Assembly (NCBI RefSeq): GCF_030209445.1
Contig: NZ_JARVSD010000008.1
Location: forward strand, 310,001 to 374,000
From: Promicromonospora sp. MEB111
GTDB taxonomy: Bacteria > Actinomycetota > Actinomycetes > Actinomycetales > Cellulomonadaceae
Length of the DNA stretch: 64,000 nucleotides
Direction of reading: 5' to 3'
Shown here: in pieces, positions 1 through 64,000 of the stretch
How the letters are laid out: every line of letters starts with the position of its first letter
Position numbering within the stretch: the first letter of the stretch is position 1
Made by a program: the position numbers and the translations under genes
The notes under the pieces: generated by a model
Database searches by the model: none
What the model saw: the letters and a program-made list of their open reading frames with translations, nothing else
Told to the model about the DNA's origin: nothing

Positions 1-1193
1 CGGAGCTGACGCGCACCGGGGCGTGGCGGCGCGAGTCCACCGTCGGCACCTGGCGCACGGGCTCCCGCGACGGACGTCCGCACGGCGGCTTCTACACGCA
101 GGACGACCTGCGCGAGATCGTGGCCTACGCCCGCGACCGCGGGATCACCGTGGTGCCCGAGATCGACGTGCCCGGCCACGTCGAGGCCGCCGTCGCCGCC
201 TATCCCGAGCTCGGCACGCGCAAGGACCGCAGCGGCGTGCGCACCACGTGGGGCATCAGCCAGGACGTGCTCGACCCGTCCGAGGGTTCGCTCGCGTTCT
301 TCCGGCACGTGCTGGACGAGGTGCTGGACGTGTTCGACGCGCCCTGGATCGGCCTCGGCGGGGACGAGGTGCCGCCGACGCTCTGGCGCGAGTCGCCGCA
401 GATCGTCGAGCGCGCCCGGGCGCTGGGCCTGTTCGGGCCGGACGGCGCCGTGGACGTCAGCCGGCTGCACGGCTGGTTCGTCGCCCGGCTGGCCGAGCAC
501 GTGTCCGCCGCGGGCCGCCGTGCCGTCGTCTGGGACGAGGCCGTCTCGCCGATGCTCCCGCACGACGTGATCGTCACCTCCTGGCGCGGGTATGCCCAGG
601 GCGCCGCCGCGCTCGCCGCGGGGCACGACGTCGTCATGGCGCCCGAGCAGGCCGTCTACCTGGACCACCGGGCCGGCGACCACCCGGCGGAACCCATCCC
701 GGTCGGCTTCCTGCGCACGATCGAGGACGTCTACGCCTTCGACCCGCTCCCGGCGGAGCTGGTCGAGGCGCAGCCGGCCGGCGGCCGGACCGGGCGGCTG
801 CTCGGCGCGCAGGCCCAGGTGTGGACCGAGCACCTCGACAGCGCGCGCCGCGTCGACTACGCGACCTACCCGCGGCTGGCCGCGTTCGCCGAGGTCGCCT
901 GGTCGCCGCGCGGCGACCGGGAGCCGGGCTCGGCGGCGTCGAAGGAGTTCCTGGACCGGCTGGAGCGGAACCACCTGCCGCGCCTCGACGCGTACGGCGT
1001 CGAGTACCGGCCGCTCGCCGGGCCGCACCCCTGGCAGACCCGGCCCGGCGTCCAGGGCTACCCGCGGGACCTCGCGGCCGAGACCGCCGTCGGCGGCTGG
1101 GCCGGGCTCGGCGGCTGGCGGGAGGACGGCGGCGTCGAGAACCTGCCGGAGCGGAGCCCGGTGGACGACCCGGCCCCGGAGCGCGACACGTGA
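1..1193 (+). CDS. beta-N-acetylhexosaminidase, GH20 (5' end outside window)
   Basis: C-terminal 397 codons of a glycoside hydrolase family 20 enzyme, read from base 3. GH20 removes terminal GlcNAc or GalNAc from chitooligosaccharides, muropeptides or glycans by substrate-assisted catalysis. The GGDE motif with the catalytic Asp-Glu pair is at 358-369, preceded by the EIDVPGH strand motif (around 160-180), and the C-terminal YPRLAAFAEVAW block typical of the barrel end is at about 870-900. The N-terminal domain is missing. The stop codon overlaps the next gene by four bases (GTGA), so the two are one operon with the D-aminoacylase-like gene. The secreted or cytoplasmic location cannot be judged without the 5' end. 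Confidence 0.93.
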   Translation, partial: ELTRTGAWRRESTVGTWRTGSRDGRPHGGFYTQDDLREIVAYARDRGITVVPEIDVPGHVEAAVAAYPELGTRKDRSGVRTTWGISQDVLDPSEGSLAFFRHVLDEVLDVFDAPWIGLGGDEVPPTLWRESPQIVERARALGLFGPDGAVDVSRLHGWFVARLAEHVSAAGRRAVVWDEAVSPMLPHDVIVTSWRGYAQGAAALAAGHDVVMAPEQAVYLDHRAGDHPAEPIPVGFLRTIEDVYAFDPLPAELVEAQPAGGRTGRLLGAQAQVWTEHLDSARRVDYATYPRLAAFAEVAWSPRGDREPGSAASKEFLDRLERNHLPRLDAYGVEYRPLAGPHPWQTRPGVQGYPRDLAAETAVGGWAGLGGWREDGGVENLPERSPVDDPAPERDT

Positions 1194-2764
1194 CCGGCAC
1201 CGTCCAGGTCCGTGGGGCCCGCCTGCCCCAGCCCGACGGGACCCTGTCCGAACCCCTGGACCTGCACGTCGTGCGGGGCCGGATCGCGGCGATCGCCCGC
1301 GCGGGCGCGCGGGACCTCGCCGTGCCGGACGTCGCGGGGCCGGAGGCACCGACCCTCGACGCGCACGGTCGCGTCGCCCTGCCCGGGTTCGTGGACGCGC
1401 ACACGCACGCCGAGGCGGCCGTCTTCGAGCCGGACGTGCAGCTCGCCATGCTCCGCCAGGGCATCACGACGATCGTGACCGGCCAGGACGGCGTGTCCTT
1501 CGCGCCGTCCGACCCCGCCACCTACGCGTGGGCGAGCACGTACTTCGCCGCGATCGACGGCGACCACCCCGTGTTCGCGGGCGGGTCCGTGGGCGACCTC
1601 CTGACGACCTACCACCGCACGGTCCCGGTGAACGTCGCCTACCTCGCGCCCCACGGCACCATCCGGTACCGGGTGCTGGGGGCGGCGCAGCGACCGGCGT
1701 CGGACGACGAGATCGCGGCCATGACGGACCTGCTGGAGCAGGCCCTCGACGACGGCGCCTGCGGCCTGTCGACGGGCCTCGAGTACGTGCCCGCCGCCTA
1801 CGCCGACGAGCGCGAGCTGGTCGCTCTTGCGAAGGTGGTCGCCGCACGCGGGCTGCCGCACGTCAGCCACATGCGCGGCTACGAGGACAAGGGCGTCGCC
1901 GGGCTCGACGAGCTGCTGCGGATCGCCCGCGCGTCCGGCGTCGCCACCCACGTGTCGCACCTGCACGGTCCCGCCGGCGACCTGCTGGACCGCATCGGGG
2001 CGGCACGCGCCGCGGGCCACGACCTGACCTACGACTCCTACCCCTACCTGCGCGGCTGCTCCATCCTGTCGATGGTCTCACTGCCCACGTGGCTCCCCGT
2101 GGCCGACGCCGCCGCGACCGTCGCCGCCCTCCGCGACCCCGCCATCGCCGGACGCCTGAGCGAGCACTTCGCCGGCCTGAGCGACCTCTGGCCGCGGATC
2201 ACCTTCGCGTCCGTGCCCGGCATGGAGTGGGCCGAGGGCATGACCCTGCCCGACGTCGCGGCCCGGCTCGGGCGCTCGGCCCCCGACACGGTGGTCGAGA
2301 TCCTCACGACCACCGCGCTGCGCGCGAGCTGCGTGTTCGCGCAGCCGCCCACCAACTCGCCCGAGTCGGTCCGCACGCTCGCCGGGTACGAGGGCCACCT
2401 CGCCGGGTCCGACGCGATCTACCGGGGCGGCCGGCCGCACCCCCGCGGCTGGGGCGCCTTCGCGCGGTTCCTCGACGAGCACGTGCGCCGCGGCGCGTGG
2501 AGCTGGTGGGACGCGGCCGAGCACCTGTCGGCCCGGGCGGCCCGGCGGTTCGGCCTCGCGGGCCGCGGCCGGCTCGTGCCCGGTGCCGTGGCGGACCTCG
2601 TGCTCGTGGACCCGGGCCGGGTCCAGGACGAGGCGACGTACGAGCTGCCGCGCACGCCGGCCACGGGCATCGAGGACGTGCTGGTGGCCGGGATCCCCGT
2701 CCTGGCGAACGGAGCCCTCACGGGAGAGACCCCGGGGCACGGCCTGCGGCCCGCATCGGGGTAG
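1190..2764 (+). CDS. N-acyl-D-amino-acid deacylase family amidohydrolase
   Basis: 524-residue amidohydrolase of the D-aminoacylase family, which hydrolyses N-acyl-D-amino acids to D-amino acids. Visible: metal motif HTH at residues 71-73, SHM (His227), SHLH (His257) and a late GSDA Asp (Asp408) followed by HPRGWG. The family's usual NCGFS segment reads QDGVSF here, so the usual zinc-ligand Cys is Asp100. The GTG start at 1190 overlaps the upstream stop (GTGA), which fixes the start. Context with a hexosaminidase, a D-amino-acid PLP enzyme and RidA suggests scavenging of N-acylated D-amino compounds, perhaps from cell walls. The substrate is not proven. Confidence 0.88.
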   Translation: MTGTVQVRGARLPQPDGTLSEPLDLHVVRGRIAAIARAGARDLAVPDVAGPEAPTLDAHGRVALPGFVDAHTHAEAAVFEPDVQLAMLRQGITTIVTGQDGVSFAPSDPATYAWASTYFAAIDGDHPVFAGGSVGDLLTTYHRTVPVNVAYLAPHGTIRYRVLGAAQRPASDDEIAAMTDLLEQALDDGACGLSTGLEYVPAAYADERELVALAKVVAARGLPHVSHMRGYEDKGVAGLDELLRIARASGVATHVSHLHGPAGDLLDRIGAARAAGHDLTYDSYPYLRGCSILSMVSLPTWLPVADAAATVAALRDPAIAGRLSEHFAGLSDLWPRITFASVPGMEWAEGMTLPDVAARLGRSAPDTVVEILTTTALRASCVFAQPPTNSPESVRTLAGYEGHLAGSDAIYRGGRPHPRGWGAFARFLDEHVRRGAWSWWDAAEHLSARAARRFGLAGRGRLVPGAVADLVLVDPGRVQDEATYELPRTPATGIEDVLVAGIPVLANGALTGETPGHGLRPASG

Positions 2765-2770
2765 TAACGC

Positions 2771-2817
2771 CCGACAAACGGACCGTTTCGTCGGCACACC
2801 GACCCGCACGGCAAGAT
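2771..2817 (+). promoter_or_regulatory. inverted repeat and putative -10 before the D-amino-acid enzyme
   Basis: CCGACAAACGG (2771-2781) faces CCGTTTCGTCGG (2783-2794), an inverted repeat with a single extra base in one arm. A -10-like CAAGAT (2812-2817) ends six bases before the GTG start at 2824. This suggests a regulated internal promoter despite the short distance to the preceding gene. A small hairpin in the mRNA is the alternative. Confidence 0.45.
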
Positions 2818-2823
2818 GGGGGC

Positions 2824-4029
2824 GTGCTGCGCATCGACGACCCCCGGTTCTCCTGGCCCCTGCTGACGCTCGACGAGCCGGCGCTGGACCACAACATCGC
2901 CACCGTCGCGGGCGCCTTCGCCGCCGCGGGCGTGGAGCACGCACCGCACGTCAAGACCCACATGTCCCGCCAGATCTGGGAACGGCAGGTCGCCGCCGGG
3001 GCGTGGGGCGCCACCGTGGCCACGCCCGCGCAGCTCCGCACGGCGCTCGGCTGGGGCATCCCCGGCGCCGGGCGCCGGGCGTTCCTGGCGAACGAGCTCG
3101 TGGACCCCCGCGAGATCGCCTGGCTGCGCACCGCCCTGGGTGACGGCACCGCGGACGAGGTCTGGGTCTACGTCGACTCCGCGCGCGGCGTCGACCTGCT
3201 CGCCGCCGGGTTCGCGGGCGCCGCCCCGCAGGTCGCGGCGCGGCTCGGTGTGCTCGTGGAGCTCGGCGTCCCGGGCGGCCGCACCGGCGCGCGCACCGTG
3301 GCCGACGTCGCGGCGCTCGCGGGCCGGGTGCACGACGCCGGGCTGCGCCTGGTCGGCGTCGCCGGCTACGAGGGACCCGTCGCAGGCGGCACCAGCGACG
3401 AGGAGCTCGCCGCCGTCGGCCGGTGGTGCGACGGGCTGCGGGAGGCCGGGGCGCAGGTCGCGGACCTCGTCGACGGGCCCGTGGTGCTGAGCGCGGGCGG
3501 CAGCGCCTTCGCCGACGTCGTGACGCGGCGCCTCGGGGAGCCGCTCACCGCCGCGGACGGCGGGCAGGTGCCCACCCGCATCGTGCTCCGGTCCGGCGCC
3601 TACGTGACCCACGACCACGGCCACTACCTGCGCACCGACCCGTGGACCCGCCTGGGCGCCGAGCCGCTGCGCCCCGCGATCACGGTCTGGGCCTCGGTGC
3701 TGTCCGCCCCCGAGCCCGGGCTGGTCATCTGCGGGATGGGGCGCCGCGACGTCTCGTTCGACATCGACCTGCCGACGCCGCTCGTGGTGCGCCCGGCCGG
3801 CGCCGACGGCCGGATCGGCGACGCCCGCGAGCTGTCCGGCGTGGCCGTGACCGCGCTCAACGACCAGCACGCCTACCTGTCCCTCGACGAGGCCGCGGAC
3901 GGCGCGCTCCGGCCCGGCGACGTGGTCGGGTTCGGCATCTCGCACCCGTGCACCACGCTCGACAAGTACCGCACCGCCCTGGTGACCCGCGGCGACGAGG
4001 TCGCCGAGCAGGTCACGCTGAGCTTCTGA
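2824..4029 (+). CDS. D-threonine aldolase / D-serine dehydratase-like PLP enzyme
   Basis: 401-residue fold-type III (alanine-racemase-like) PLP enzyme of the D-threonine aldolase / DSD1 group. The Schiff-base lysine is Lys44 in PHVKTH. The C-terminal metal site motif SHPCTT supplies His374 and Cys376. The family cleaves D-3-hydroxy amino acids or dehydrates D-serine, which makes 2-aminoacrylate. That would explain the RidA gene 28 bases downstream, since RidA removes such reactive imines. GTG at 2824 was chosen because it sits six bases after a -10-like CAAGAT and the protein then begins at the family's usual N-terminus. Which of the two reactions it performs cannot be told from sequence. Confidence 0.87.
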   Translation: MLRIDDPRFSWPLLTLDEPALDHNIATVAGAFAAAGVEHAPHVKTHMSRQIWERQVAAGAWGATVATPAQLRTALGWGIPGAGRRAFLANELVDPREIAWLRTALGDGTADEVWVYVDSARGVDLLAAGFAGAAPQVAARLGVLVELGVPGGRTGARTVADVAALAGRVHDAGLRLVGVAGYEGPVAGGTSDEELAAVGRWCDGLREAGAQVADLVDGPVVLSAGGSAFADVVTRRLGEPLTAADGGQVPTRIVLRSGAYVTHDHGHYLRTDPWTRLGAEPLRPAITVWASVLSAPEPGLVICGMGRRDVSFDIDLPTPLVVRPAGADGRIGDARELSGVAVTALNDQHAYLSLDEAADGALRPGDVVGFGISHPCTTLDKYRTALVTRGDEVAEQVTLSF

Positions 4030-4057
4030 CCGAACACCGAACCACAAGGAGACACCG

Positions 4058-4462
4058 ATGACCGCGAAGACCGCCATCTCGACCCCGGGCGCCCCGGCGC
4101 CCGCGCACACCTTCCACCAGGGCGTGCGCAAGGGACCGTTCGTGCAGGTCTCGGGCCAGGGCCCCATGGACCCGGCGACGAACGAGTACGTGCACCTGGG
4201 CGACGTGGCCGCCCAGACCACCCGCACGCTCGAGAACGTCCGGGCGATCGTCGAGGCCGGCGGCGCGACGTTCGACGACGTCGTGATGCTGCGGGTCTAC
4301 CTCACCAAGCGTGAGGACTTCGCGATCATGAACGAGGCCTACGGCGAGTTCGTGACCAAGCACTGCCCCGGCGGCGTGCTGCCGAGTCGCACCACCGTGT
4401 TCACGGGGCTCCCGCGCGAGGAGATGCTCGTCGAGATCGACGCGCTCGCGGTCACCGACTGA
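4058..4462 (+). CDS. RidA family reactive imine/enamine deaminase
   Basis: 134-residue YjgF/YER057c/UK114 protein. Family members are trimers that hydrolyse reactive enamine/imine intermediates such as 2-aminoacrylate released by PLP dehydratases. The PSRTTV segment (around residue 110) carries the conserved substrate-binding Arg, followed by VEIDALA. A clear ribosome-binding site AAGGAGA lies at 4047-4053. It is the last gene of the operon and converges on the DUF4349 lipoprotein gene with six bases between the stops. The neighbouring PLP enzyme is the likely source of its substrate. Confidence 0.93.
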   Translation: MTAKTAISTPGAPAPAHTFHQGVRKGPFVQVSGQGPMDPATNEYVHLGDVAAQTTRTLENVRAIVEAGGATFDDVVMLRVYLTKREDFAIMNEAYGEFVTKHCPGGVLPSRTTVFTGLPREEMLVEIDALAVTD

Positions 4463-4468
4463 CCCGGA

Positions 4469-5443
4469 CTACTCCGCGGGGGCGGGCTCCGGATCCGGTG
4501 TGGGGGAGGCCGGGCCGCCGTCGCGGCTCCTGGCCACCTGCCGGCGCACGCCGACCACCACCAGCAGCACCAGGCCGGCCAGCACGAGCCACGGCGTGAT
4601 CGCGCCGAGCACGAGGACCACCACGTTGAACGTGCTCACCAGGGCGCTCCACCCCGCGGACAGGCCGCCGAGGAACCCGCCGGGCCGGGCCTGCGCCGCC
4701 GGCGTGCCCTCCGCGACGATCTCGACGTGCAGGGTGGACATCGCCACCTCGTCCGAGAGCCGGTTCCGCTCGGACACCCGCGAGTCCAGCTCGGCCTGAC
4801 GGGTCGCGAGCTCGGCCTCGATCTCGATGAGGTCGGCGGTGCGGTCGGCGCCGGCCATGAGCTCGCGCAGCCGGTCGGTCGAGGTGCGGAGCGCCTCGAT
4901 GCGGGCGTCGAGGTCCTGCGCGGTGCCGGTCACGTCCACCGTCTCGACGTGCCGGTCGCGCACGTCGCCGAGCTCGTCGAGGGCGTCGAGGGTGGCCGAA
5001 ACGCGGTCGGCGGGGATGCGGAGCGTCATCGACGCGCTGCCCAGCTCGTCGTCGGTCTCGGCACGCTCGTCCCGGGCCTCGACGCGGCCGCCGGCCTCCT
5101 CGACCAGGTCGGCGATCTGCTCGGCCGCGTCGAACGGGTCGTCCACCACGAGGGTCGCGTTGCCGGTGGTGATGAGCTCGCGGTCGACGGCCTCCTCGCG
5201 GGCCTCGGCGACGCCGATGGCACCGGCGGCCCCGTCGGCCGCGGTGTCGGGCGCCGCCATCTCGCTGCGTGCGGCGCCGCCGTCGGTCGCCGCCTCGGAT
5301 CCGCTGGAGTCCCCTGCTCCGCCGCCCGAACATGCTGCCAGGGACACGGCGAGCGCGCCCCCGACGACTGTTGCCAGAAGTGCGTGGACGAGTCGGCGCG
5401 CGGGTGGGCCCGCGTCCCCCAGGGCAGACCGGTTGCGCATCAT
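4469..5443 (-). CDS. DUF4349 domain lipoprotein
   Basis: 324-residue membrane-anchored lipoprotein. The signal peptide ends in a lipobox LAAC about 30 residues in. A Ser/Gly/Ala-rich linker, an alpha/beta plus coiled-coil DUF4349 domain (helical part rich in RLRELMAG and RQAELDSR-type heptads), and one C-terminal transmembrane segment with a basic RRQVARSR stop-transfer end follow. Start at 5443 (ATG ATG): TACGCT at 5450-5455 ends six bases upstream, so the mRNA is probably leaderless, and longer versions lack a signal peptide. The function of DUF4349 is unknown. It probably works on the outer face of the membrane. It is divergent from the ROK regulator across 308 bases. Confidence 0.85.
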   Translation of the reverse strand: MMRNRSALGDAGPPARRLVHALLATVVGGALAVSLAACSGGGAGDSSGSEAATDGGAARSEMAAPDTAADGAAGAIGVAEAREEAVDRELITTGNATLVVDDPFDAAEQIADLVEEAGGRVEARDERAETDDELGSASMTLRIPADRVSATLDALDELGDVRDRHVETVDVTGTAQDLDARIEALRTSTDRLRELMAGADRTADLIEIEAELATRQAELDSRVSERNRLSDEVAMSTLHVEIVAEGTPAAQARPGGFLGGLSAGWSALVSTFNVVVLVLGAITPWLVLAGLVLLVVVGVRRQVARSRDGGPASPTPDPEPAPAE

Positions 5444-5682
5444 GGGACGAGCGTAGGAGCCCGACGGTGTCGGAACCCGCCTCACCTGAGAACTGTGATC
5501 CCTTTGTGAACTTGTGGCCCTGGTGACCCGATTTTTCATTGGTTTTGCACGGTTCTTGATCACGTTCCGGTCACGCCGTGCTCCTCTCGCCCGCTTACGG
5601 CAGGCTCGCTTTCGTCAGGCACGTGAAGTAATCCGTCCACGTCGAACAGGGCATGTCCCCTGCCAGGAGCAGCGTGACCCAA

Positions 5683-5698
5683 GTAACAGTCTTGTTAC
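5683..5698. promoter_or_regulatory. candidate operator GTAACA-N4-TGTTAC upstream of the ROK regulator
   Basis: Perfect 6+6 inverted repeat in the 308-base gap between the divergent DUF4349 and ROK genes, 53 bases before the ROK start codon. ROK repressors are usually autoregulated, so this is the best candidate operator for the sugar operon regulator. The rest of the gap (5444-5682) is less GC-rich than its surroundings around 5510-5570 and shows no gene. Binding is not proven. Confidence 0.4.
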
Positions 5699-5751
5699 GG
5701 GTCATACCGGGCAATGGACAGGGACTCTGTTAAGGAGGTCTACTAACAAAC

Positions 5752-6906
5752 ATGGCGACGGCGACAGAACGCAGCGGTACCGGGCGAGGGCTCGGGGCAC
5801 GGCTGCGCGCGACGTCCAAGGTGCTCCCCGAGCACGCCAGGGCGCACAACAGGTCCCTGGTGCTGCAGCACCTCTTCCACGAGGGGCCCACCTCCCGGGC
5901 CGACCTCGCACGAGCCACCTCGCTCACCCGCGTCACGATCTCCGACCTGGTCTCGGTGCTCATCACCGAGGGCCTGGTCGAGGAGCTCGGCACGCGGCCC
6001 GGCCAGCGCGTGGGCAAGCCCGCGATCCTGGTGGGCCTGCGCACGGACGCCTACCAGATCGTGGCGGTCGACCTCACGGAGCACGGCCACATGCGCGGCG
6101 CCGTGCTCAGCCTCACCGGCGAGATCATGGTGCGCCGTCAGCTCGACATCGACGGGCGCACGGGCGACGAGCTGGTCGATCTGCTCACCCGGTTCGTCCG
6201 GCGGCTCGTCGCGGCGGCCAGCCACCCGGTGATCGGCGTCGGCGTCGGCTCGCCCGGCATCATCGACCTGGACGGGCGCGTCGTCGAGGCTCCCAACCGC
6301 GGCTGGTACGACGTGCCGCTGGCGGCGATCCTGGGCGAGCGCCTGGGCCTGCCCGTGCACGTCGCGAACGACGCCAACACCGCGGCGCTCGGCGAGTTCA
6401 CCTACGGCGGGGCGACCGGCAGCATGCTGGTGGTCACCCTGGGCGCGGGTGTCGGCGCGGGCGTGGTGGTCGACGGCGTGCGGGTGCACGGCCAGCACGA
6501 CGCCGCCGGCGAGATCGGCCACGTCACCGTGGTCGACGACGGCGAGCCGTGCGCGTGCGGCCGCGTGGGCTGCCTCGAGACGGTGCTCTCCGTCCCGGCG
6601 CTGCGGCGCGCGGTCGCGGACAAGAGCCCAGAAGATTCCGACGCCGCCCTGGCGTCGGCCGGCCGGGTGCTGGGCGTGACCCTCGCCCCGGTCGTCAGCG
6701 CGCTCAACCTCACGGAGGTGCTGCTGAGCGGTCCGCGCGACCTGCTCGACGGCCCCCTGCGCGAGGCTGCGCTGGACACCATCCGACAGCGGACCATGCC
6801 GGCCATCAACACGGGCCTGCAGCTGCGGATGGCCGCACTCGACGAGGACGTGGTGCTGGCGGGTGCCGCCGTCCTCGTGCTTTCCGCCCAGCTGGGGGTC
6901 TCGTGA
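5752..6906 (+). CDS. ROK family transcriptional regulator (HTH + ROK)
   Basis: 384 residues: an N-terminal winged helix (residues about 25-90, containing SRADLARATSLTRVTISDLV) and a ROK sugar-binding domain. The zinc motif GEIGHVTV...CACGRVGC is intact. NagC/Mlc/XylR-like proteins of this type repress sugar uptake genes and are released by a sugar or sugar phosphate. A strong ribosome-binding site AAGGAGGT lies at 5732-5739. It is directly upstream of the sugar ABC transporter, ROK kinase and nagB, so it probably controls them in response to an N-acetylglucosamine-type ligand. The specificity is inferred from context. Confidence 0.93.
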   Translation: MATATERSGTGRGLGARLRATSKVLPEHARAHNRSLVLQHLFHEGPTSRADLARATSLTRVTISDLVSVLITEGLVEELGTRPGQRVGKPAILVGLRTDAYQIVAVDLTEHGHMRGAVLSLTGEIMVRRQLDIDGRTGDELVDLLTRFVRRLVAAASHPVIGVGVGSPGIIDLDGRVVEAPNRGWYDVPLAAILGERLGLPVHVANDANTAALGEFTYGGATGSMLVVTLGAGVGAGVVVDGVRVHGQHDAAGEIGHVTVVDDGEPCACGRVGCLETVLSVPALRRAVADKSPEDSDAALASAGRVLGVTLAPVVSALNLTEVLLSGPRDLLDGPLREAALDTIRQRTMPAINTGLQLRMAALDEDVVLAGAAVLVLSAQLGVS

Positions 6907-6996
6907 GCATCAGTGCGCACGCGTGGGCGGTGGGCATCCCATCGAGCTTTCCCTTTGTTCCGCGACACACGGTCGTATCCCGGGAGGAACCCACAC

Positions 6997-8289
6997 GTGA
7001 ACAAGAACCGTCTCGTCGGCGCTGCGGCGTCGGCGATCACCCTGACGCTCGCGCTCAGCGCCTGCGGTAACGCCGGCGGTGCTGCCGCCCCCGAGGAGAC
7101 CGGCCCCGGAGAGGTCCGGGTCTGGCTCGTCGGTACCGACACGCCCCCGGAGGCGCGCGACTACCTCAAGAAGACCTTCGAGGAGGCGAACCCCGGCAGC
7201 ACCCTCACGATCGAGGAGCAGGCCTGGGACGGCCTGGTCGACAAGTACACGACGGCGCTGGCCGGCTCGGACGCCCCCGACGTGGTCGAGATCGGCAACA
7301 CGCAGGCCGCCGCGTTCACCTCGGCGGGCTACTTCCGCGAGATCACCGCGGACGAGTTCGAGAACCTGGGCGGCGCCGACCTGCTCCCGGGCTTCGTCGA
7401 GGCCGGCGACTGGGAGGGCAAGCACTACGCCCTGCCGTACTACTCGGGCTCGCGCGTGGTCTTCTACTCCGAGCAGGTCCTGGGCGACACCCCCGTGCCG
7501 ACCACGCTGGACGAGTACGTCGAGACGGCCGTCGACCTGAAGACCGACGACCTGTCGGGCGTGTACTGGCCCGGTCAGGACTGGTACAACGCGCTGCCCT
7601 TCATCTGGGAGAACGGCGGCTACGTCGCCGAGCAGGCCGAGGACGGCACGTGGGACGCCGGCTTCTCCTCCGAGGGTGGTCTCGCCGGCCTGGAGCAGAT
7701 CCAGACGATCATGACCAAGGGCAACAACGCCCCGTCCGACGCGCAGGAGACCGACCTGCAGGTGCCGTTCTGCGAGGGCAAGGTCGCCTTCCTGTCGGCA
7801 CCGAGCTGGATCCAGTGGTCCATCAACGCGCCCGAGAAGCCCGAGGACCCGGACGGCGTGCCCGGCTGCGCCTCCACCTACGGCTCTGACCTCCAGGGCC
7901 TCGCCCTGCCGGGCAAGGACGGCGGCGCCGCGCAGGTGTTCGCCGGCGGCTCCAACATCGCCATCGCGCAGAAGTCGGCCCGCCCCGACCTCGCGATGAG
8001 CGCCTACGAGATCCTGCTCAGCGACGAGTACCAGTCGATCCTCGCGGGGATCGGCCTGTTCCCGGCCAAGACCTCGCTCTTCGAGAAGGTCGACCAGTCG
8101 ACCTCGATCGGCAAGGCCGCCGCCGAGGCCGCCGCGAACGCCAAGCTCACGCCGGCCTCCCCGAAGTGGGCCGACGTCGAGTCCCAGAGCCTGCTGCAGA
8201 CCGCCTTCTCGCGGATCGCCGCCGGCGATGACGTGAAGACGGTGGCCGAGAAGCTGGACGCGGACATCGAGGCGATCCTCAACAGCTGA
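6997..8289 (+). CDS. ABC sugar transporter, extracellular solute-binding lipoprotein
   Basis: 430-residue family 1 (MalE/NgcE-like) binding protein. The signal peptide ends in lipobox LSAC near residue 23, so the mature protein is anchored as a lipoprotein on the outer membrane face. GTG at 6997 follows a GGGAGG ribosome-binding site (6982-6987). It captures an oligosaccharide or amino sugar for the two permeases downstream. A nagB gene and a ROK kinase in the same operon point to N-acetylglucosamine or chitobiose, but the ligand cannot be read from sequence. It is separated from the permeases by a 137-base spacer carrying a strong hairpin. Confidence 0.93.
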   Translation: MNKNRLVGAAASAITLTLALSACGNAGGAAAPEETGPGEVRVWLVGTDTPPEARDYLKKTFEEANPGSTLTIEEQAWDGLVDKYTTALAGSDAPDVVEIGNTQAAAFTSAGYFREITADEFENLGGADLLPGFVEAGDWEGKHYALPYYSGSRVVFYSEQVLGDTPVPTTLDEYVETAVDLKTDDLSGVYWPGQDWYNALPFIWENGGYVAEQAEDGTWDAGFSSEGGLAGLEQIQTIMTKGNNAPSDAQETDLQVPFCEGKVAFLSAPSWIQWSINAPEKPEDPDGVPGCASTYGSDLQGLALPGKDGGAAQVFAGGSNIAIAQKSARPDLAMSAYEILLSDEYQSILAGIGLFPAKTSLFEKVDQSTSIGKAAAEAAANAKLTPASPKWADVESQSLLQTAFSRIAAGDDVKTVAEKLDADIEAILNS

Positions 8290-8308
8290 TCCCTGGTCAG
8301 CACGATTT

Positions 8309-8394
8309 CCCGTCCCGCCCGGTGACCTCAGGATCCCGGGCGGGACGGGACACCACTGCCCGTCTGACGCCTTCGGCCGCTCCTTCGCGGAGCG
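8309..8394 (+). other. intercistronic hairpins between binding protein and permease genes
   Basis: A perfect 14-bp stem (8309-8322 with 8336-8349, 13-base loop) is followed by a smaller hairpin (CGCTCC 8378-8383 with GGAGCG 8389-8394). There is no T-run. In mal-type operons such hairpins stabilise the binding-protein mRNA or partly terminate transcription, so that the binding protein outnumbers the permeases. That role is inferred here. Confidence 0.6.
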
Positions 8395-8426
8395 CGGCTG
8401 TCGTGCGCCTCGCAGGAAGACAGGAC

Positions 8427-9377
8427 ATGAGCTCCACACTTCTCGACCCACCGGTGGCGCCGTCCCACCAAGAGATCCGGCAGAAGAACCGGACCCCCTA
8501 CCTGCCCTGGCTGATGCTCTCGGCCACGATGATCCTGCTCGGCGTGCTGACGGGATACCCCGTCGTCCGCCTCGTCGTGATGTCGTTCCAGGAGTACGAG
8601 CGCGCCCAGCTCATGGGCCTGCCCGCCGAGTGGGTCGGGTTCGACAACTACGCGACGATCCTCACCGACGTCGACGGCTTCTGGACCGTCCTGCTGCGCA
8701 GCTTCGTGCTCATGGTCGTCCTCGTGGTGATCACGATGGTGATCGGCATGCTCGTCGCCTTGTTGATGATGCGCGTCGGCAAGGCCCTGCGGCTCCTGGT
8801 GTCGGTGGGCCTGCTGCTGGCCTGGGCGATGCCGTCGCTGGCCGCGACCACCGTGTGGGGCTGGATCTTCGACACGCAGTACGGCGTAGTGAACAACCTG
8901 CTCACGGCGATCACCGGTGACCGGTGGTTCGGCTACTCCTGGCTGCTCAACCCGTTGTCGTTCTTCACGATCCTCACCTGCATCGTCGTGTGGGGCGCGG
9001 TGCCGTTCGTCGCGTTCACGCTGTACGCGGGCCTGACGCAGGTCCCGGAGGAGGTCATGGAGGCGGCGCAGCTCGACGGCGCGAGCGCGTTCCAGCGCTT
9101 CCGGCTCATCCAGGTGCCCTACGTGCGCAGCATCATCACGGTGCTCGTGGTCCTGTCGATGATCTGGGACCTGAAGCTGTTCACCCAGGTGTTCGTGCTG
9201 CAGGACATCGGCGGCGACCGCGAGCTGACCAACACCATCGGCGTCTACATCTACCAGATGGGCATGGCCCAGGGGCACTACGGCCTGGCGAGCGCCATCG
9301 GCGTCGTCTTCGTCGCCGTCATGCTGGCCATCGCCTATCCCTACGTGCGGCGCACGCTGCGGGAGGACGAGCAGTGA
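8427..9377 (+). CDS. ABC sugar transporter permease (MalF type)
   Basis: 316-residue inner-membrane permease with six predicted transmembrane segments, starting with a hydrophobic segment at about residues 28-50. The cytoplasmic EAA loop reads EEVMEAAQLDGASAFQRF, which docks the ATPase. ATG at 8427 follows a weak GCAGGAAGACAGG ribosome-binding region. Its stop overlaps the next permease start by four bases (GTGA). It forms a heterodimer with the downstream permease. No ATPase gene is in the operon, as in actinobacterial systems that share an MsiK-like ATPase encoded elsewhere. Confidence 0.94.
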   Translation: MSSTLLDPPVAPSHQEIRQKNRTPYLPWLMLSATMILLGVLTGYPVVRLVVMSFQEYERAQLMGLPAEWVGFDNYATILTDVDGFWTVLLRSFVLMVVLVVITMVIGMLVALLMMRVGKALRLLVSVGLLLAWAMPSLAATTVWGWIFDTQYGVVNNLLTAITGDRWFGYSWLLNPLSFFTILTCIVVWGAVPFVAFTLYAGLTQVPEEVMEAAQLDGASAFQRFRLIQVPYVRSIITVLVVLSMIWDLKLFTQVFVLQDIGGDRELTNTIGVYIYQMGMAQGHYGLASAIGVVFVAVMLAIAYPYVRRTLREDEQ

Positions 9378-10228
9378 TCAAGATCCGCAAGCGCCTGGCC
9401 GACACCGGGTACGGCGTCATCGCCGTGATCGTCTTCGCCCTGTCGGCGTTCCCCGTGTACTGGATGGTCAGTACGTCGTTCCTGCCGAACAACCGGATCC
9501 GCGGTGAGAACCTGGCGTTCTTCCCGACGCCGGACGTGTTCACCCTGGACAACTACCGCTCGGCGATGTTCGGCCAGGTGCGGGCCCCCTTCCCGCCGGC
9601 CGTGGCGAACTCCGTCGGTGTCACGTTCCTGACCCTCGTCATCACCCTGGTCGTGGGCTTCGTCGCGGCGCTGGCCCTCACCCGGTTCCAGTTCAAGGGC
9701 CGCCGGACGTTCATCGTGCTGATCCTCGTCGTCCAGATGATCCCGGGAGAGGCGATGATCATCTCGATGTTCCGGATCATCGACGGCTGGCAGCTCCTGA
9801 ACACGATCATCGGCCTGACCATCGTCTACGCCGCCGGCGTGCTGCCGTTCACCGTCTGGACGCTGCGCGGATTCGTGAACGGTGTACCCAAGGAGCTGGA
9901 GGAGGCTGCGATGATCGACGGGTGCTCCCGGGTGGGCGCGTTCTGGCGGGTCACGTTCCCGCTGCTCGCACCCGGCCTGGTGGCCACCGGCGTGTTCGCC
10001 TTCATCCAGGCGTGGAACGAGTTCGTCATGGCGCTGGTGATCATGCAGCGGCCCGACTCGATGACCCTTCCGCTCTGGCTGCGGACGTTCGTGCAGGCCA
10101 CGCAGGCCACCAACTGGGGTGCGGTGATGGCCGCGTCGGTGCTCATCGCCATCCCCGCGGTGATCTTCTTCCTGATCGTGCAGGGCCGGATGACCGGCGG
10201 GCTGGTCTCCGGCGCGGTGAAGGGCTGA
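9374..10228 (+). CDS. ABC sugar transporter permease (MalG type)
   Basis: 284-residue permease with six transmembrane segments and the EAA motif KELEEAAMIDGCSRVGAFWR. The GTG start at 9374 overlaps the stop of the upstream permease (GTGA), so translation is coupled. It partners that permease in the sugar importer. Its own stop shares one base with the ATG of the following ROK kinase. A typical MalG-type C-terminus (GRMTGGLVSGAVKG) is present. Confidence 0.94.
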   Translation: MIKIRKRLADTGYGVIAVIVFALSAFPVYWMVSTSFLPNNRIRGENLAFFPTPDVFTLDNYRSAMFGQVRAPFPPAVANSVGVTFLTLVITLVVGFVAALALTRFQFKGRRTFIVLILVVQMIPGEAMIISMFRIIDGWQLLNTIIGLTIVYAAGVLPFTVWTLRGFVNGVPKELEEAAMIDGCSRVGAFWRVTFPLLAPGLVATGVFAFIQAWNEFVMALVIMQRPDSMTLPLWLRTFVQATQATNWGAVMAASVLIAIPAVIFFLIVQGRMTGGLVSGAVKG

Positions 10229-11295
10229 TGGGCGGTAGGCGGAAGTCCGGAAGCGGCAGTTCCACGGGTAGGTCGAGCAAGCGAAAGGTCGGGATGGGAA
10301 AGGTCGGCAAGCGGGAGGGTGGTGCCCGGTCGGTGACCGGGCGCGCGTCCGAGTACACGGTCGGCCTCGACATCGGCGGCACCAAGATCCTCGGTGCGCT
10401 CCTCGATCCGGCGGGCGAGGTGGTCGCCACGGTGCGCCGGTCCACGGTGCACGGCGCCGAGGGCCTGGTCGCCGGCGCGGCGCAGGCGGTGCGGGACGTG
10501 GTGGAGTCCGGCGGGGTGGAGCTCGCGTCGGTGGTCGGCGTCGGGCTGGGTATCCCCGGCATCGTGGACCACGTGTCCGGCACCGTGAAGCACGCGGTCA
10601 ACCTGGGGGTGCACGACGACGAGCTGCCGCTCGCCGACCTGCTCTCCCTGGCCCTGGGCGGGGTGCCGGTGGTGGTCGAGAACGACCTCAACGTGGCCGC
10701 CGTCGGCGCCGCGCACGTGCTGGAGCGCTCGGAGGGCCAGGACGGCGGGGCGCCGGAGCACGAGGACCTCGCGTTCCTCGCGCTGGGCACAGGACTCGCG
10801 TCCGGCCTGGTGCTGGACGGCGAGCTGCGCCGGGGCGCGAGCGGCGCGGCCGGCGAGATCGGGCACATCCCGGTGGACCCGCTCGGACCGGAGTGCCCGT
10901 GCGGCCAGCGCGGCTGCCTGGAGCGGTTCGCGTCGGGCAAGGCGCTGGAGGCGGCCTGGCCGTCGCGGTACGGCAAGCCCGCCCCGGTGGAGCTGTTCGA
11001 GGCGGCACGCGCCGGCGACGAGGAGGCGATCGCGGTCAAGGACCGGTTCGCGTCCGCGACGGCGTCCGCCGTGCGTCTGCTGGTCCTGGCCACCGACGTG
11101 CGGCACGTCGTGCTCGGCGGCGGCGTGGCGCTGCTCGGCACCGAGCTGCTGGACGCGGTGCAGGACGCGCTGCGCGAGCAGGCCAAGGTGTCGTCGTTCC
11201 TCGGGTCGCTCAAGCTCGCGGACCGGGTCAGGCTGGCGCCGACGCACGTTCCGGTCGCGGCGGTGGGCGCCGCGGTGCTGGGGAGGAGGAACTGA
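10228..11295 (+). CDS. ROK family sugar kinase (N-acetylglucosamine/glucose kinase-like)
   Basis: 355 residues from the overlapping ATG. The ATP site LDIGGTK is at about residues 50-56, the catalytic Asp is in ENDLNVAA, and the zinc motif GEIGHIPV...CPCGQRGC is intact. There is no HTH, so it is a kinase and not a regulator. It probably phosphorylates the imported amino sugar before NagB. The first ~45 residues are a basic Gly/Ser/Lys/Arg-rich stretch (SKRKVGMGKVGKREGG) not normal for ROK kinases. A GTG at 10332, in the segment reading SVTGRAS, could be the true start, giving a 320-residue protein of usual length. Deacetylation by NagA is not encoded in the window. Confidence 0.9.
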   Translation: MGGRRKSGSGSSTGRSSKRKVGMGKVGKREGGARSVTGRASEYTVGLDIGGTKILGALLDPAGEVVATVRRSTVHGAEGLVAGAAQAVRDVVESGGVELASVVGVGLGIPGIVDHVSGTVKHAVNLGVHDDELPLADLLSLALGGVPVVVENDLNVAAVGAAHVLERSEGQDGGAPEHEDLAFLALGTGLASGLVLDGELRRGASGAAGEIGHIPVDPLGPECPCGQRGCLERFASGKALEAAWPSRYGKPAPVELFEAARAGDEEAIAVKDRFASATASAVRLLVLATDVRHVVLGGGVALLGTELLDAVQDALREQAKVSSFLGSLKLADRVRLAPTHVPVAAVGAAVLGRRN

Positions 11296-12074
11296 TGGAG
11301 GTCGTGATCGCGCCGGCGGCGGAGCTGGCGAGGCTGGCGGCGGACGCCGTGGAAGGTCTGCTGCGGGGCAACCCGGAGGCGGTGCTGGGGCTGGCCACGG
11401 GGTCGTCGCCGCTGGCGGTGTACGACGAGCTGGCCACCCGGCACAAGGAGGGGCTCTCGTTCGCGCGGGCCCGGGCCTTCATGCTCGACGAGTACGTCGG
11501 TCTGAGCGCCGACCACCCCGAGCGGTACCGCAACGTGATCGAGAAGGAGATCGCGTCACGGGTCGACTTCGTCCCTGGTGCGGTGCAGGGTCCCGACGGC
11601 CTCGCGGAGGACCTGCCCGCGGCGTGCGCCGCCTACGAGCAGGCGATCACGGATGCCGGGGGAGTGGACCTGCAGATCCTGGGGATCGGCACGGACGGGC
11701 ACATCGCGTTCAACGAGCCGGGTTCCTCGCTCGCCTCCCGCACCCGGATCAAGACCCTGACGAAGCAGACCCGGGAGGACAACGCCCGGTTCTTCGGCGG
11801 GTCGGTCGACCTGGTGCCGCGGCACTGCCTGACGCAGGGGCTGGCCACGATCATGGCGGCGCGGCACCTGGTGCTGCTGGCCACGGGGCGGGCCAAGGCC
11901 GAGGCGGTGCACCAGCTCGTGGAAGGCCCGGTCTCGGCGATGTGGCCCGCGACGATCATGCAGCTGCACCCGCACGCGACCGTGCTGGTCGACGACGCGG
12001 CGGCCTCCCGCCTGCAGCTCGGCGACTACTACCGGCAGACCTACGCGGACAAGCCCGACTGGCAGGGCCTGTAG
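11295..12074 (+). CDS. nagB: glucosamine-6-phosphate deaminase
   Basis: 259-residue NagB, converting glucosamine-6-phosphate to fructose-6-phosphate and ammonia. Signature motifs: LGLATGSSP (phosphate loop), MLDEY, and the active-site block GIGTDGHIAFNEPG. It starts at the ATG sharing one base with the kinase stop, behind a very strong GGGAGGAGG site (11281-11289). It closes the transporter-kinase operon and gives the best evidence that the imported sugar is an amino sugar. It is followed by a bidirectional hairpin terminator. Confidence 0.97.
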   Translation: MEVVIAPAAELARLAADAVEGLLRGNPEAVLGLATGSSPLAVYDELATRHKEGLSFARARAFMLDEYVGLSADHPERYRNVIEKEIASRVDFVPGAVQGPDGLAEDLPAACAAYEQAITDAGGVDLQILGIGTDGHIAFNEPGSSLASRTRIKTLTKQTREDNARFFGGSVDLVPRHCLTQGLATIMAARHLVLLATGRAKAEAVHQLVEGPVSAMWPATIMQLHPHATVLVDDAAASRLQLGDYYRQTYADKPDWQGL

Positions 12075-12076
12075 CC

Positions 12077-12115
12077 ACGTGCCGGACGCTCAGGGTGACC
12101 TGAGCGCCCGACACG
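12077..12115. terminator. bidirectional hairpin between nagB and AAA+ gene
   Basis: CGCTCAGG and CCTGAGCG (8 bp, loop GTGA) are extended outward by ACGTG/CACGT with two mismatches. It lies exactly between two convergent genes. No T-run is present on either side. Confidence 0.65.
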
Positions 12116-13471
12116 TCAGAGGTAGTTGCCCGCGACCGGCGCGGGCTTCCACCGGCCGGACGTCGCCACGTCGGCGACCCGGCTGGTCGTGAGGCCGTCG
12201 GGGCCGTGCTCCAGGATGGAGCGGCGGGCCACCTCGCGCAGGTCGGCGCCCGTGGCCCCGTCCAGGTAGGACGCGACCAGGTCCACGTCGACGGGAGCGT
12301 CCGGCGGCAGGAAGAGCCGCAGGATCTCCGTGCGCCCCGCCTGGTCCGGCGGCGGCACCTCGATGATCGTGTCGAACCGCCCCGGGCGCTTCACGGCCGG
12401 GTCCAGCGCGTCCGGGTCGTTCGTGGTGGCGAGGGTCAGCACGTCGTCCGAGCTGCGGGTGCCGTCCAGGGCGTCGAGGAACTCGGCGAACGAGGTGTCG
12501 CCGCGCGAACCCTTGGAGGCGACCGAGTCGATCTCCTCCAGCACCACGAGGCACGGCCCGAGGCCGCGGATCTCCTCGTACAGCTCGGTCATCCACGTGC
12601 GCAGCACCTCGGCCGTGACCAGCACGACCGTGAGCGGACCGGCCAACTCCGTGGCGATGACCCGCGTGAGCTTCGTCTTGCCGACACCGGGCCGGCCGGC
12701 CAGCAGCAGGCCGCGCGAGGTGGTGTGGCCCAGGGCTCGCAGCGCCTCGCGGCGCGTGGTCACGCTGGAGCAGAACAGGTCCACCTCGCGCCACAGCTCG
12801 GCGGGCAGCACCACGTCGTCGCGCACCTGGACGGTGTGCCGGACCGGGGTCAGCTCGACGGTGCCGTTCCCGGACCGCGCCGACAGCACGCCGCCCCGGT
12901 AGGGGTGGTCCGCCTCCAGCGTGCGGGTGAGGTCCGCGAGCACGCGCTCGGCGAGCGCCAGCCCGCCCGGCGGCGTGAAGGCGGTGATCATGGGCGTCCC
13001 GTAGCGGTAGGCCACCTCGACGGCGACGGCCGTGTCGTAGGCGGACCCGGCCGGGAACAGCACCGTGGCGACGGCGGGCACGCTCACCGAGGTGCCGTCG
13101 CCGAGGTCGAGCGCCGCACGCTGCGGTGCCCCGCCGGGGCCGAACACGGCGACGTCGTCGGGGTGCCGGTCCACCCAGCGCTGGAGCGCGTAGGCGTGCA
13201 GCCGCTGCAGGGTGCGCGACATGTCGCGGGAGACGTTGACGAGCGTGCTCTCGTCGACGTCCCACCGGAGGGCCAGCCACTCGCTCGACGAGCGGGGCTC
13301 CTTGGGGCGCTCCGGGACGGGGCGGCCGAGCATCGCCGCGACGGCGGCGACGGCGCGACGGGCGGCCTCGTCGTGGTCACCGAAGTCGGGCCAGACGGGT
13401 TCGGGCGCGCCGCGGGGGATCGCGTAGGTCTCGGGCAGGGTGAGGCTCCTCTCAGGGCGGGGATGTGACAT
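12116..13471 (-). CDS. AAA+ ATPase (CDC48/FtsH-like AAA module)
   Basis: 451 residues: an N-terminal region of unknown fold (1-240) and one C-terminal AAA module. Walker A GRPGVGKTK (about 259-267), Walker B LVVLEEID where the usual Asp-Glu is Glu-Glu, sensor TTND and arginine-finger segment RPGRFD are present. The ATP-driven remodelling substrate is unknown. Start at 13471: ATATAAC near 13479-13485 lies seven bases upstream and no ribosome-binding site is seen, so it is probably leaderless. A longer in-frame start at 13639 would overlap the DUF3039 gene start and is rejected. Confidence 0.85.
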   Translation of the reverse strand: MSHPRPERSLTLPETYAIPRGAPEPVWPDFGDHDEAARRAVAAVAAMLGRPVPERPKEPRSSSEWLALRWDVDESTLVNVSRDMSRTLQRLHAYALQRWVDRHPDDVAVFGPGGAPQRAALDLGDGTSVSVPAVATVLFPAGSAYDTAVAVEVAYRYGTPMITAFTPPGGLALAERVLADLTRTLEADHPYRGGVLSARSGNGTVELTPVRHTVQVRDDVVLPAELWREVDLFCSSVTTRREALRALGHTTSRGLLLAGRPGVGKTKLTRVIATELAGPLTVVLVTAEVLRTWMTELYEEIRGLGPCLVVLEEIDSVASKGSRGDTSFAEFLDALDGTRSSDDVLTLATTNDPDALDPAVKRPGRFDTIIEVPPPDQAGRTEILRLFLPPDAPVDVDLVASYLDGATGADLREVARRSILEHGPDGLTTSRVADVATSGRWKPAPVAGNYL

Positions 13472-13596
13472 GCGGACAGTTATATCCGTCGTCACCGACA
13501 CGACCGCAAGGAATTCCGCGCACGGTTGTCCGGAACGGTGGTCGCGGGGGCGTGCCGACGGCGTCGGTGTCGGTGGTCCCGCGTAGACTTGTCGGT

Positions 13597-13899
13597 ATGA
13601 CCGAACCACTCTCCAACCCGCAGGACGAGCCCGTGACACAGGGCGGTACGAGCGTCCTCGAGCGCGAGGAGACCCGGGAGGAGACGGAGCCGGGAGACCA
13701 CGAGCGTTTTGCGCACTATGTGCGCAAGGAGAAGATCATGCAGTCCGCCATGAGCGGCAAGCCCGTGATCGCGCTCTGTGGCAAGGTCTGGGTCCCGGGT
13801 CGTGATCCGGGCAAGTTCCCGGTGTGTCCCCGGTGCAAGGAGATCTACGACGGTCTCCGCGATCCGCAGGACGGCGGCGAGGGCGACTCCACCAAGTGA
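13597..13899 (+). CDS. DUF3039 family protein
   Basis: 100-residue protein of the actinobacterial DUF3039 family. An acidic N-terminus is followed by a compact domain with ALCGKVW and a CPRCKEIYD knuckle, so Cys residues could form a small zinc site. Function unknown. TAGACT at 13584-13589 ends seven bases before the ATG and no ribosome-binding site exists, so the transcript is probably leaderless. The stop overlaps the helicase start (GTGA), a linkage that suggests a joint role with the helicase. Confidence 0.92.
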   Translation: MTEPLSNPQDEPVTQGGTSVLEREETREETEPGDHERFAHYVRKEKIMQSAMSGKPVIALCGKVWVPGRDPGKFPVCPRCKEIYDGLRDPQDGGEGDSTK

Positions 13900-15701
13900 C
13901 GAGCCAGCCGCAGCAGCTGCCCCACACACCGTCGTCTGCGGCCGCTTCGTCGCTCAGCCCTGCCTTTCCACGCCGTGCCCCCTGGGGTACGGCGTCGAGT
14001 CTGCGCGCCTGGCAGGCGGAGGCCCTGGAGCAGTACCGCGTGACGAACCCGCGGGACTTCCTGGCCGTCGCCACCCCGGGCGCGGGCAAGACGACGTTCG
14101 CGCTCCGTATCGCCACCGAGCTCCTCGAGCAGGGCATCGTCCGGCGGGTCACCGTCGTGGCCCCCACCGAGCACCTGAAGACCCAGTGGGCCGACGCCGC
14201 CGCGCGCGTCGGCATCCGCATCGACCCGGCCTTCAAGAACTCGCAGGGCCGGCACGGCTCGCACTACGACGGCGTCGCGCTCACCTACGCGCAGGTGGCG
14301 GCCAAGCCGGCTCTGCACCGTGCCCGCACGGAGGCGGCGCGCACCCTCGTGATCCTCGACGAGGTGCACCACGGCGGTGACGCCCTCAGCTGGGGTGACG
14401 CCGTCCGCGAGGCGTTCGAGGGCGCCGAGCGCCGCCTGGCGCTCACCGGCACCCCGTTCCGCAGCGACACGTCCGCCATCCCGTTCGTCCAGTACGAGGC
14501 CGACCGCGAGGGCATCCGCCGCTCCAAGGCCGACTACACGTACGGCTACGGCGAGGCGCTGCGCGACCACGTCGTCCGGCCCGTGCTCTTCCTGTCCTAC
14601 GCCGGCGACATGCGCTGGCGCACCAAGATGGGCGACGAGGTCAGCGCCCGCCTCGGCGAGGCCATGACCAAGGACATGACCGGGCAGGCGTGGCGCACCG
14701 CGCTGGACCCCGAGGGGCAGTGGATCCCGTCGGTGCTCGCGGCGGCGGACAAGCGCCTCACCGAGGTGCGCCGCACGGTGCCCGACGCCGGGGGCCTGGT
14801 CATCGCGACCGACCAGGACAACGCGCGCGCCTACGCCACGCACCTCCAGGAGATCACCGGCAAGCGCCCCGTCGTGGTCCTCTCGGACGACGAGGGTGCC
14901 TCCGGGCGCATCGAGGAGTACGCACAGGGCGAGGACCGCTGGATGGTGGCGGTGCGCATGGTGTCGGAGGGCGTGGACGTGCCACGCCTCGCCGTCGGCG
15001 TGTATGCCACCAGCGCCTCGACACCGCTGTTCTTCGCCCAGGCGATCGGCCGGTTCGTGCGCGCCCGCAAGCGCGGCGAGACGGCGTCGATCTTCCTGCC
15101 GAGCGTCGCGCCCCTGCTGAACCTGGCGAACTCGATGGAGCAGGAGCGCGACCACGCGCTCGACCGGCCGCGCACGGCCGAGGAGCAGGGCATCGAGTAC
15201 GACCCGGAGGCCGCGCTGATCGCGGAGGCCAACAAGGAGGAGAAGGCGTCGAGCGAGCTGCTGGGCTCGTTCCAGGCGCTGGAGGCCCAGGCCTCGTTCG
15301 ACCGCGTCCTGTTCGACGGCGGCGAGTTCGGCACGAGTGCCGACCTCGGCTCCGCGGAGGAGCAGGACTTCCTCGGCCTGCCCGGGCTCCTGGAGCCCGA
15401 CCAGGTGGCGACGCTGCTGCGACAGCGCCAGGCCGACCACCTCAAGGCGCGCGGCGGTGCCCCCACCGCGCGCGAGGTGGAGAACGAACGGTCCGAGCAG
15501 GAGCACCGTCGCGCGGGCGAGCTGCGCAAGGAGCTGTCCAAGCTCGTCTCCGCGTGGGCCAAGCGCAGCGGGCAGCCGCACGGCGTGGTCCACACCGAGC
15601 TGCGCCGCAAGTGCGGCGGGCCCGAGGTACCCCTGGCGACCGCCGACCAGCTCGAGGCACGCGTGGCCCAGGTCCGGCGCTGGTTCGTCGGTCAGAAGTA
15701 G
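13896..15701 (+). CDS. DEAD/DEAH-box (SF2) helicase
   Basis: 601-residue superfamily 2 helicase. Motif I ATPGAGKT (about residue 60), motif II DEVHH, motif III LTGTPFR, and the second RecA domain with a VRMVSEGVDVPRL / QAIGRFVRAR motif V-VI region are visible. The C-terminal third is charged and has no recognised domain. It resembles type III restriction ResA-like and UvrB-like helicases found next to DUF3039 in actinobacteria. No methylase or nuclease is nearby, so it is likely a stand-alone nucleic-acid translocase. Translation is coupled to DUF3039. Confidence 0.9.
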   Translation: MTSQPQQLPHTPSSAAASSLSPAFPRRAPWGTASSLRAWQAEALEQYRVTNPRDFLAVATPGAGKTTFALRIATELLEQGIVRRVTVVAPTEHLKTQWADAAARVGIRIDPAFKNSQGRHGSHYDGVALTYAQVAAKPALHRARTEAARTLVILDEVHHGGDALSWGDAVREAFEGAERRLALTGTPFRSDTSAIPFVQYEADREGIRRSKADYTYGYGEALRDHVVRPVLFLSYAGDMRWRTKMGDEVSARLGEAMTKDMTGQAWRTALDPEGQWIPSVLAAADKRLTEVRRTVPDAGGLVIATDQDNARAYATHLQEITGKRPVVVLSDDEGASGRIEEYAQGEDRWMVAVRMVSEGVDVPRLAVGVYATSASTPLFFAQAIGRFVRARKRGETASIFLPSVAPLLNLANSMEQERDHALDRPRTAEEQGIEYDPEAALIAEANKEEKASSELLGSFQALEAQASFDRVLFDGGEFGTSADLGSAEEQDFLGLPGLLEPDQVATLLRQRQADHLKARGGAPTAREVENERSEQEHRRAGELRKELSKLVSAWAKRSGQPHGVVHTELRRKCGGPEVPLATADQLEARVAQVRRWFVGQK

Positions 15702-15764
15702 GACGGGAGCGAGAAGATCCGCATGGTGAGACAAGAGGCCGTCCTGGCCGTATTCGCCCGGCCC

Positions 15765-15787
15765 AGGCCAGTTCTCTGGCCTACCGT
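15765..15787 (+). promoter_or_regulatory. operator-like repeat over the pncB -10
   Basis: AGGCCAG (15765-15771) and CTGGCCT (15776-15782) form a perfect 7+7 inverted repeat with four bases between. Its last base starts the -10 hexamer TACCGT (15782-15787), which ends six bases before the ATG. A repressor bound here would block the promoter. The regulator is unknown; an NAD-responsive one would make sense for this gene. Confidence 0.5.
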
Positions 15788-15793
15788 GAGTGC

Positions 15794-17242
15794 ATGACCG
15801 ACGAGCTTCGGAGCATCGGCGCTCCGCTCACAGACTCGTGGCCTGCGCTCGACAACGGTGTCGGTGAACCGCGGCCGCTTCCCGCAGCACCCCTTCCGGC
15901 GGTCCGCCCGTCGGTCGCCCTGCTGACCGACCGCTACGAGCTCACCATGCTCCAGGCGGCGCTCGCCGACGGCACCGCCCACCGGCACTGCGTGTTCGAG
16001 GTGTTCACGCGGCGCCTGCCCGCGGGCCGGCGCTACGGCGTCCTGGCGGGCACCGGTCGTGTCCTGGAAGCGCTGCCACACTTCGTCTTCGAGGACGCCG
16101 AGCTGGCCTACCTCGAGCAGAACGGCGTGGTGGACCGCCGGACGCTCGACTACCTCGCGAACTACCGTTTCACCGGGACCATCCAGGGTTACGTCGAGGG
16201 CGAGGTGTTCTTCCCCGGCTCGCCCGTGCTGCAGGTCGAGGGGTCGTTCGCCGAGGCCGTGCTGCTGGAGACCCTGATCCTGTCGATCCTGAACTACGAC
16301 TCGGCGGTGGCTTCGGCGGCCTCCCGCATGACGAGCGCGGCCGGGAGCCGGCCCGTCCTGGAGATGGGTTCCCGCCGGGCGAGCGAGCAGGCCGCCGTGG
16401 CGGCGGCCCGGGCCGCCGTCATCGGTGGTTTCGCCGGCACGTCCAACCTCGAGGCCGGGATGAGGTACGGGCTCGACACCATCGGTACGGCGGCGCACGC
16501 CTTCACGCTGCTGCACGACAACGAGCGGGAGGCCTTCGCGTCGCAGGTCGCCTCGCTGGGCCCGGGCACCACGCTGCTGGTCGACACCTACGACGTGAAG
16601 CAGGGCGTGGCGACCGCCGTCGAGGTGGCGGGGACCGGGCTGGGCGCGGTGCGGCTCGACTCGGGCGACCTCGGGGGACTGGCGGGGGAGGTCCGCCGTC
16701 AGCTCGACTCGCTCGGCGCGCGGGACACCAAGATCGTGGTCACCTCCGACCTCGACGAGTACGCGATCGCGTCGCTGGCCGCGGCCCCGGTGGACGTGTA
16801 CGGCGTCGGGACGTCTCTGGTGACGGGGTCGGGTGCGCCGACCTGCGGCATGGTCTACAAGCTGGTGGCACGCGCCGACGCGTCGGGCGTGCTGCAGCCG
16901 GTGGCCAAGGCGTCGGCCAACAAGGCGTCGGTGGGTGGGCGCAAGGCCGCAGCGCGGCGCTACGGCCGCGACGGGTACGCCGTCGAGGAGATCATGGTGA
17001 CCGGTCCGGACACCGCGGTGGCGGAGTGGACGCCCCAGAGCGACGACCTCCGGCCGCTGCTCGCCCCGCTGGTCGTGGACGGCGCCGTCGACTCGCGCTG
17101 GGTGGGTCCGTACGGCGTCGCGAACGCGGCGATCAACCACGGCATGGTGCGCGCCGAGCTGCCGCGCGGCGCCCGCCGGCTGTCCAAGGGCGACCCGGCG
17201 ATCCCGACCGTGGACCTCCGGCTCGACGACCTTCGCGACTGA
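15794..17242 (+). CDS. pncB: nicotinate phosphoribosyltransferase
   Basis: 482 residues. It makes nicotinate mononucleotide from nicotinate and PRPP in the Preiss-Handler NAD salvage pathway. Visible: LLTDRYELTM at the start of the catalytic domain, the phosphorylatable His region GTAAHAF, the VRLDSGDL barrel strand and GVGTSLVTG phosphate loop. Start ATG at 15794 is six bases after TACCGT. It stands upstream of clpS in the order pncB-clpS-DUF2017-murI, which is widespread in actinobacteria. Confidence 0.95.
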   Translation: MTDELRSIGAPLTDSWPALDNGVGEPRPLPAAPLPAVRPSVALLTDRYELTMLQAALADGTAHRHCVFEVFTRRLPAGRRYGVLAGTGRVLEALPHFVFEDAELAYLEQNGVVDRRTLDYLANYRFTGTIQGYVEGEVFFPGSPVLQVEGSFAEAVLLETLILSILNYDSAVASAASRMTSAAGSRPVLEMGSRRASEQAAVAAARAAVIGGFAGTSNLEAGMRYGLDTIGTAAHAFTLLHDNEREAFASQVASLGPGTTLLVDTYDVKQGVATAVEVAGTGLGAVRLDSGDLGGLAGEVRRQLDSLGARDTKIVVTSDLDEYAIASLAAAPVDVYGVGTSLVTGSGAPTCGMVYKLVARADASGVLQPVAKASANKASVGGRKAAARRYGRDGYAVEEIMVTGPDTAVAEWTPQSDDLRPLLAPLVVDGAVDSRWVGPYGVANAAINHGMVRAELPRGARRLSKGDPAIPTVDLRLDDLRD

Positions 17243-17323
17243 GGTCACAGCCCGGCGACAACTTGGTGGGAATCTCTGACAGGGGTGTCCAGTCCAGGGA
17301 CGAAACAGCCTAGAGTGAGACCT

Positions 17324-17665
17324 GTGACAACTTCCCCGCTGCCGCTGCTCGTGCCCCTGGGGTCAGCCGGGACGGCCGTCGAGGAGGACACCGAGGAGGC
17401 GCTCGCCTCCGGGATCGCCGACCCGTGGGTGACGATCGTCTGGAACGACCCGGTGAACCTCATGTCCTACGTGACGTACGTGTTCGAGAGCTACTTCGGG
17501 TACCCACGCGCCAAGGCGGAGCGGCTCATGACGCAGGTGCACAAGAACGGTCGCGCAGTCGTGTCCAGTGGTGGGCGCGAGCGCATGGAGGTGGATGTGC
17601 AAGCGATGCACGGGTACGGGTTGTGGGCGACGCTGCAGGAGTCGGGCGCGCGGGGAGCCGCATGA
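17324..17665 (+). CDS. clpS: ATP-dependent Clp protease adaptor ClpS
   Basis: 113 residues. ClpS delivers N-degron substrates to the ClpAP/ClpCP protease. The conserved core [15 protein letters not shown] (residues about 46-60) and the VHKNGRAVV helix are present. GTG at 17324 was chosen because TAGAGT (17311-17316) ends seven bases upstream, indicating a leaderless start. The stop overlaps DUF2017 (ATGA). Confidence 0.96.
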
Positions 17666-18414
17666 CACCGTTCCGCGCCATGCGGCGGGGTTACGAGGCT
17701 CGGTTCGAACCGGTGGAGCGCGTCGTCCTCGCCAAGGTGGCCCGTGACGTCTCCGCGATGCTTCGCGAGGAGGCGGGCCTGGACCTGTTCGCCGACGGCG
17801 ACGACCCGGGGCCGTCGTCCCACCACGCGCCGGGCAAGGGGCAGGCCTGGGCCAACGGCCTCCTCGCGCCGGACGAGCTGACCGACGCCGACCTGGCCCG
17901 GCTCACGGGGGTGACCGGCGTGGGGCGCGTGCCCACGGACCCCGCGGCGCAGCGGCTCCTGCCGGACGCGAGCAAGGACGACGCGGACATCGCCGACGAG
18001 TTCCGCCGGCTCACGCAGAACGACGTGGCCCAGGCCAAGGTGGACCGGCTCGAGGCGTTCGCTGCGCTGCTCGACCTGCCGTCGGGCGAGGACGCCCCCG
18101 AGCCGCTGGGCCGGCACGGCGCGCCGCCGCCGGTGCGCGTGCCGCGCGAGGACGCCGAGCAGTTCGCCGGGGCGCTCACGGACGTGCGGCTGGTGATCGC
18201 CGAGCGGCTCGGCCTGAAGACCGACGACCAGGTCATGCAGCTCACCGACGAGATCATGTGGGACCGGCAGGCCGGCCGCGAGATCCCCGTGGCCACCGAC
18301 GGGCGGGCCGCCCGCCGGTTCTGGTCCGGGGTGTTCGTCGCGGCGGGCTATGCCCAGGAGACCCTCATGGACGTGATGCTCGCGGAGCTGCGCGGACGGC
18401 GGCCGCTGGCCTAG
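17662..18414 (+). CDS. DUF2017 family protein
   Basis: 250-residue protein of the DUF2017 family, almost always encoded directly after clpS in actinobacteria. It is mostly helical and soluble, with no catalytic motif I recognise. The ATGA overlap with clpS means translational coupling and suggests a role linked to ClpS or the Clp protease. Function unknown. Confidence 0.9.
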
Positions 18415-18429
18415 CGGCCGCGCGCCCGG

Positions 18430-19257
18430 TCAGAGCTCGTAGACGGTGCCCGGCTTCGCGATCTCCACCGGGCCCGCGTAGGAGCGGCGGGCCTCGGCCA
18501 GGGAGTCCTCCGGGTCGTTCCACACGGGCAGGTGCGTGAGCAGCAGCCGGCGGGCGCCGGCCTCGGTCGCGACCTGTCCGGCGCGGTGCCCCGTGAGATG
18601 GATCCCGCGCTCCACGGCGTCGTCGCGCCCCTCCAGGAAAGCCGCCTCGCTGAGCAGCAGGTCGGCGTCGCGCGCGAGCTCGACCACGGAGGTGCAGGCG
18701 TCGGTGTCGCCCGTGTAGGCGAGCGTCGTCGTGCCGCCGGACGCCGACGGGCCGGTGACCCGCACGCCGTACGTCTCGACCGGGTGGTAGACGCGGTACG
18801 GCTCGATGGTGAGCGGCCCGACCTCCACCAGCTTGTGCTCGGCCCACGACCGGAAGTCGAAGTCGTTCTCCATGGACTCGCCGTCGCTCAGCCCGTAGGA
18901 CAGGGCGACGTGCCGCTCCGCGGTCGACGGCCCGTAGACCGGCAGCGGCTTGTCCCGGCGCCCGGCCCGCAGCGACCCGTGCTCGGGGTGGTAGCGCAGG
19001 TAGACGTAGAGCCCCGCGAGGTCCGCGCAGTGGTCGGGGTGCAGGTGCGAGATCGACACCGCGTCGAGCGCGTGGGGGTCGACGTGCTGCTGCAGGGCGC
19101 CGAACGCGCCGTTGCCGAGGTCGAGCAGGACGTTCCAGTCGCGCGCCTCGTGGCCGGCCGCGGCCGACTCCGCCGCGGTGACCTGCACCAGGTACGACGA
19201 CGCGGGCGTCGCGGGGCCGGGGAACGAGCCGGAGACCCCCAGGGGGATGAGGCGCAT
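18430..19257 (-). CDS. MBL-fold metallo-hydrolase (RNase Z-like)
   Basis: 275-residue metallo-beta-lactamase-fold protein. The metal motif SHLHPDH (HxHxDH) is near residue 75, with the later YTGDTD Asp and LTHLP His completing a two-zinc site. It resembles the actinobacterial proteins next to murI that are often named ribonuclease Z-like or cyclic-nucleotide phosphodiesterase. The true substrate is unknown. The start codon overlaps the murI stop (ATGA), so it is the second gene of a murI operon. Confidence 0.9.
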   Translation of the reverse strand: MRLIPLGVSGSFPGPATPASSYLVQVTAAESAAAGHEARDWNVLLDLGNGAFGALQQHVDPHALDAVSISHLHPDHCADLAGLYVYLRYHPEHGSLRAGRRDKPLPVYGPSTAERHVALSYGLSDGESMENDFDFRSWAEHKLVEVGPLTIEPYRVYHPVETYGVRVTGPSASGGTTTLAYTGDTDACTSVVELARDADLLLSEAAFLEGRDDAVERGIHLTGHRAGQVATEAGARRLLLTHLPVWNDPEDSLAEARRSYAGPVEIAKPGTVYEL

Positions 19258-20060
19258 CAGACGGCCTCCACGAGGGACACCTCGGGGCCGAGGAACCGGC
19301 TGGCGAGCTGCCCGAAGGGCGCCGGGTCGCCGGTGGTCAGGAACCGGTGCACCGGGGCGCCGGCGTCGGGCGAGCGCTCCAGGTCGTGCGCCACGAGGGT
19401 GCGGTACACGTCCTTGGCGGTCTCGTCGGCGCTGGAGACCAGCGTGACGTCCTCGCCCATGACGTAGGAGATGGCGCCCGCGAGCAGCGGGTAGTGCGTG
19501 CAGCCCAGCACGAGCGTGTCGACGCCGGCCGCCTTGACCGGGTCGAGGTACTCGTGCGCGAACTTCTGCACCTCCGGGCCCGACGTGCGGCCCTCCTCGA
19601 CGAAGCGCACGAACTCGGGGCAGGCCTGGCTCGTGATCGTCAGTCCGGGGGTCACGTGGAAGGCGTCGTCGTACGCGCGCGACTGCACCGTGGTGCGCGT
19701 GCCGATGACGCCGATCCGGCCCGTCCGGGTGGCGGTCACCGCGGCCCGGGCCGCGGGCAGGATGACCTCGACCACGGGGATGCCGTGGCGCTGCTCGTAC
19801 CGCTCGCGCGCGTCGCGCATCATGGCCGACGACGCCGTGTTGCATGCGATGACCAGCATCTTCACGCCGTCCGCCACGAGCCGGTCCATGGCGTCCAGCG
19901 CCATGGCGCGCACGGCGGCGATCGGCTTGGGGCCGTACGGGCTGTTGGCGGTGTCGCCGAGGTAGCGGACCTGCTCGTTGGGTAGCTGGTCGAGGATGGC
20001 GCGCGCGACCGTGAGGCCGCCGAGGCCGGAGTCGAAGATCCCGATGGGCGCGTCGTTCAC
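19257..20060 (-). CDS. murI: glutamate racemase
   Basis: 267 residues. It interconverts L- and D-glutamate for peptidoglycan synthesis. The two catalytic cysteines are in ACNTAS (Cys73) and GCTHYPL (near 184), and FDSGLGG opens the protein. It starts with GTG at 20060. TAGGCT (minus strand, at 20068-20073) ends seven bases upstream, so the mRNA is probably leaderless. It is divergent from rph with 143 bases between the starts. Confidence 0.97.
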
Positions 20061-20203
20061 GGGGTGAAGCCTAGCGACGACATCGTGTCGGAACCGTTAC
20101 CGGCGCCACGCCCAGTGCGTGACGCGCGACACGTTCCGGCAGGTCAGCGGGTTGCTTTCCGCACGGCGAAATGATCGCCGCCCGCACCACCTAGGCTGGG
20201 CGC

Positions 20204-20959
20204 ATGACCTCCAGCACCGACCAGATCGTGCGCGCCGACGGGCGCGCCACCGACCAGCTCCGCCCCGTGAAGATCACCCGGGGATGGCTCGACGAGGCCG
20301 AGGGTTCGGTGCTCGTGGAGTTCGGGCGCACGCGCGTGCTGTGCGTCGCCTCGTTCACCGAGGGTGTGCCGCGCTGGCGCAAGGGCTCGGGCGAGGGCTG
20401 GGTCACCGCCGAGTACGCGATGCTGCCGCGCGCCACCAACGAGCGCAGCCAGCGTGAGTCCGTGAAGGGCAAGATCGGCGGGCGCACGCACGAGATCTCG
20501 CGCCTGATCGGCCGCTCGCTGCGCGCCGTCGTCGACATGAGCGCGCTGGGGGAGAACTCCATCGTGCTGGACTGCGACGTGCTCCAGGCCGACGGCGGCA
20601 CCCGCACCGCCGCGATCACCGGCGCGTACGTGGCCCTCGCCGACGCCATCGCGTGGGGCCGCCGGCACGGGCACATCAAGGGCGGCAAGCAGGTGCTCTC
20701 CGACTCGGTCGCCGCCGTCTCGGTGGGCATCATCGACGGCACCCCGATGCTCGACCTGCCCTACGTCGAGGACGTGCGCGCCGAGACGGACATGAACGTG
20801 GTGGTCACGGGCGGCGGCAAGTTCATCGAGGTGCAGGGCACCGCGGAGCACGCGCCGTTCGACCGCGCCGAGCTCGACGCCCTGCTCGACCTCGCGGTGG
20901 GCGGCACGGCCGAGCTCGCCAGGATCCAGCAGGACGCCCTCGGGCAGGAGCTCGCGTGA
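20204..20959 (+). CDS. rph: ribonuclease PH
   Basis: 251-residue RNase PH, a phosphorolytic 3'-5' exonuclease that trims tRNA 3' ends. The N-terminal R-D-G...LRPVKI motif, the [10 protein letters not shown] segment with phosphate-binding arginines and the [16 protein letters not shown] core are intact. TAGGCT (20192-20197) ends six bases before ATG, so the start is leaderless. It is followed by rdgB with a four-base overlap. Confidence 0.97.
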
Positions 20960-21567
20960 CCGCGCGGATCGTCCTCGCCACGCACAACGCCAAGAAGGTC
21001 GTCGAGCTGCGCGTGATCCTCGCCGCGGCCGGCCTCGACCTGCCCGACGGCGAGCTGGTCACCTCGGGCGAGGTCGGCGCGCCGGAACCCGTGGAGGACG
21101 GCGTGACGTTCGCCGAGAACGCCCTCATCAAGGCGCGCGCCGTGTGCGCGGCGACCGGCCTGCCCGCCGTCGCCGACGACTCGGGCCTGGCCGTGGACGT
21201 GCTCGGCGGGGCGCCCGGCATCTTCTCGGCCCGCTGGGCCGGCAAGCACGGCGACGACCTCGCCAACCTGGAGCTGCTGCTCGGCCAGCTCGGCGACGTG
21301 CGCACCGAGCACCGCCAGGCCGGCTTCGTGTGCGCCGCCGCGCTGGTCACGCCCGACGGGCGCGAGGAGGTGCGGCTCGGCGAGATGCGCGGCGTGCTCG
21401 CCACGGCGCCGCGGGGGACCAACGGGTTCGGCTACGACCCGATCCTGGTCGTGGACGAGGTACGGACCGCCGCGGAGCTGTCCGCGGACGAGAAGAACGC
21501 GATCTCCCACCGCGGCAAGGCGTTCCGGGCGCTGGCGCCGGTGGTCGTCGAGGTGCTGGGCGCCTAG
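20956..21567 (+). CDS. rdgB: RdgB/HAM1 dITP/XTP pyrophosphatase
   Basis: 203 residues. It hydrolyses non-canonical purine triphosphates (dITP, XTP) to keep them out of nucleic acids. THNAKK at the N-terminus, VADDSGL and [10 protein letters not shown] are the family motifs. The GTG start overlaps the rph stop (GTGA). Its stop overlaps that of the convergent DUF3054 gene. Confidence 0.96.
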
Positions 21568-21962
21568 CTCGCCGCCGCGCGGGCCTGGCCGCGGCGGATC
21601 CCCGCCACCAGGCCGCGCCAGCCGAGCATCGTGATCGCCAGGAAGATCGCGGTGACCAGGGCGAACGACCATGCCAGCCCGCCGCCGGCGAGGCCGCGCA
21701 GCGCCAGGCCGCCGAGCACGGTGACGGCCCAGATGATCACGCCGGTGGGCCAGACGCGGGCCGGGTCGCGCCAGGCGCGGCTCACGGCCCAGCCGATGGC
21801 GGCGGCCAGCGCGAAGGGCCACACCACGCGGCCCAGGGCGGCGACCAGCGACCCGTCGTGCGACGCGATGCCGACGACCGTGAAGACGAGGACCGCGACG
21901 GCGTCGGCCACGAGGGCGGGCCAGAACGGCGAGGTGCGGGAGGCGGGGGCAGTGGTGCTCAC
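21564..21962 (-). CDS. DUF3054 membrane protein
   Basis: 132-residue integral membrane protein with about four transmembrane segments, DUF3054 family, function unknown. GTG at 21962 is used; TACCCT (minus strand, at 21969-21974) ends six bases upstream, so it is a leaderless start. It ends across the rdgB stop by four bases. Confidence 0.88.
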   Translation of the reverse strand: MSTTAPASRTSPFWPALVADAVAVLVFTVVGIASHDGSLVAALGRVVWPFALAAAIGWAVSRAWRDPARVWPTGVIIWAVTVLGGLALRGLAGGGLAWSFALVTAIFLAITMLGWRGLVAGIRRGQARAAAS

Positions 21963-21996
21963 GGGTCGAGGGTAGTCCGCCGGCGACGCCGCCCGT

Positions 21997-22012
21997 GTTC
22001 GGTACCCCGAAC
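21997..22012. promoter_or_regulatory. inverted repeat GTTCGG-N4-CCGAAC upstream of the secreted protease
   Basis: A perfect 6+6 inverted repeat lies in the 175-base gap between the DUF3054 and protease genes. The gap also has an unusually A/T-rich patch (22036-22062) with TCCCGGA on both sides, where the protease promoter probably lies. An operator is possible but not shown. Confidence 0.35.
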
Positions 22013-22137
22013 CCTGTCAGGCGGGTGTCCCGGAGAAAATTTACATCCCGGACATAAGCGCCTCTTGCGGCCGAATCACCCAGGCCGGAGGATCACACGG
22101 CCGCCACTCCGGCGGCGAGCGTGATCAAGGAGGCAGC

Positions 22138-23139
22138 ATGCGCAGCAACCTCTCCCGCACCCTGCTCGGTGGTCTGGCCGCCCTGGCACTCGGCGGCAGC
22201 GTGGCCGTCGCGTTCGGTGCACCGTCGCAGGCCAGCGAGGCCACCGGCGACATCGCGGTACACAGTGCGGCGACCACCCGGGCGGCCCAGGACAGGGTGA
22301 CCGACTACTGGACCCCGCAGCGGATGCGCGACGCCGTGCCCGCGGACGTGCTGGTGGCAGGCAAGGACAAGTCCTCGGCCGGCGACGCCGTGGCGGTGGG
22401 CAGCCCGACCGTCGTCCCGCAGGCCGCCGCCAAGCCGGCCCCGTCCGCGGCGTTCGTGGGCGGCTACTACTCGGGTGGCGGTGAGGTGGTCGACACCACC
22501 GGCAAGGTGTTCTTCACGCTCGGCGGCGTGAACTACGTCTGCTCGGGCAGCGCCGTGAGCTCCGGGAACAAGGACGTCGTGCTCACCGCCGGCCACTGCG
22601 TCAACGAGGGCCCCGGGGCGTTCGCCACGAACTGGGCGTTCGTCCCCGCCTATGACGACGGCGCCCGGCCCTACGGGACGTTCACCGCACGCCAGCTCAC
22701 CACCACCACGCAGTGGCAGAACAGCGGCGACTTCGACTACGACGTCGCGTTCGCGGTGCTCAACACGCTCGACGGCGCCCATCTGACCGATGTCGTGGGC
22801 GGCCAGGCGATCGGCTTCAACCAGGCCCGCGGCCAGTACATGTACTCGTTCGGGTACCCGGCGGCCAACCCGTACGACGGCTCGGACATCGCGTGGTGCC
22901 ACGGCACCGTCGTGCAGGACACGTTCGGCGGCAGCTCCGACCAGGGTCTGGACTGCAACCTGACCGGTGGCTCGTCCGGCGGCCCCTGGTTCGTCAACTA
23001 CTCCGAGTCCACCGGCGTGGGCGTGCTCAACTCGGTGAACTCGTTCAAGTACCGGGGCGGCAGCATGCGCAACTACATGTTCGGCCCGTACCTGGGCGAC
23101 GTCGCACAGACGCTGTACAGCTCGGCCGCGTCGCTCTGA
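22138..23139 (+). CDS. secreted trypsin-like serine peptidase
   Basis: 333-residue extracellular S1-fold protease. A Sec signal peptide (residues 1-32) and a propeptide-like region to about residue 105 precede the catalytic domain. The triad is visible: His in TAGHC, Asp in FDYDVAF, Ser in GGSSGGPW. The usual V-I-G-G zymogen activation site is replaced by a loose GGYYSGGG region, as in V8/glutamyl-endopeptidase-like actinobacterial proteases. AAGGAGG (22125-22131) is a strong ribosome-binding site. It is followed by a hairpin terminator. The specificity cannot be read. Confidence 0.92.
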   Translation: MRSNLSRTLLGGLAALALGGSVAVAFGAPSQASEATGDIAVHSAATTRAAQDRVTDYWTPQRMRDAVPADVLVAGKDKSSAGDAVAVGSPTVVPQAAAKPAPSAAFVGGYYSGGGEVVDTTGKVFFTLGGVNYVCSGSAVSSGNKDVVLTAGHCVNEGPGAFATNWAFVPAYDDGARPYGTFTARQLTTTTQWQNSGDFDYDVAFAVLNTLDGAHLTDVVGGQAIGFNQARGQYMYSFGYPAANPYDGSDIAWCHGTVVQDTFGGSSDQGLDCNLTGGSSGGPWFVNYSESTGVGVLNSVNSFKYRGGSMRNYMFGPYLGDVAQTLYSSAASL

Positions 23140-23156
23140 CGCGTCGCGCCCTTCCA

Positions 23157-23191
23157 GGGCCCGCGGCTCCTCACCCCGGTGCCGCGGGCCC
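23157..23191 (+). terminator. hairpin terminator after the secreted protease
   Basis: GGGCCCGCGGC (23157-23167) pairs perfectly with GCCGCGGGCCC (23181-23191), with a 13-base loop. There is no T-run. It sits 18 bases after the protease stop and before the ABC-F promoter TAGGCT at 23222-23227. Confidence 0.6.
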
Positions 23192-23233
23192 GCTCGACTT
23201 CGGGCCCCGGCGGGGTCCCCGTAGGCTGGGCGG

Positions 23234-24865
<1,632 letters not shown>

Positions 24866-24868
24866 CCC

Positions 24869-25438
24869 CTACGGCAGCCGGCCCACGTGGGCCATCGCCT
24901 GCTTGATCAGCATGCCCTGGCCGTTCATCATCTCGGCCTGGACGTCGTCGGCGCAGGCTTCCTCCGGCGTGAGCCAGGCGAGGTCGAGCGCGTTCTGCTG
25001 CGGGCGGCAGTCGCCGGTGACGGGCACCACGTACGCGAGCGAGACGGCGTGCTGGCGCGGGTCGTGGAACGCGGTGATCCCCGGCGTGGGGAAGTACTCG
25101 GCGACGGTGAACGGCTGCGGCGACGGCGGCACCTGCGGCAGCGCGACGGGGCCGAGGTCCTTCTCGATGTGCCGCAGCAGGGCGTCCCGGAGGCGCTCGT
25201 GGTACATGACGCGCCCGGAGACCAGGGCGCGCGTCATCGCACCTTGCGGGTTCACCCGGAGCAGCAGCCCGACGGCGACCACGTCACCCGAGTCGTCGAC
25301 CCGCACCGGCACGGCGTCGACGTACACGAGGGGGAGCTGCGCGCGTACGACGGCGAGGTCCTCGTCGGTCATCCAGCCCGACACCGGGGCGGGCTCGCGG
25401 TAGAAATCGTCGGCTGGGTAGTCGGCAGTGTCCGTCAC
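24869..25438 (-). CDS. NUDIX-like DUF4916 protein
   Basis: 189-residue actinobacterial protein of the DUF4916 group, which has a NUDIX-like fold. The canonical NUDIX box GX5EX7REUXEE is not visible, so hydrolase activity is doubtful. GTG at 25438 is used; TAGAAC (minus strand, 25445-25450) ends six bases upstream. It converges with the ABC-F gene with three bases between the stops. Role unknown. Confidence 0.83.
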   Translation of the reverse strand: MTDTADYPADDFYREPAPVSGWMTDEDLAVVRAQLPLVYVDAVPVRVDDSGDVVAVGLLLRVNPQGAMTRALVSGRVMYHERLRDALLRHIEKDLGPVALPQVPPSPQPFTVAEYFPTPGITAFHDPRQHAVSLAYVVPVTGDCRPQQNALDLAWLTPEEACADDVQAEMMNGQGMLIKQAMAHVGRLP

Positions 25439-25532
25439 GGGTCCGTTCTACCAGTTCGGGCGTTGCGGTGCCTGACCCCGCGCCGCCCGATCGGTGCCGG
25501 GATGTGACACGGATCGCCCCGCCGCCGCTCCT

Positions 25533-25560
25533 GGAATAGCAGAGGGCAGGGCTGTGCTTC
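25533..25560 (+). promoter_or_regulatory. possible SigR/SigH-type promoter of trxA
   Basis: GGAAT (25533-25537), followed 18 bases later by GCTT, loosely resembles the GGAAT-N18/19-GTT promoters that disulfide-stress sigma factors use for thioredoxin genes. The -10 match is imperfect, so this is only a suggestion. Confidence 0.25.
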
Positions 25561-25593
25561 ACCTGGTAGACGCCCAACGAAAGGAAGCGTGAC

Positions 25594-25959
25594 ATGGCAA
25601 CTGTCGACATCACCGACGCCACGTTCGAGAAGACCGTCAGCGACAACGGGATCGTCCTCGTGGACTTCTGGGCCACCTGGTGCCCGCCGTGCAAGATGTT
25701 CGGACCCGTCTTCGAGGCCTCCTCGGACAAGAACGACGACATCGTGCACGCCAAGATCGACACCGACGCGAACCCGGGTATCTCGGCCGCGGCGCAGGTG
25801 ACGTCCATCCCCACGCTCATGGCGTTCCGTGACGGCGTGCTCGTGTTCCGCCAGGCGGGCGCGCTGCCGGCCAAGGGCCTCGCCGAGGTCGTCGAGGCTG
25901 TGCGCGGGCTCGACATGGACGTGGTCCGCAAGGACATCGCCGCGCAGCAGCAGAACTGA
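25594..25959 (+). CDS. trxA: thioredoxin
   Basis: 121-residue cytoplasmic thioredoxin, a general disulfide reductase. The active site is WCPPCK, with Pro in place of the classic Gly (WCGPC), as in several actinobacterial thioredoxins. The cis-proline is in TSIPT. The ribosome-binding site AAAGGAAG lies at 25580-25587. It faces the DsbA-like gene convergently, with a hairpin between them. Confidence 0.95.
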   Translation: MATVDITDATFEKTVSDNGIVLVDFWATWCPPCKMFGPVFEASSDKNDDIVHAKIDTDANPGISAAAQVTSIPTLMAFRDGVLVFRQAGALPAKGLAEVVEAVRGLDMDVVRKDIAAQQQN

Positions 25960-25963
25960 CGCG

Positions 25964-25990
25964 GCGGGCGGGCCGGGGCGGCCCGCCCGC
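25964..25990. terminator. bidirectional hairpin between trxA and DsbA-like gene
   Basis: GCGGGCGGGCC (25964-25974) and GGCCCGCCCGC (25980-25990) form a perfect 11-bp stem with a 5-base loop in the 38-base gap between convergent genes. There is no T-run. Confidence 0.65.
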
Positions 25991-25997
25991 GGTGCGG

Positions 25998-26762
25998 CTA
26001 CCGGCCGAGCGCCGTCTCGACGGCCCCGACGAGGTCGGCGGGGCTCCGGGTCTCCAGCCTCTCGCCGTCCAGGAAGAACGTCGGGGTGCCGCTGACACCG
26101 AGCGCGCGGCCCTCGTCGAAGTCGTACTGGACGCGTTCCGACGTCGCCGGGTCGGCCACGGCGGCGTCGTACCGGTCCAGGTCGAGGCCGAGGTCCCGGG
26201 CGAAGCCCCGGAAGACCTCGGCCTGGGACTGCTGGACCTCGCCCCACTCGGCCTGCGACTCGTACATCCGCTGGTACATGGGCTCCAGCGCGCCCTGCGC
26301 GGCGGCGGCCTCGACCGCGACGGCGGCGTTGGCCGAGTTGGCGTGCGCGGGGATCGGGAAGTACCGGAGCACCACGGTCAGCTCCTCGCCGTACTGCTCC
26401 TTGAGCTGCTCGACGGTGGGGTAGTAGGCGCGGCACACCTCGCACTCGAAGTCGAGGAACTCGACGAGCACCGCCTGCTCGTCGTCGGCCTGGTGCAGCA
26501 CGTGGCTGTTCTCGCGCACGACCTGGGCGTCCCCGGCCGGGGCGTCGGGGCGGGAGCTCAGGATGAACCCGACCAGCAGCGCGACCAGGCCGAGCACCCC
26601 GGCCAGGAGGACGAGCTGCAGCACGAGTCGGGGCGTGAGCCGGCGGGCGGCGGCCGGACGCCTGGCGGCGGGGCTCTTGGTGGCCGGGCTCTTGGAGGTG
26701 GGTCGCGGAGACGTCGATCGCTGGGTGGTGGAGCGGTTGGGGGCAGGGCGCTTCGTGGTCAC
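25998..26762 (-). CDS. membrane-anchored DsbA/BdbD-like thiol-disulfide oxidoreductase
   Basis: 254 residues. A basic Ser/Thr/Pro/Ala-rich cytoplasmic head (residues 1-43) is followed by one transmembrane segment (about 44-66) and an extracellular thioredoxin-fold domain. The redox motif is CEVC in FECEVCRAYY, and the cis-proline is in SGTPTF. Such proteins form or isomerise disulfides outside the membrane. GTG at 26762 follows GAAGGA. The secreted protein gene upstream on the same strand may be co-transcribed. Confidence 0.88.
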   Translation of the reverse strand: MTTKRPAPNRSTTQRSTSPRPTSKSPATKSPAARRPAAARRLTPRLVLQLVLLAGVLGLVALLVGFILSSRPDAPAGDAQVVRENSHVLHQADDEQAVLVEFLDFECEVCRAYYPTVEQLKEQYGEELTVVLRYFPIPAHANSANAAVAVEAAAAQGALEPMYQRMYESQAEWGEVQQSQAEVFRGFARDLGLDLDRYDAAVADPATSERVQYDFDEGRALGVSGTPTFFLDGERLETRSPADLVGAVETALGR

Positions 26763-26860
26763 GGGTGGTCCTTCACGGGTAGGCGGGGCGCGGCGGCGGC
26801 CGGGTCGGGCCCGGCGGCCGGTGCTGGTGGGCGGACGGCGGTGTCCGCCGGACGCCCGGC

Positions 26861-27298
26861 CTACGTGCGGCTGATGCCCCAGAGCAGCGGGTCGTGCCCG
26901 AGTGCGTGCGCCAGCGTGTGGGCTCGTGCCGCACGGTTCCCCGCGGTGATCGGTGCCGGCGCCGTGACCCGGTAGGACGGCGGGCAGACGGCCGGTTCGG
27001 TCCCGGCGCCGAGCGGTGCGCGCAGGCTCAGCAGACCCAGCGCCTCGGCGCCGTGCCGTGACCCGTGGGCCGGGCAGTCGTCCGCGGCCGGGACGACGCG
27101 GTCCCGGGCGGTGCCTTCTGATGCGTCGTGGTCCGGGACGTCGACATGGTGCTGCACCACGGCCGCCGCCGGGGCCGCGCTCGCCGTGGTCACGCCCAGG
27201 GTGGTGACGCCCAGCAGCCCGGCCAGCGCGAGCAGCAGCACCACGAGCGCGGACCGCGGGGCGGTCGCGCTCGATCCTGGCCGGGGCGAGAGGGTCAT
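26861..27298 (-). CDS. hypothetical secreted or membrane-anchored protein
   Basis: 145 residues with an N-terminal hydrophobic signal (residues about 16-42, ending ASAAPA). The rest is a low-complexity His/Asp/Ala/Pro-rich mature part. There are two Cys (DDCPAH and VCPPSY). I recognise no family. The many His and Asp could bind metal, but this is speculation. ATG at 27298 is used; TACGAT lies nine bases upstream. It lies between tRNA-Leu and the DsbA-like gene on the same strand, with 98 bases to the latter. Confidence 0.6.
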   Translation of the reverse strand: MTLSPRPGSSATAPRSALVVLLLALAGLLGVTTLGVTTASAAPAAAVVQHHVDVPDHDASEGTARDRVVPAADDCPAHGSRHGAEALGLLSLRAPLGAGTEPAVCPPSYRVTAPAPITAGNRAARAHTLAHALGHDPLLWGISRT

Positions 27299-27326
27299 GT
27301 CGGGGCGATCGTAGACGAACCGCCCG

Positions 27327-27345
27327 GCCTTCGGGGGCCGAAGGC
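27327..27345 (-). terminator. hairpin after tRNA-Leu
   Basis: GCCTTCGG (27327-27334) and CCGAAGGC (27338-27345) form an 8-bp stem 17 bases downstream of the tRNA-Leu 3' end on the minus strand. It probably ends the tRNA transcript. Confidence 0.5.
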
Positions 27346-27361
27346 GCCAGTGCGCCGAGGG

Positions 27362-27443
27362 TGCGCGAGGCGGGACTCGAACCCGCACGTCCGAGGACAC
27401 CAGGACCTAAACCTGGCGCGGCTGCCAATTACGCCACTCGCGC
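27362..27443 (-). tRNA. tRNA-Leu (anticodon UAG)
   Basis: On the minus strand the acceptor arm GCGCGAG pairs with CTCGCGC, and the anticodon stem CCAGG/CCTGG encloses loop TTTAGGT with anticodon TAG, which reads leucine CUA. A long variable arm of class II tRNAs is present between the anticodon and T arms. The T arm holds GGTTCGAGT. CCA is not encoded (the 3' end reads ACCC). Confidence 0.96.
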
Positions 27444-27478
27444 GCGGCGCTCAGTCTACGGCCAGGTGAGCGTGCAGG

Positions 27479-28690
27479 TCAGCGGAACGCGGCGATCCCC
27501 GTGAGGTGTCGCCCCAGCACGAGCGTGTGGACCTCGTCCGTGCCCTCGTAGGTACGCACGGACTCCAGGTTGCTGGCGTGGCGCATCGGCGAGTGGTCGA
27601 GCGTGACACCGTTGCCGCCCAGGATCGTGCGGGCGGTGCGGCAGACCTCGATGGCGATGCGGGCGTTGTTCAGCTTGCCCGCCGAGATCATGTGCCCCTC
27701 CAGCCGCCCGGAGTCCTTGAGCCGCCCCAGGCGCAGGGCCATGAGCTGCGCCTTGGTGATCTCCAGGGCCATGTCGACGAGCTTGGCCTGCGTGAGCTGG
27801 AACCCCGCGATCGGCGTGCCGAACTGCTCCCGGCCCTGCGCGTAGGCCAGCGCCGCCTCGAACGCGTCCTGGGCCGCGCCCACCGTGCCCCAGACGATCC
27901 CGTAGCGGGCCTCGTCGAGGCACGCGAACGGCCCGGCCAGGCCGGGGTGTTCGGGCAGCAGGGCGTCCGCGGGCAGCCGCACGCCGTCCAGCGTGACGTC
28001 GCACTGCACGGACGCCCGCATCGACAGCTTGGGCTCGATGGGGACGGCGGTGAAGCCCGGGGTCGACGTCGGCACCACGAACCCGCGCACGCGGTCGCGC
28101 TCGCTCCCGTCGTCCTGCGGCTCGCGGACCTTGGCCCAGATGATCGCGACGTCCGCGAACGAGGCCATGCCGATCCAGCGCTTCGCGCCGTCCAGGACCC
28201 ACTCGCCGCCGGCGTCGCCGCCCTCCGAACCGGGCTCGAAGCGGGCACGCGTGGTCATGCTCGACGGGTCGGAGCCGGCTCCAGGCTCGGTGAGCCCGAA
28301 GCAGCCCACGACCTCACCCGTCGCCATGCGCGGCAGCCACTGCTGCTTCTGGGCCTCGGACCCGTGCTTGTGGATGGCGGACATCGCCAGCGACCCCTGC
28401 ACCGAGACGAACGTGCGGATGCCGGAGTCGCCGGCCTCCAGCTCCTGCGCCGCCAGGCCGTACTCGACGGCGGACCGCCCGGCGCAGCCGTAGCCGTCCA
28501 GATGCATGCCGAGCACGCCGAGCTCGCCCAGCTCGGGGACCAGCTCGCGCGGGAAGTGGGCGTCGGCGAACCAGCCGGCGATGTTCGGGCGCACCCGGCG
28601 GTCCACGAACTCCCGCACGCGGGCGCGCGTCGCGAGCTCGGCGTCGGTCAGCTCGGCCTCGATGTCGAGCAGGTCGGCGGGGGAGCTCAT
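27479..28690 (-). CDS. acyl-CoA dehydrogenase (glutaryl-CoA dehydrogenase-like)
   Basis: 403-residue flavoprotein of the acyl-CoA dehydrogenase family. FAD-binding segment GCFGLTEPGAGSDPSS and the C-terminal catalytic-base motif RTYEGTDEVHTLVLGR match glutaryl-CoA dehydrogenases closely. In that subfamily the enzyme oxidises and decarboxylates glutaryl-CoA to crotonyl-CoA in lysine/tryptophan degradation. No electron-transfer flavoprotein or other pathway gene is adjacent. It is followed on the left by tRNA-Leu. bcp lies immediately upstream on the same strand but ends three bases before this start, suggesting one operon. Confidence 0.92.
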   Translation of the reverse strand: MSSPADLLDIEAELTDAELATRARVREFVDRRVRPNIAGWFADAHFPRELVPELGELGVLGMHLDGYGCAGRSAVEYGLAAQELEAGDSGIRTFVSVQGSLAMSAIHKHGSEAQKQQWLPRMATGEVVGCFGLTEPGAGSDPSSMTTRARFEPGSEGGDAGGEWVLDGAKRWIGMASFADVAIIWAKVREPQDDGSERDRVRGFVVPTSTPGFTAVPIEPKLSMRASVQCDVTLDGVRLPADALLPEHPGLAGPFACLDEARYGIVWGTVGAAQDAFEAALAYAQGREQFGTPIAGFQLTQAKLVDMALEITKAQLMALRLGRLKDSGRLEGHMISAGKLNNARIAIEVCRTARTILGGNGVTLDHSPMRHASNLESVRTYEGTDEVHTLVLGRHLTGIAAFR

Positions 28691-28693
28691 CGG

Positions 28694-29173
28694 TCAGTCG
28701 AGCCCGAGGACCTTGCGGATGCGGGCCACGTGGCCTGTCGCCTTGACGTTGTAGAACGACTCGGCGACCGTCAGGTCCGGGTTCACCACCACCGTGGAGC
28801 GGATCACGCCCACATACGTCTTGCCGTAGTTCTGCTTCTCGCCCCAGGCGCCGTACGCCTCCAGCGTCGCGTGGTCCTCGTCGGACGCGAGCGGGAACGT
28901 CAGCGTCTCGTCCTGCGCGAACTTGGCCAGCTTGGCGACCTTGTCGGGGGAGATGCCGACGACGGCGTAGCCCGCGCCCAGGAGTGACGCCTCCGAGTCG
29001 CGGAAGTCGCACGCCTCCTTGGTGCACCCCGGCGTCGCGGCGGCCGGGTAGAAGTACACGATGACGCCCTTGTCGGTGCTCTGCGCCAGGTCGGCGAGGC
29101 GGACGGAGGCGCCGTCGGCGGTCGGGAGGGTGAAGTCGGGAGCCTTGTCCCCGGGCTCGAGGCGAGTCGTCAT
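28694..29173 (-). CDS. bcp: thioredoxin-dependent peroxiredoxin BCP
   Basis: 159-residue atypical 2-Cys peroxiredoxin that reduces H2O2 and organic hydroperoxides using thioredoxin. The peroxidatic Cys is in TPGCTKEAC, with the resolving Cys five residues later, typical of BCP. TACCGT (minus strand, 29181-29186) ends seven bases before ATG, so the mRNA is probably leaderless. It is divergent from the GroES-like gene with 92 bases between starts and leads the acyl-CoA dehydrogenase gene. Confidence 0.95.
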   Translation of the reverse strand: MTTRLEPGDKAPDFTLPTADGASVRLADLAQSTDKGVIVYFYPAAATPGCTKEACDFRDSEASLLGAGYAVVGISPDKVAKLAKFAQDETLTFPLASDEDHATLEAYGAWGEKQNYGKTYVGVIRSTVVVNPDLTVAESFYNVKATGHVARIRKVLGLD

Positions 29174-29265
29174 GCCCGTAACGGTAGTCGCCTTCGCGGG
29201 TCCTCGTGCCCCGTGCGCCCGAGGCCTGTGGACAACCCGGATCGGCAGTCGCGTAGCGTTGTCCT

Positions 29266-29619
29266 GTGAGCACCTCCGCCGTGACCGACTCCGTGACGAA
29301 GCCCGGAAACCTCCCGATCCGCATGCTGCACGACCGGCTCCTGGTAGAGCCCGAGACGGACTCCGCGGAACGGCAGTCGACGGCCGGCCTGGTGATCCCG
29401 GCGACCGCCGTCGGCCCCAAGCGGCTCGCCTGGGCGACGGTCGTGGCCAAGGGCGAGCACGTGCGTCAGGTCGACGTCGGCGACCGGGTGCTGTTCGACC
29501 CGGAGGACCGCGCCGAGGTGGACCTGGCCGGCACGGACTACGTGCTCCTGCGCGAGCGGGACGTGCACGGCGTGGCCGAGAGCGACGAGGCGGACGGCTC
29601 GACGGGGCTCTACCTGTAG
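29266..29619 (+). CDS. GroES-like (cpn10 fold) protein
   Basis: 117 residues from GTG. The core PIRMLHDRLLVEPET...GDRVLFDPED has the chaperonin-10 fold, but the mobile-loop sequence differs from true GroES and no groEL is near. TAGCGT (29254-29259) ends six bases before the GTG. It may be a co-chaperonin variant or a cpn10-fold protein of other function. A paralogue of classical groES elsewhere would be expected. Confidence 0.82.
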   Translation: MSTSAVTDSVTKPGNLPIRMLHDRLLVEPETDSAERQSTAGLVIPATAVGPKRLAWATVVAKGEHVRQVDVGDRVLFDPEDRAEVDLAGTDYVLLRERDVHGVAESDEADGSTGLYL

Positions 29620-29620
29620 G

Positions 29621-30181
29621 TCAGGCGGACGCTTCTGCGGCCTGCAGGGCCTCCAGACGCTTGATCATGCGGCGCACGAGCAGCAGCGGGATGGCGCCGA
29701 AGACGCCGAACGACATGTCGATGAGGCTCCAGCCCCACGGGATGTCCCGCACCGGCCCGGCGATCAGTGCCAGCGGGATGATCCCTGCGCACGCGATCAA
29801 CCCGAAGTCGATGACCCAGACGTTGCGTACCGGATCGCGGAACGGGCCCCAGAACGCGACGGCGATGACGAGGTGCGCGAACGCGAGCCAGTCCGTGCCG
29901 TACGCGATGAAGGGGTAGTCCCGGGCCGTGGCGTCCAGCCCCTCGCGCACGCGGGCGAACCAGTCGACGAGACCCGGCAGCCAGCTGTCGACACCCCACG
30001 CGACGAGAAGCTCGTGGCCCCAGCGGACCTCCGTCGTCAACGGAAACGCCGTGACGCCGCTCAGCACCAGGCCGATGATGAACACGATCAGCCAGGCTCG
30101 TACGCGCCGCAGAAGTACTGCCTGTTCGGGCCGCGCCGCGGCCTCTGCCAGGGAACTCGCACCGGTACCAGTGACGGTCAT
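29621..30181 (-). CDS. hypothetical membrane protein, four transmembrane segments
   Basis: 186 residues with transmembrane segments at about 34-53, 92-110, 124-143 and 150-170, and a charged C-terminus. I recognise no named domain. ATG at 30181 was chosen over a longer GTG start; TACGCT lies eight bases upstream. It converges with the GroES-like gene, one base between the stops. Function unknown. Confidence 0.78.
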   Translation of the reverse strand: MTVTGTGASSLAEAAARPEQAVLLRRVRAWLIVFIIGLVLSGVTAFPLTTEVRWGHELLVAWGVDSWLPGLVDWFARVREGLDATARDYPFIAYGTDWLAFAHLVIAVAFWGPFRDPVRNVWVIDFGLIACAGIIPLALIAGPVRDIPWGWSLIDMSFGVFGAIPLLLVRRMIKRLEALQAAEASA

Positions 30182-30297
30182 GGTGCCGGAGCGTAGCGGC
30201 GGTCGGTCCTGCCCGGCTGTCGTGCAGTTCACAGGGCGGGCCCGCTCGTTCGGTTACCGGTGACGCCCCTGGTCCTGGTAGTGTTTCTCTCCGTTGC

Positions 30298-30373
<76 letters not shown>

Positions 30374-30492
30374 GCACGACGGCTCTACGGCCCTCTCCCG
30401 CCCTCCGGCGGAGGGGCGCGTCATGGTCGTTCGTGAGGCGGAATCAATCGGTGCGCCGAGGGCCTCAGGTCCTGGTAATCTTCCCGTCGCAG

Positions 30493-30565
<73 letters not shown>

Positions 30566-30571
30566 CAACAG

Positions 30572-30605
30572 GACGAAGGCCCCCACCACGGTGGGGGCCT
30601 TCGTC
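30572..30605 (+). terminator. hairpin terminator of the tRNA-Lys pair
   Basis: A perfect 16-bp stem (30572-30587 with 30590-30605), two bases apart, starts seven bases after the second tRNA. It is followed by GTTCGG, so there is no real T-run. Confidence 0.8.
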
Positions 30606-30624
30606 GTTCGGGGAACCAGGGCGG

Positions 30625-30927
30625 TCAGAGCAGGTCCACGGGGAACAGCTCCGTGCGCGCCACGACCCGGTCCCGCTCCTCCGTCAGCGCTGTGCGGCGG
30701 GGGTCCGCGAGGTACCCGTCGAGCTCCCGCTGCCCGGCGAACCGGTAGAGCTGGACCTCGTGCGGCCGGCCGGCCGCGCCGTCGGACGCCGCGCGCTGCA
30801 GCACCGTGCCGCCGTGCTCCGGGACCAGCGCCAGCACCTTGTCCTCGTAGGCCGTGAGGCCCGCCTCCTGGCCGGGACGCGCCCACAGCAGGCAGCACAG
30901 CCGGATCTCGTCGTGGTGGTTCGCCAT
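30625..30927 (-). CDS. dimeric alpha-beta barrel (ABM/DUF1330-like) protein
   Basis: 100-residue ferredoxin-like barrel protein; LCCLLWARPGQEAGLTAYEDKV and the EVQLYRF strand resemble antibiotic-biosynthesis-monooxygenase and DUF1330 proteins. No catalytic residues are assignable. TAGGCT (minus strand, 30934-30939) ends six bases before ATG, a leaderless start. Single gene between the tRNA-Lys pair and the large phosphoesterase. Confidence 0.8.
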   Translation of the reverse strand: MANHHDEIRLCCLLWARPGQEAGLTAYEDKVLALVPEHGGTVLQRAASDGAAGRPHEVQLYRFAGQRELDGYLADPRRTALTEERDRVVARTELFPVDLL

Positions 30928-31083
30928 GACCTGAGCCTAGAACGCCGTCCGGTTCCCTCCCGGTACCCACTATTTGTCCGCTTGTTGCCTGCTGCACCTG
31001 TTCCGTTCACCCGGCCCGTCCAGGTTTGTCCTCCGGGCGTGCTCGGAGCCGTCCATCTCTCACGGACCACAGGGAGGACGGCC

Positions 31084-34000
31084 ATGCGGCCAGTCACCAG
31101 GAAACAGCGGGGCCGGCAGCAGGCCGGCCTCGTCGCGGCGGTCACGGCGGCCACGCTCGCCATGACGGGCTGGGCAGCGACGTCGTCGTCCGCCGCCCCC
31201 GCGGACACCGCTCGTCCCGACACCGGCACGACGGCGTCGGCCCCGCACCAGCCGGAGGCCCCGGCGACCGGCGCCCCGATCCTCACTCCCGACGACGGCG
31301 AGTTCCTCGAGGGCACGGTGCCCGTCGCGGCCGAGCCGGTCGCGCCCGGGGACGATGTCACGCGCCTGACCGTCGACGGCAAGGACGTCCCGGGCGCCAC
31401 GGAGACCCTCGGCACGTCGGTGCTGGGCTACACGGTCGGCACCAACTCGACCGAGGCGCGCTACAAGAACTACGTGTCGGTCAACGGCTCGGAGCCGATC
31501 CACCTGCCCGACGCCGTGAGCGAGCGCGTCGAGCTGGAGGTCCCCGACGAGTACCTCGTGACCGGCGAGAACACGGTCGAGGTGGTCGTGGGCACGATCA
31601 GCTCCGACTGCGGCATCAACCACGACGACTTCGTGCTGTCGGACTTCACGCTGGAGCCCCTCGGCGAGCTCGCCGACGGCGAGGAGAACGAGTACACTTA
31701 CTCGTTCGGCGACGGCACCTGCGGCAGCAACACCAGCCTGCTGCTGCGCGCCGAGCTCTCGTTCTTCGTCCAGGGCGACCCGCAGGGCACCACGGGCCTG
31801 AGCGCGGACCTCGACACCACGACGCTGACCAACGGCGCGCACACGATCGAGGCTCGCACCGCCTCGGGCGACTCGACGAAGCACCGGGTCCGCGTGAACA
31901 ACGCGCCCGCCGGCGCGCCGCGCCTCACGCCGGTCGACGGCACCCTCAGCCGCGGCACCGTCACCGTCACGGGCGCCCGCCCGGCTGACGGCGAGGGCGC
32001 CACGGCCCAGCTCACGGTCGACGGCGACGCGGTGGAGACCACCGAGACGCTCGGCGCGGGCGACGCGGCCTTCTCGTTCAACGTGGGCTCGAACGCCGTC
32101 GACGGCGGGGCCGCGAACCTGCTGGTCGTCAACGGCATCGAGACGCCGATGGGCGGCTCGTACGCGAGCCAGCGCGCCGACATCGCGATCCCCAACGAGT
32201 GGCTGCGCCCCGGCGACAACACGGTCAAGGTGGTCACGGGCACCTTCGCGGGTGACTGCAACCGTGACGACTTCACGATCTCGAACCTGGCGCTGACGCC
32301 CGCGGCGGGCACCGCCGCCGGCGTCGGGCTCAAGCCGTCCTACGCGATGGGCGACGGCACCTGCGGCTCCAGCGGGACGGCGCTGCGCGAGGTCACGCTG
32401 ACCTTCACGGTCGACGCCCCCGCGCGCGGCCTGCGCGCCGACGTCGACACCACCACCCTGCCGGACGGTGAGCACGAGCTCGCGGCGACGTCGACCACGG
32501 GGGAGACCGCCACCCGCGCGCTCTTCACCGACAACTCCGGCCCGGCGCTGGTGTCCGCGACCCCCGCGGACGGCGACCGCCTCACCTCCGCGGTGCCGCT
32601 CGCGGTCGCCGTCGAGGACGCCTCCGGCGTGGTCGAGGGCCCGGACGTCACGCTCGACGGCGCGGAGATCGCCGTGGGCGACCCGGTGGGCCCCGGCCTG
32701 ACCGCCGGTGCGCACACGCTCGTCGTGTCCGCGACGGACGGCCTCGGCAACGAGGTCACGCACGAGATCGACGTCGTGAGCGCCGGGATCCCGGACGTGC
32801 CGGCGGACGTCGCGCCGGCGTCGGGCACCGAGGGTGTGGGGCGCAGCGCCACGTTGAGGGCGACGGTGGCCGCGCCCGACGGCGGCGACGTCACCGCGCG
32901 CTTCTCCGCCGCGGAGATCCTCACGCCGAACAAGGCCTGGCAGGGCAGCACGGGCGCCGTGCCGACCACGCTGGACGTGCGCGGCCAGAAGAAGCTGAGC
33001 ACCAAGGCGCTGGAGCCGGGCGACGGCAGGTCGGTCACGTCCCCGGCGTCGGGCGACGTGACCTACCAGCGGTTCGACGTGCCGGTCCGCGGCCGCGTCG
33101 AGGCGCCGGTGCTGCGCTGGGAGGGCACCGCCGACCCGGCGCGCCTGGTCAGCCTGCGGGCCTGGAACCCGGACACCGACGCATGGGACGTCGTCGCCTC
33201 CGCGCGCGGCACGGTCGAGGGCGGCACCGTGCTGGAGGGCACCGTGTCCCGCGACTACGTGGACCGCGGCACCGTGCACGCGATGGTCACCGGCGAGGAC
33301 CCCTTCGCCGACGACATCGATGCCGGCGACAAGGACCGGTTCGACGACCCGGACGACTACGACTTCTCGATGGTCCACTACACGGACACCCAGTACCTGA
33401 CCGAGGGCGCCGTGGAGCAGGAGACGGCCGAGGAGCGTGCCGTCTGGGCGCAGGGCTACAACGGCGTCATGGACTGGATCGTCGACAACGCCGACGAGCG
33501 CAAGATCGCCTACGTGGCGCACACCGGCGACATCGTCGAGAACAACATCCGGGCGTTCCCGCCCGAGATGGAGGACCAGGTCATCGGCGAGTTCGAGTTC
33601 GCGTCGCAGGCTCAGGCCCGGATCGACGCCGCGGGCATCCCGAACGGCGTGGTCGCGGGCAACCACGACAACCAGTCCGGCACCGACCCGACGCTGTACG
33701 ACGAGTACTTCGGCCCGGACCGGTACGAGGCGCTGTCCGAGGACTGGGAGGACGCGTCCTACGGCGGTGTCATGGAGCCCGGCTCGAACGAGAACCACTA
33801 CGACTTGTTCTCGGCCGGCGGCCTGGACTTCGTGGTGGTGGGCCTGTCCTACGGCGTGACGCGGGACGAGGCCGAGTGGGCCGCCTCGGTCTTCGACCGA
33901 TACTCGGACCGCAACGGCATCCTGCTCACGCACGACTACCTGGAGCCGTCCGCGTCGCCCGACGGTCGCGGCGCCAACTTCGGCGGGTCCGACGGGCCGC

Positions 34001-34593
34001 TGCTGTACAACCTGCTCGTCAAGGACAACCCGAACGTGTTCATGGTGCTCGCCGGGCACCGGCACGGCGTGGGCACCAACGTGCGCCCGCCCGTGGTCGG
34101 GGACATCGGCGGCGGCGTGGTCGAGCTGCTCGCGGACTACCAGTTCTACACGGTGTCCGCCGGACAGCTCGGGCTCACCGAGATCGGCGGCTACGACCCC
34201 ACCGACCAGCTCCAGTTCGGCGCGTCGTTCTTCCGCATGCTGCAGTTCGACGTCGACCGCGGCGAGGTCTCCATCGACACCTACTCGCCGCTGCTGGGCG
34301 AGTTCGGCGCCACGGAGTACGACACCGAGCACCGTTACAACGGGCTCGAGGACAACATGGTGCTGCCGGTCGACCTGACCTCCCGCACCACGTCGTTCAG
34401 CACCGACTCGGTCGTGCTCTACGACCCGGTCGACGAGATCGGCCGGGACACGGTGGCCTCCGGCGAGGTCGCCTCCGTCCGGTGGTCGGGCCTCAAGCCG
34501 GACCGCACGTACGCCTGGTTCGTCACCGCCCGCACCCCCGGGGGCGGCACGGCGACGGCGTCGCCGGCGTACTTCACCACGGCGCGGCGTTGA
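31084..34593 (+). CDS. large secreted metallophosphoesterase with duplicated N-terminal module
   Basis: 1169 residues. A Sec signal peptide (1-38) is followed by a module of about 210 residues present twice (about 64-275 and 276-485), each starting with a LTPxDG strand, each with a DC...DDF and a GDGTCGS motif whose Cys could form one disulfide per copy. Ig-like and beta-sandwich regions (485-740) follow, then a calcineurin-type metallophosphoesterase (about 755-1000: HYTDTQ, GDIVEN, GNHDN, LTHDYL, AGHRHG) and a fibronectin-like C-terminus. No sortase or SLH anchor is seen. Strong GGGAGGA site at 31072-31078. It would cleave extracellular phosphoesters; the substrate is unknown. Coupled to the HupE-like gene. 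Confidence 0.92.
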   Translation: MRPVTRKQRGRQQAGLVAAVTAATLAMTGWAATSSSAAPADTARPDTGTTASAPHQPEAPATGAPILTPDDGEFLEGTVPVAAEPVAPGDDVTRLTVDGKDVPGATETLGTSVLGYTVGTNSTEARYKNYVSVNGSEPIHLPDAVSERVELEVPDEYLVTGENTVEVVVGTISSDCGINHDDFVLSDFTLEPLGELADGEENEYTYSFGDGTCGSNTSLLLRAELSFFVQGDPQGTTGLSADLDTTTLTNGAHTIEARTASGDSTKHRVRVNNAPAGAPRLTPVDGTLSRGTVTVTGARPADGEGATAQLTVDGDAVETTETLGAGDAAFSFNVGSNAVDGGAANLLVVNGIETPMGGSYASQRADIAIPNEWLRPGDNTVKVVTGTFAGDCNRDDFTISNLALTPAAGTAAGVGLKPSYAMGDGTCGSSGTALREVTLTFTVDAPARGLRADVDTTTLPDGEHELAATSTTGETATRALFTDNSGPALVSATPADGDRLTSAVPLAVAVEDASGVVEGPDVTLDGAEIAVGDPVGPGLTAGAHTLVVSATDGLGNEVTHEIDVVSAGIPDVPADVAPASGTEGVGRSATLRATVAAPDGGDVTARFSAAEILTPNKAWQGSTGAVPTTLDVRGQKKLSTKALEPGDGRSVTSPASGDVTYQRFDVPVRGRVEAPVLRWEGTADPARLVSLRAWNPDTDAWDVVASARGTVEGGTVLEGTVSRDYVDRGTVHAMVTGEDPFADDIDAGDKDRFDDPDDYDFSMVHYTDTQYLTEGAVEQETAEERAVWAQGYNGVMDWIVDNADERKIAYVAHTGDIVENNIRAFPPEMEDQVIGEFEFASQAQARIDAAGIPNGVVAGNHDNQSGTDPTLYDEYFGPDRYEALSEDWEDASYGGVMEPGSNENHYDLFSAGGLDFVVVGLSYGVTRDEAEWAASVFDRYSDRNGILLTHDYLEPSASPDGRGANFGGSDGPLLYNLLVKDNPNVFMVLAGHRHGVGTNVRPPVVGDIGGGVVELLADYQFYTVSAGQLGLTEIGGYDPTDQLQFGASFFRMLQFDVDRGEVSIDTYSPLLGEFGATEYDTEHRYNGLEDNMVLPVDLTSRTTSFSTDSVVLYDPVDEIGRDTVASGEVASVRWSGLKPDRTYAWFVTARTPGGGTATASPAYFTTARR

Positions 34594-35846
34594 GGCTCGG
34601 TCCTCTCCGCGGACGCTCCGTGGCCCTGGCGGGGCTGCTCGCAGTGCTGAGCAGCCCCGCCGTGGGGCAGGTCGCCTCGGCGCACGACGCCACCAGTGAC
34701 GTCTACGCCGAGGTGACCACGGCGCCGTCGTCCTCCGGTCCGGAGGGCGGCGGCCCGGACGTCGTGGCGGTGCTCGACCTCGAGTACGACCTGCTCATGA
34801 AGTCCGCCTGGCTGCGGGCCGAGGCGTACGAGGCCACCGGCCGGGATGACCAGCTCGCCCAGCTCGACGAGCACGAGGCCGAGGTGGACGGGTACGTCAC
34901 CGACCGCTTCGCGGTCACGTACGACGGCGAGCCGTGCGCGCCCTCCCTCTCCGCCGCCGACATCGTCGAGCGGGGGGAGCGGGCCTACGCCTCGCTCACG
35001 TACTCCTTCGCCTGCGCCGGCGAGCCCAGGGGCGTGCACGAGGTCTCCAGCGCCCTGTTCCCGGACGCCGAGTCCTTCGTGCACTCCACCGAGACGATCA
35101 TCCGGTACGCGCTCGACGACGAGGACGGCTCGGCGGTGCTCACCACGTCGTCGCCCACCCTGACGACGGGGGAGCACCGCCTGCTGAAGCAGGTCGGGGA
35201 GTTCTTCGTGCTGGGCGGCGAGCACCTGCTGTTCGGCATCGACCACGTGCTGTTCCTGCTGGCTCTGCTGATCGGGGCGCGGCGGCTGCGTGACGTCGTC
35301 CTGACGGCCACGGCGTTCACCGTGGCGCACTCCGTGACGTTCCTGCTCGCGGCGCTCGGCGTGGTGTCGGTGCCGGCGATCGTGGTGGAGCCGGTGATCG
35401 CGGCGTCGATCGCTGTCGTGGCGGTGGTGGACCTGGTGCTGATCCGGCGCGGTGGGGTGACGCTCGGGGGCGGGGCGTCGGCCGGTTCCGGCACGGCGCG
35501 GGACGCCCTGCGCTGGCACGCCCCGGCCGGGACCAGGGACGAGCGCGGTGCGTGGGACCGCTGGCGGCTGCCCGTGGTGTTCGTCTTCGGGCTGGTGCAC
35601 GGCGTCGGGTTCGCCGGAGCCCTCGGCATCGAGGCCGCCTGGTCGTGGACCCTGCTGCTGTCCCTCCTGTCGTTCAACGTGGGCATCGAGGCGGTGCAGC
35701 TCGGCATCATCGCGGTGGTGTTCCCGCTGCTGGTGCTGCTGCGGGTGCGCGCCCCGCGCACGGCCCGCTGGACGCTGGCGGCGGGCTGCGCGGCGATCGC
35801 CGTGGTGGCCCTGTGGTGGGTGGTGGAGCGGCTGGCGGGCTACTAG
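34590..35846 (+). CDS. HupE/UreJ family membrane protein
   Basis: 418 residues. A signal-like segment (1-32), an extracellular domain of about 170 residues, and a C-terminal membrane domain with six or more segments follow one another. The HupE signature HLLFGIDHVLFLL is at about residue 210, FTVAHSVT soon after, and GLVHGVGFAGAL later. HupE/UreJ proteins are proposed nickel or metal permeases next to hydrogenase and urease genes; none is here. TTG at 34590, overlapping the upstream stop (TTGA), gives a basic n-region for the signal. GTG at 34620 is the alternative. Coupling to the phosphoesterase suggests a joint extracellular function. Confidence 0.8.
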   Translation: MRLGPLRGRSVALAGLLAVLSSPAVGQVASAHDATSDVYAEVTTAPSSSGPEGGGPDVVAVLDLEYDLLMKSAWLRAEAYEATGRDDQLAQLDEHEAEVDGYVTDRFAVTYDGEPCAPSLSAADIVERGERAYASLTYSFACAGEPRGVHEVSSALFPDAESFVHSTETIIRYALDDEDGSAVLTTSSPTLTTGEHRLLKQVGEFFVLGGEHLLFGIDHVLFLLALLIGARRLRDVVLTATAFTVAHSVTFLLAALGVVSVPAIVVEPVIAASIAVVAVVDLVLIRRGGVTLGGGASAGSGTARDALRWHAPAGTRDERGAWDRWRLPVVFVFGLVHGVGFAGALGIEAAWSWTLLLSLLSFNVGIEAVQLGIIAVVFPLLVLLRVRAPRTARWTLAAGCAAIAVVALWWVVERLAGY

Positions 35847-36844
35847 TCCTGCGCCGACCAGAACGTCTCCAGCTCCGCGTCCAGCGCCGGGGCCACCTGC
35901 ATGGGCAGGGAGTGCGTGGTGTCCGGCCAGATCTTGACCTGCGCGTCCGGGATCAGCTTGGCCTGCTCGGCCGCCGCCTCGCCCCCGGCCAGCGACGAGT
36001 CGCTCGCGATCGCCACGTAGACGGGCATGGCCAGCCCTCTCAGGTCGGCGCCGCTCAGCACGGAGGGGCTGGGCAGCCCCGACGAGCTGTAGCTCTTGGA
36101 GCCGACGGCGATCATCCGCGCCAGCGGGTCGTCGGGGTCCACCTCGTCGTCGGACACGCCGCCGATGCGGTTCAGCGCGGACTCGCGCCACGAGTCCGGG
36201 AAGAACGGCAGCGAGACCGGGATGGTCGTGAGGATGACGGAGAGCGGCATCATGCCGAGCGTCATGACGGGCTCCAGCAGGGTGAGGCTGGCCAGCCGGT
36301 CCGGGTGGCGCACCGCCACGGCCGCGGCCAGCCCGCCGCCCTGGGAGTGCCCCACGAGGTGGACCCGGTCGAGGTCCAGACCGGCCATCGCCTCGTCCAC
36401 CCAGCGTGCGGAGTCGCCCATGTCGCGCAGCGGGACCGCCTGCTCGGACAGACCGGTGTCGCCCAGGGTGTCGAAGGCGTAGACGGTCCGGTGCTCGACG
36501 AGGTCGGGCAGGTTGTCGCCCCACATCGGGGCCGCGGCGGACCGGCCGGGCAGCAGGACGACGGGGGTGGCGTCGGGCTGCTCGGCGTGCACCCACGCGT
36601 AGGCGCGGACCGTGCCGAAGCTCGTCTCGACGTCGTGCGTCGCCGTGGGCTCGGGCAGGCGGCCGAGCGCCTCGGCGTACGCGTCCTCGTAGGCCCGGCG
36701 GTCCTCGGGCGTGCGGAAGTGGCCGACGCCGGGACCGCCCGCCGCGACGAGCAGCGCCAGCCCGCCGGTCGAGACGATCGCGACGACGGCCAGCAGGACG
36801 GTCGGCCAGCGGCGGCGCTTCGGGCCGGTGGTTGAGGTGCGCAT
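35843..36844 (-). CDS. alpha/beta hydrolase, membrane-anchored
   Basis: 333 residues. One N-terminal transmembrane segment (about 13-35) follows a basic RRR stretch, so the hydrolase domain lies outside the membrane. The nucleophile elbow is GHSQGG, the oxyanion region is LLPGRSAAAPMWG, and the catalytic His is in TTHSLP. The substrate is unknown. ATG at 36844 follows GAGAGGA (around 36851-36857). A start at 36877 would lie closer to the operator. It is divergent from the TetR gene, and the shared 44-bp palindrome covers both promoters. Its stop overlaps the HupE-like stop. Confidence 0.9.
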   Translation of the reverse strand: MRTSTTGPKRRRWPTVLLAVVAIVSTGGLALLVAAGGPGVGHFRTPEDRRAYEDAYAEALGRLPEPTATHDVETSFGTVRAYAWVHAEQPDATPVVLLPGRSAAAPMWGDNLPDLVEHRTVYAFDTLGDTGLSEQAVPLRDMGDSARWVDEAMAGLDLDRVHLVGHSQGGGLAAAVAVRHPDRLASLTLLEPVMTLGMMPLSVILTTIPVSLPFFPDSWRESALNRIGGVSDDEVDPDDPLARMIAVGSKSYSSSGLPSPSVLSGADLRGLAMPVYVAIASDSSLAGGEAAAEQAKLIPDAQVKIWPDTTHSLPMQVAPALDAELETFWSAQD

Positions 36845-36873
36845 CGGAGGTCCTCTCGGGGCCGGGCGGTTTT

Positions 36874-36923
36874 GCAATGCGATCGCATCGTAACAGGTTA
36901 CGATGCGATCGCATTGCTATCCT
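36874..36923. promoter_or_regulatory. 44-bp nested palindromic operator and divergent promoters (TetR/hydrolase)
   Basis: A perfect 21-bp inverted repeat (36874-36894 with 36897-36917, two bases apart). Each arm contains its own 12-bp palindrome ATGCGATCGCAT, at 36877-36888 and 36903-36914. TATCCT (36918-36923) ends six bases before the TetR ATG, so the operator lies over the -35 region, and TACGAT boxes sit on both strands inside it. The layout suggests two repressor dimers controlling the divergent TetR and hydrolase genes. Confidence 0.9.
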
Positions 36924-36929
36924 GGTCGC

Positions 36930-37493
36930 ATGCCGAGAATCGTGGATCATGAGGAGCGCCGCTGGGAGATCGTCTTCGCGCTCTGGCTGGTCATCGCCCG
37001 GCACGGGATCGAGGGCGTCAGCCTGCGCCACGTCGCCGCGGAGGCCGGCGTCTCGATGGGGCGCATCCAGCACTACTTCGGCACCAAGGACGCCCTCGTC
37101 CTGGCCGGCTGCACCGCCCTGGTCGACCGCGCCTACGGCGGGTACCAGGAGACCGCCGACGCCGCCGCGCGGGACCGGCTGCGATACGTCATGAACCAGC
37201 AGATCCCGCGCGACGACGCCGGCCGGATCGGCGTCACCGTCTGGTACGCCTACGTGGCGAAGTCGATCAACGACGCCGCCGTCCGCCAGGTGCTGGCCGA
37301 GGCGCGGCGAGGGGCCGAGGACGAGTGTGCGCGGCTGATCCGTGCCGACCGCGACACGAGCGCGGAGGGCGCGCTGACACAGGCCCGGCGCCTGCTGGCG
37401 CTCGCCGACGGACTCACGCTGCGGGTGCTGGTCCGGGACCTGGAGCCGGGCGAGGCGGTGGCGATGCTGGAGGCCGAGGTCGGTCGCGCCTGA
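36930..37493 (+). CDS. TetR family transcriptional regulator
   Basis: 187 residues. The N-terminal HTH (about 10-55, containing SLRHVAAEAGVSMGRIQHYF) is typical, with a BetI/TetR_C-like ligand domain. It starts at ATG 36930, leaderless behind TATCCT. It is divergent from the alpha/beta hydrolase and almost certainly represses both through the palindrome between them. The ligand may be a substrate or product of the hydrolase; this is inference from the pairing. Confidence 0.93.
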   Translation: MPRIVDHEERRWEIVFALWLVIARHGIEGVSLRHVAAEAGVSMGRIQHYFGTKDALVLAGCTALVDRAYGGYQETADAAARDRLRYVMNQQIPRDDAGRIGVTVWYAYVAKSINDAAVRQVLAEARRGAEDECARLIRADRDTSAEGALTQARRLLALADGLTLRVLVRDLEPGEAVAMLEAEVGRA

Positions 37494-37517
37494 CGGCGCC
37501 GGCGCGAGCCGGCCGTC
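37492..37517 (+). terminator. hairpin at the end of the tetR gene
   Basis: GACGG...CCGGC (37492-37503, two-base bulge CG) pairs with GCCGG-CCGTC (37508-37517) around a GCGA tetraloop, directly on the stop codon. There is no T-run. Confidence 0.5.
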
Positions 37518-37545
37518 GCGGGCCGCACCGACCGGGCGGGCGACG

Positions 37546-37842
37546 TCAGTCCGTGCGGTCCGGACTGCCGAACAGGTCGCCGAAGGCCTCGTCGGCCTGC
37601 CGCGCGACCTCCACGTCCCGCGCCAGCCGGGCCCCACGGTCCACGGGCCCGTCCCAGGCGCGGGGGTCCCGGGCCGGGCCGTCGAGGAGCCCGCGCCGGA
37701 TCCAGCCGAGGACGAGCTGCGGCCCGGAGGTACCGCTCCGGGCCGCCATGGTGGTGAGCTGGTCGCCGTCGGCGTCGGACAGGTCGACGACGACCCGCCG
37801 TCCGTCGAGCTCGACGCGCGAGCAGGAGCCGCGGGTGGTCAT
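37546..37842 (-). CDS. hypothetical small protein
   Basis: 98 residues, soluble and charged. The first half (GRRVVVDLSDADGDQL) looks like short beta strands; the second half is helical with many Asp and Arg. I recognise no family. ATG at 37842 is used; CAGGCT (minus strand, 37850-37855) ends seven bases upstream, similar to the leaderless promoters of neighbours. A DNA-binding antitoxin-like fold is possible but no toxin gene is nearby. Confidence 0.55.
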   Translation of the reverse strand: MTTRGSCSRVELDGRRVVVDLSDADGDQLTTMAARSGTSGPQLVLGWIRRGLLDGPARDPRAWDGPVDRGARLARDVEVARQADEAFGDLFGSPDRTD

Positions 37843-37939
37843 GGGACCCAGCCTGCCGCGCACCGCCGTCGTCGTGCACCGCGAGGCGCGAATCCGTGCG
37901 GATACGCAACGCCCGCCCGCGACCTCGTACGCTTTTCCC

Positions 37940-38734
37940 GTGAGTCAGCCCGCATCCGCCCAGCCCGACACCGCGCGTCAGGACACCGAGACCCCGCTCG
38001 ACCTCTCGGGGTTCCGGACCAAGCCGGTGTCGTTCGTGCGCCGGTCCGGACGGCTCACGGACAAGCAGAAGCGCTTGTGGGCCGAGCGCCGCACCGCCTA
38101 CGTCTTCGACGTGCCCCGGGCGATCGCGCGCACCTCCGTGCACCCGGAGTACGTGCTCGACGCCGCGGCGCTCTTCGGACGCACCGCCCCGCTCGTGGTC
38201 GAGATCGGCTCGGGGCTGGGCGACGCCGTCGTCGGGGCGGCCTCGACCGATCCCGGGCGCGACTACCTCGCCGTCGAGGTCTACCAGCCCGGGCTGGTGC
38301 ACACGATCGCGCGCGCCGAGCGGGCCGGGGCGGCCCTGGGGCGGGACGGGCTGCCGAACCTGCGGCTCGTGCAGGCCAACGCGGCCGAGCTGCTGGAGAC
38401 CACCGTCGCCGCCGGCTCGGTGGACGAGCTCTGGGTCTTCTTCCCCGACCCGTGGCACAAGGCGCGCCACCACAAGCGCCGCCTGGTCACCGCGGAGTTC
38501 GCGGCGCTCGCGGCGCGCGTGCTGCGGCCCGGTGGCACGCTCCGCCTCGCGACCGACTGGGCCGAGTACGCCGAGCAGATGGTCGAGGTGCTGGAGGCCG
38601 ACGAGAACCTCGTCAACGCGCACGGCCCGGGTGCCCTGGCGCCGCGGTTCGAGCGCCGCGTGCTGACCGGGTTCGAGCGCAAGGCGCACGACGCCGGGCG
38701 GGACATCGCCGACCTGGAGTACGTGCGCCGCTGA
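37940..38734 (+). CDS. trmB: tRNA (guanine-46-N7)-methyltransferase
   Basis: 264 residues. It methylates G46 in the variable loop of tRNAs using S-adenosylmethionine. SAM motif VEIGSGLGD, VEVYQPG and the catalytic block VFFPDPWHKARHHKRRL are typical. GTG at 37940 was chosen since TACGCT (37928-37933) ends six bases upstream, a leaderless start. Confidence 0.96.
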   Translation: MSQPASAQPDTARQDTETPLDLSGFRTKPVSFVRRSGRLTDKQKRLWAERRTAYVFDVPRAIARTSVHPEYVLDAAALFGRTAPLVVEIGSGLGDAVVGAASTDPGRDYLAVEVYQPGLVHTIARAERAGAALGRDGLPNLRLVQANAAELLETTVAAGSVDELWVFFPDPWHKARHHKRRLVTAEFAALAARVLRPGGTLRLATDWAEYAEQMVEVLEADENLVNAHGPGALAPRFERRVLTGFERKAHDAGRDIADLEYVRR

Positions 38735-38790
38735 CGTCGCGCTGACCAGGTGCTTCCCCGAGACCGTCGGTGAATACCGTTCGAATGTAA

Positions 38791-38806
38791 CGACTTGGTC
38801 AAGTCG
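38791..38806. promoter_or_regulatory. inverted repeat CGACTT-N4-AAGTCG upstream of acetate permease genes
   Basis: Perfect 6+6 repeat in the 193-base gap before the DUF485-symporter operon, in a locally A/T-richer stretch (38774-38812) that could hold the promoter. Candidate regulator site. Confidence 0.4.
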
Positions 38807-38840
38807 GGAAACGCGCCGTCTGAACCGTTTGCCCCCGGCG

Positions 38841-38856
38841 TGTGAGGTACGGCACA
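38841..38856. promoter_or_regulatory. GlxR/Crp-like site TGTGAGGTACGGCACA
   Basis: Matches the actinobacterial cAMP-receptor (GlxR) consensus TGTGA-NNTANN-TCACA at all but one of its twelve fixed positions (G replaces the T before CACA). It lies 71 bases before the DUF485 start, upstream of genes that import acetate, which cAMP-dependent regulators control in Corynebacterium. Binding is inferred. Confidence 0.6.
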
Positions 38857-38927
38857 TTGGGCCGGGTGCGAGATGCGCACACCGGGCCGCGGCAGAGCGC
38901 GCGCCCCCATGAGCCAATGGAGGCGTC

Positions 38928-39266
38928 ATGAGTGACGTACAGGCAGCAGGGCCTGCCGAAACCGATTACCAACGTGTCGAGCGATCCGACGAGTTCCAGA
39001 GCCTGCGCAGGGCCTTCCGGAACTTCGTCTTCCCGATGACGGCGCTGTTCCTCGTCTGGTACCTCCTGTACGCCCTCATGAGCACGTACGCGCACGAGTT
39101 CATGAGCATCCGCGTGGCCGGCACCATCACGGTCGGGCTGATCTTCGGGCTGCTGCAGTTCGTCTCGACGTTCGTGATCACCACGCTCTACGCGCGGTGG
39201 GCCAACAACAAGTTCGACGCCCGGGCGCAGGCCCTGCGCGAGGAGATCGAGGGGGGCGAGCTGTGA
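38928..39266 (+). CDS. DUF485 membrane protein (acetate symporter partner)
   Basis: 112 residues with two transmembrane segments (about 32-52 and 62-86). DUF485 proteins are nearly always encoded directly before ActP/MctC-type solute:sodium symporters, as here, and are thought to be their small partner. Ribosome-binding site TGGAGGCG at 38918-38925. The stop overlaps the symporter start by four bases (GTGA). Confidence 0.92.
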   Translation: MSDVQAAGPAETDYQRVERSDEFQSLRRAFRNFVFPMTALFLVWYLLYALMSTYAHEFMSIRVAGTITVGLIFGLLQFVSTFVITTLYARWANNKFDARAQALREEIEGGEL

Positions 39267-40912
39267 ACGGGACAGTCATGGCGGCTGAGGCCACGAACGT
39301 CGGCAACACCTGGGTCAACATCGGCATCTTCGCGGCGTTCGTGGTGGTCACGCTCATCGTCGTCTTCCGCGTCTCGCGGCAGAACAAGAGCGCCGCGGAC
39401 TTCTACGCCGGCGGCCGCAACTTCACCGGCACCCAGAACGGCACCGCGATCGCGGGCGACTACCTCTCCGCCGCGAGCTTCCTGGGCATCGCGGGCGCCA
39501 TCGCCGTCAACGGGTACGACGGCTTCCTGTACTCGATCGGCTTCCTCGTGGCGTGGCTCGTCGCGTTGCTGCTGGTCGCCGAGCTGCTGCGCAACACCGG
39601 CAAGTTCACGATGGCGGACGTGCTGTCGTTCCGCCTCAAGCAGCGGCCCATCCGCATGGCGGCGGCGCTGTCCACGCTCGCGGTCGTGTTCTTCTACCTG
39701 CTGGCGCAGATGGCGGGCGCGGGTGGCCTCGTCGCCCTCCTGCTCGGCATCACCGACAAGACGGGCCAGGGCCTGGTCATCGCCGTCGTGGGCGCGCTGA
39801 TGATCCTGTACGTGCTGGTGGGCGGCATGAAGGGCACCACCTGGGTGCAGATCATCAAGGCGACGCTGCTCATCCTGGGCGCCGGCGCCATGACCATCTG
39901 GGTGCTCGCGCGGTTCGGCTTCAGCCTCTCGGCCGTCATGCAGGAGGCCGTGAACATGGCCGGCGAGAACGGCGAGGCGATCCTCGAACCGGGCCTGCAG
40001 TACGGCGCCACGGCGCTGTCGCAGCTCGACTTCCTGTCGCTCGCGCTGGCGCTGGTGCTCGGCACCGCGGGCCTGCCGCACGTGCTCATGCGGTTCTACA
40101 CGGTGCCGTCGGCCAAGGAGGCCCGCAAGTCCGTGGTCGTGGCGATCTGGCTGATCGGCATCTTCTACCTGTTCACCCTGGTGCTCGGGTACGGCGCGGG
40201 CGCCCTCGTGGGCCCCGAGGTGATCCTCGCGGCGCCGGGCGGGCAGAACTCGGCGGCACCGCTGCTCGCGTTCGAGCTCGGTGGCGAGATCCTGCTCGGC
40301 ATCATCGCGGCGGTCGCGTTCGCGACCATCCTCGCGGTCGTGGCCGGCCTGACGATCACGGCGGCGGCGAGCTTCTCCCACGACATCTACGCGTCCATCA
40401 TCAAGAAGGGGCAGGTCTCGCCCGACGGCGAGGTCCGGGTGGCCCGCTGGACCGTGGTCGTGATCGGCATCATCGCGATCATCGGCGGCATCTTCGCCAA
40501 CGGGCAGAACATCGCGTTCCTCGTGGCCCTGGCGTTCTGCGTCGCGGCGTCGGCGAACCTGCCGACCATCATCTACTCGCTGTTCTGGAAGCGGTTCAAC
40601 ACGTCCGGCGCGCTGTGGAGCATCTACGGCGGCCTCATCTCGACCGTCGTGCTGATCATCTTCTCCCCGGTGGTCTCGGGGAAGCCCGCGGACCCGGTGA
40701 CCGGGCTCAGCAAGTCGATGATCAGCGACCCGGCCATCGACTTCCACTGGTTCCCGCTCGACAACCCGGGCATCGTGACCATCCCGCTCGCGTTCGTGCT
40801 CGGCATCGTCGGCACCTACCTGAGCAAGGAGCGGTCGCACCCGGAGAAGTACGCCGAGATGGAGGTCCGCTCCCTCACGGGCGCGGGCGCCGAGAAGGCG
40901 GTCGCGCACTGA
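39263..40912 (+). CDS. actP: cation:acetate symporter (SSS family, ActP/MctC-like)
   Basis: 549 residues with 13 predicted transmembrane segments, of the solute:sodium symporter family. Sodium-site segments GDYLSAASFLGIAGAI and ATILAVVAGLTITAAASFSHDIY match ActP. It imports acetate and possibly other short monocarboxylates such as propionate or pyruvate. GTG at 39263 overlaps the DUF485 stop. It is followed by a long hairpin that ends this operon and the convergent epimerase gene. Confidence 0.94.
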   Translation: MNGTVMAAEATNVGNTWVNIGIFAAFVVVTLIVVFRVSRQNKSAADFYAGGRNFTGTQNGTAIAGDYLSAASFLGIAGAIAVNGYDGFLYSIGFLVAWLVALLLVAELLRNTGKFTMADVLSFRLKQRPIRMAAALSTLAVVFFYLLAQMAGAGGLVALLLGITDKTGQGLVIAVVGALMILYVLVGGMKGTTWVQIIKATLLILGAGAMTIWVLARFGFSLSAVMQEAVNMAGENGEAILEPGLQYGATALSQLDFLSLALALVLGTAGLPHVLMRFYTVPSAKEARKSVVVAIWLIGIFYLFTLVLGYGAGALVGPEVILAAPGGQNSAAPLLAFELGGEILLGIIAAVAFATILAVVAGLTITAAASFSHDIYASIIKKGQVSPDGEVRVARWTVVVIGIIAIIGGIFANGQNIAFLVALAFCVAASANLPTIIYSLFWKRFNTSGALWSIYGGLISTVVLIIFSPVVSGKPADPVTGLSKSMISDPAIDFHWFPLDNPGIVTIPLAFVLGIVGTYLSKERSHPEKYAEMEVRSLTGAGAEKAVAH

Positions 40913-40947
40913 TCCGGCGCACCTGAGGCGGCGTCCGGTTCGCTGCC

Positions 40948-40997
40948 CGACGACGGCCGCGGTCACCTCCCCCGGGAGGTGACCACGGCCGTCGTCG
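40948..40997. terminator. long bidirectional hairpin between actP and epimerase gene
   Basis: A 24-bp stem (40948-40971 with 40974-40997) with one mismatch (40960 against 40985) and two bases between the arms. It sits in the 111-base gap between convergent stops and has no T-run on either strand. One of five long hairpins of this kind in the window. Confidence 0.8.
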
Positions 40998-41023
40998 TAC
41001 CGGGACCAGGTGAACCGTGCGCG

Positions 41024-42007
41024 TCAGGCGCGGCGGCGGCGCACGACGTCGTCGACCGCTGGGGCGAGGTCGGGCCACCGGAAGGCGAAGCCCGCGGCGG
41101 CGAGCCGTTCGGGCAGCACCCAGCGGCTCTTGAGCACCAGCTCCGCCTCGTTGCGCAGCACCCACACGGCGGGCTCCAGCAGCCAGCGCGGCGCCGGGAT
41201 CCCCAGCGGCATCCGGGTCGCCCGGCGCAGCTCGGCCATGAGCGTGCGGTTGTCGACCGGGTGCGGCGCGGCCAGGTTGACCGGCCCGGAGATCTCCTCG
41301 TGCTGCTCCAGGAACCGGACGGCCCGCAGCACGTCGTCGACGTGGATCCACGAGAACTTCTGCCGGCCGGCGCTGTGGTGGACCGGCACGGGGCCGCCCG
41401 TCGGCCGGTCGCCGATGCCACGGTAGCGATGGTGCTGGAACCACCAGCCGTCGAGCTGCGGGCCCCCCACGCCGAACCGCGCCAGCCTCGCGAGCATGTC
41501 CGACGCCGGTCCGCCCAGCACGATCGCCATGCGCAGGGCGACCCGTCGGGTCTCCGGCAGGCGCCCCGCGAAGAGCTCGTGCTCCCAGCTGCGCGCCACG
41601 TCGACGGAGAATCCGGCGCCGAGCTCGCCGCCGTCCTCGGTCTGCGGGTGGTCCAGCGCGTAGCGGTAGATCGTGGCGGTGCTCGCGTTGAGCCACAGCC
41701 GAGGGGGACGGGCGGCGGCTGCGACGGCGTCGTGCAGCTGCCGGGTGGTCTCGACCCGGGACCGCAGGATCTCGTCGCGGTTCCGGTCGGTGTAGCGGCA
41801 GCCCACGCTCTTGCCCGCGAGGTTGACCAGCAGGTCGGCGCCGTCGACCACGTCCCTGAGGGCGGACGGCCCGTCGGACCACCGCACGTCGGGGCCGGCG
41901 CGGCCGACCCGGACGACGTGGTAACCGCGCGCCGTGAGGTCGTCGACGAGCGCCCGTCCGATGAACCCGGTCCAGCCCGCCACGACGGCCCGTCTCGCCT
42001 CGGTCAT
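41024..42007 (-). CDS. TIGR01777 family epimerase (SDR39U1-like)
   Basis: 327-residue atypical short-chain dehydrogenase with an N-terminal NAD(P) loop (AGWTGFIGRAL), the NLAGKSVGCRYT segment, and C-terminal DUF1731-like end (LKSRWVLPERL). The family is called an epimerase/oxidoreductase but the substrate is unknown; it is often linked to photoprotection or cell division genes. TACGCT (minus strand, 42015-42020) ends seven bases before ATG, so 42007 is a leaderless start. Confidence 0.91.
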   Translation of the reverse strand: MTEARRAVVAGWTGFIGRALVDDLTARGYHVVRVGRAGPDVRWSDGPSALRDVVDGADLLVNLAGKSVGCRYTDRNRDEILRSRVETTRQLHDAVAAAARPPRLWLNASTATIYRYALDHPQTEDGGELGAGFSVDVARSWEHELFAGRLPETRRVALRMAIVLGGPASDMLARLARFGVGGPQLDGWWFQHHRYRGIGDRPTGGPVPVHHSAGRQKFSWIHVDDVLRAVRFLEQHEEISGPVNLAAPHPVDNRTLMAELRRATRMPLGIPAPRWLLEPAVWVLRNEAELVLKSRWVLPERLAAAGFAFRWPDLAPAVDDVVRRRRA

Positions 42008-42055
42008 GCGCCGCAGCGTATCGCCCACCCTCCCCAAAGGGGGTGGGTTGGTGGG

Positions 42056-42406
42056 TCAGGGGGCGATGACCAGCTCGGTGATGTGGTCGCCGTGCAGGGT
42101 GTAGCGGTAGCGGAGGTCGACGACGCCGCCCGGGAAGTCTCCCTCCAGGTGTCGCACGGCGGTCCAGTGCGTGTCGTCGTCCTGCCGGACGGCGGTGAGC
42201 TCGCTGGTGTAGGTGTACTCGCTCGCGGCCCGCGACAGCCAGGAGCGGATCTCCGCCAGGCCCCGGTAGGTGCGGCCCTCGTCGGTGACCTCCGCGTCGT
42301 CGGCGTAGCAGGCCAGCTCGCGCTCGGCGTCGCGGGCCTCGTGTGCTGCGAGGTGCGCGGTAAGGACGGCGGGCAGTGCCCGGCCCTCGGTGATGGACGC
42401 GTTCAT
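42056..42406 (-). CDS. NTF2-like (SnoaL fold) protein
   Basis: 116-residue cone-shaped NTF2-like protein with the usual N-terminal helix, CYADDAEVTDEGRTYRGLAEI (SnoaL_2 start) and a curved sheet. Members are small isomerases, hydrolases or orphan ligand binders; catalytic residues are not assigned. GAAAGGAAG (around 42412-42420) is its ribosome-binding site. It lies 36 bases after the SDR gene on the same strand and is likely co-transcribed with it from the MerR-type promoter. Confidence 0.85.
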   Translation of the reverse strand: MNASITEGRALPAVLTAHLAAHEARDAERELACYADDAEVTDEGRTYRGLAEIRSWLSRAASEYTYTSELTAVRQDDDTHWTAVRHLEGDFPGGVVDLRYRYTLHGDHITELVIAP

Positions 42407-42442
42407 GGTTCTTCCTTTCGTTGCTGGGTCTGTCGGAGGCGG

Positions 42443-43249
42443 TCAGCCGACCGTCGGCACGGTCCCGCCGTCGATCGTGTGCTCGGCGCCGGTGATGGCC
42501 GCCGCCCGGTCGCCGACGAGGAACGCGACGAGCTCGGCCACCTCCGCGGGCTCGCTCGGCCGCCCGAGCGGGATGCCGCCGAGCGAGTCCATGAGCTGCT
42601 CCAGCGCCGCCTCGCGGCTGATGCCCTGTCCGGCCGACAAGCGCTCGACCAGCGCCTCGGCGCTCGACGTGCGGATGAAGCCGGGGGAGACGACGTTGAC
42701 CCGGACGCCGTGCGGGGCGGCCTCGACGGCGAGCCCCTTGCTGTAGGTCGTGAGGGCAGCCTTGGCCGCCGCGTAGCCGAGCGTGGCGGTGTGCAGCGGC
42801 ATCCGGCGCTGGATCGAGGAGACGTGCACCACCGCGCCCTTGCCGGCGGCGATCATGCCGGGCAGCAGGGCGCGGTCCAGGCGCACGGCGGCGAGCAGGT
42901 TCAGGTCCAGCTCCTCGGTCCAGTGCCCGTCCGTCATGGCCGCGAAGCCGCCCGACGGCGAGTGCGAGCCGCCGAGCGTGTGCACCAGGACGTCGACGCC
43001 GCCGAGATGCTCCGCGACGTGCTCGGCGACCTGGGCGGCGCCGTCCGGCGTGGTGAGGTCGGACGCCACGAAGCCCTGCGGGCCGGGGTGCGGGTCCGGC
43101 GCGGTACGGGCCACGCCCAGCACCGTCGCGCCCGCCGCGCGCAGCCGGGCGGTGACGGCGGCGCCGGTGCCCTTGCTGGCACCGGTCACCAGGGCGCGCC
43201 GGCCGTCGAGGCGGTCGCTGAGGGAACCGTTGTTGTCGGGGGTGTGCAT
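42443..43249 (-). CDS. SDR family oxidoreductase
   Basis: 268-residue short-chain dehydrogenase. Cofactor loop TGASKGTG (residues about 22-29), catalytic Ser in VHVSSIQRR, Tyr-Lys in YAAAK, and C-terminal [14 protein letters not shown]. It reduces or oxidises an unknown alcohol/carbonyl. Start at 43249 is six bases after -10 CAGCCT of the MerR-type promoter, so it is probably leaderless and activated by the divergent MerR protein. Confidence 0.93.
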
Positions 43250-43255
43250 GACCCC

Positions 43256-43286
43256 AGGCTGGAGTCTCCCGCAGGGAGAGGGTCAA
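43256..43286 (-). promoter_or_regulatory. MerR-type promoter with 19-base spacer
   Basis: On the minus strand, -35 TTGACC (plus 43281-43286) and -10 CAGCCT (plus 43256-43261) are 19 bases apart, the over-long spacing that MerR activators untwist. Between them lies the perfect dyad TCTCCC-GCA-GGGAGA (43265-43279). It drives the SDR gene, and the MerR gene is divergent on the other side. Confidence 0.85.
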
Positions 43287-43327
43287 CCCCCGCCGCGAAC
43301 GACCGGGGGAGGGTGCACAGTGGTGCC

Positions 43328-44134
43328 GTGACCCAAGGCCTGACCATCGGCGACTTCGCCGAGCTCACCCACCTGAGCATCCGGACGCTGCGCCGCTATC
43401 ACGAGTCCGGTCTGCTGGAGCCGGACCGGGTGGACCCCGTCAGCGGCTACCGGTACTACACGGCCGCGCAGATCCCGCAGGCGCAGGTGATCCACCGGCT
43501 GCGCGAGCTCGACGTGCCGCTGGCCGAGGTGCGGCAGATTCTCGCCACGCCCGACGCCGACGCGCGGGCCGGGCTGGTCGCCGGCCACCTGCGCCGGCTG
43601 GAGGCCGAGCTGGACCGGACCCGGGCCGCCGTCGCGTCGCTCCGCCGGCTGCTGAGCCCGGCGGCGCCGCCGGAGGTCGTGCTGCGCTCCGAACCGGCCC
43701 GGACGGTCGCCGCGGTCACCGGCGTCGTCGGGCACGACGAGGTGCTGACCTGGTACGCCGGCGCGATGGCCGAGCTGGACGGGGCCGTGGCCGGGCACGA
43801 GCGGCTCGGACCGCCCGGCGGGCAGTACGACAACGCGCTGTTCCGCGACGGCCGCGGATCGGTCCTGGTGTACCGGCCGGTGGCGGACCCGCCGGAGCGC
43901 GGGCGGGTACGGCCCGTCGAGCTGCCCGCGGCCGAGCTCGCCGCCGTCGTCCACCACGGGCCGCACGACGACATCGACGTCACGTACGGGCGGCTCGGGG
44001 CCTGGGTCGTCGACCACGCCCTCGCCGTCGACGGCCCGGTGCACGAGACGTACCTGGTCACCCCGGCCGACACCCCCGACCGGGCCGCATGGCGCACGGA
44101 GCTGGCCTGGCCGGTCTTCCGCCTCGCCCCGTAG
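43328..44134 (+). CDS. MerR family regulator with GyrI-like effector domain
   Basis: 268 residues: MerR winged helix (about 1-72: TIGDFAELTHLSIRTLRRYHESGLLEP), a dimerising coiled coil (75-118), and a GyrI-like/bacterial transcription activator effector domain (about 120-268) that binds drugs or lipophilic cations in the BmrR group. GTG at 43328. It probably activates the divergent SDR and NTF2-like genes. It ends before a long hairpin. Confidence 0.93.
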   Translation: MTQGLTIGDFAELTHLSIRTLRRYHESGLLEPDRVDPVSGYRYYTAAQIPQAQVIHRLRELDVPLAEVRQILATPDADARAGLVAGHLRRLEAELDRTRAAVASLRRLLSPAAPPEVVLRSEPARTVAAVTGVVGHDEVLTWYAGAMAELDGAVAGHERLGPPGGQYDNALFRDGRGSVLVYRPVADPPERGRVRPVELPAAELAAVVHHGPHDDIDVTYGRLGAWVVDHALAVDGPVHETYLVTPADTPDRAAWRTELAWPVFRLAP

Positions 44135-44138
44135 CCGT

Positions 44139-44195
44139 TGAGTGCTGGGTATTCGCCCTTCTGGCACACGAAAAAGGGCGAATATCCAGCACTCA
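44139..44195. terminator. long bidirectional hairpin between merR and fdhF-like gene
   Basis: A 22-bp stem (44139-44160 with 44174-44195) with one G-T pair and a 13-base loop, between convergent stops. Its stem is A/T-richer than the surrounding genes. No T-run follows on the plus strand. Confidence 0.8.
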
Positions 44196-46517
44196 GCGAG
44201 AGGGTTCGAGGCGGATGACGACCGACTTGGACGCCGGGGTGTTGCTCTGGTCCGCCGTGTGGTCCAGGGGGACCAGCACGTTCGTCTCCGGGAAGTACGC
44301 CGCGGCGCAGCCGCGCGCCGTCGGGAACGCGATGGCGCGGAAGCCCTCGGCGCGGCGCTCGCCGGTCCCTCCGTCCGGCCCGGGCCACTCGCTGACCAGG
44401 TTCACGGTGTCGCCGTCGGCCAGACCGCCGGACGCCAGGTCGTCCGGGTGGACGAACACGACGCGCCGCCCGTTCTTCACGCCGCGGTACCGGTCGTCGA
44501 GGCCGTAGACCGTGGTGTTGAACTGGTCGTGGGAGCGGACGGTCTGCAGCAGCAGCCGGCCCTCCGGCACCTGGACGATCTCGAGCTCGTTGACCGTGAA
44601 GTTGGCCTTGCCCGTCGTGGTCGGGAACAGCCGGGCGTCGCGCGGCGGGTGGGGCAGCACGAACCCGCCGGGCTCGGCGACGCGGCGGTCGAAGTCCTCG
44701 AAGCCCGGGACCACGCGGGAGATCGAGTCGCGGATCCGGGAGTAGTCGGCCGCGAACTCCTCCCACGGCGTGGGGTCCTGCGGTCCGAGCACGCGCCGGG
44801 CCAGGTCGCACAGGATGGCGGTCTCGCTGCGCAGGGCGTCGGAGACCGGGGCCAGCCGCCCGCGCGACGTGTGCACCACGCTCATGGAGTCCTCGACGGT
44901 GACGACCTGCTCGCGCCCGCCCGTCAGGTCGCGCTCGGTGCGGCCGAGGCAGGGCAGCACCAGCGACCGCCTGCCGGGCAGCACGTGCGAGCGGTTCAGC
45001 TTGGTCGACACGTGCACCGTGAGCGGCACCTCGCGCAGCGCGGCCTCGGTGACCGCGCTGTCCGGCGTGGCCGCGGCGAAGTTGCCGCCCACCGCCATGA
45101 AGACCTTGAGCTGCCCGTCGCGCAGGGCCCGGACCGTGTCGACGACGTCGTACCCGTGGGCGCGCGGCGGCTCGAAGCCGAACTCCGTGCCCAGCGCGTC
45201 CAGGAAGAGCTCGGTGGGGCGCTCCCAGATGCCCATGGTGCGGTCGCCCTGCACGTTGCTGTGCCCGCGCACCGGGCAGGCGCCCGCGCCCGGGCGGCCG
45301 ACGTTGCCGCGCAGCAGCAGGAAGCTGACCACCTCGCGGATGGTCGCCACGGCCTGCTTGTGCTGGGTCAGGCCCATCGCCCAGCAGACGATGATGCGGT
45401 CGGCGGCCTTCACGTCGTCCACGAACGCCTCGATCTCCGCCCAGTCCAGGCCCGTGGCCCGCTCGACGTCGGCCTGGTCGACGGCGCGCCAGGCGGCCGC
45501 GGCCTCCGGGAACCCGGAGGTGTGCTGCGCGATGAACTCGTGGTCCAGCACGGGGGCGTGCCCGGCGGTCCGGGCGTCGTCGTCGGCCTCGACCAGCAGG
45601 CGGTTCACCGCCTGGAACAGGGCCAGGTCGCCCGCGAGGCGGATCTGGAGGAACCGGTCGGCGAGCTTGGTGCCCTGCCCCACGACGCCGCGCACCCGCT
45701 GCGGGTTCTTGAAGGTCTGCAGCCCGGCCTCGGGCAGGGGGTTGATCGCCACGATCCGGGCGCCCCGGTCCTTGGCCTCCTCCAGCGCGGTGAGCATGCG
45801 CGGGTGGTTGGTCCCGGGATTCTGGCCGACGACGACGATCAGGTCCGCGTGGTCGGTGATGTCCTCCAGCGACACGCTGCCCTTGCCGATGCCCAGCGTC
45901 TCGACCAGGGCGGTGCCGGACGACTCGTGGCACATGTTCGAGCAGTCGGGCAGGTTGTTCGTGCCGAGCTTGCGCGCCAGGAGCTGGTAGAGGAACGCGG
46001 CCTCGTTGCTCGTGCGGCCCGACGTGTAGAACGCCGCCTCGTCCGGCGAGTCCAGCCCGCGCAGCTCGCCGGCCACCAGGTCGAGGGCGTCGTCCCAGGA
46101 CACCGGCCGGTAGTGGTCGGCGCCCTCCTCGCGCAGCATCGGCTCGGTGATCCGGCCGGACTTGCCCAGCCGGTGGTCGGTCCAGGTCGCCATCTCCGAG
46201 ATCGCGTGCTCGGCGAAGAACGCCGCGTCCGCGCGCTTGCGGGTGGCCTCCTCGGCCACCGCCTTGGCCCCGTTCTCGCAGAACTCGGCCAGGTGCGGCT
46301 TGCCCGGCTCCGGCCAGGCGCAGCCGGGGCAGTCGAAGCCCCGCTGCTGGTTGATCAGCGGCAGCGTGCGCAGGCCGCGCGCCACCCCGGCCTCCTCGAA
46401 GACATGGGCCAGGCCGTGCACCACCCCGGGCACGCCGGCTGCCGCCGTCTTGGGCGGCCCGATGCGCAGGCTCTTCTCGGGGGCGTCGGTGCGGGCTTCG
46501 TCGCTCACGTCGGTCAC
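44193..46517 (-). CDS. FdhF/YdeP family molybdopterin oxidoreductase
   Basis: 774-residue molybdenum bis-MGD enzyme of the YdeP/FdhF-like branch. GFDCPGCAWPEP near the N-terminus, SNMCHESSG with the probable Mo-ligand Cys, GQNPGTNHPRM, and a C-terminal molydop-binding domain (RSHDQFNTTVYGL). The classical four-Cys iron-sulfur site of formate dehydrogenases is lacking, only CPGC being present. The fdhD gene is divergent, so Mo-cofactor sulfuration is supplied nearby. GTG at 46517 is seven bases after TAGGGT (minus strand, 46525-46530). GTG at 46508 is an alternative. Formate is the likely but unproven substrate. Confidence 0.9.
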   Translation of the reverse strand: MTDVSDEARTDAPEKSLRIGPPKTAAAGVPGVVHGLAHVFEEAGVARGLRTLPLINQQRGFDCPGCAWPEPGKPHLAEFCENGAKAVAEEATRKRADAAFFAEHAISEMATWTDHRLGKSGRITEPMLREEGADHYRPVSWDDALDLVAGELRGLDSPDEAAFYTSGRTSNEAAFLYQLLARKLGTNNLPDCSNMCHESSGTALVETLGIGKGSVSLEDITDHADLIVVVGQNPGTNHPRMLTALEEAKDRGARIVAINPLPEAGLQTFKNPQRVRGVVGQGTKLADRFLQIRLAGDLALFQAVNRLLVEADDDARTAGHAPVLDHEFIAQHTSGFPEAAAAWRAVDQADVERATGLDWAEIEAFVDDVKAADRIIVCWAMGLTQHKQAVATIREVVSFLLLRGNVGRPGAGACPVRGHSNVQGDRTMGIWERPTELFLDALGTEFGFEPPRAHGYDVVDTVRALRDGQLKVFMAVGGNFAAATPDSAVTEAALREVPLTVHVSTKLNRSHVLPGRRSLVLPCLGRTERDLTGGREQVVTVEDSMSVVHTSRGRLAPVSDALRSETAILCDLARRVLGPQDPTPWEEFAADYSRIRDSISRVVPGFEDFDRRVAEPGGFVLPHPPRDARLFPTTTGKANFTVNELEIVQVPEGRLLLQTVRSHDQFNTTVYGLDDRYRGVKNGRRVVFVHPDDLASGGLADGDTVNLVSEWPGPDGGTGERRAEGFRAIAFPTARGCAAAYFPETNVLVPLDHTADQSNTPASKSVVIRLEPSR

Positions 46518-46609
46518 TCTCCTGACCCTACGCCGGAGCGGTCCGGCTGTGGAGGCTGTGGACAAATCGGTCGGCGGAAGTGGTCGGCGGAGGTGCGAGA
46601 CTGGGCGGT

Positions 46610-47518
46610 ATGGGAGTCGTCACCGACCGACGGCGCGTGGTGCGCGTCCGCGAGGGCGCCCGCGCGGCGCGCCCCGACACGCTCGCCGTCGAGGAACCGC
46701 TGATGGTCCGCCTGGTCGGGCCCGGCGACCTCGTCAGCAGGGCGCGGCCGCTCGGCGCGGTTCCGGTGGGGGGTGTCGTCCCCGTGGGCGGGGCCGCTCT
46801 GCCGCACGGCGTCCTGCCGGGTGCGCGACCCGCCGGGAGCACGCTCACCGTCACCATGCGGACCCCGGGCGACGACTTCGACCTGGTCGCCGGCTGGCTG
46901 GTCTCGGAGGGCGCCGTCACGGCGCGCGAGGACATCGCGGGGATGCGGCTGTGCCCCGACGAGGACAACACCGTCGAGGTGGCGCTCGCGCCCGGCGTCG
47001 AGGCCCCGCGACAGCGGGCGTTCGCGACGACGAGCGCGTGCGGGGTGTGCGGGTCGGACACCGTGGTGGAGGTGCGGGCCGCGCTGCGCTGGCCGGTCGC
47101 GCGCGACGCCGTCACGGTCGGGGCCGACGTGATCGCCGCCCTGCCCGACCTGCTCCGGGAGCGCCAGCGCGCCTTCGACCGGACCGGCGGCCTGCACGCC
47201 GCGGGCCTGTTCACCGCCGACGGCGAGCCGCTGTACGTGCGCGAGGACGTGGGCCGGCACAACGCCGTCGACAAGGTGGTCGGCGCGGCCCTGCGCGACG
47301 GCGCCCTGCCCGCTGTCGGGACGGTGCTCCAGGTCAGCGGGCGGGCGTCGTTCGAGCTGGTGCAGAAGGCCGCACGGGCCGGGATCCCGGTGCTGTCCGC
47401 GATCTCCGCGCCGTCGACCCTCGCCGTGGACCTGGCCGAGGAGTGCGGCCTGACCCTGCTGGGCTTCGTGCGCGGGGACTCGATGAACGTCTACACGCGG
47501 GCGGACCGGCTGCGCTGA
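46610..47518 (+). CDS. fdhD: formate dehydrogenase accessory sulfurtransferase FdhD
   Basis: 302 residues. FdhD transfers sulfur from IscS to the bis-MGD cofactor. The redox pair is in TTSACGVCGSDT (Cys-x-x-Cys), with EDVGRHNAVDKV and SGRASFELVQKA as further family motifs. It starts at ATG 46610; GAGACT (46597-46602), seven bases upstream, is a poor -10. Divergent from the molybdoenzyme gene with 92 bases between starts. Confidence 0.96.
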   Translation: MGVVTDRRRVVRVREGARAARPDTLAVEEPLMVRLVGPGDLVSRARPLGAVPVGGVVPVGGAALPHGVLPGARPAGSTLTVTMRTPGDDFDLVAGWLVSEGAVTAREDIAGMRLCPDEDNTVEVALAPGVEAPRQRAFATTSACGVCGSDTVVEVRAALRWPVARDAVTVGADVIAALPDLLRERQRAFDRTGGLHAAGLFTADGEPLYVREDVGRHNAVDKVVGAALRDGALPAVGTVLQVSGRASFELVQKAARAGIPVLSAISAPSTLAVDLAEECGLTLLGFVRGDSMNVYTRADRLR

Positions 47519-47627
47519 GGCGTCGCGGCCGGCGCGATTCGGCGGGCGAGGAAGGCCGCCGCGGTGTCCATGGCGCGGGCCGCCGTCGGCTCGGTGGCGT
47601 GGTGGTGCTGGAAGACGTGCGCGCTGC
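47491..47627 (-). pseudogene. 3' remnant of an alpha/beta (dienelactone-type) hydrolase gene
   Basis: On the minus strand one frame reads HVFQHHHATEPTAARAM, then TAAAFLARRIA and a stop at 47491, inside the fdhD 3' end. This looks like the C-terminal end (catalytic-His region and last helix) of a small alpha/beta hydrolase. Nothing upstream continues it. It abuts the truncated MarR gene at about 47627-47631. Identification rests on about 40 residues and is tentative. Confidence 0.45.
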
Positions 47628-47630
47628 CGG

Positions 47631-47924
47631 GTGTCCGACGTGGTCCGGCGCCTCGGGATCACCGTCGGCGCGGCCAGCAAGGGGGTGGACCGGCAGGTCC
47701 GGGACGGGCTGGTGCGCCGGCAGGCCAACCCCGAGGACGGCCGGTCCTCGTTCCTGGAGCTCACGCCTGCCGGGCGGCGGGTGCTGGACGAGATGCTCCC
47801 GACGCTCGACCGCGCCACGGCCGAGGCGCTGCGGGGCACGGGTGTGCCCGACGGCGACCTCGCGCACCTCGCGCGGGTCCTCGCAGCGGTGCGGGGCGGC
47901 CTGGAGGCCGGGAGCGCGAGGTGA
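47631..47924 (+). pseudogene. 5'-truncated MarR family regulator
   Basis: 97 residues beginning abruptly in the DNA-recognition region: SDVVRRLGITVGAASK, followed by the wing (ANPEDGRSSFLELTPAGRRV) and the last dimerisation helix. A MarR protein normally has 50-60 further N-terminal residues with the first helices of the dimer interface. No upstream frame encodes them. With the adjacent hydrolase remnant it looks like the scar of a deletion through a divergent marR-hydrolase pair. Confidence 0.6.
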
Positions 47925-47949
47925 GGCGGTCGCCGTCGGGCAGGGGGCC

Positions 47950-48096
47950 TCAGCCCGTGAACAGCGGGATGACGCTCCGGACCGTCTGGAACAGCCCGTA
48001 GGCCAGGGGCACGGTCACCACGAGCCAGGTGGCGACCAGCCGCGGCACCTGGTTGGGCGGCTGCTCCGGGTCGCGTTCCTGCGTCTGCTCGACCAT
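47950..48096 (-). CDS. small membrane protein, OFA/MFS transporter small subunit
   Basis: 48 residues: a hydrophilic N-terminus (VEQTQERDPEQPP) and one transmembrane segment (about 21-45, WLVVTVPLAYGLFQTV). It begins one base after the stop of the OFA transporter. Short proteins of this form directly after oxalate/formate-type transporters are known and annotated as MFS transporter small subunit. A GGGAAGG ribosome-binding site overlaps the end of the transporter gene. Confidence 0.82.
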   Translation of the reverse strand: MVEQTQERDPEQPPNQVPRLVATWLVVTVPLAYGLFQTVRSVIPLFTG

Positions 48097-48097
48097 G

Positions 48098-49495
48098 TCA
48101 GACCTTCCCTTCGACGAACTCGTCCGCCTGGTGCGGCCGCTCGTGGAACCGGGCCGCGACGGGCCGGACCAGGGCGTTGGCCAGGAAGCCGACCGCGAGC
48201 ACGGCCACCATGGTGAACAGCGCGGGCCGGTAGTCGGCGGCCACCAGCTCGCCGGGCGTGCCCCGGGCGTCCAGGAACCCGTTGATGATCAGGGGTCCGG
48301 CGATGCCCGCGGCCGACCACGCGGTGAGCAGCCGGCCGTGGATGGCGCCCACCTGGAAGGTGCCGAACAGGTCGCGCAGGTAGGCGGGGACGGTGGCGAA
48401 GCCGCCGCCGTAGAACGAGAGGATCACGGCGGCCACCAGCACGAAGATCACCGTGGAGGTGTGGCCGACGGTGGCCAGGAGCACGTACAGGATCATCCCG
48501 ACGCCGAGGTACATGACGTAGACGGGCTTGCGGCCGATGTAGTCCGACGTGGAGGACCACACGAAGCGGCCGGCCATGTTGAACAGGGACAGGAACGCCA
48601 CGAACCCGGCCGCCGTCGCCGGCGCGACGGACGAGACGCCGTCCACCCGGAAGAAGTCCTGGATCATCGGCGCCGCCTGCTCCAGGATGCCGATACCCGC
48701 CGTCACGTTGCAGAACAGGACGGTCCACAGGAACCAGAACTGCGGGGTCTTGATCGCGTTCGCCGCGGAGACGTTCGCGGTCGAGACCATCGGCTTGGCC
48801 GCGACCGCGGCGGCGTCGAACCCGGTGGGCGTCCAGCCGGGCGGCGGGACCTTCACCGTGAACACGCCCAGCATCATCACCAGGAAGTACACGATGCCCA
48901 GGGTCACGAAGAGCGAGGTGACCGCGCCGCCCGACGCCACGGAGGTGGGGTCGGAGGGGTCGTAGCCGCTGTCGTAGGCGGCCATGAGCTGGCGGGACAG
49001 CGGCGAGGCGATGAGCGCGCCGCCGCCGAACCCCATGATCGCCATGCCCGTGGCCAGGCCCGGCCGGTCGGGGAACCACTTGATCAGCGTGGACACCGGC
49101 GAGATGTAGCCGATGCCGAGCCCGATGCCGCCGATGAACCCGTACCCGAGGTAGACGAGCCAGAGCTGCGACGTCGCGATCCCGAGCGCCCCGATGAGAA
49201 ACCCGGAGGCCCAGAAGCAGGCCGAGGCGAACATGGCGGCGCGCGGTCCGGCGCGCTCCACCCAGGTGCCCAGCACGGCGGCCGAGAGGCCGAGCATGAC
49301 GATGGCGATGGAGAAGATGACGCCGATCGCGGTGAGGCTGGTCTCGAAGTGGGCGACCAGCGCGCTCTTGTAGACGCTGGTGGCGTAGGCCTGGCCGATG
49401 CACAGATGGATGGCGAGCGCGGCCGGCGGGATGAGCCACCTGCTGTAGCCGGGCCTTGCCACCGTGTGCTCCCGGTCGAGGAACGACAGTGCCAT
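48098..49495 (-). CDS. OFA family MFS transporter (oxalate/formate antiporter-like)
   Basis: 465 residues with 12 transmembrane segments. The sequence resembles OxlT-type OFA transporters: GIGLGIGYISPVSTLIKWFPDRPG, GMAIMGFGGGALIASP and the FGTFQVGAIHGRLLTAWS loop. It exchanges or imports small organic anions such as formate or oxalate. ATG at 49495 follows GGAGG. Together with the FdhF-like enzyme and FdhD on the left it forms a plausible formate-handling group. It is followed by the small subunit gene. Confidence 0.93.
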   Translation of the reverse strand: MALSFLDREHTVARPGYSRWLIPPAALAIHLCIGQAYATSVYKSALVAHFETSLTAIGVIFSIAIVMLGLSAAVLGTWVERAGPRAAMFASACFWASGFLIGALGIATSQLWLVYLGYGFIGGIGLGIGYISPVSTLIKWFPDRPGLATGMAIMGFGGGALIASPLSRQLMAAYDSGYDPSDPTSVASGGAVTSLFVTLGIVYFLVMMLGVFTVKVPPPGWTPTGFDAAAVAAKPMVSTANVSAANAIKTPQFWFLWTVLFCNVTAGIGILEQAAPMIQDFFRVDGVSSVAPATAAGFVAFLSLFNMAGRFVWSSTSDYIGRKPVYVMYLGVGMILYVLLATVGHTSTVIFVLVAAVILSFYGGGFATVPAYLRDLFGTFQVGAIHGRLLTAWSAAGIAGPLIINGFLDARGTPGELVAADYRPALFTMVAVLAVGFLANALVRPVAARFHERPHQADEFVEGKV

Positions 49496-49598
49496 CAAGC
49501 ACCTCCTCGTGCTCAGGGGATCAGGTCGCAGTAAGTGCGGTTTCTCCCGTTTGCGTGGGCACGCTACTGGCGCTGGATGCCCGGGTCAATGGTCCGGC

Positions 49599-50927
49599 TC
49601 AGTGCTGCGGGCTGCGCACCGCGGCCAGGAACAGGGGGAGACGGGTCTCGGTGTGGGCGATCCGCAGGAGGTAGGGCCGGTCCACGGTCATCCGGACCGC
49701 GGGCTCGCCCGGCATGGCGCCGGTCGCCTCCATCCCGATCTCGGTGACGGCGGCCGCGACCGTCCCGTCCTCGTCCAGGTGCAGGTAGGCCTGCTGCACC
49801 ACCTGGCTCACCTGGAGCCGCTCGGTGGTGCTGATGCCTGAGAGGTCCGGGGCGTCGTACAGCCCGCCGAGACCGGCCTCGTCCAGCGCCGGGGCCAGGT
49901 CGAGCGTCGGCGGTTCGAGCTCCAGGGTGGGCATGGCGAGCTCGACGGGCCGGGGCGCCGCGCCGTCCAGGGCGGTGGTGAGGGCGGTCAGCGTCCCGGG
50001 CGCGACGTCCGCCGGGTCGGTGCCCTCCGGCGGCAGCAGCACGTCCGCGTGGAACGCCTCGCCGTAGGGGAGGCGGACGGCGACCCAGCCGTCGTGCTCG
50101 GCGTACCCCCAGGACTCCGTGCCGTGCAGCATCTCGACGGGTTCCGTGCCGCCGGGGCCGGTGAAGTCCTCGTCCCGGGTGGCGTGCTCCTGGAACGGCG
50201 TGTCCCAGCGGGCCGCGAGCAGGACCGCGTTCTGCAGCACCAGGCGCAGCATCGGGTCGGGCTCGATCGCCGACTTCTCGATCAGGCCGCCCGTGTGGTG
50301 GTTCACCCAGGCGTCCAGCACCTTCTTGCCCGCGCCGGTGCCCAGGTCGGTGCGCTGCACGCCGGCGTCGAACGCGGACGCGAGCGCGTCCAGGTAGCCC
50401 TGCTCCACGACGAGCTGGTCGTCGAGCACGGCCTGGTTCGCGAGGTGCAGCACCGGGCGGTCGGGGAGCTCGTCGTCCTGCGCGACGCCGGGGTCGCCGT
50501 CGTGCCTCGCGAGCTCGGCCGTCAGGGCGTTGTAGGCGGCGGTGCGGTCCTCGCCCGAGGCGCCGAGCGCGGCATCCAGGGCCGTCGCGGTCTCGCCGCG
50601 CGCACCCTCGGCGAGCAGCGCCAGCGCGAAGGTGAGTGACGCGGGGGAGACCAGGGCGTTGTCCTTCGGCTCGGCGGTCGCGCGCAGCGCGAGCAGGCCC
50701 AGGTCCTCCGTCGCGGCGACGGCGTCGGCGCTCGCGGGGGTGTCGGCGACGGTGACGACGACGCGTGCGGCGTCGGACCGCTCCAGGCCCTCGTCCGCCG
50801 CTGGGGCGCACGCGGTCAGCACGCCGCAGGCGGCAAGGGCGAGGATGCCGGCGGCCGCGGTGACCGCCGCGCCGTGGGGGCGGGCGGTGCGCGGGGCGGG
50901 TCGGGCGGTCCTGGCGCGACGGTGCAC
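49599..50927 (-). CDS. serpin (serine protease inhibitor) lipoprotein
   Basis: 442 residues. A signal peptide with lipobox LTAC (about residue 37-40) anchors it outside the cell. The serpin fold shows ALVSPASLTFALALLAEGARG, LANQAVL, and the hinge of the reactive-centre loop EDGTVAAAVTEIG (around 383-395), followed by MEATGAMPGEPAV and the C-terminal strand PYLLRI. The short-side-chain hinge is what inhibitory serpins have. The P1 residue cannot be fixed. GTG at 50927 follows a GGAGGA site. It is divergent from tex across a 46-bp palindrome. It may guard against own or foreign proteases. Confidence 0.92.
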   Translation of the reverse strand: MHRRARTARPAPRTARPHGAAVTAAAGILALAACGVLTACAPAADEGLERSDAARVVVTVADTPASADAVAATEDLGLLALRATAEPKDNALVSPASLTFALALLAEGARGETATALDAALGASGEDRTAAYNALTAELARHDGDPGVAQDDELPDRPVLHLANQAVLDDQLVVEQGYLDALASAFDAGVQRTDLGTGAGKKVLDAWVNHHTGGLIEKSAIEPDPMLRLVLQNAVLLAARWDTPFQEHATRDEDFTGPGGTEPVEMLHGTESWGYAEHDGWVAVRLPYGEAFHADVLLPPEGTDPADVAPGTLTALTTALDGAAPRPVELAMPTLELEPPTLDLAPALDEAGLGGLYDAPDLSGISTTERLQVSQVVQQAYLHLDEDGTVAAAVTEIGMEATGAMPGEPAVRMTVDRPYLLRIAHTETRLPLFLAAVRSPQH

Positions 50928-51012
50928 GGTGTCCTCCGGGTCTGGGGCCCGGGTGAGCGGGCGGGTCCTGCTCCGGATATGTCGTGACCCGCCCCGGCCT
51001 TGCACCTCGTCC

Positions 51013-51058
51013 CGTGTCAGACGTACAGGTCACCCGGGTGACCTGTACGTCTGACACG
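51013..51058. promoter_or_regulatory. 46-bp perfect palindrome between serpin and tex
   Basis: Two 23-base arms (51013-51035 and 51036-51058) meet with no spacer and no mismatch; the centre is CACCCGGGTG. It lies 86 bases before the serpin start and 92 before tex, divergent genes, so a terminator role is unlikely unless it blocks read-through between them. Operator or cruciform are options. Confidence 0.85.
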
Positions 51059-51150
51059 CGTGGGCGGATGCGACAGATGTCAGTGGCGCCGGGCACAATC
51101 TGTCCCGACCATCCCGGTGGGTTCGACCCCCTGAAGTGAGGTAGTGGACG

Positions 51151-53535
51151 TTGGCAAGCATCAACCAGCGCATCGCCGAGGAGCTGGGCGTTCGTGAAGG
51201 GCAGGTGACCGCAGCGGTCGACCTGCTCGACGGCGGCGCGACCGTGCCGTTCATCGCCCGCTACCGCAAGGAGGTGACGGGCACCCTCGACGACGCGCAG
51301 CTGCGCACCCTCGAGGAGCGGCTGCGGTACCTGCGCGAGCTCGAGGAGCGGCGCGCGGCGATCCTGGCGTCGGTGCAGGAGCAGGGCAAGCTCACGGACG
51401 AGCTGCGGGCCCAGATCCTGGCTGCGGAGACCAAGTCGCGTCTGGAGGACATCTACCTCCCGTACAAGCCCAAGCGGCGCACCAAGGCGCAGATCGCGCG
51501 CGAGGCCGGCCTGGAGCCGCTCGCCGAGGCGCTGCTGGGCGACCCCTCGCTCGACCCGACGGAGGCCGCCGGCCCGTACGTCGACGCCGACAAGGGCGTG
51601 GCCGACCCGGCCGCGGCGCTCGACGGCGCCCGGGCGATCCTCGTGGAGCGCATGGGCGAGGACGCCGACCTGATCGGCACCCTGCGCGAGCGGCTGTGGA
51701 AGCGCGGGCGCATGCTGTCCGCCGTCCGGGACGGGGCGCAGGACAAGGGCGCGAAGTTCTCGGACTACTTCGAGTTCGCCGAGGCCCTGTCCAGCCTGCC
51801 GTCGCACCGTGTGCTCGCCCTGTTCCGCGGCGAGAAGGAGGACGTGCTGGACCTGACGATCGAGCCGGAGGAGGGCATCGAGGCCGGCGTGCCGACGTCC
51901 TACGAGGCCACGATCGCCCACCAGTTCGGCATCGCCAACCAGGGTCGCCCGGCCGACCGCTGGCTGGGCGACACCGTCCGCTGGGCCTGGCGCACCAAGA
52001 TCCTGGTGCACCTCGGCATCGACGTGCGGCTGCGGCTGCGCTCCGAGGCGGAGGACGAGGCCGTGCGCGTGTTCGCCGCCAACCTGCGCGACCTCCTGCT
52101 CGCCGCGCCCGCCGGCACGCGGGCCACGATGGGCCTCGACCCGGGCCTGCGCACGGGCGTCAAGGTCGCCGTCGTGGACGCCACCGGCAAGGTCGTGGAG
52201 CACGCGACCATCTACCCGCACCAGCCGGCCAACCGCTGGGACGAGTCGCTCGCCGTGCTGGCCCGGCTGGCCCAGAAGCACGGCGTGGACCTGGTGGCGA
52301 TCGGCAACGGCACGGCGTCGCGCGAGACCGAGCGGCTCGCCGCAGACCTCATGAAGAAGGTGCCGGAGCTCGGCCTGACCAAGGCGGTCGTGTCCGAGGC
52401 CGGCGCGTCCGTGTACTCGGCGTCCGCCTACGCGAGCGCGGAGCTGCCCGACCTCGACGTGTCCATCCGTGGCGCCGTCTCGATCGCGCGCCGCCTGCAG
52501 GACCCGCTCGCCGAGCTCGTGAAGATCGACCCCAAGTCGATCGGTGTGGGCCAGTACCAGCACGACATCACCGAGACCAAGCTGTCGCGGTCGCTGGACG
52601 CCGTGGTGGAGGACTGCGTGAACGGCGTGGGCGTGGACCTGAACACCGCGTCGGTGCCGCTGCTGTCGCGCGTCTCGGGCATCACCTCGACGCTCGCCGA
52701 GAACATCGTGGCCCACCGGGACGCCAACGGCCCGTACGCGTCCCGGGCGGCGCTCAAGAACGTGCCGCGACTGGGCCCCAAGGCGTTCGAGCAGTGCGCG
52801 GGCTTCCTCAAGGTCTCGGGCGGCGACGAGCCGCTGGACGCGTCGTCGGTGCACCCCGAGGCGTACCCGCTGGCGCGGCGCATCGTGACGGCGTCGGGCG
52901 CGGACGTGCAGGCGCTGATCGGCAACGGCGGCGCCCTGCGCACACTGAAGCCCACCCAGTTCGTGGACGAGACCTTCGGCCTGCCCACGGTGACCGACAT
53001 CTTCGCCGAGCTGGAGAAGCCCGGCCGCGACCCGCGTCCGGCGTTCACCACGGCCTCCTTCGCCGACGGCGTCGAGACGCTGGGCGACCTGGTGCCCGGC
53101 ATGGTGCTGGAGGGCCAGGTCACCAACGTCGCGGCGTTCGGCGCGTTCGTGGACATCGGCGTGCACCAGGACGGGCTCGTGCACGTCTCGGCCATGTCCA
53201 AGAACTTCGTCAGTGACCCCCGCGAGGTCGTGAAGTCGGGCGACATCGTCAAGGTGAAGGTCATGGACGTCGACCTGCAGCGCAAGCGGGTCTCCCTGAC
53301 GCTGCGCCTGGACGACGAGGTCGGTGCGGCCCCCGGCGGCCGTACCTCGGGCGGCGCCCGCTCCGGCGGGGCCGGCGGTCAGGGCGACGGCCAGCGCGGC
53401 GGCCGCCCGGGCGGCGGCGAGGGCCGGGGCCGGGGCGGTCAGGTCCGCGGTCAGGGCGGACAGGGCGGCCGCGGTCGCCCCGCCCCCGCGGACACCGCGA
53501 TGGCGGACGCCCTCCGCCGCGCGGGCCTGGCCTAA
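51151..53535 (+). CDS. tex: Tex family RNA-binding transcription accessory protein
   Basis: 794 residues. Tex/YhgF proteins bind nucleic acids and aid transcription and toxin expression. The layout is standard: N-terminal helix bundle, YqgF-like RNase H fold ([16 protein letters not shown], about 327-342), helix-hairpin-helix repeats, and an S1 RNA-binding domain (about 650-720: [21 protein letters not shown]). A tail of Gly/Arg-rich repeats (about 728-775) resembles RGG boxes and is not in all homologues. TTG start at 51151, with GAAGTGAGG upstream. Confidence 0.95.
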
Positions 53536-53560
53536 CACCCCGAGCGGGGCCTGAGGAGAC

Positions 53561-53620
53561 GTCGAACGTAGGGTTGGTCGCAGCAAGAAGCGTGATGGGG
53601 CGACCAACCCTACGTTCGAC
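53561..53620. terminator. long hairpin after tex (or operator of the double TetR)
   Basis: A perfect 20-bp inverted repeat (53561-53580 with 53601-53620), 20 bases apart; one more pair is possible inside. It starts 25 bases after the tex stop. The next gene points the same way, so it could end tex or be an operator for the fused TetR that starts 82 bases later. No T-run. Confidence 0.65.
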
Positions 53621-53702
53621 TACCAGGTGATGCCTCGTGAGACCTGGGCGTGGGAGACTGGGTGCCACATCGTCGGCCCCCTTCGGAGACCAAGTACGCC
53701 CC

Positions 53703-55367
53703 GTGAGCAGCAGCGCAGAGAGCACGCCCCGGCGGCGTCGACGGCAGGAGCTGCTGAACCGCTCGATCGCCGTGGCGCGCCGCCTGCTCACCGACGGCGG
53801 GCTCGAGAGCGTGACGATGCTGGCCGTCAGCCGGGAGATCGGGATCGCCGGGCCCGGCCTCTACCGGTACTTCCCGAGTCGCGCCGGCCTGCTGCGAGCG
53901 ACGTGCCGGCACGTGCTCGACGAGCTGGTCGCGCACGTCCGCACCGCGGTCGCCCGGCAGCCGGCCGGTGACCGCGCCGCCGAGGTGCAGGCGCTGACGA
54001 ACGCGATGTTCGCGTGGTGCGTGGCGCACCCCCACGAGTTCGACCTGCTGCTCGGCGCCGGCCTGCGTCTGGTCGAGGAGGGCGCACCGGTCGGCGGGGA
54101 GTCCGGCGGCACGTTCTACGAGGTGGCCGCTCTCGCGTTCCCGCCGGTCGTCGCCCAGTGGGCCGACGGCGCCGTCCGGTTCGACGAGCCCGTTCCCCCG
54201 CAGCTCGCGGCGGACCTCGGCGCCCGCCGCGACGCGCTGCTCGCGGTGTTCCCGGACGCGCCCCGCGACGTGCCGCTGGGGCTGGTCGCCGCCGTCCGTG
54301 TCGCCTGGCAGCGCACCTTCGGCCTGCTGTGCATGACGGCGTACGGGCACGTCACCGAGCCCGACGGGCCGGTCCGGCGCGACTACGTCACCGCCCTGCT
54401 CGACGACCTGAACGCCAGGAACCTCGCACTCTTCGGCCTGGGGGTCAGCCCCGCCGCCGTCCTGGAGCCGGTCTTCGAGCCCGCTTCCGAGAGCGGTGCG
54501 CCCGAGCCCACCGCGCCCGCCACATCCGGGTCCCGCCCGGCCGACGAGGCCGGCACGGCCACCCCGGGCGCCACGGGTCGTCGGGCACGGCTGCGCCGGG
54601 AGCTGGTGGCGGAGGCGTTGCGCTCGGCACGCCGCCTGCTGGACGAGCACGGCCCGGACGGCGTCACGATGCAGGCCGTCGCGAAGGACGTCGGGATCGC
54701 GGCGCCCGGGCTGTACCGGTACTTCGACGGCCGCCCGGGCCTGCTGCACGCCACGCACCAGGACGTCGTCGACGAGCTCCTGGCGTACGTGGAGACGGCC
54801 CGGGCGCGGCAGCCCGGGGACGACCCGAGCGCGCAGTGCCACGCCGTCGTCGACGCACTGTTCCGCTGGTGCATCGCCCACCGCAACGAGTACGACCTGC
54901 TGATGTCGGGACGCCTGCGCATCTCCCTCCCGGGCGAGGACACACCCGGGGAACCCCGCCACGCGCCGCTGATGGCCCTGGACCGGGTGGGCGCCGTGTT
55001 CGCGCCGATCGCCCTGGCGTGGTGGCGGGCGGGCTGCCGCGTGATCCCCGACGACGAGATCCTGCCCGCGCTCGGGCCCCACCTGCGGGCCGCGCGCGAG
55101 GCGATGCGCGGGATCCCGGGCTTCCCGCCGGACGTGCCGCTCGGGCTGCTGCACGCGATGAACCTGTGCTCGGCGCGGCTCTGGGGCCTGCTCACGCTGA
55201 CCGTCTACGGCCACATGGGCGACATCGACGCACCGGCGGCCGCCGCGCACCTGGACGCGCTGGTGCTGGACCTCGTGGTCGACGCCCTCGACGTCTTCGG
55301 CCAGAAGCTCTCCGCGGACGTCGTGCTGGTGCGCGACACGCCGGGATCGTCCGACCCCGTCCGATAG
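53703..55367 (+). CDS. fused double TetR family regulator
   Basis: 554 residues made of two complete TetR repressors in one chain. Module 1: HTH (about 18-65, SVTMLAVSREIGIAGPGLYRYF) and a WHG-type ligand domain to about 255. A Pro/Ala/Glu/Ser/Thr linker (about 258-290) follows. Module 2: HTH (about 292-345, GVTMQAVAKDVGIAAPGLYRYF) and a second WHG-type domain to 540. TetR proteins bind DNA as dimers, so this may be a covalent pseudodimer. GTG at 53703 is chosen by similarity; no ribosome-binding site is clear. It precedes the flavin reductase gene by 32 bases. Confidence 0.92.
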   Translation: MSSSAESTPRRRRRQELLNRSIAVARRLLTDGGLESVTMLAVSREIGIAGPGLYRYFPSRAGLLRATCRHVLDELVAHVRTAVARQPAGDRAAEVQALTNAMFAWCVAHPHEFDLLLGAGLRLVEEGAPVGGESGGTFYEVAALAFPPVVAQWADGAVRFDEPVPPQLAADLGARRDALLAVFPDAPRDVPLGLVAAVRVAWQRTFGLLCMTAYGHVTEPDGPVRRDYVTALLDDLNARNLALFGLGVSPAAVLEPVFEPASESGAPEPTAPATSGSRPADEAGTATPGATGRRARLRRELVAEALRSARRLLDEHGPDGVTMQAVAKDVGIAAPGLYRYFDGRPGLLHATHQDVVDELLAYVETARARQPGDDPSAQCHAVVDALFRWCIAHRNEYDLLMSGRLRISLPGEDTPGEPRHAPLMALDRVGAVFAPIALAWWRAGCRVIPDDEILPALGPHLRAAREAMRGIPGFPPDVPLGLLHAMNLCSARLWGLLTLTVYGHMGDIDAPAAAAHLDALVLDLVVDALDVFGQKLSADVVLVRDTPGSSDPVR

Positions 55368-55399
55368 ACCGGTGGTGCGGGTTCGGTCAGGATGACGAC

Positions 55400-57031
55400 A
55401 TGAACAACGCACCTGAGACACCTGGCGAGCAAGCGGACGAGACCTACGACGTCATCGTGATCGGTGGCGGTCCCGTGGGCGAGAACGCGGCGGACCGCGC
55501 CTCCCGCACCGGCCTGTCCGTCGCCCTGGTCGAGTCCGAGCTCGTGGGCGGTGAGTGCTCGTACTGGGCCTGCATGCCCTCCAAGGTGCTGCTGCGCGCG
55601 GGCACCGTGCGCGCCCTGGCGCGCGACACGCCCGGCCTGGCCGACCCGGGGGCGCCCGACGTCGCCGCCGTGCTGGCCCGGCGCAACGAGATCACCTACG
55701 ACTGGGACGACTCCGGGCAGGTCTCGTGGGTCGAGGGTGCCGGTCTGACGCTCGTGCGCGGGCACGGCCGCCTGGCCGGCGAGCGGCTGGTGGAGGTCAC
55801 TGTGCCGGCGGCGCCGTCCGGCGCCGGGTCCGGCGACGCGACGGGCGGCGGCTCCGAGGACGACGACGCCGACGTCGGCGGCGGCCTCGCGGAGGCCGAG
55901 ACGGGTGACGCCCCGGTGACGAGGCTCCTGCGGGCCCGGCACGCGGTGATCGCGGCCACCGGCAGCGTGCCCGTGCTGCCCGACACCCCGGGGCTGGCGG
56001 CCGCCTCACCGTGGTCGAGCCGGGAGGCGACGGGCGCCGAGGCGATCCCCGAGTCCCTGGTCGTGATCGGCGGCGGGGTGGTGGGCGTCGAGATGGCGAA
56101 CGCGTACGCCGACCTCGGCGCGCAGGTGACGCTCCTGGCCCGGGGCGGCCTGCTGTCGAACGCCGAGCCGTTCGCGGGCGAGATGGTCGGCGAGTCTCTG
56201 CGTGCGATCGGCGTCGACGTCCGGACCGGCGTGGGGGTCGCCTCGGTCGAGCGGCCGGGCACCGGCAGCGACAACGAGCCCGCGGGCCCGGTGACCGTCA
56301 CCCTGTCCGACGGCGGGACGATCACCGCCGCGGAGATCCTGGTCGCGACGGGGCGCGTGCCGCGTACGACCGACCTCAACGTGGAGAGCGTGGGCCTGGA
56401 CACGTCGAGCCTGGGCCGCGGCGGGGCGCTGGTGGTGAACGAGTCGCTCGAGGTGGTCGGCGTGCCCGGCGGCTGGCTGTACGCGTGCGGCGACGTGACG
56501 GGGCGGGCGCCGACCACGCACCAGGGCAAGTACCAGGGCCGCGTCGTCGGCGACGTGGTCGCGGCGCGGTACGGCTCGGAGGCCGGCGACCGGTCACCGA
56601 CCAGCGGCGATCCCGAGCCCGCCGTCGGGCAGGAGGGCAAGCCGTGGTCGCGGTACGCCGCGACCGCCGACCACAGCGCGCGCGTCCAGGTGGTGTTCAC
56701 CCGGCCGCAGGTGAGCTGGGTGGGGCCGACGGAGCGCGAGGCGCGGGCCGCCGGGATCCCGGTCGAGGCCGTGTCGTACGACCTGTCGTGGGTGTCCGGT
56801 GCGAGCGTGGACGGCCCGAACTACACGGGCCGGGCCCAGGTGCTCGTCGACACCAAGCGCCGGGTCCTGGTGGGCGCCACGTTCGTGGGGCCCGACGCCG
56901 GCGAGATGCTGCACGCCGCGACGATCGCCGTCGTCGGGGAGGTGCCGCTGGACCGGCTGTGGCACGCGGTGCCCGCGTACCCGACGGTCAGCGAGGTGTG
57001 GCTCCGCTTCCTGGAGTCCTACGGCCTCTGA
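55400..57031 (+). CDS. pyridine nucleotide-disulfide oxidoreductase (Lpd/MerA-like)
   Basis: 543-residue flavoprotein. N-terminal FAD loop VIGGGPVGENAA, redox disulfide in GGECSYWACMPSK (Cys-x4-Cys), NAD(P) loop VIGGGVVGVEMA and second FAD motif YACGDVT are intact. In place of the classical HPTxSE catalytic dyad the C-terminus has YPTVSE. An acidic Gly-rich insertion of about 35 residues (around 135-170, GGGSEDDDADVGGG) interrupts the first FAD domain. The disulfide substrate is unknown. It is likely co-transcribed with the double TetR gene. Its end meets a long hairpin. Confidence 0.9.
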   Translation: MNNAPETPGEQADETYDVIVIGGGPVGENAADRASRTGLSVALVESELVGGECSYWACMPSKVLLRAGTVRALARDTPGLADPGAPDVAAVLARRNEITYDWDDSGQVSWVEGAGLTLVRGHGRLAGERLVEVTVPAAPSGAGSGDATGGGSEDDDADVGGGLAEAETGDAPVTRLLRARHAVIAATGSVPVLPDTPGLAAASPWSSREATGAEAIPESLVVIGGGVVGVEMANAYADLGAQVTLLARGGLLSNAEPFAGEMVGESLRAIGVDVRTGVGVASVERPGTGSDNEPAGPVTVTLSDGGTITAAEILVATGRVPRTTDLNVESVGLDTSSLGRGGALVVNESLEVVGVPGGWLYACGDVTGRAPTTHQGKYQGRVVGDVVAARYGSEAGDRSPTSGDPEPAVGQEGKPWSRYAATADHSARVQVVFTRPQVSWVGPTEREARAAGIPVEAVSYDLSWVSGASVDGPNYTGRAQVLVDTKRRVLVGATFVGPDAGEMLHAATIAVVGEVPLDRLWHAVPAYPTVSEVWLRFLESYGL

Positions 57032-57052
57032 GCCACCTCGGGCTCGACCCAA

Positions 57053-57122
57053 TCACCTTTGAGGCCCGGATTTCTTCGCTGTGGAGCCGTCCAAAGCGAA
57101 GAAACCCGGGCCTCAAAGGTGA
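57053..57122. terminator. long bidirectional hairpin between the flavin reductase and SBP genes
   Basis: A 28-bp stem (57053-57080 with 57095-57122), one mismatch (57070 against 57105), 14-base loop. It lies between convergent genes and has no T-run. The longest stem in the window. Confidence 0.8.
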
Positions 57123-57158
57123 GCCGCGGCGGCCCTCGACGGGGCCGGGCAGGTCAGG

Positions 57159-58193
57159 TCAGGACGACGGGGTCAGCGAGCCGTCCGAGCTGAAGACCAG
57201 GCCGAGAGTGACCTCGCCCTGCTGCAGCGCCGACTTGGTCAGCGGGCCACCGGCGTCGAGCGAGCGGAACTCCGCGAACTCCAGGCCGTACGTCTCCTCG
57301 AGACCCGGCTGGCAGAACGGGCGCTCCGTGCACTCCGGCGGGCCGCCGAGCACGAGGCCGCCGCAGGCCTCGGCGAGCTCGCTGAGCGTGGTGACGCCGT
57401 GCTCGTCCGCGAAGGCCTTGGTCACGGCGAACGCGTTCTGGTCCTGCGCGGGGGAGGGCTCGCCGAACACGAGGCCCACCTCCTCGCCCAGACCGGTCAG
57501 GCCCTCGACGGTCGCGTCGAGGTCGCTGCTCGCGACCGGCTCGGCGTCGGCCCCGTTGACGTCCTTGTTGATGAACTCGGTCAGGGTGCCCACGTACTCG
57601 GGGATCACCTGGACCTGCTCGCCGTCCTCCAGTGCGGGGAGGTAGGCCTCACGGTTGCCGATGGTGGTCACCTCGGCGTCGTACCCGGCGGCGTTGAGCA
57701 CCGTCGCGTAGATGGTGCCGAGCGTGGCGCTCTCGGCGAAGTCGGCGGCGCCGACGACGATCTTGCCGCTGCCGCTCTGCTCGGGGCTGTCGAGGCCGGC
57801 GTCGGCCACGAACTCCTCGGCGACCTCCGCGGAGGTGCGGCGGTCGACGTCCACGGCCTTGTTCAGGCCGATGAGCGTGTCGGTGTCGAGCGCTGCCGAC
57901 ACGGAGTCGAGCAGCGGGATCAGCGTGTCGTCGCCCTCCACCGCCGCAGCGTTGATCGCCGGGATGATGTTGTCGACGGTCTGGAGCTGCTGGTCGTCCT
58001 CGAGCACCACCAGCTCGTCGCCCGGGACGGCCTCGCACGCGGCGAGGCTGCTGCCGCCGGTCTCGGTACTGCCACCGTCGCCGCCACCGGCGGAACCTGG
58101 TTCGCCACAGGCGGTCAGGAGCGCGAGGGAGACGACGGCGGCCGCGGCGCCGAGCGCGCGGGGCAAGGACACATGCGTACGGGGGAACTTCAT
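57159..58193 (-). CDS. quaternary-amine (glycine betaine/choline) ABC binding lipoprotein
   Basis: 344 residues. The signal peptide ends in lipobox LTAC (about residue 26-29). The mature part is an OpuAC/ProX-type periplasmic-binding fold (KIVVGAADFAESATLGTIYATVL, VIPEYVGTLTEFIN). It delivers compatible solutes or similar quaternary amines to the two permeases. ATG at 58193 follows GGAG. It is separated from the upstream permease gene by 161 bases with direct repeats of CCGGAGAG (58324-58331 and 58338-58345), so it may have its own promoter. Confidence 0.9.
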   Translation of the reverse strand: MKFPRTHVSLPRALGAAAAVVSLALLTACGEPGSAGGGDGGSTETGGSSLAACEAVPGDELVVLEDDQQLQTVDNIIPAINAAAVEGDDTLIPLLDSVSAALDTDTLIGLNKAVDVDRRTSAEVAEEFVADAGLDSPEQSGSGKIVVGAADFAESATLGTIYATVLNAAGYDAEVTTIGNREAYLPALEDGEQVQVIPEYVGTLTEFINKDVNGADAEPVASSDLDATVEGLTGLGEEVGLVFGEPSPAQDQNAFAVTKAFADEHGVTTLSELAEACGGLVLGGPPECTERPFCQPGLEETYGLEFAEFRSLDAGGPLTKSALQQGEVTLGLVFSSDGSLTPSS

Positions 58194-58354
58194 CGAATGT
58201 CTCCGAACGTGGGTGGCGTACAACTGTTCTACGGCTTCGATCCGTCCCATTCGACCTCGGTCGGCGGTCGATGGCAAGGGATAAACCCCCTCGTGAGAAT
58301 GTCGTTACATTTGGTCGGGTACCCCGGAGAGTTATTCCCGGAGAGGCCGCCGTG

Positions 58355-59038
58355 CTACGCGGCGCGGACCCGGAGCGGCGCCGGCGTGGCGAGGCGTTGC
58401 CCGACGGCGAGCACGCCGTCGATCGCGAGGCACAGCGCCGCGACCACGATGCCGCCCGCCAGCACCTCGCCGTACCGCTGCGTGCCCATGCCGAGCGCGA
58501 TGATCTGGCCCAGGCCACCGCCGCCGGCCAGCGCGGCGAGCGGGATCGTGGCGACCACCTGCACGATCGTGACCCGCAGGCCCGCGGAGACCAGCGTCGT
58601 GGCCAGCGGCAGCTCGACCTGCAGCAGGATGCGCCCGTTGCTCATGCCCATGCCGCGGGCCGCGTCCTTGGCGTCGGGGTCGGCGCCGCGCACACCCTCG
58701 TAGGTGTTGACCAGCAGCACCGGCACCGCGAAGAAGGCGGCGGCGATGACCGTGGCGGTGTTGCCGAACAGGCCGCCCGCGGCGAGCAGCAGGATGATGC
58801 CGAGGGTCGGCAGCGCCCGGGAGGCGTTGGTGAGCCAGACGACGGTGCCCGCGCCCCGGCCGCTGTGGCCCAGCCAGGCACCCGTCGGGATGGCGACGGC
58901 GGCGGCGATGGCCACGGCGATCACCGTCATGACCAGGTGCTCGCCCGTGAGCTCGAGGATGCCGCCGGGCTCGGTCCAGGTCAGGGGGTCGTTGAGCCAG
59001 ACGACGGCCTGCTGGACGACTCCGGTCGGGGCGCTCAT
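58355..59038 (-). CDS. quaternary-amine ABC transporter permease
   Basis: 227-residue OpuBB/ProW-like permease with five or six transmembrane segments and the EAA-type loop DAKDAARGMGMSNGRILLQVELP. ATG at 59038 overlaps the stop of the preceding permease (ATGA) behind a GGAGG site. It forms the channel with that permease. Confidence 0.92.
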   Translation of the reverse strand: MSAPTGVVQQAVVWLNDPLTWTEPGGILELTGEHLVMTVIAVAIAAAVAIPTGAWLGHSGRGAGTVVWLTNASRALPTLGIILLLAAGGLFGNTATVIAAAFFAVPVLLVNTYEGVRGADPDAKDAARGMGMSNGRILLQVELPLATTLVSAGLRVTIVQVVATIPLAALAGGGGLGQIIALGMGTQRYGEVLAGGIVVAALCLAIDGVLAVGQRLATPAPLRVRAA

Positions 59039-59694
59039 GCGGTCCTCCCGCGCAGCCAGGGGGTCAGGGCTCTGCCGACGGCCCACAGGGCGAGGTCGAG
59101 CACGAGGGCCAGCAGGATGGTCGCGAGCGTGGCCGTCATGATCTCGGCCCGGTAGAAGTTGTTGCGGAAGCCCTGGAACATGAGCTGGCCGAGCCCGCCG
59201 TACCCGACCACGACGCCCACGGTCACCAGCGCGACCGTGGACACCGTGGCCAGCCGGAGGCCGGCGATGATGCTCGGCATGGCGCTGGGCATGGCCACCT
59301 GGACCAGCAGGCGCCCCGGCCCGTAGCCCAGGCCGCGCGCGGCGTCGGTGACGGCGGGGTCCACGGTGGCCAGCCCGGCCACGGTGTTGCGCAGGATGAT
59401 GAGCAGCGCGTAGACCACCAGGCCCACCAGCACGGGCGTGCGGCCGATGCCGAGCAGCGGGGCGAGGATCGCGAACAGCGCCAGGGACGGCACGGTGTAC
59501 AGGACGGCTGCGGTGCCGAGCACCGGTCCGGACAGCCAGCGGGACCGGGAGATCAGCACGCCGAGCGGGATGGCGATGGCCGCGGAGATCGCGACGGCCT
59601 CGATCGTGAGGCCGGCGTGCTCGACGGTGCGCTGCCAGATCACGGGCGCGTTGTCGACCACGTACGACCAGGAGAACCACGGGTTGCCGGGCAT
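59035..59694 (-). CDS. quaternary-amine ABC transporter permease
   Basis: 219-residue OpuB/ProW-like permease with six transmembrane segments and the loop VTDAARGLGYGPGRLLVQVAMP. ATG at 59694 is seven bases downstream of TAGGTT (minus strand, 59702-59707), so the start is leaderless. It leads the permease-permease-binding protein series and is divergent from the ATPase gene. Confidence 0.92.
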   Translation of the reverse strand: MPGNPWFSWSYVVDNAPVIWQRTVEHAGLTIEAVAISAAIAIPLGVLISRSRWLSGPVLGTAAVLYTVPSLALFAILAPLLGIGRTPVLVGLVVYALLIILRNTVAGLATVDPAVTDAARGLGYGPGRLLVQVAMPSAMPSIIAGLRLATVSTVALVTVGVVVGYGGLGQLMFQGFRNNFYRAEIMTATLATILLALVLDLALWAVGRALTPWLRGRTA

Positions 59695-59701
59695 GCCGTA
59701 A

Positions 59702-59730
59702 AACCTATCGTGCTCTTCACCCGGTAGGTT
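59702..59730. promoter_or_regulatory. back-to-back leaderless promoters of the amine ABC system
   Basis: AACCTA (59702-59707) and TAGGTT (59725-59730) are mirror-image -10 hexamers 17 bases apart. One ends seven bases before the permease ATG on the minus strand and the other seven bases before the ATPase ATG on the plus strand. Each lies where the -35 of the other would be, so the two promoters overlap. Confidence 0.75.
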
Positions 59731-59737
59731 CGAGCAC

Positions 59738-60826
59738 ATGGCTTCTCGCACCGTCATCGAGCTCGACACCGTCCGCAAGGCGTTCGGGAACGGCACCGTC
59801 GCCGTCGAAGGGCTGAGCCTCTCCGTGCACGAGCACGAGGTGCTCGCGCTCGTGGGGCCGTCGGGCTGCGGCAAGTCCACCACGCTGCGCATGGTCAACC
59901 GGCTGGTGGAGCCGACGTCGGGCCGCATCCTGCTCGACGGCGAGGACGTCACCACCACCGACCCCGTGGCCCTGCGGCGCCGCATCGGCTACGTGATCCA
60001 GAACGTGGGGCTCTTCCCGCACCGAACCGTCGAGGCGAACATCGCCACCGTGCCCGGCCTGCTCGGCTGGGACCGGCGGCGTACCCGGGCGCGCGTGGCC
60101 GAGCTCCTGGACCTCGTGGGCCTGCCCGCCGCCACCTACGCGAAGCGCTACCCGCACGAGCTGTCCGGCGGTGAGCGCCAGCGCATCGGCGTGGCCCGGG
60201 CGCTCGCGACCGACCCGCCGGTGCTGCTGATGGACGAGCCGTTCGGCGCCGTGGACCCGGAGTTCCGCCGCCACCTGCAGACCGAGTTCCAGCGGATCCA
60301 GCGCGAGACCGGCACCACGGTGATCCTCGTGACGCACGACATCGACGAGGCGGCGCGCCTGGGCGACCGGATCGCCGTCCTGTCCCGCGGCGGCAAGCTG
60401 GAGCAGGTGGCGAGCCCGCTCGCGGTACTGGCCCACCCGGCCTCGGAGCGGGTGCGCGACTTCATCGGGGACGGTGCGGCCTCGCGCATGCTCTCGCTCG
60501 CGGAGGTGCAGCCGGCCGACCTGGAGGGCGCGGACCGGATCGTCGAGCCCGCCCCGGCGCCCGTGCGGCTGGGCGCGCGGCTGACCGACGCGTTCGAGGC
60601 GGTGGCGGCGCTGCCGGCGTCGGCCATGGGGCGGGTGCCGGTGGTGGGGGAGTCGGGCGACGTCGTCGGCTCGCTGACCGCGGACGGGATCCTCGGCGCG
60701 CTGCGCCGGGCGGCGGACGCGGCGGCGGGGACGCCGTCGGACGCGGCCTGGGGTGAACCGGACGCGGACGTGACCGGCACGACGGCGGACGCCGACGACG
60801 CCGCTGTGACCGACGCCGCGTCCTGA
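59738..60826 (+). CDS. quaternary-amine ABC transporter ATP-binding protein
   Basis: 362-residue ATPase. Walker A GPSGCGKST, signature LSGGERQRIGVARAL, Walker B LLMDEPFGAVDP and the HDIDEAARLGD segment are canonical for OpuCA/ProV-like proteins. The C-terminal part (about 260-340) resembles a single degenerate CBS unit (RVPVVGESGDVVGSL), which in homologues senses ionic strength. It powers the two permeases encoded divergently. Confidence 0.94.
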   Translation: MASRTVIELDTVRKAFGNGTVAVEGLSLSVHEHEVLALVGPSGCGKSTTLRMVNRLVEPTSGRILLDGEDVTTTDPVALRRRIGYVIQNVGLFPHRTVEANIATVPGLLGWDRRRTRARVAELLDLVGLPAATYAKRYPHELSGGERQRIGVARALATDPPVLLMDEPFGAVDPEFRRHLQTEFQRIQRETGTTVILVTHDIDEAARLGDRIAVLSRGGKLEQVASPLAVLAHPASERVRDFIGDGAASRMLSLAEVQPADLEGADRIVEPAPAPVRLGARLTDAFEAVAALPASAMGRVPVVGESGDVVGSLTADGILGALRRAADAAAGTPSDAAWGEPDADVTGTTADADDAAVTDAAS

Positions 60827-60876
60827 CCTGCGCCCAGACCGGGACCCCCGGGAACCTGCCCCGATAGTCTCGGGGC

Positions 60877-61773
60877 GTGACCAACGCACGCGTAGCCCTT
60901 GCGACCTGTTCCCAGCTGCCCGACCTCGACAAGGACGACGTGCCGCTGATCGCCGCGCTCGCCGAGCGTGGTGTCACGGCCGAACCCGCCGTGTGGGACA
61001 GCCCGGCCGTCGACTGGCAGGCCTACGACCTCGTGCTGGTCCGCTCCACCTGGGACTACTCGCCCCGCCACGACGAGTTCCTCGCGTGGGCGCGCTCGCT
61101 GCCCAAGGTGGCCAACGGCGCCGACGTCATCGAGTGGAACACCGACAAGCGGTACCTGCGCGAGCTCGAGGCGGCGGGCGTCCCGGTGATCCCGACGATC
61201 TGGCTCGACCCGCAGCGCCACCTGTCCAAGCGCGCCGTGCACACGCGCATGCCCGCGTTCGGCGACTTCGTGGTCAAGCCCGTCGTCAGCGCCGGCGCCC
61301 AGAACACGGGCCGCTACCAGCCGGTGTCCGCGCAGTCGCGCGGCAAGGCGATCGCGCACGCCACCCGCCTGCTCGACGACGGCCGCTGGGTCATGATCCA
61401 GCCCTACGTCACCTCCGTGGACACCACGGGCGAGACCTGCCTCGTCTTCATCGACGGCGAGCTCACCCACGCCGTCCGGAAGAACGCGCTGCTCACCGGG
61501 CCGGCCGAGGACTCGGGCGAGCTGTACGCGCGGGAGGAGATGGCGTCGTTCGAGGCCACGCCCGACCAGATCGAGGTGGCGCGACGGGCGCTCGACGTGG
61601 CGCGGGCGGCCACCGGCGCGGACCTCACCTACGCCCGCGTGGACCTCGTCTCGGGCGACGACGGCGTGCCCATGGTCATCGAGCTGGAGCTCACCGAGCC
61701 GTCGCTCTGGATGAGGTACGGCACGGGCGTCGAGGGCAAGCTCGCCGACGCGGTGGTGAAGCTGCTGGGCTGA
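60877..61773 (+). CDS. ATP-grasp domain protein (RimK/glutathione synthetase-like)
   Basis: 298 residues. ATP-grasp fold: N-terminal lobe (LATCSQLPDLDKDD), nucleotide-binding strands FVVKPVVSAGAQNTGRY (glycine-rich loop) and the metal-binding MVIELELTEPSLWM. The family ligates a carboxylate to an amine or thiol using ATP; the substrates are unknown. GTG at 60877 is six bases after TAGTCT (60865-60870), a leaderless start. It ends at the bidirectional hairpin shared with tRNA-His. Confidence 0.88.
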   Translation: MTNARVALATCSQLPDLDKDDVPLIAALAERGVTAEPAVWDSPAVDWQAYDLVLVRSTWDYSPRHDEFLAWARSLPKVANGADVIEWNTDKRYLRELEAAGVPVIPTIWLDPQRHLSKRAVHTRMPAFGDFVVKPVVSAGAQNTGRYQPVSAQSRGKAIAHATRLLDDGRWVMIQPYVTSVDTTGETCLVFIDGELTHAVRKNALLTGPAEDSGELYAREEMASFEATPDQIEVARRALDVARAATGADLTYARVDLVSGDDGVPMVIELELTEPSLWMRYGTGVEGKLADAVVKLLG

Positions 61774-61800
61774 GCCCGGCGCCGTCGTCGGGCAACGCAG

Positions 61801-61830
61801 GAGGGCCCCTCGCCTGAGCGAGGGGCCCTC
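61801..61830. terminator. hairpin between ATP-grasp gene and tRNA-His
   Basis: GAGGGCCCCTCGC (61801-61813) and GCGAGGGGCCCTC (61818-61830) form a perfect 13-bp stem with loop CTGA, followed by TTGT on the plus strand. It can end the ATP-grasp mRNA and the tRNA-His transcript from the other side. Confidence 0.8.
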
Positions 61831-61837
61831 TTGTGCA

Positions 61838-61914
61838 TGGGGTGAGCGACGGGACTTGAACCCGCGGCCCTCGCGACCACAACGCGATGCTCTACCAGCT
61901 GAGCTACGCCCACC
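61838..61914 (-). tRNA. tRNA-His (anticodon GUG)
   Basis: On the minus strand, acceptor GTGGGCG pairs with CGCTCAC, anticodon stem TCGCG/CGCGA encloses TTGTGGT (anticodon GTG), the T loop is TTCAAGT, and the 3' end encodes CCCCA. The extra G(-1) of histidine tRNAs is encoded at 61914, paired with C73. Confidence 0.97.
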
Positions 61915-61985
61915 ATGTTCGCCGATCGTGGACCGGCGACCGTCGAAAAGCATACATGGTCAGCGGCCACGAACCGAACTCAAAT

Positions 61986-62621
61986 CTACGGAGCGAGCTG
62001 CTTCGTGACGGACGTCTCGGCGATGCTCGCCGCGGCGGCGCGAGCGGTCGCCGTGTCGGGGCCCGGCTGCGCGGGGAACAGGACCTCGCGGTAGTAGCGC
62101 AGCTCGTCGATCGACTCCAGGATGTCGGCCAGCGCGCGGTGCCCGCCGTCCTTCTTGGGCGAGGCGAAGTAGACGCGCGGGTACCAGCGGCGCGAGAGCT
62201 CCTTGATCGACGACACGTCGATGATCCGGTAGTGCAGGTACTCCACCAGCTCGGGCATGTGCAGGTCGAGGAACGACTTGTCGGTGCCGACGGAGTTGCC
62301 GGCCAGCGGAGCCTTGCCCGGCTCGGGCACCCACTCGCGGATGTAGGCCAGGATCTGCTCCTGGGCCTCCTCGAGGGTCAGGCCCTCGTCGAGCTCCTCG
62401 AGCAGGCCGGACGTGGTGTGCATGGTGCGGACGAAGTCGTTCATCTGCGCCAGCGCCTCGGCGGGTGGCTTGACGAGGACATCGACACCGGTGCCCAGGA
62501 CGTTGAGATCGGAGTCGGTGACGATCGCGGCGACCTCGATCAGCGCGTCGGCGCGCAGGTCGAGGCCGGTCATCTCGCAGTCGATCCAGACGATGCGCTC
62601 GTTGGGGTTGGGAAGGCTCAC
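61986..62621 (-). CDS. orn: oligoribonuclease
   Basis: 211-residue DEDDh 3'-5' exonuclease that degrades di- to oligoribonucleotides, the last step of RNA and c-di-GMP (pGpG) turnover. Motifs WIDCEMTGLD (Asp, Glu), TDKSFLDLHMP and HRALADILES (His, Asp) are all present. GTG at 62621 follows TAGGCT (minus strand, 62628-62633) by six bases, a leaderless start. It precedes tRNA-His on the same strand. Confidence 0.97.
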   Translation of the reverse strand: MSLPNPNERIVWIDCEMTGLDLRADALIEVAAIVTDSDLNVLGTGVDVLVKPPAEALAQMNDFVRTMHTTSGLLEELDEGLTLEEAQEQILAYIREWVPEPGKAPLAGNSVGTDKSFLDLHMPELVEYLHYRIIDVSSIKELSRRWYPRVYFASPKKDGGHRALADILESIDELRYYREVLFPAQPGPDTATARAAAASIAETSVTKQLAP

Positions 62622-62778
62622 CGGCCCAGCCTATTCCGTCCGGCGCGCGGCGGGTGTGCACGGTTGCGGTACGGGGTGGAAGCGGGCGGAGGAGGGTGGT
62701 TCGCGGTGGTCCGAGGCCGGCGCTGAGGTCGCGAGGCGGGCTCGCGGCGTCGGCAGTTCGCCTCGCCTGTCGGCAGTT

Positions 62779-62841
62779 GGCATCGAGATCGGTACAGGCC
62801 TGTGCCGATCTCGATGCCACGTGCCGAGTTTGCAGTGCAAA
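62779..62841. repeat. palindrome-rich intergenic element upstream of orn
   Basis: The 354-base gap 62622-62975 holds no gene. It has a 40-bp palindrome (62779-62798 with 62799-62818, one T-G pair), a 13-bp palindrome TTTGCA-G-TGCAAA (62829-62841), and a direct repeat GTCGGCAGTT at about 62745 and 62769. GTGCCG occurs repeatedly between them. It may be an extragenic repeat of REP type or a regulatory array. The stretch 62622-62740 shows nothing I recognise beyond the orn -10. Confidence 0.6.
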
Positions 62842-62901
62842 GTGCCGCGCGGGATGGCGGACGGCGGCTCTGCCCGTGCGCACGGGCGGCGGGTGCACGA
62901 A

Positions 62902-62942
62902 GGCCCTTCCGCGGAACGACCGTGGTCGTCCGGGGAAGGGCC
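62902..62942. terminator. hairpin after the 49-residue protein gene
   Basis: GGCCCTTCC (62902-62910) pairs with GGAAGGGCC (62934-62942), with an inner CGACC/GGTCG stem. It lies downstream of the minus-strand small protein gene and would end its transcript. Confidence 0.55.
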
Positions 62943-62975
62943 AGGATGTGCGACGTCGGGCCAGTGGGCCGACGG

Positions 62976-63125
62976 TCAGATCAGGCGGAACCGCTTGGTG
63001 CGCCTGGCCGTGCCGCGCTCGGGGCGCTCGCGCAGAGCGCGCTCCTGGGCCTCGGCGACCTCGGCGCGGCGGGCGATCTCGGCGACCTGTGCGCGGCTGA
63101 TGTAGTAGGCGGTCTCGGCGTGCAT
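62976..63125 (-). CDS. small basic helical protein
   Basis: 49 residues, beginning HAETAYYISRAQVAEI and continuing as a charged helix rich in Ala, Glu and Arg, ending RTKRFRLI. A GGAAGG ribosome-binding site lies nine bases upstream. It resembles the 58-residue protein encoded 290 bases upstream in the same direction (start with H-x-E, amphipathic basic helix). Function unknown. The third-position GC fits real coding. The gap between them (63126-63415) holds the terminator of the upstream gene and probably this gene's promoter. Confidence 0.55.
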   Translation of the reverse strand: MHAETAYYISRAQVAEIARRAEVAEAQERALRERPERGTARRTKRFRLI

Positions 63126-63327
63126 GTCCGTGGTCCTTCCAGGGGTGGGGAGAGGTGACGGGCGCAGCGGGCGTGCTCCGGCCGGGTCGCGGTCCGGTGC
63201 TCCTCAGTGTTTCCGTCGTGTTACATCATCCCTGATTCCGGAAATGCCGCGCAAGGCGGACAGGGGTGATCTGCAGCACCCTTCCGCAGGTCAGCGGCCC
63301 GCTGGGAGGTCGCGCCCGCACAAACGA

Positions 63328-63364
63328 CGAAGCAGAGCGTGTGACGGGCACACGCTCTGCTTCG
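63328..63364 (-). terminator. hairpin terminator after the 58-residue protein gene
   Basis: A perfect 16-bp stem (63328-63343 with 63349-63364), loop ACGGG. Read on the minus strand it is followed by TCGTTTGTG, moderately T-rich. It sits 51 bases downstream of the small gene's stop. Confidence 0.7.
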
Positions 63365-63415
63365 GGATGCCGGACGCGCCGGTCGCCGGAGGAGCTCCGG
63401 CGGGCGCCGTACGGG

Positions 63416-63592
63416 TCATGCGGACCGCACGCGCAGGGCGGGTGCCGGTGCGCGGTGGTCGCGGTGTGCGGCGCGGGCCTCGGCCCTGCGTCGCTTCTGC
63501 TCCTCGCGGAGCCTGCGAGAACGCCTGTGTTCCTCGGCGTCCTGGAGGCGCTCCCGGTGAAGGGCCTGCGCCAGTTCGTACTCGGTGTGCAC
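63416..63592 (-). CDS. small very basic helical protein
   Basis: 58 residues: HTEYELAQALHRERLQDAEE followed by an Arg/Glu/Lys-rich helix (RRLREEQKRRRAEARAAHRD) and a short tail. GTG at 63592 behind GAAAGG. Strongly basic and probably coiled or nucleic-acid-binding. No family recognised. Likely related to the 49-residue protein downstream. Its leader (63593-63740) is long and can form several stems, unlike the leaderless genes of this window. Confidence 0.55.
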   Translation of the reverse strand: MHTEYELAQALHRERLQDAEEHRRSRRLREEQKRRRAEARAAHRDHRAPAPALRVRSA

Positions 63593-63718
63593 GTGAGTGC
63601 CTTTCGTGACGCTGGATTGCCGGTCTCCCGACAGGAGGGTCTGGCCGGACCCTGTCCACCGCCCGGTATGGGACCGGACGGACGTCACCGCGGTGTGCCT
63701 TGAGCCTCCCAGGAGACG

Positions 63719-63741
63719 GCCGTGCCGCGCACGGCTTTTTT
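63719..63741 (+). terminator. canonical rho-independent terminator on the plus strand
   Basis: GCCGTGC (63719-63725), loop CGC, GCACGGC (63729-63735), then six T (63736-63741). It is the only hairpin with a full T-run that I found in the window. There is no plus-strand gene upstream of it until 61773, so it would end an unannotated RNA or block antisense read-through into the ArsR promoter. Confidence 0.75.
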
Positions 63742-63803
63742 CGCGTACGTCTCGGACGCCCGGCCCGGACGCCTGGCCTGGGCCCCCGACCCGCCCGGGC
63801 AAA

Positions 63804-63848
63804 GACGCTAGAGATTCCTTGCGCAAGTTCTCTTTAGCGTCTTACGCT
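63804..63848 (+). promoter_or_regulatory. ArsR-type operator/promoter
   Basis: An imperfect 38-bp palindrome (63804-63822 with 63823-63841; outer GACGCTA/TAGCGTC and central CTTGCGCAAG perfect) covers -35 TTGCGC (63819-63824) and reaches the -10 TACGCT (63843-63848), 18 bases apart. The start codon follows six bases later. This is the arrangement of an autoregulated ArsR/SmtB repressor. Confidence 0.8.
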
Positions 63849-63854
63849 CGGCGC

Positions 63855-64000
63855 ATGCCCGAGCAGATGCAGCCAGAGACCCAGGGGTTCACCCGGCCGA
63901 CGCCGCCGGAGGATGCCGTCATCTCACAGGCCGACGCCATCAAGGCCATGACCCACCCGCTGCGCATCCGCCTGCTCGGCCTGTTCCGTCCCGGGGTGGA
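63855..64000 (+). CDS. ArsR family winged-helix regulator (3' end outside window)
   Basis: First 48 codons. After a 25-residue N-terminal extension the sequence ISQADAIKAMTHPLRIRLLG matches the first helices of ArsR/SmtB-like HTH_20 regulators. The leaderless start at 63855 lies after TACGCT, and the operator-like palindrome over the promoter supports a repressor. The effector cannot be told. Confidence 0.82.
   Translation, partial: MPEQMQPETQGFTRPTPPEDAVISQADAIKAMTHPLRIRLLGLFRPGV

Follow-up and report, generated by a model that had tools for sequence, protein, structure and literature searches.

A double TetR protein of Promicromonospora with split and fused orthologues among close relatives

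The fused gene studied here lies in a 64,000-nucleotide stretch of Promicromonospora sp. MEB111 (the window) and encodes two TetR units in one chain, which are separate, overlapping genes in close relatives. We propose that its product is probably an intramolecular TetR pseudodimer, i.e. a fused heterodimer, which would read a near-symmetric operator and carry two different ligand pockets. Double TetR proteins are already known, and the window protein adds to a known architecture; the occurrence of split and fused states among close relatives, together with nearly equal recognition helices, seems to be new. The origin of double TetR proteins is poorly known, and split versus fused orthologues address this question. 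They also permit a direct comparison: whether the split proteins pair, and what fusion alters.

The gene (53703..55367, forward strand, as are all its parts) is a single open reading frame of 554 residues with a GTG start, running to the stop at 55367. All five orthologues have a GTG aligned with this one, 13 bases 3' of a conserved GGAGA, the putative ribosome-binding site (53685..53689), found in the upstream regions of all five; a start at 53637, which would give a longer frame, is less likely. Pfam finds two stretches of TetR_N (PF00440; E 5.9e-25, 87.2 bits in total against a cut-off of 24), each above the cut-off by itself (47.1 and 48.3 bits), and two of TetR_C_33 (PF13305; E 1.1e-08, 36 bits in total against a cut-off of 26.8). 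When the separate proteins of genome G002 are scored singly for TetR_C_33, the N protein reaches 24.0 (below 26.8) and the C protein 27.5 (above). The N-terminal TetR, residues 1-258 (53703..54476), holds the first helix-turn-helix (HTH) domain (53766..53900) with the recognition helix GIAGPGLYRYF. The C-terminal TetR, residues 292-554 (54576..55364), holds the second (54618..54752), with GIAAPGLYRYF, and the better-scoring TetR_C_33 ligand domain (54840..55265). They are joined by a 33-residue linker (54477..54575) free of stops and composed mainly of Ala, Pro, Thr, Glu, Gly and Ser. The window protein thus has the double TetR architecture, two complete units in one chain, and the first-pass annotation had correctly read the two units, the GLYRYF ending of both HTHs and the Pro/Ala/Glu type of the linker. 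The name WHG that it gave to the ligand domains is presumably a synonym of TetR_C_33; the Pfam result itself does not carry it. The two halves are 41-42% identical.

Orthologues were sought in 59 genomes (own, genus, family and order), 13 of them from the genus. Close matches to both halves are present in 5 of these 13 (G000, the window genome; G002; G006; G009, whose assembly is 83% complete; G010) and in none of the 46 genomes outside it. G002, G010 and G009 are apparently Promicromonospora umidemergens, P. sukumoe and P. kroppenstedtii, respectively. In these three of the five orthologous pairs the halves are two separate genes, the first aligning with the N-terminal and the second with the C-terminal TetR, with a 4-bp overlap of stop and start: ATGA in G009 and G010, GTGA in G002, where an ATG immediately 3' of the first stop is an alternative start of the second gene. 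The other two pairs are fused into one open reading frame, of 554 residues in G000 and 591 in G006, and their linkers, of 33 and 73 residues, lie at the same place, that of the stop/start overlap in the split genes.

Recognition helices and proposed pairing of the halves

The two recognition helices of the window protein are equal at 10 of 11 residues, and both are kept in all five genomes with a single Gly-to-Ala change, in the N half of G006. Half-versus-half identities were computed within the same genome, over the five genomes, with helix limits taken from the first AlphaFold2 model and a helix numbering of our own. They amount to 83% for recognition helix residues 50-56, 54% for the whole HTH region (20-65), 40% and 42% for helices 1 and 2, and 37% for the ligand domain; helices 7, 8 and 9 give 20%, 47% and 28%, respectively. 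The simplest prediction from near-equal recognition helices is that both halves read nearly one half-site. The asymmetric operator initially envisaged is therefore not favoured, although the HTH region as a whole is only 54% identical, and recognition of the Mce3R type, with two unlike HTHs on a nonpalindromic operator, appears unlikely from the sequences. The companion idea of two ligands may hold, given that the ligand domains share only 37%. The likeness of the two recognition helices is, as far as the related sequences indicate, partly inherited, since a paralogue found elsewhere in the genus shares the motif with Met for Leu (GIAGPGMYRYF), whereas the helix reads GVTPPALYRHF in eight related rows of single TetR proteins from the genus.

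The following history would account for the protein. Tandem duplication of a TetR gene with a TetR_C_33 domain would have produced neighbouring genes, the stop of one overlapping the start of the next, and their products would have formed a heterodimer. Later, in the common ancestor of G000 and G006, an in-frame linker would have replaced the stop/start junction and made one chain, which most likely folds on itself as a pseudodimer. Its two HTHs, with their near-identical recognition helices, would each occupy one half of a single near-palindromic operator, and the two diverged ligand domains would form unlike pockets; the chain could be released from DNA through either. A tentative extension, to which we give less credence than to the pseudodimer itself, is a fusion caught in evolution: the paralogous TetR proteins would be an obligate heterodimer in some species and, in sister species, a pseudodimer of one chain. 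If true, symmetric DNA reading would have been kept while each half had its own ligand pocket, yielding a two-input repressor, and a second pair in the genus, one partner of which has lost the usual form of this helix, would mark heteromeric TetR pairing as habitual in the subfamily. Such orthologues could also serve to test whether a symmetric DNA reader with two different pockets acts as a logic gate.

Intramolecular pairing is plausible because Mce3R (PMC11667970) and engineered single-chain Tet regulators (PMC1797012) are described as pairing in this way. The covalent pseudodimer of the first-pass annotation stands as the best reading, with the reservation that the packing of the halves is not predicted with confidence. 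A first AlphaFold2 run on the whole chain gave a mean pLDDT of 61.9 and a pTM of 0.41; a second, with mycobacterial double TetR rows added, was worse (54.0 and 0.36). In the first model the N half has the TetR fold (residues 14-246 against Rv1816, 5d1r: Z 20.5, rmsd 3.0, 219 aligned; the structural matches, 5d1r included, cover the N half only), and the C half is predicted to have the same helix order. Foldseek alignment of this low-confidence model with the whole chain of Mce3R (9b7y) gave TM 0.22/0.30 and rmsd 28.5, which counts neither way; Mce3R is absent from the best 50 structural matches listed for the N half. Against the pseudodimer stand the lengths of the linkers, 33 and 73 residues, which would equally let separate chains pair, and the HTH region, where the halves show no special likeness beyond helix 3; helix 8 is also more conserved between the halves than helix 9.

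The strongest competing explanation is that two chains pair N half to N half and C half to C half, forming a double-headed repressor of two separate symmetric dimers. Each dimer would have an operator and a ligand of its own, and the repressor could loop DNA. In favour of this, the linkers are of sufficient length, typical TetR proteins are homodimeric, the ligand domains have diverged, and such pairing was among the two models weighed for Mce3R. We nevertheless hold it to be rather unlikely, as near-identical recognition helices speak against two distinct operators and Mce3R turned out to pair within its chain. Overlapping genes that later fuse are moreover commonly those of partners within one complex.

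A related adjacent TetR pair also occurs in the genus. Its second member (L031:4457-5227, L032:4785-5408, L035:5635-6387) has a degenerate recognition helix, ALPEADVARAV or AVPESELRDVV instead of GIAGPGMYRYF, and that of L035 gives no Pfam match at 0.001; judging from this helix, it may be a non-DNA-binding partner. The first member is present in G000 and G006 (L033:4007-4816, L034:4259-5083), where no second TetR was found beside it at E 1e-6 within the 9-kb stretch covered; in L033 it adjoins a DUF1775 gene.

Duplication, fusion and genomic neighbourhood

A tree of 40 TetR rows separates the N halves of the five genomes from their C halves; each set is a clade, the two are sisters (joint clade 100/98), and next to them stands the paralogue found elsewhere in the genus. 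This topology points to an old tandem duplication as the source of the pair, which would thus predate the sampled genomes. The first-pass annotation had deduced from the divergence of the halves that the fusion is not recent; the duplication is indeed old, but the fusion itself is found only in G000 and G006.

A DNA tree of tex alone, the gene in front of the pair in G000, did not resolve the order of G000, G006 and the group of G009 and G010. When tex and the neighbouring reductase gene are combined, G000 is united with G006 (98/98), the split G009/G010 come next and the split G002 lies farther out. From this topology, with the fused pair united and the split genomes outside, the split state is likely ancestral, and the simplest account is a single fusion, which probably occurred once on the common branch of G000 and G006. 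The TetR genes themselves place the fused pair inconsistently, with weak or conflicting support: G000 and G006 are grouped by the C-half DNA (88/92) and by the concatenated TetR genes (73/77), the N-half DNA groups G006 with G009/G010 (62/47), and the C-half protein groups G000 with the split G002 (96/79). Two fusions, or one fusion and a later split, are possible alternatives.

Both halves are conserved. The dN/dS ratio between G000 and G006 is 0.49 for the N half and 0.36 for the C half, and all 20 pairwise values for the two halves lie between 0.19 and 0.53. These values bear on a near-neutral fusion, in which one half would regulate and the other would be a passenger. Such a history would agree with the presence of the fusion in just two of the five pairs, with the somewhat raised dN/dS of the G006 N half (0.49-0.53 in three of four comparisons) and with the degenerate recognition helix in the second member of the related pair. 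The confinement of every dN/dS value to the range above, and the maintenance of both recognition helices in all five genomes apart from the one substitution in G006, make it improbable.

The pair sits behind tex in G000, G006, G009 and G010. The nine other genomes of the genus are without it at that place: the reductase gene directly follows tex in five of them (G002, G003, G005, G008, G012), and something else does in G001, G004, G007 and G011. The simplest account is that the pair was inserted between tex and reductase in the lineage of G000, G006, G009 and G010. The G002 pair is found at a different locus, beside an MFS transporter, so its history may involve transfer. Neither neighbour can be used as a target: the reductase adjoins tex in five of the nine genomes without the pair there, and the other 12 genomes of the genus hold nothing above 40% for the MFS transporter of G002. 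A serpin family protein gene (window 49602-51005, reverse strand, E 7.4e-63) is divergent from tex, and a viral contig scan found nothing.

The upstream region and its palindromic repeat

Alignment of the orthologues revealed a candidate upstream box (53649..53662, forward strand), possibly a promoter or operator element, which reads GTGxGAGACTxG in four of the five and ATGGGAGACTGG in G002. Its long form occurs only at the fused-gene locus, in G000 and G006 (2 of 13 genomes). No short imperfect palindrome was common to the best-scoring ones upstream of the five orthologues, and a promoter and terminator scan of 53400-55500 gave nothing.

Farther upstream, at 53564..53617, lies a copy of a genus-specific 54-bp palindromic repeat. 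The repeat core, GAACGTAGG-N30..44-CCTACGTTC, has 12 copies in the window genome and 2-48 in ten other genomes of the genus, the highest number being that of G010 (P. sukumoe). It is therefore present in 11 of the 13 genus genomes (all except G001 and G007) and in none of the 46 outside; the reversed control pattern gave no copy in any of the 59. Pairing between the arms was counted over 34 distinct copies, a set retrieved in part through a motif derived from the window copy itself. It holds in 85% of cells at the variable arm positions 10-18, where shuffling gives a mean of 76% and a maximum of 80%, and in 62% of cells at positions 19-27 (shuffled 51% and 58%). By a rough gene call, 5 of the 34 are inside genes. 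Other copies are found in L045-L097, with a further half copy at three loci (L049, L050, L053). Rfam holds no family matching the repeat at gathering score; a mir-6301 match over the palindrome (E 0.033, 23.7 bits against a gathering score of 70) was taken as chance.

The first-pass annotation had proposed binding assays with the inverted repeat at 53561-53620, as though the window protein bound it as its own operator. A copy does lie upstream of the pair in all four genomes where the pair follows tex: the core is exact in G000, G006 and G010, and one arm is changed in G009. Set against this, the repeat is scattered across the genus, the TetR pair is missing from six genomes that have copies, no exact-core copy was found near the G002 pair, either in the surrounding 12 kb (L042) or in the aligned upstream region, and the arms co-vary as in a hairpin, unlike a fixed protein site. 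An operator role is thus very improbable, and on present sequence data the palindrome is most readily taken as a hairpin repeat specific to the genus.

Comparison with other double TetR proteins

A sequencing or assembly frame error joining two genes, which the first-pass annotation had named as fatal to its reading and which the two-gene state of three relatives at the corresponding place might suggest, is rejected as very unlikely: independently of the window assembly, G006 carries an in-frame fusion with a different and longer linker (73 versus 33 residues), which an error in one assembly cannot explain, both linkers substitute for the split junction and neither can be produced from it by a small indel, and the only homopolymer of at least 5 bases in 54440-54619, GGGGG at 54440, is in a conserved segment outside the linker. 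Within the 6.2-Mb window genome, 150 of 295 TetR_N candidates were scored, and among the 105 matches listed only the two of the window protein share one open frame. Across 396 genomes of the order (E 1e-15, three candidates scored per genome, the window genome being the sole representative of its genus in the match list), 20 genomes had any match, and no fused homologue from outside the genus was among the matches listed.

As cited in PMC11667970, 204 double TetR proteins are predicted in Actinomycetes. The one described there is Mce3R of Mycobacterium tuberculosis (PDB 9b7y), of 406 residues (M1 1-205, M2 206-406), which forms an intramolecular asymmetric four-helix bundle and binds a nonpalindromic site; in the accessible part of PMC4482099, the subject of double TetR proteins is limited to a mention of Mce3R. 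Like Mce3R, the window protein is natural and has two TetR units per chain, and the intramolecular pairing shown for the former is proposed for the latter. They differ in length, 554 residues with a 33-residue linker against 406, and in DNA reading, the HTHs of Mce3R being unlike each other. The best phmmer stretch between the window protein and 9b7y covers the region of one HTH only, so that the similarity along both units and ligand domains expected of an Mce3R orthologue is lacking. In two double TetR proteins from mycobacteria the ligand domains belong, by their matches, to TetR_C_24 (L121 above and L102 just below the cut-off), not to TetR_C_33. These two comparisons suggest that the fusion in Promicromonospora is most likely independent of that of Mce3R.

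The best PDB phmmer matches of the fused protein and of each separate G002 protein are Rv1816 (5d1r), also first among the structural matches of the N half, and SCO4313 (2oi8), which are single TetR units, unlike the double window protein. A second natural parallel is the two-HTH, TetR-type protein ACTI_69510 from Actinoplanes sp. OR16, which binds the promoters of rubber-oxygenase genes and for which its authors suppose an internal duplication (PMC7413915). Its halves are 25.0% identical, compared with 41-42% in the window protein, and the available portion of that article mentions no split orthologues of the kind that the window protein has. The engineered single-chain Tet regulators consist of head-to-tail units joined by a peptide linker and fold intramolecularly (PMC1797012). 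The window protein resembles them in its two TetR units and peptide linker; they are man-made from Tet repressor units whereas it is natural, and a chain of this kind would lend itself to the development of single-chain biosensors.
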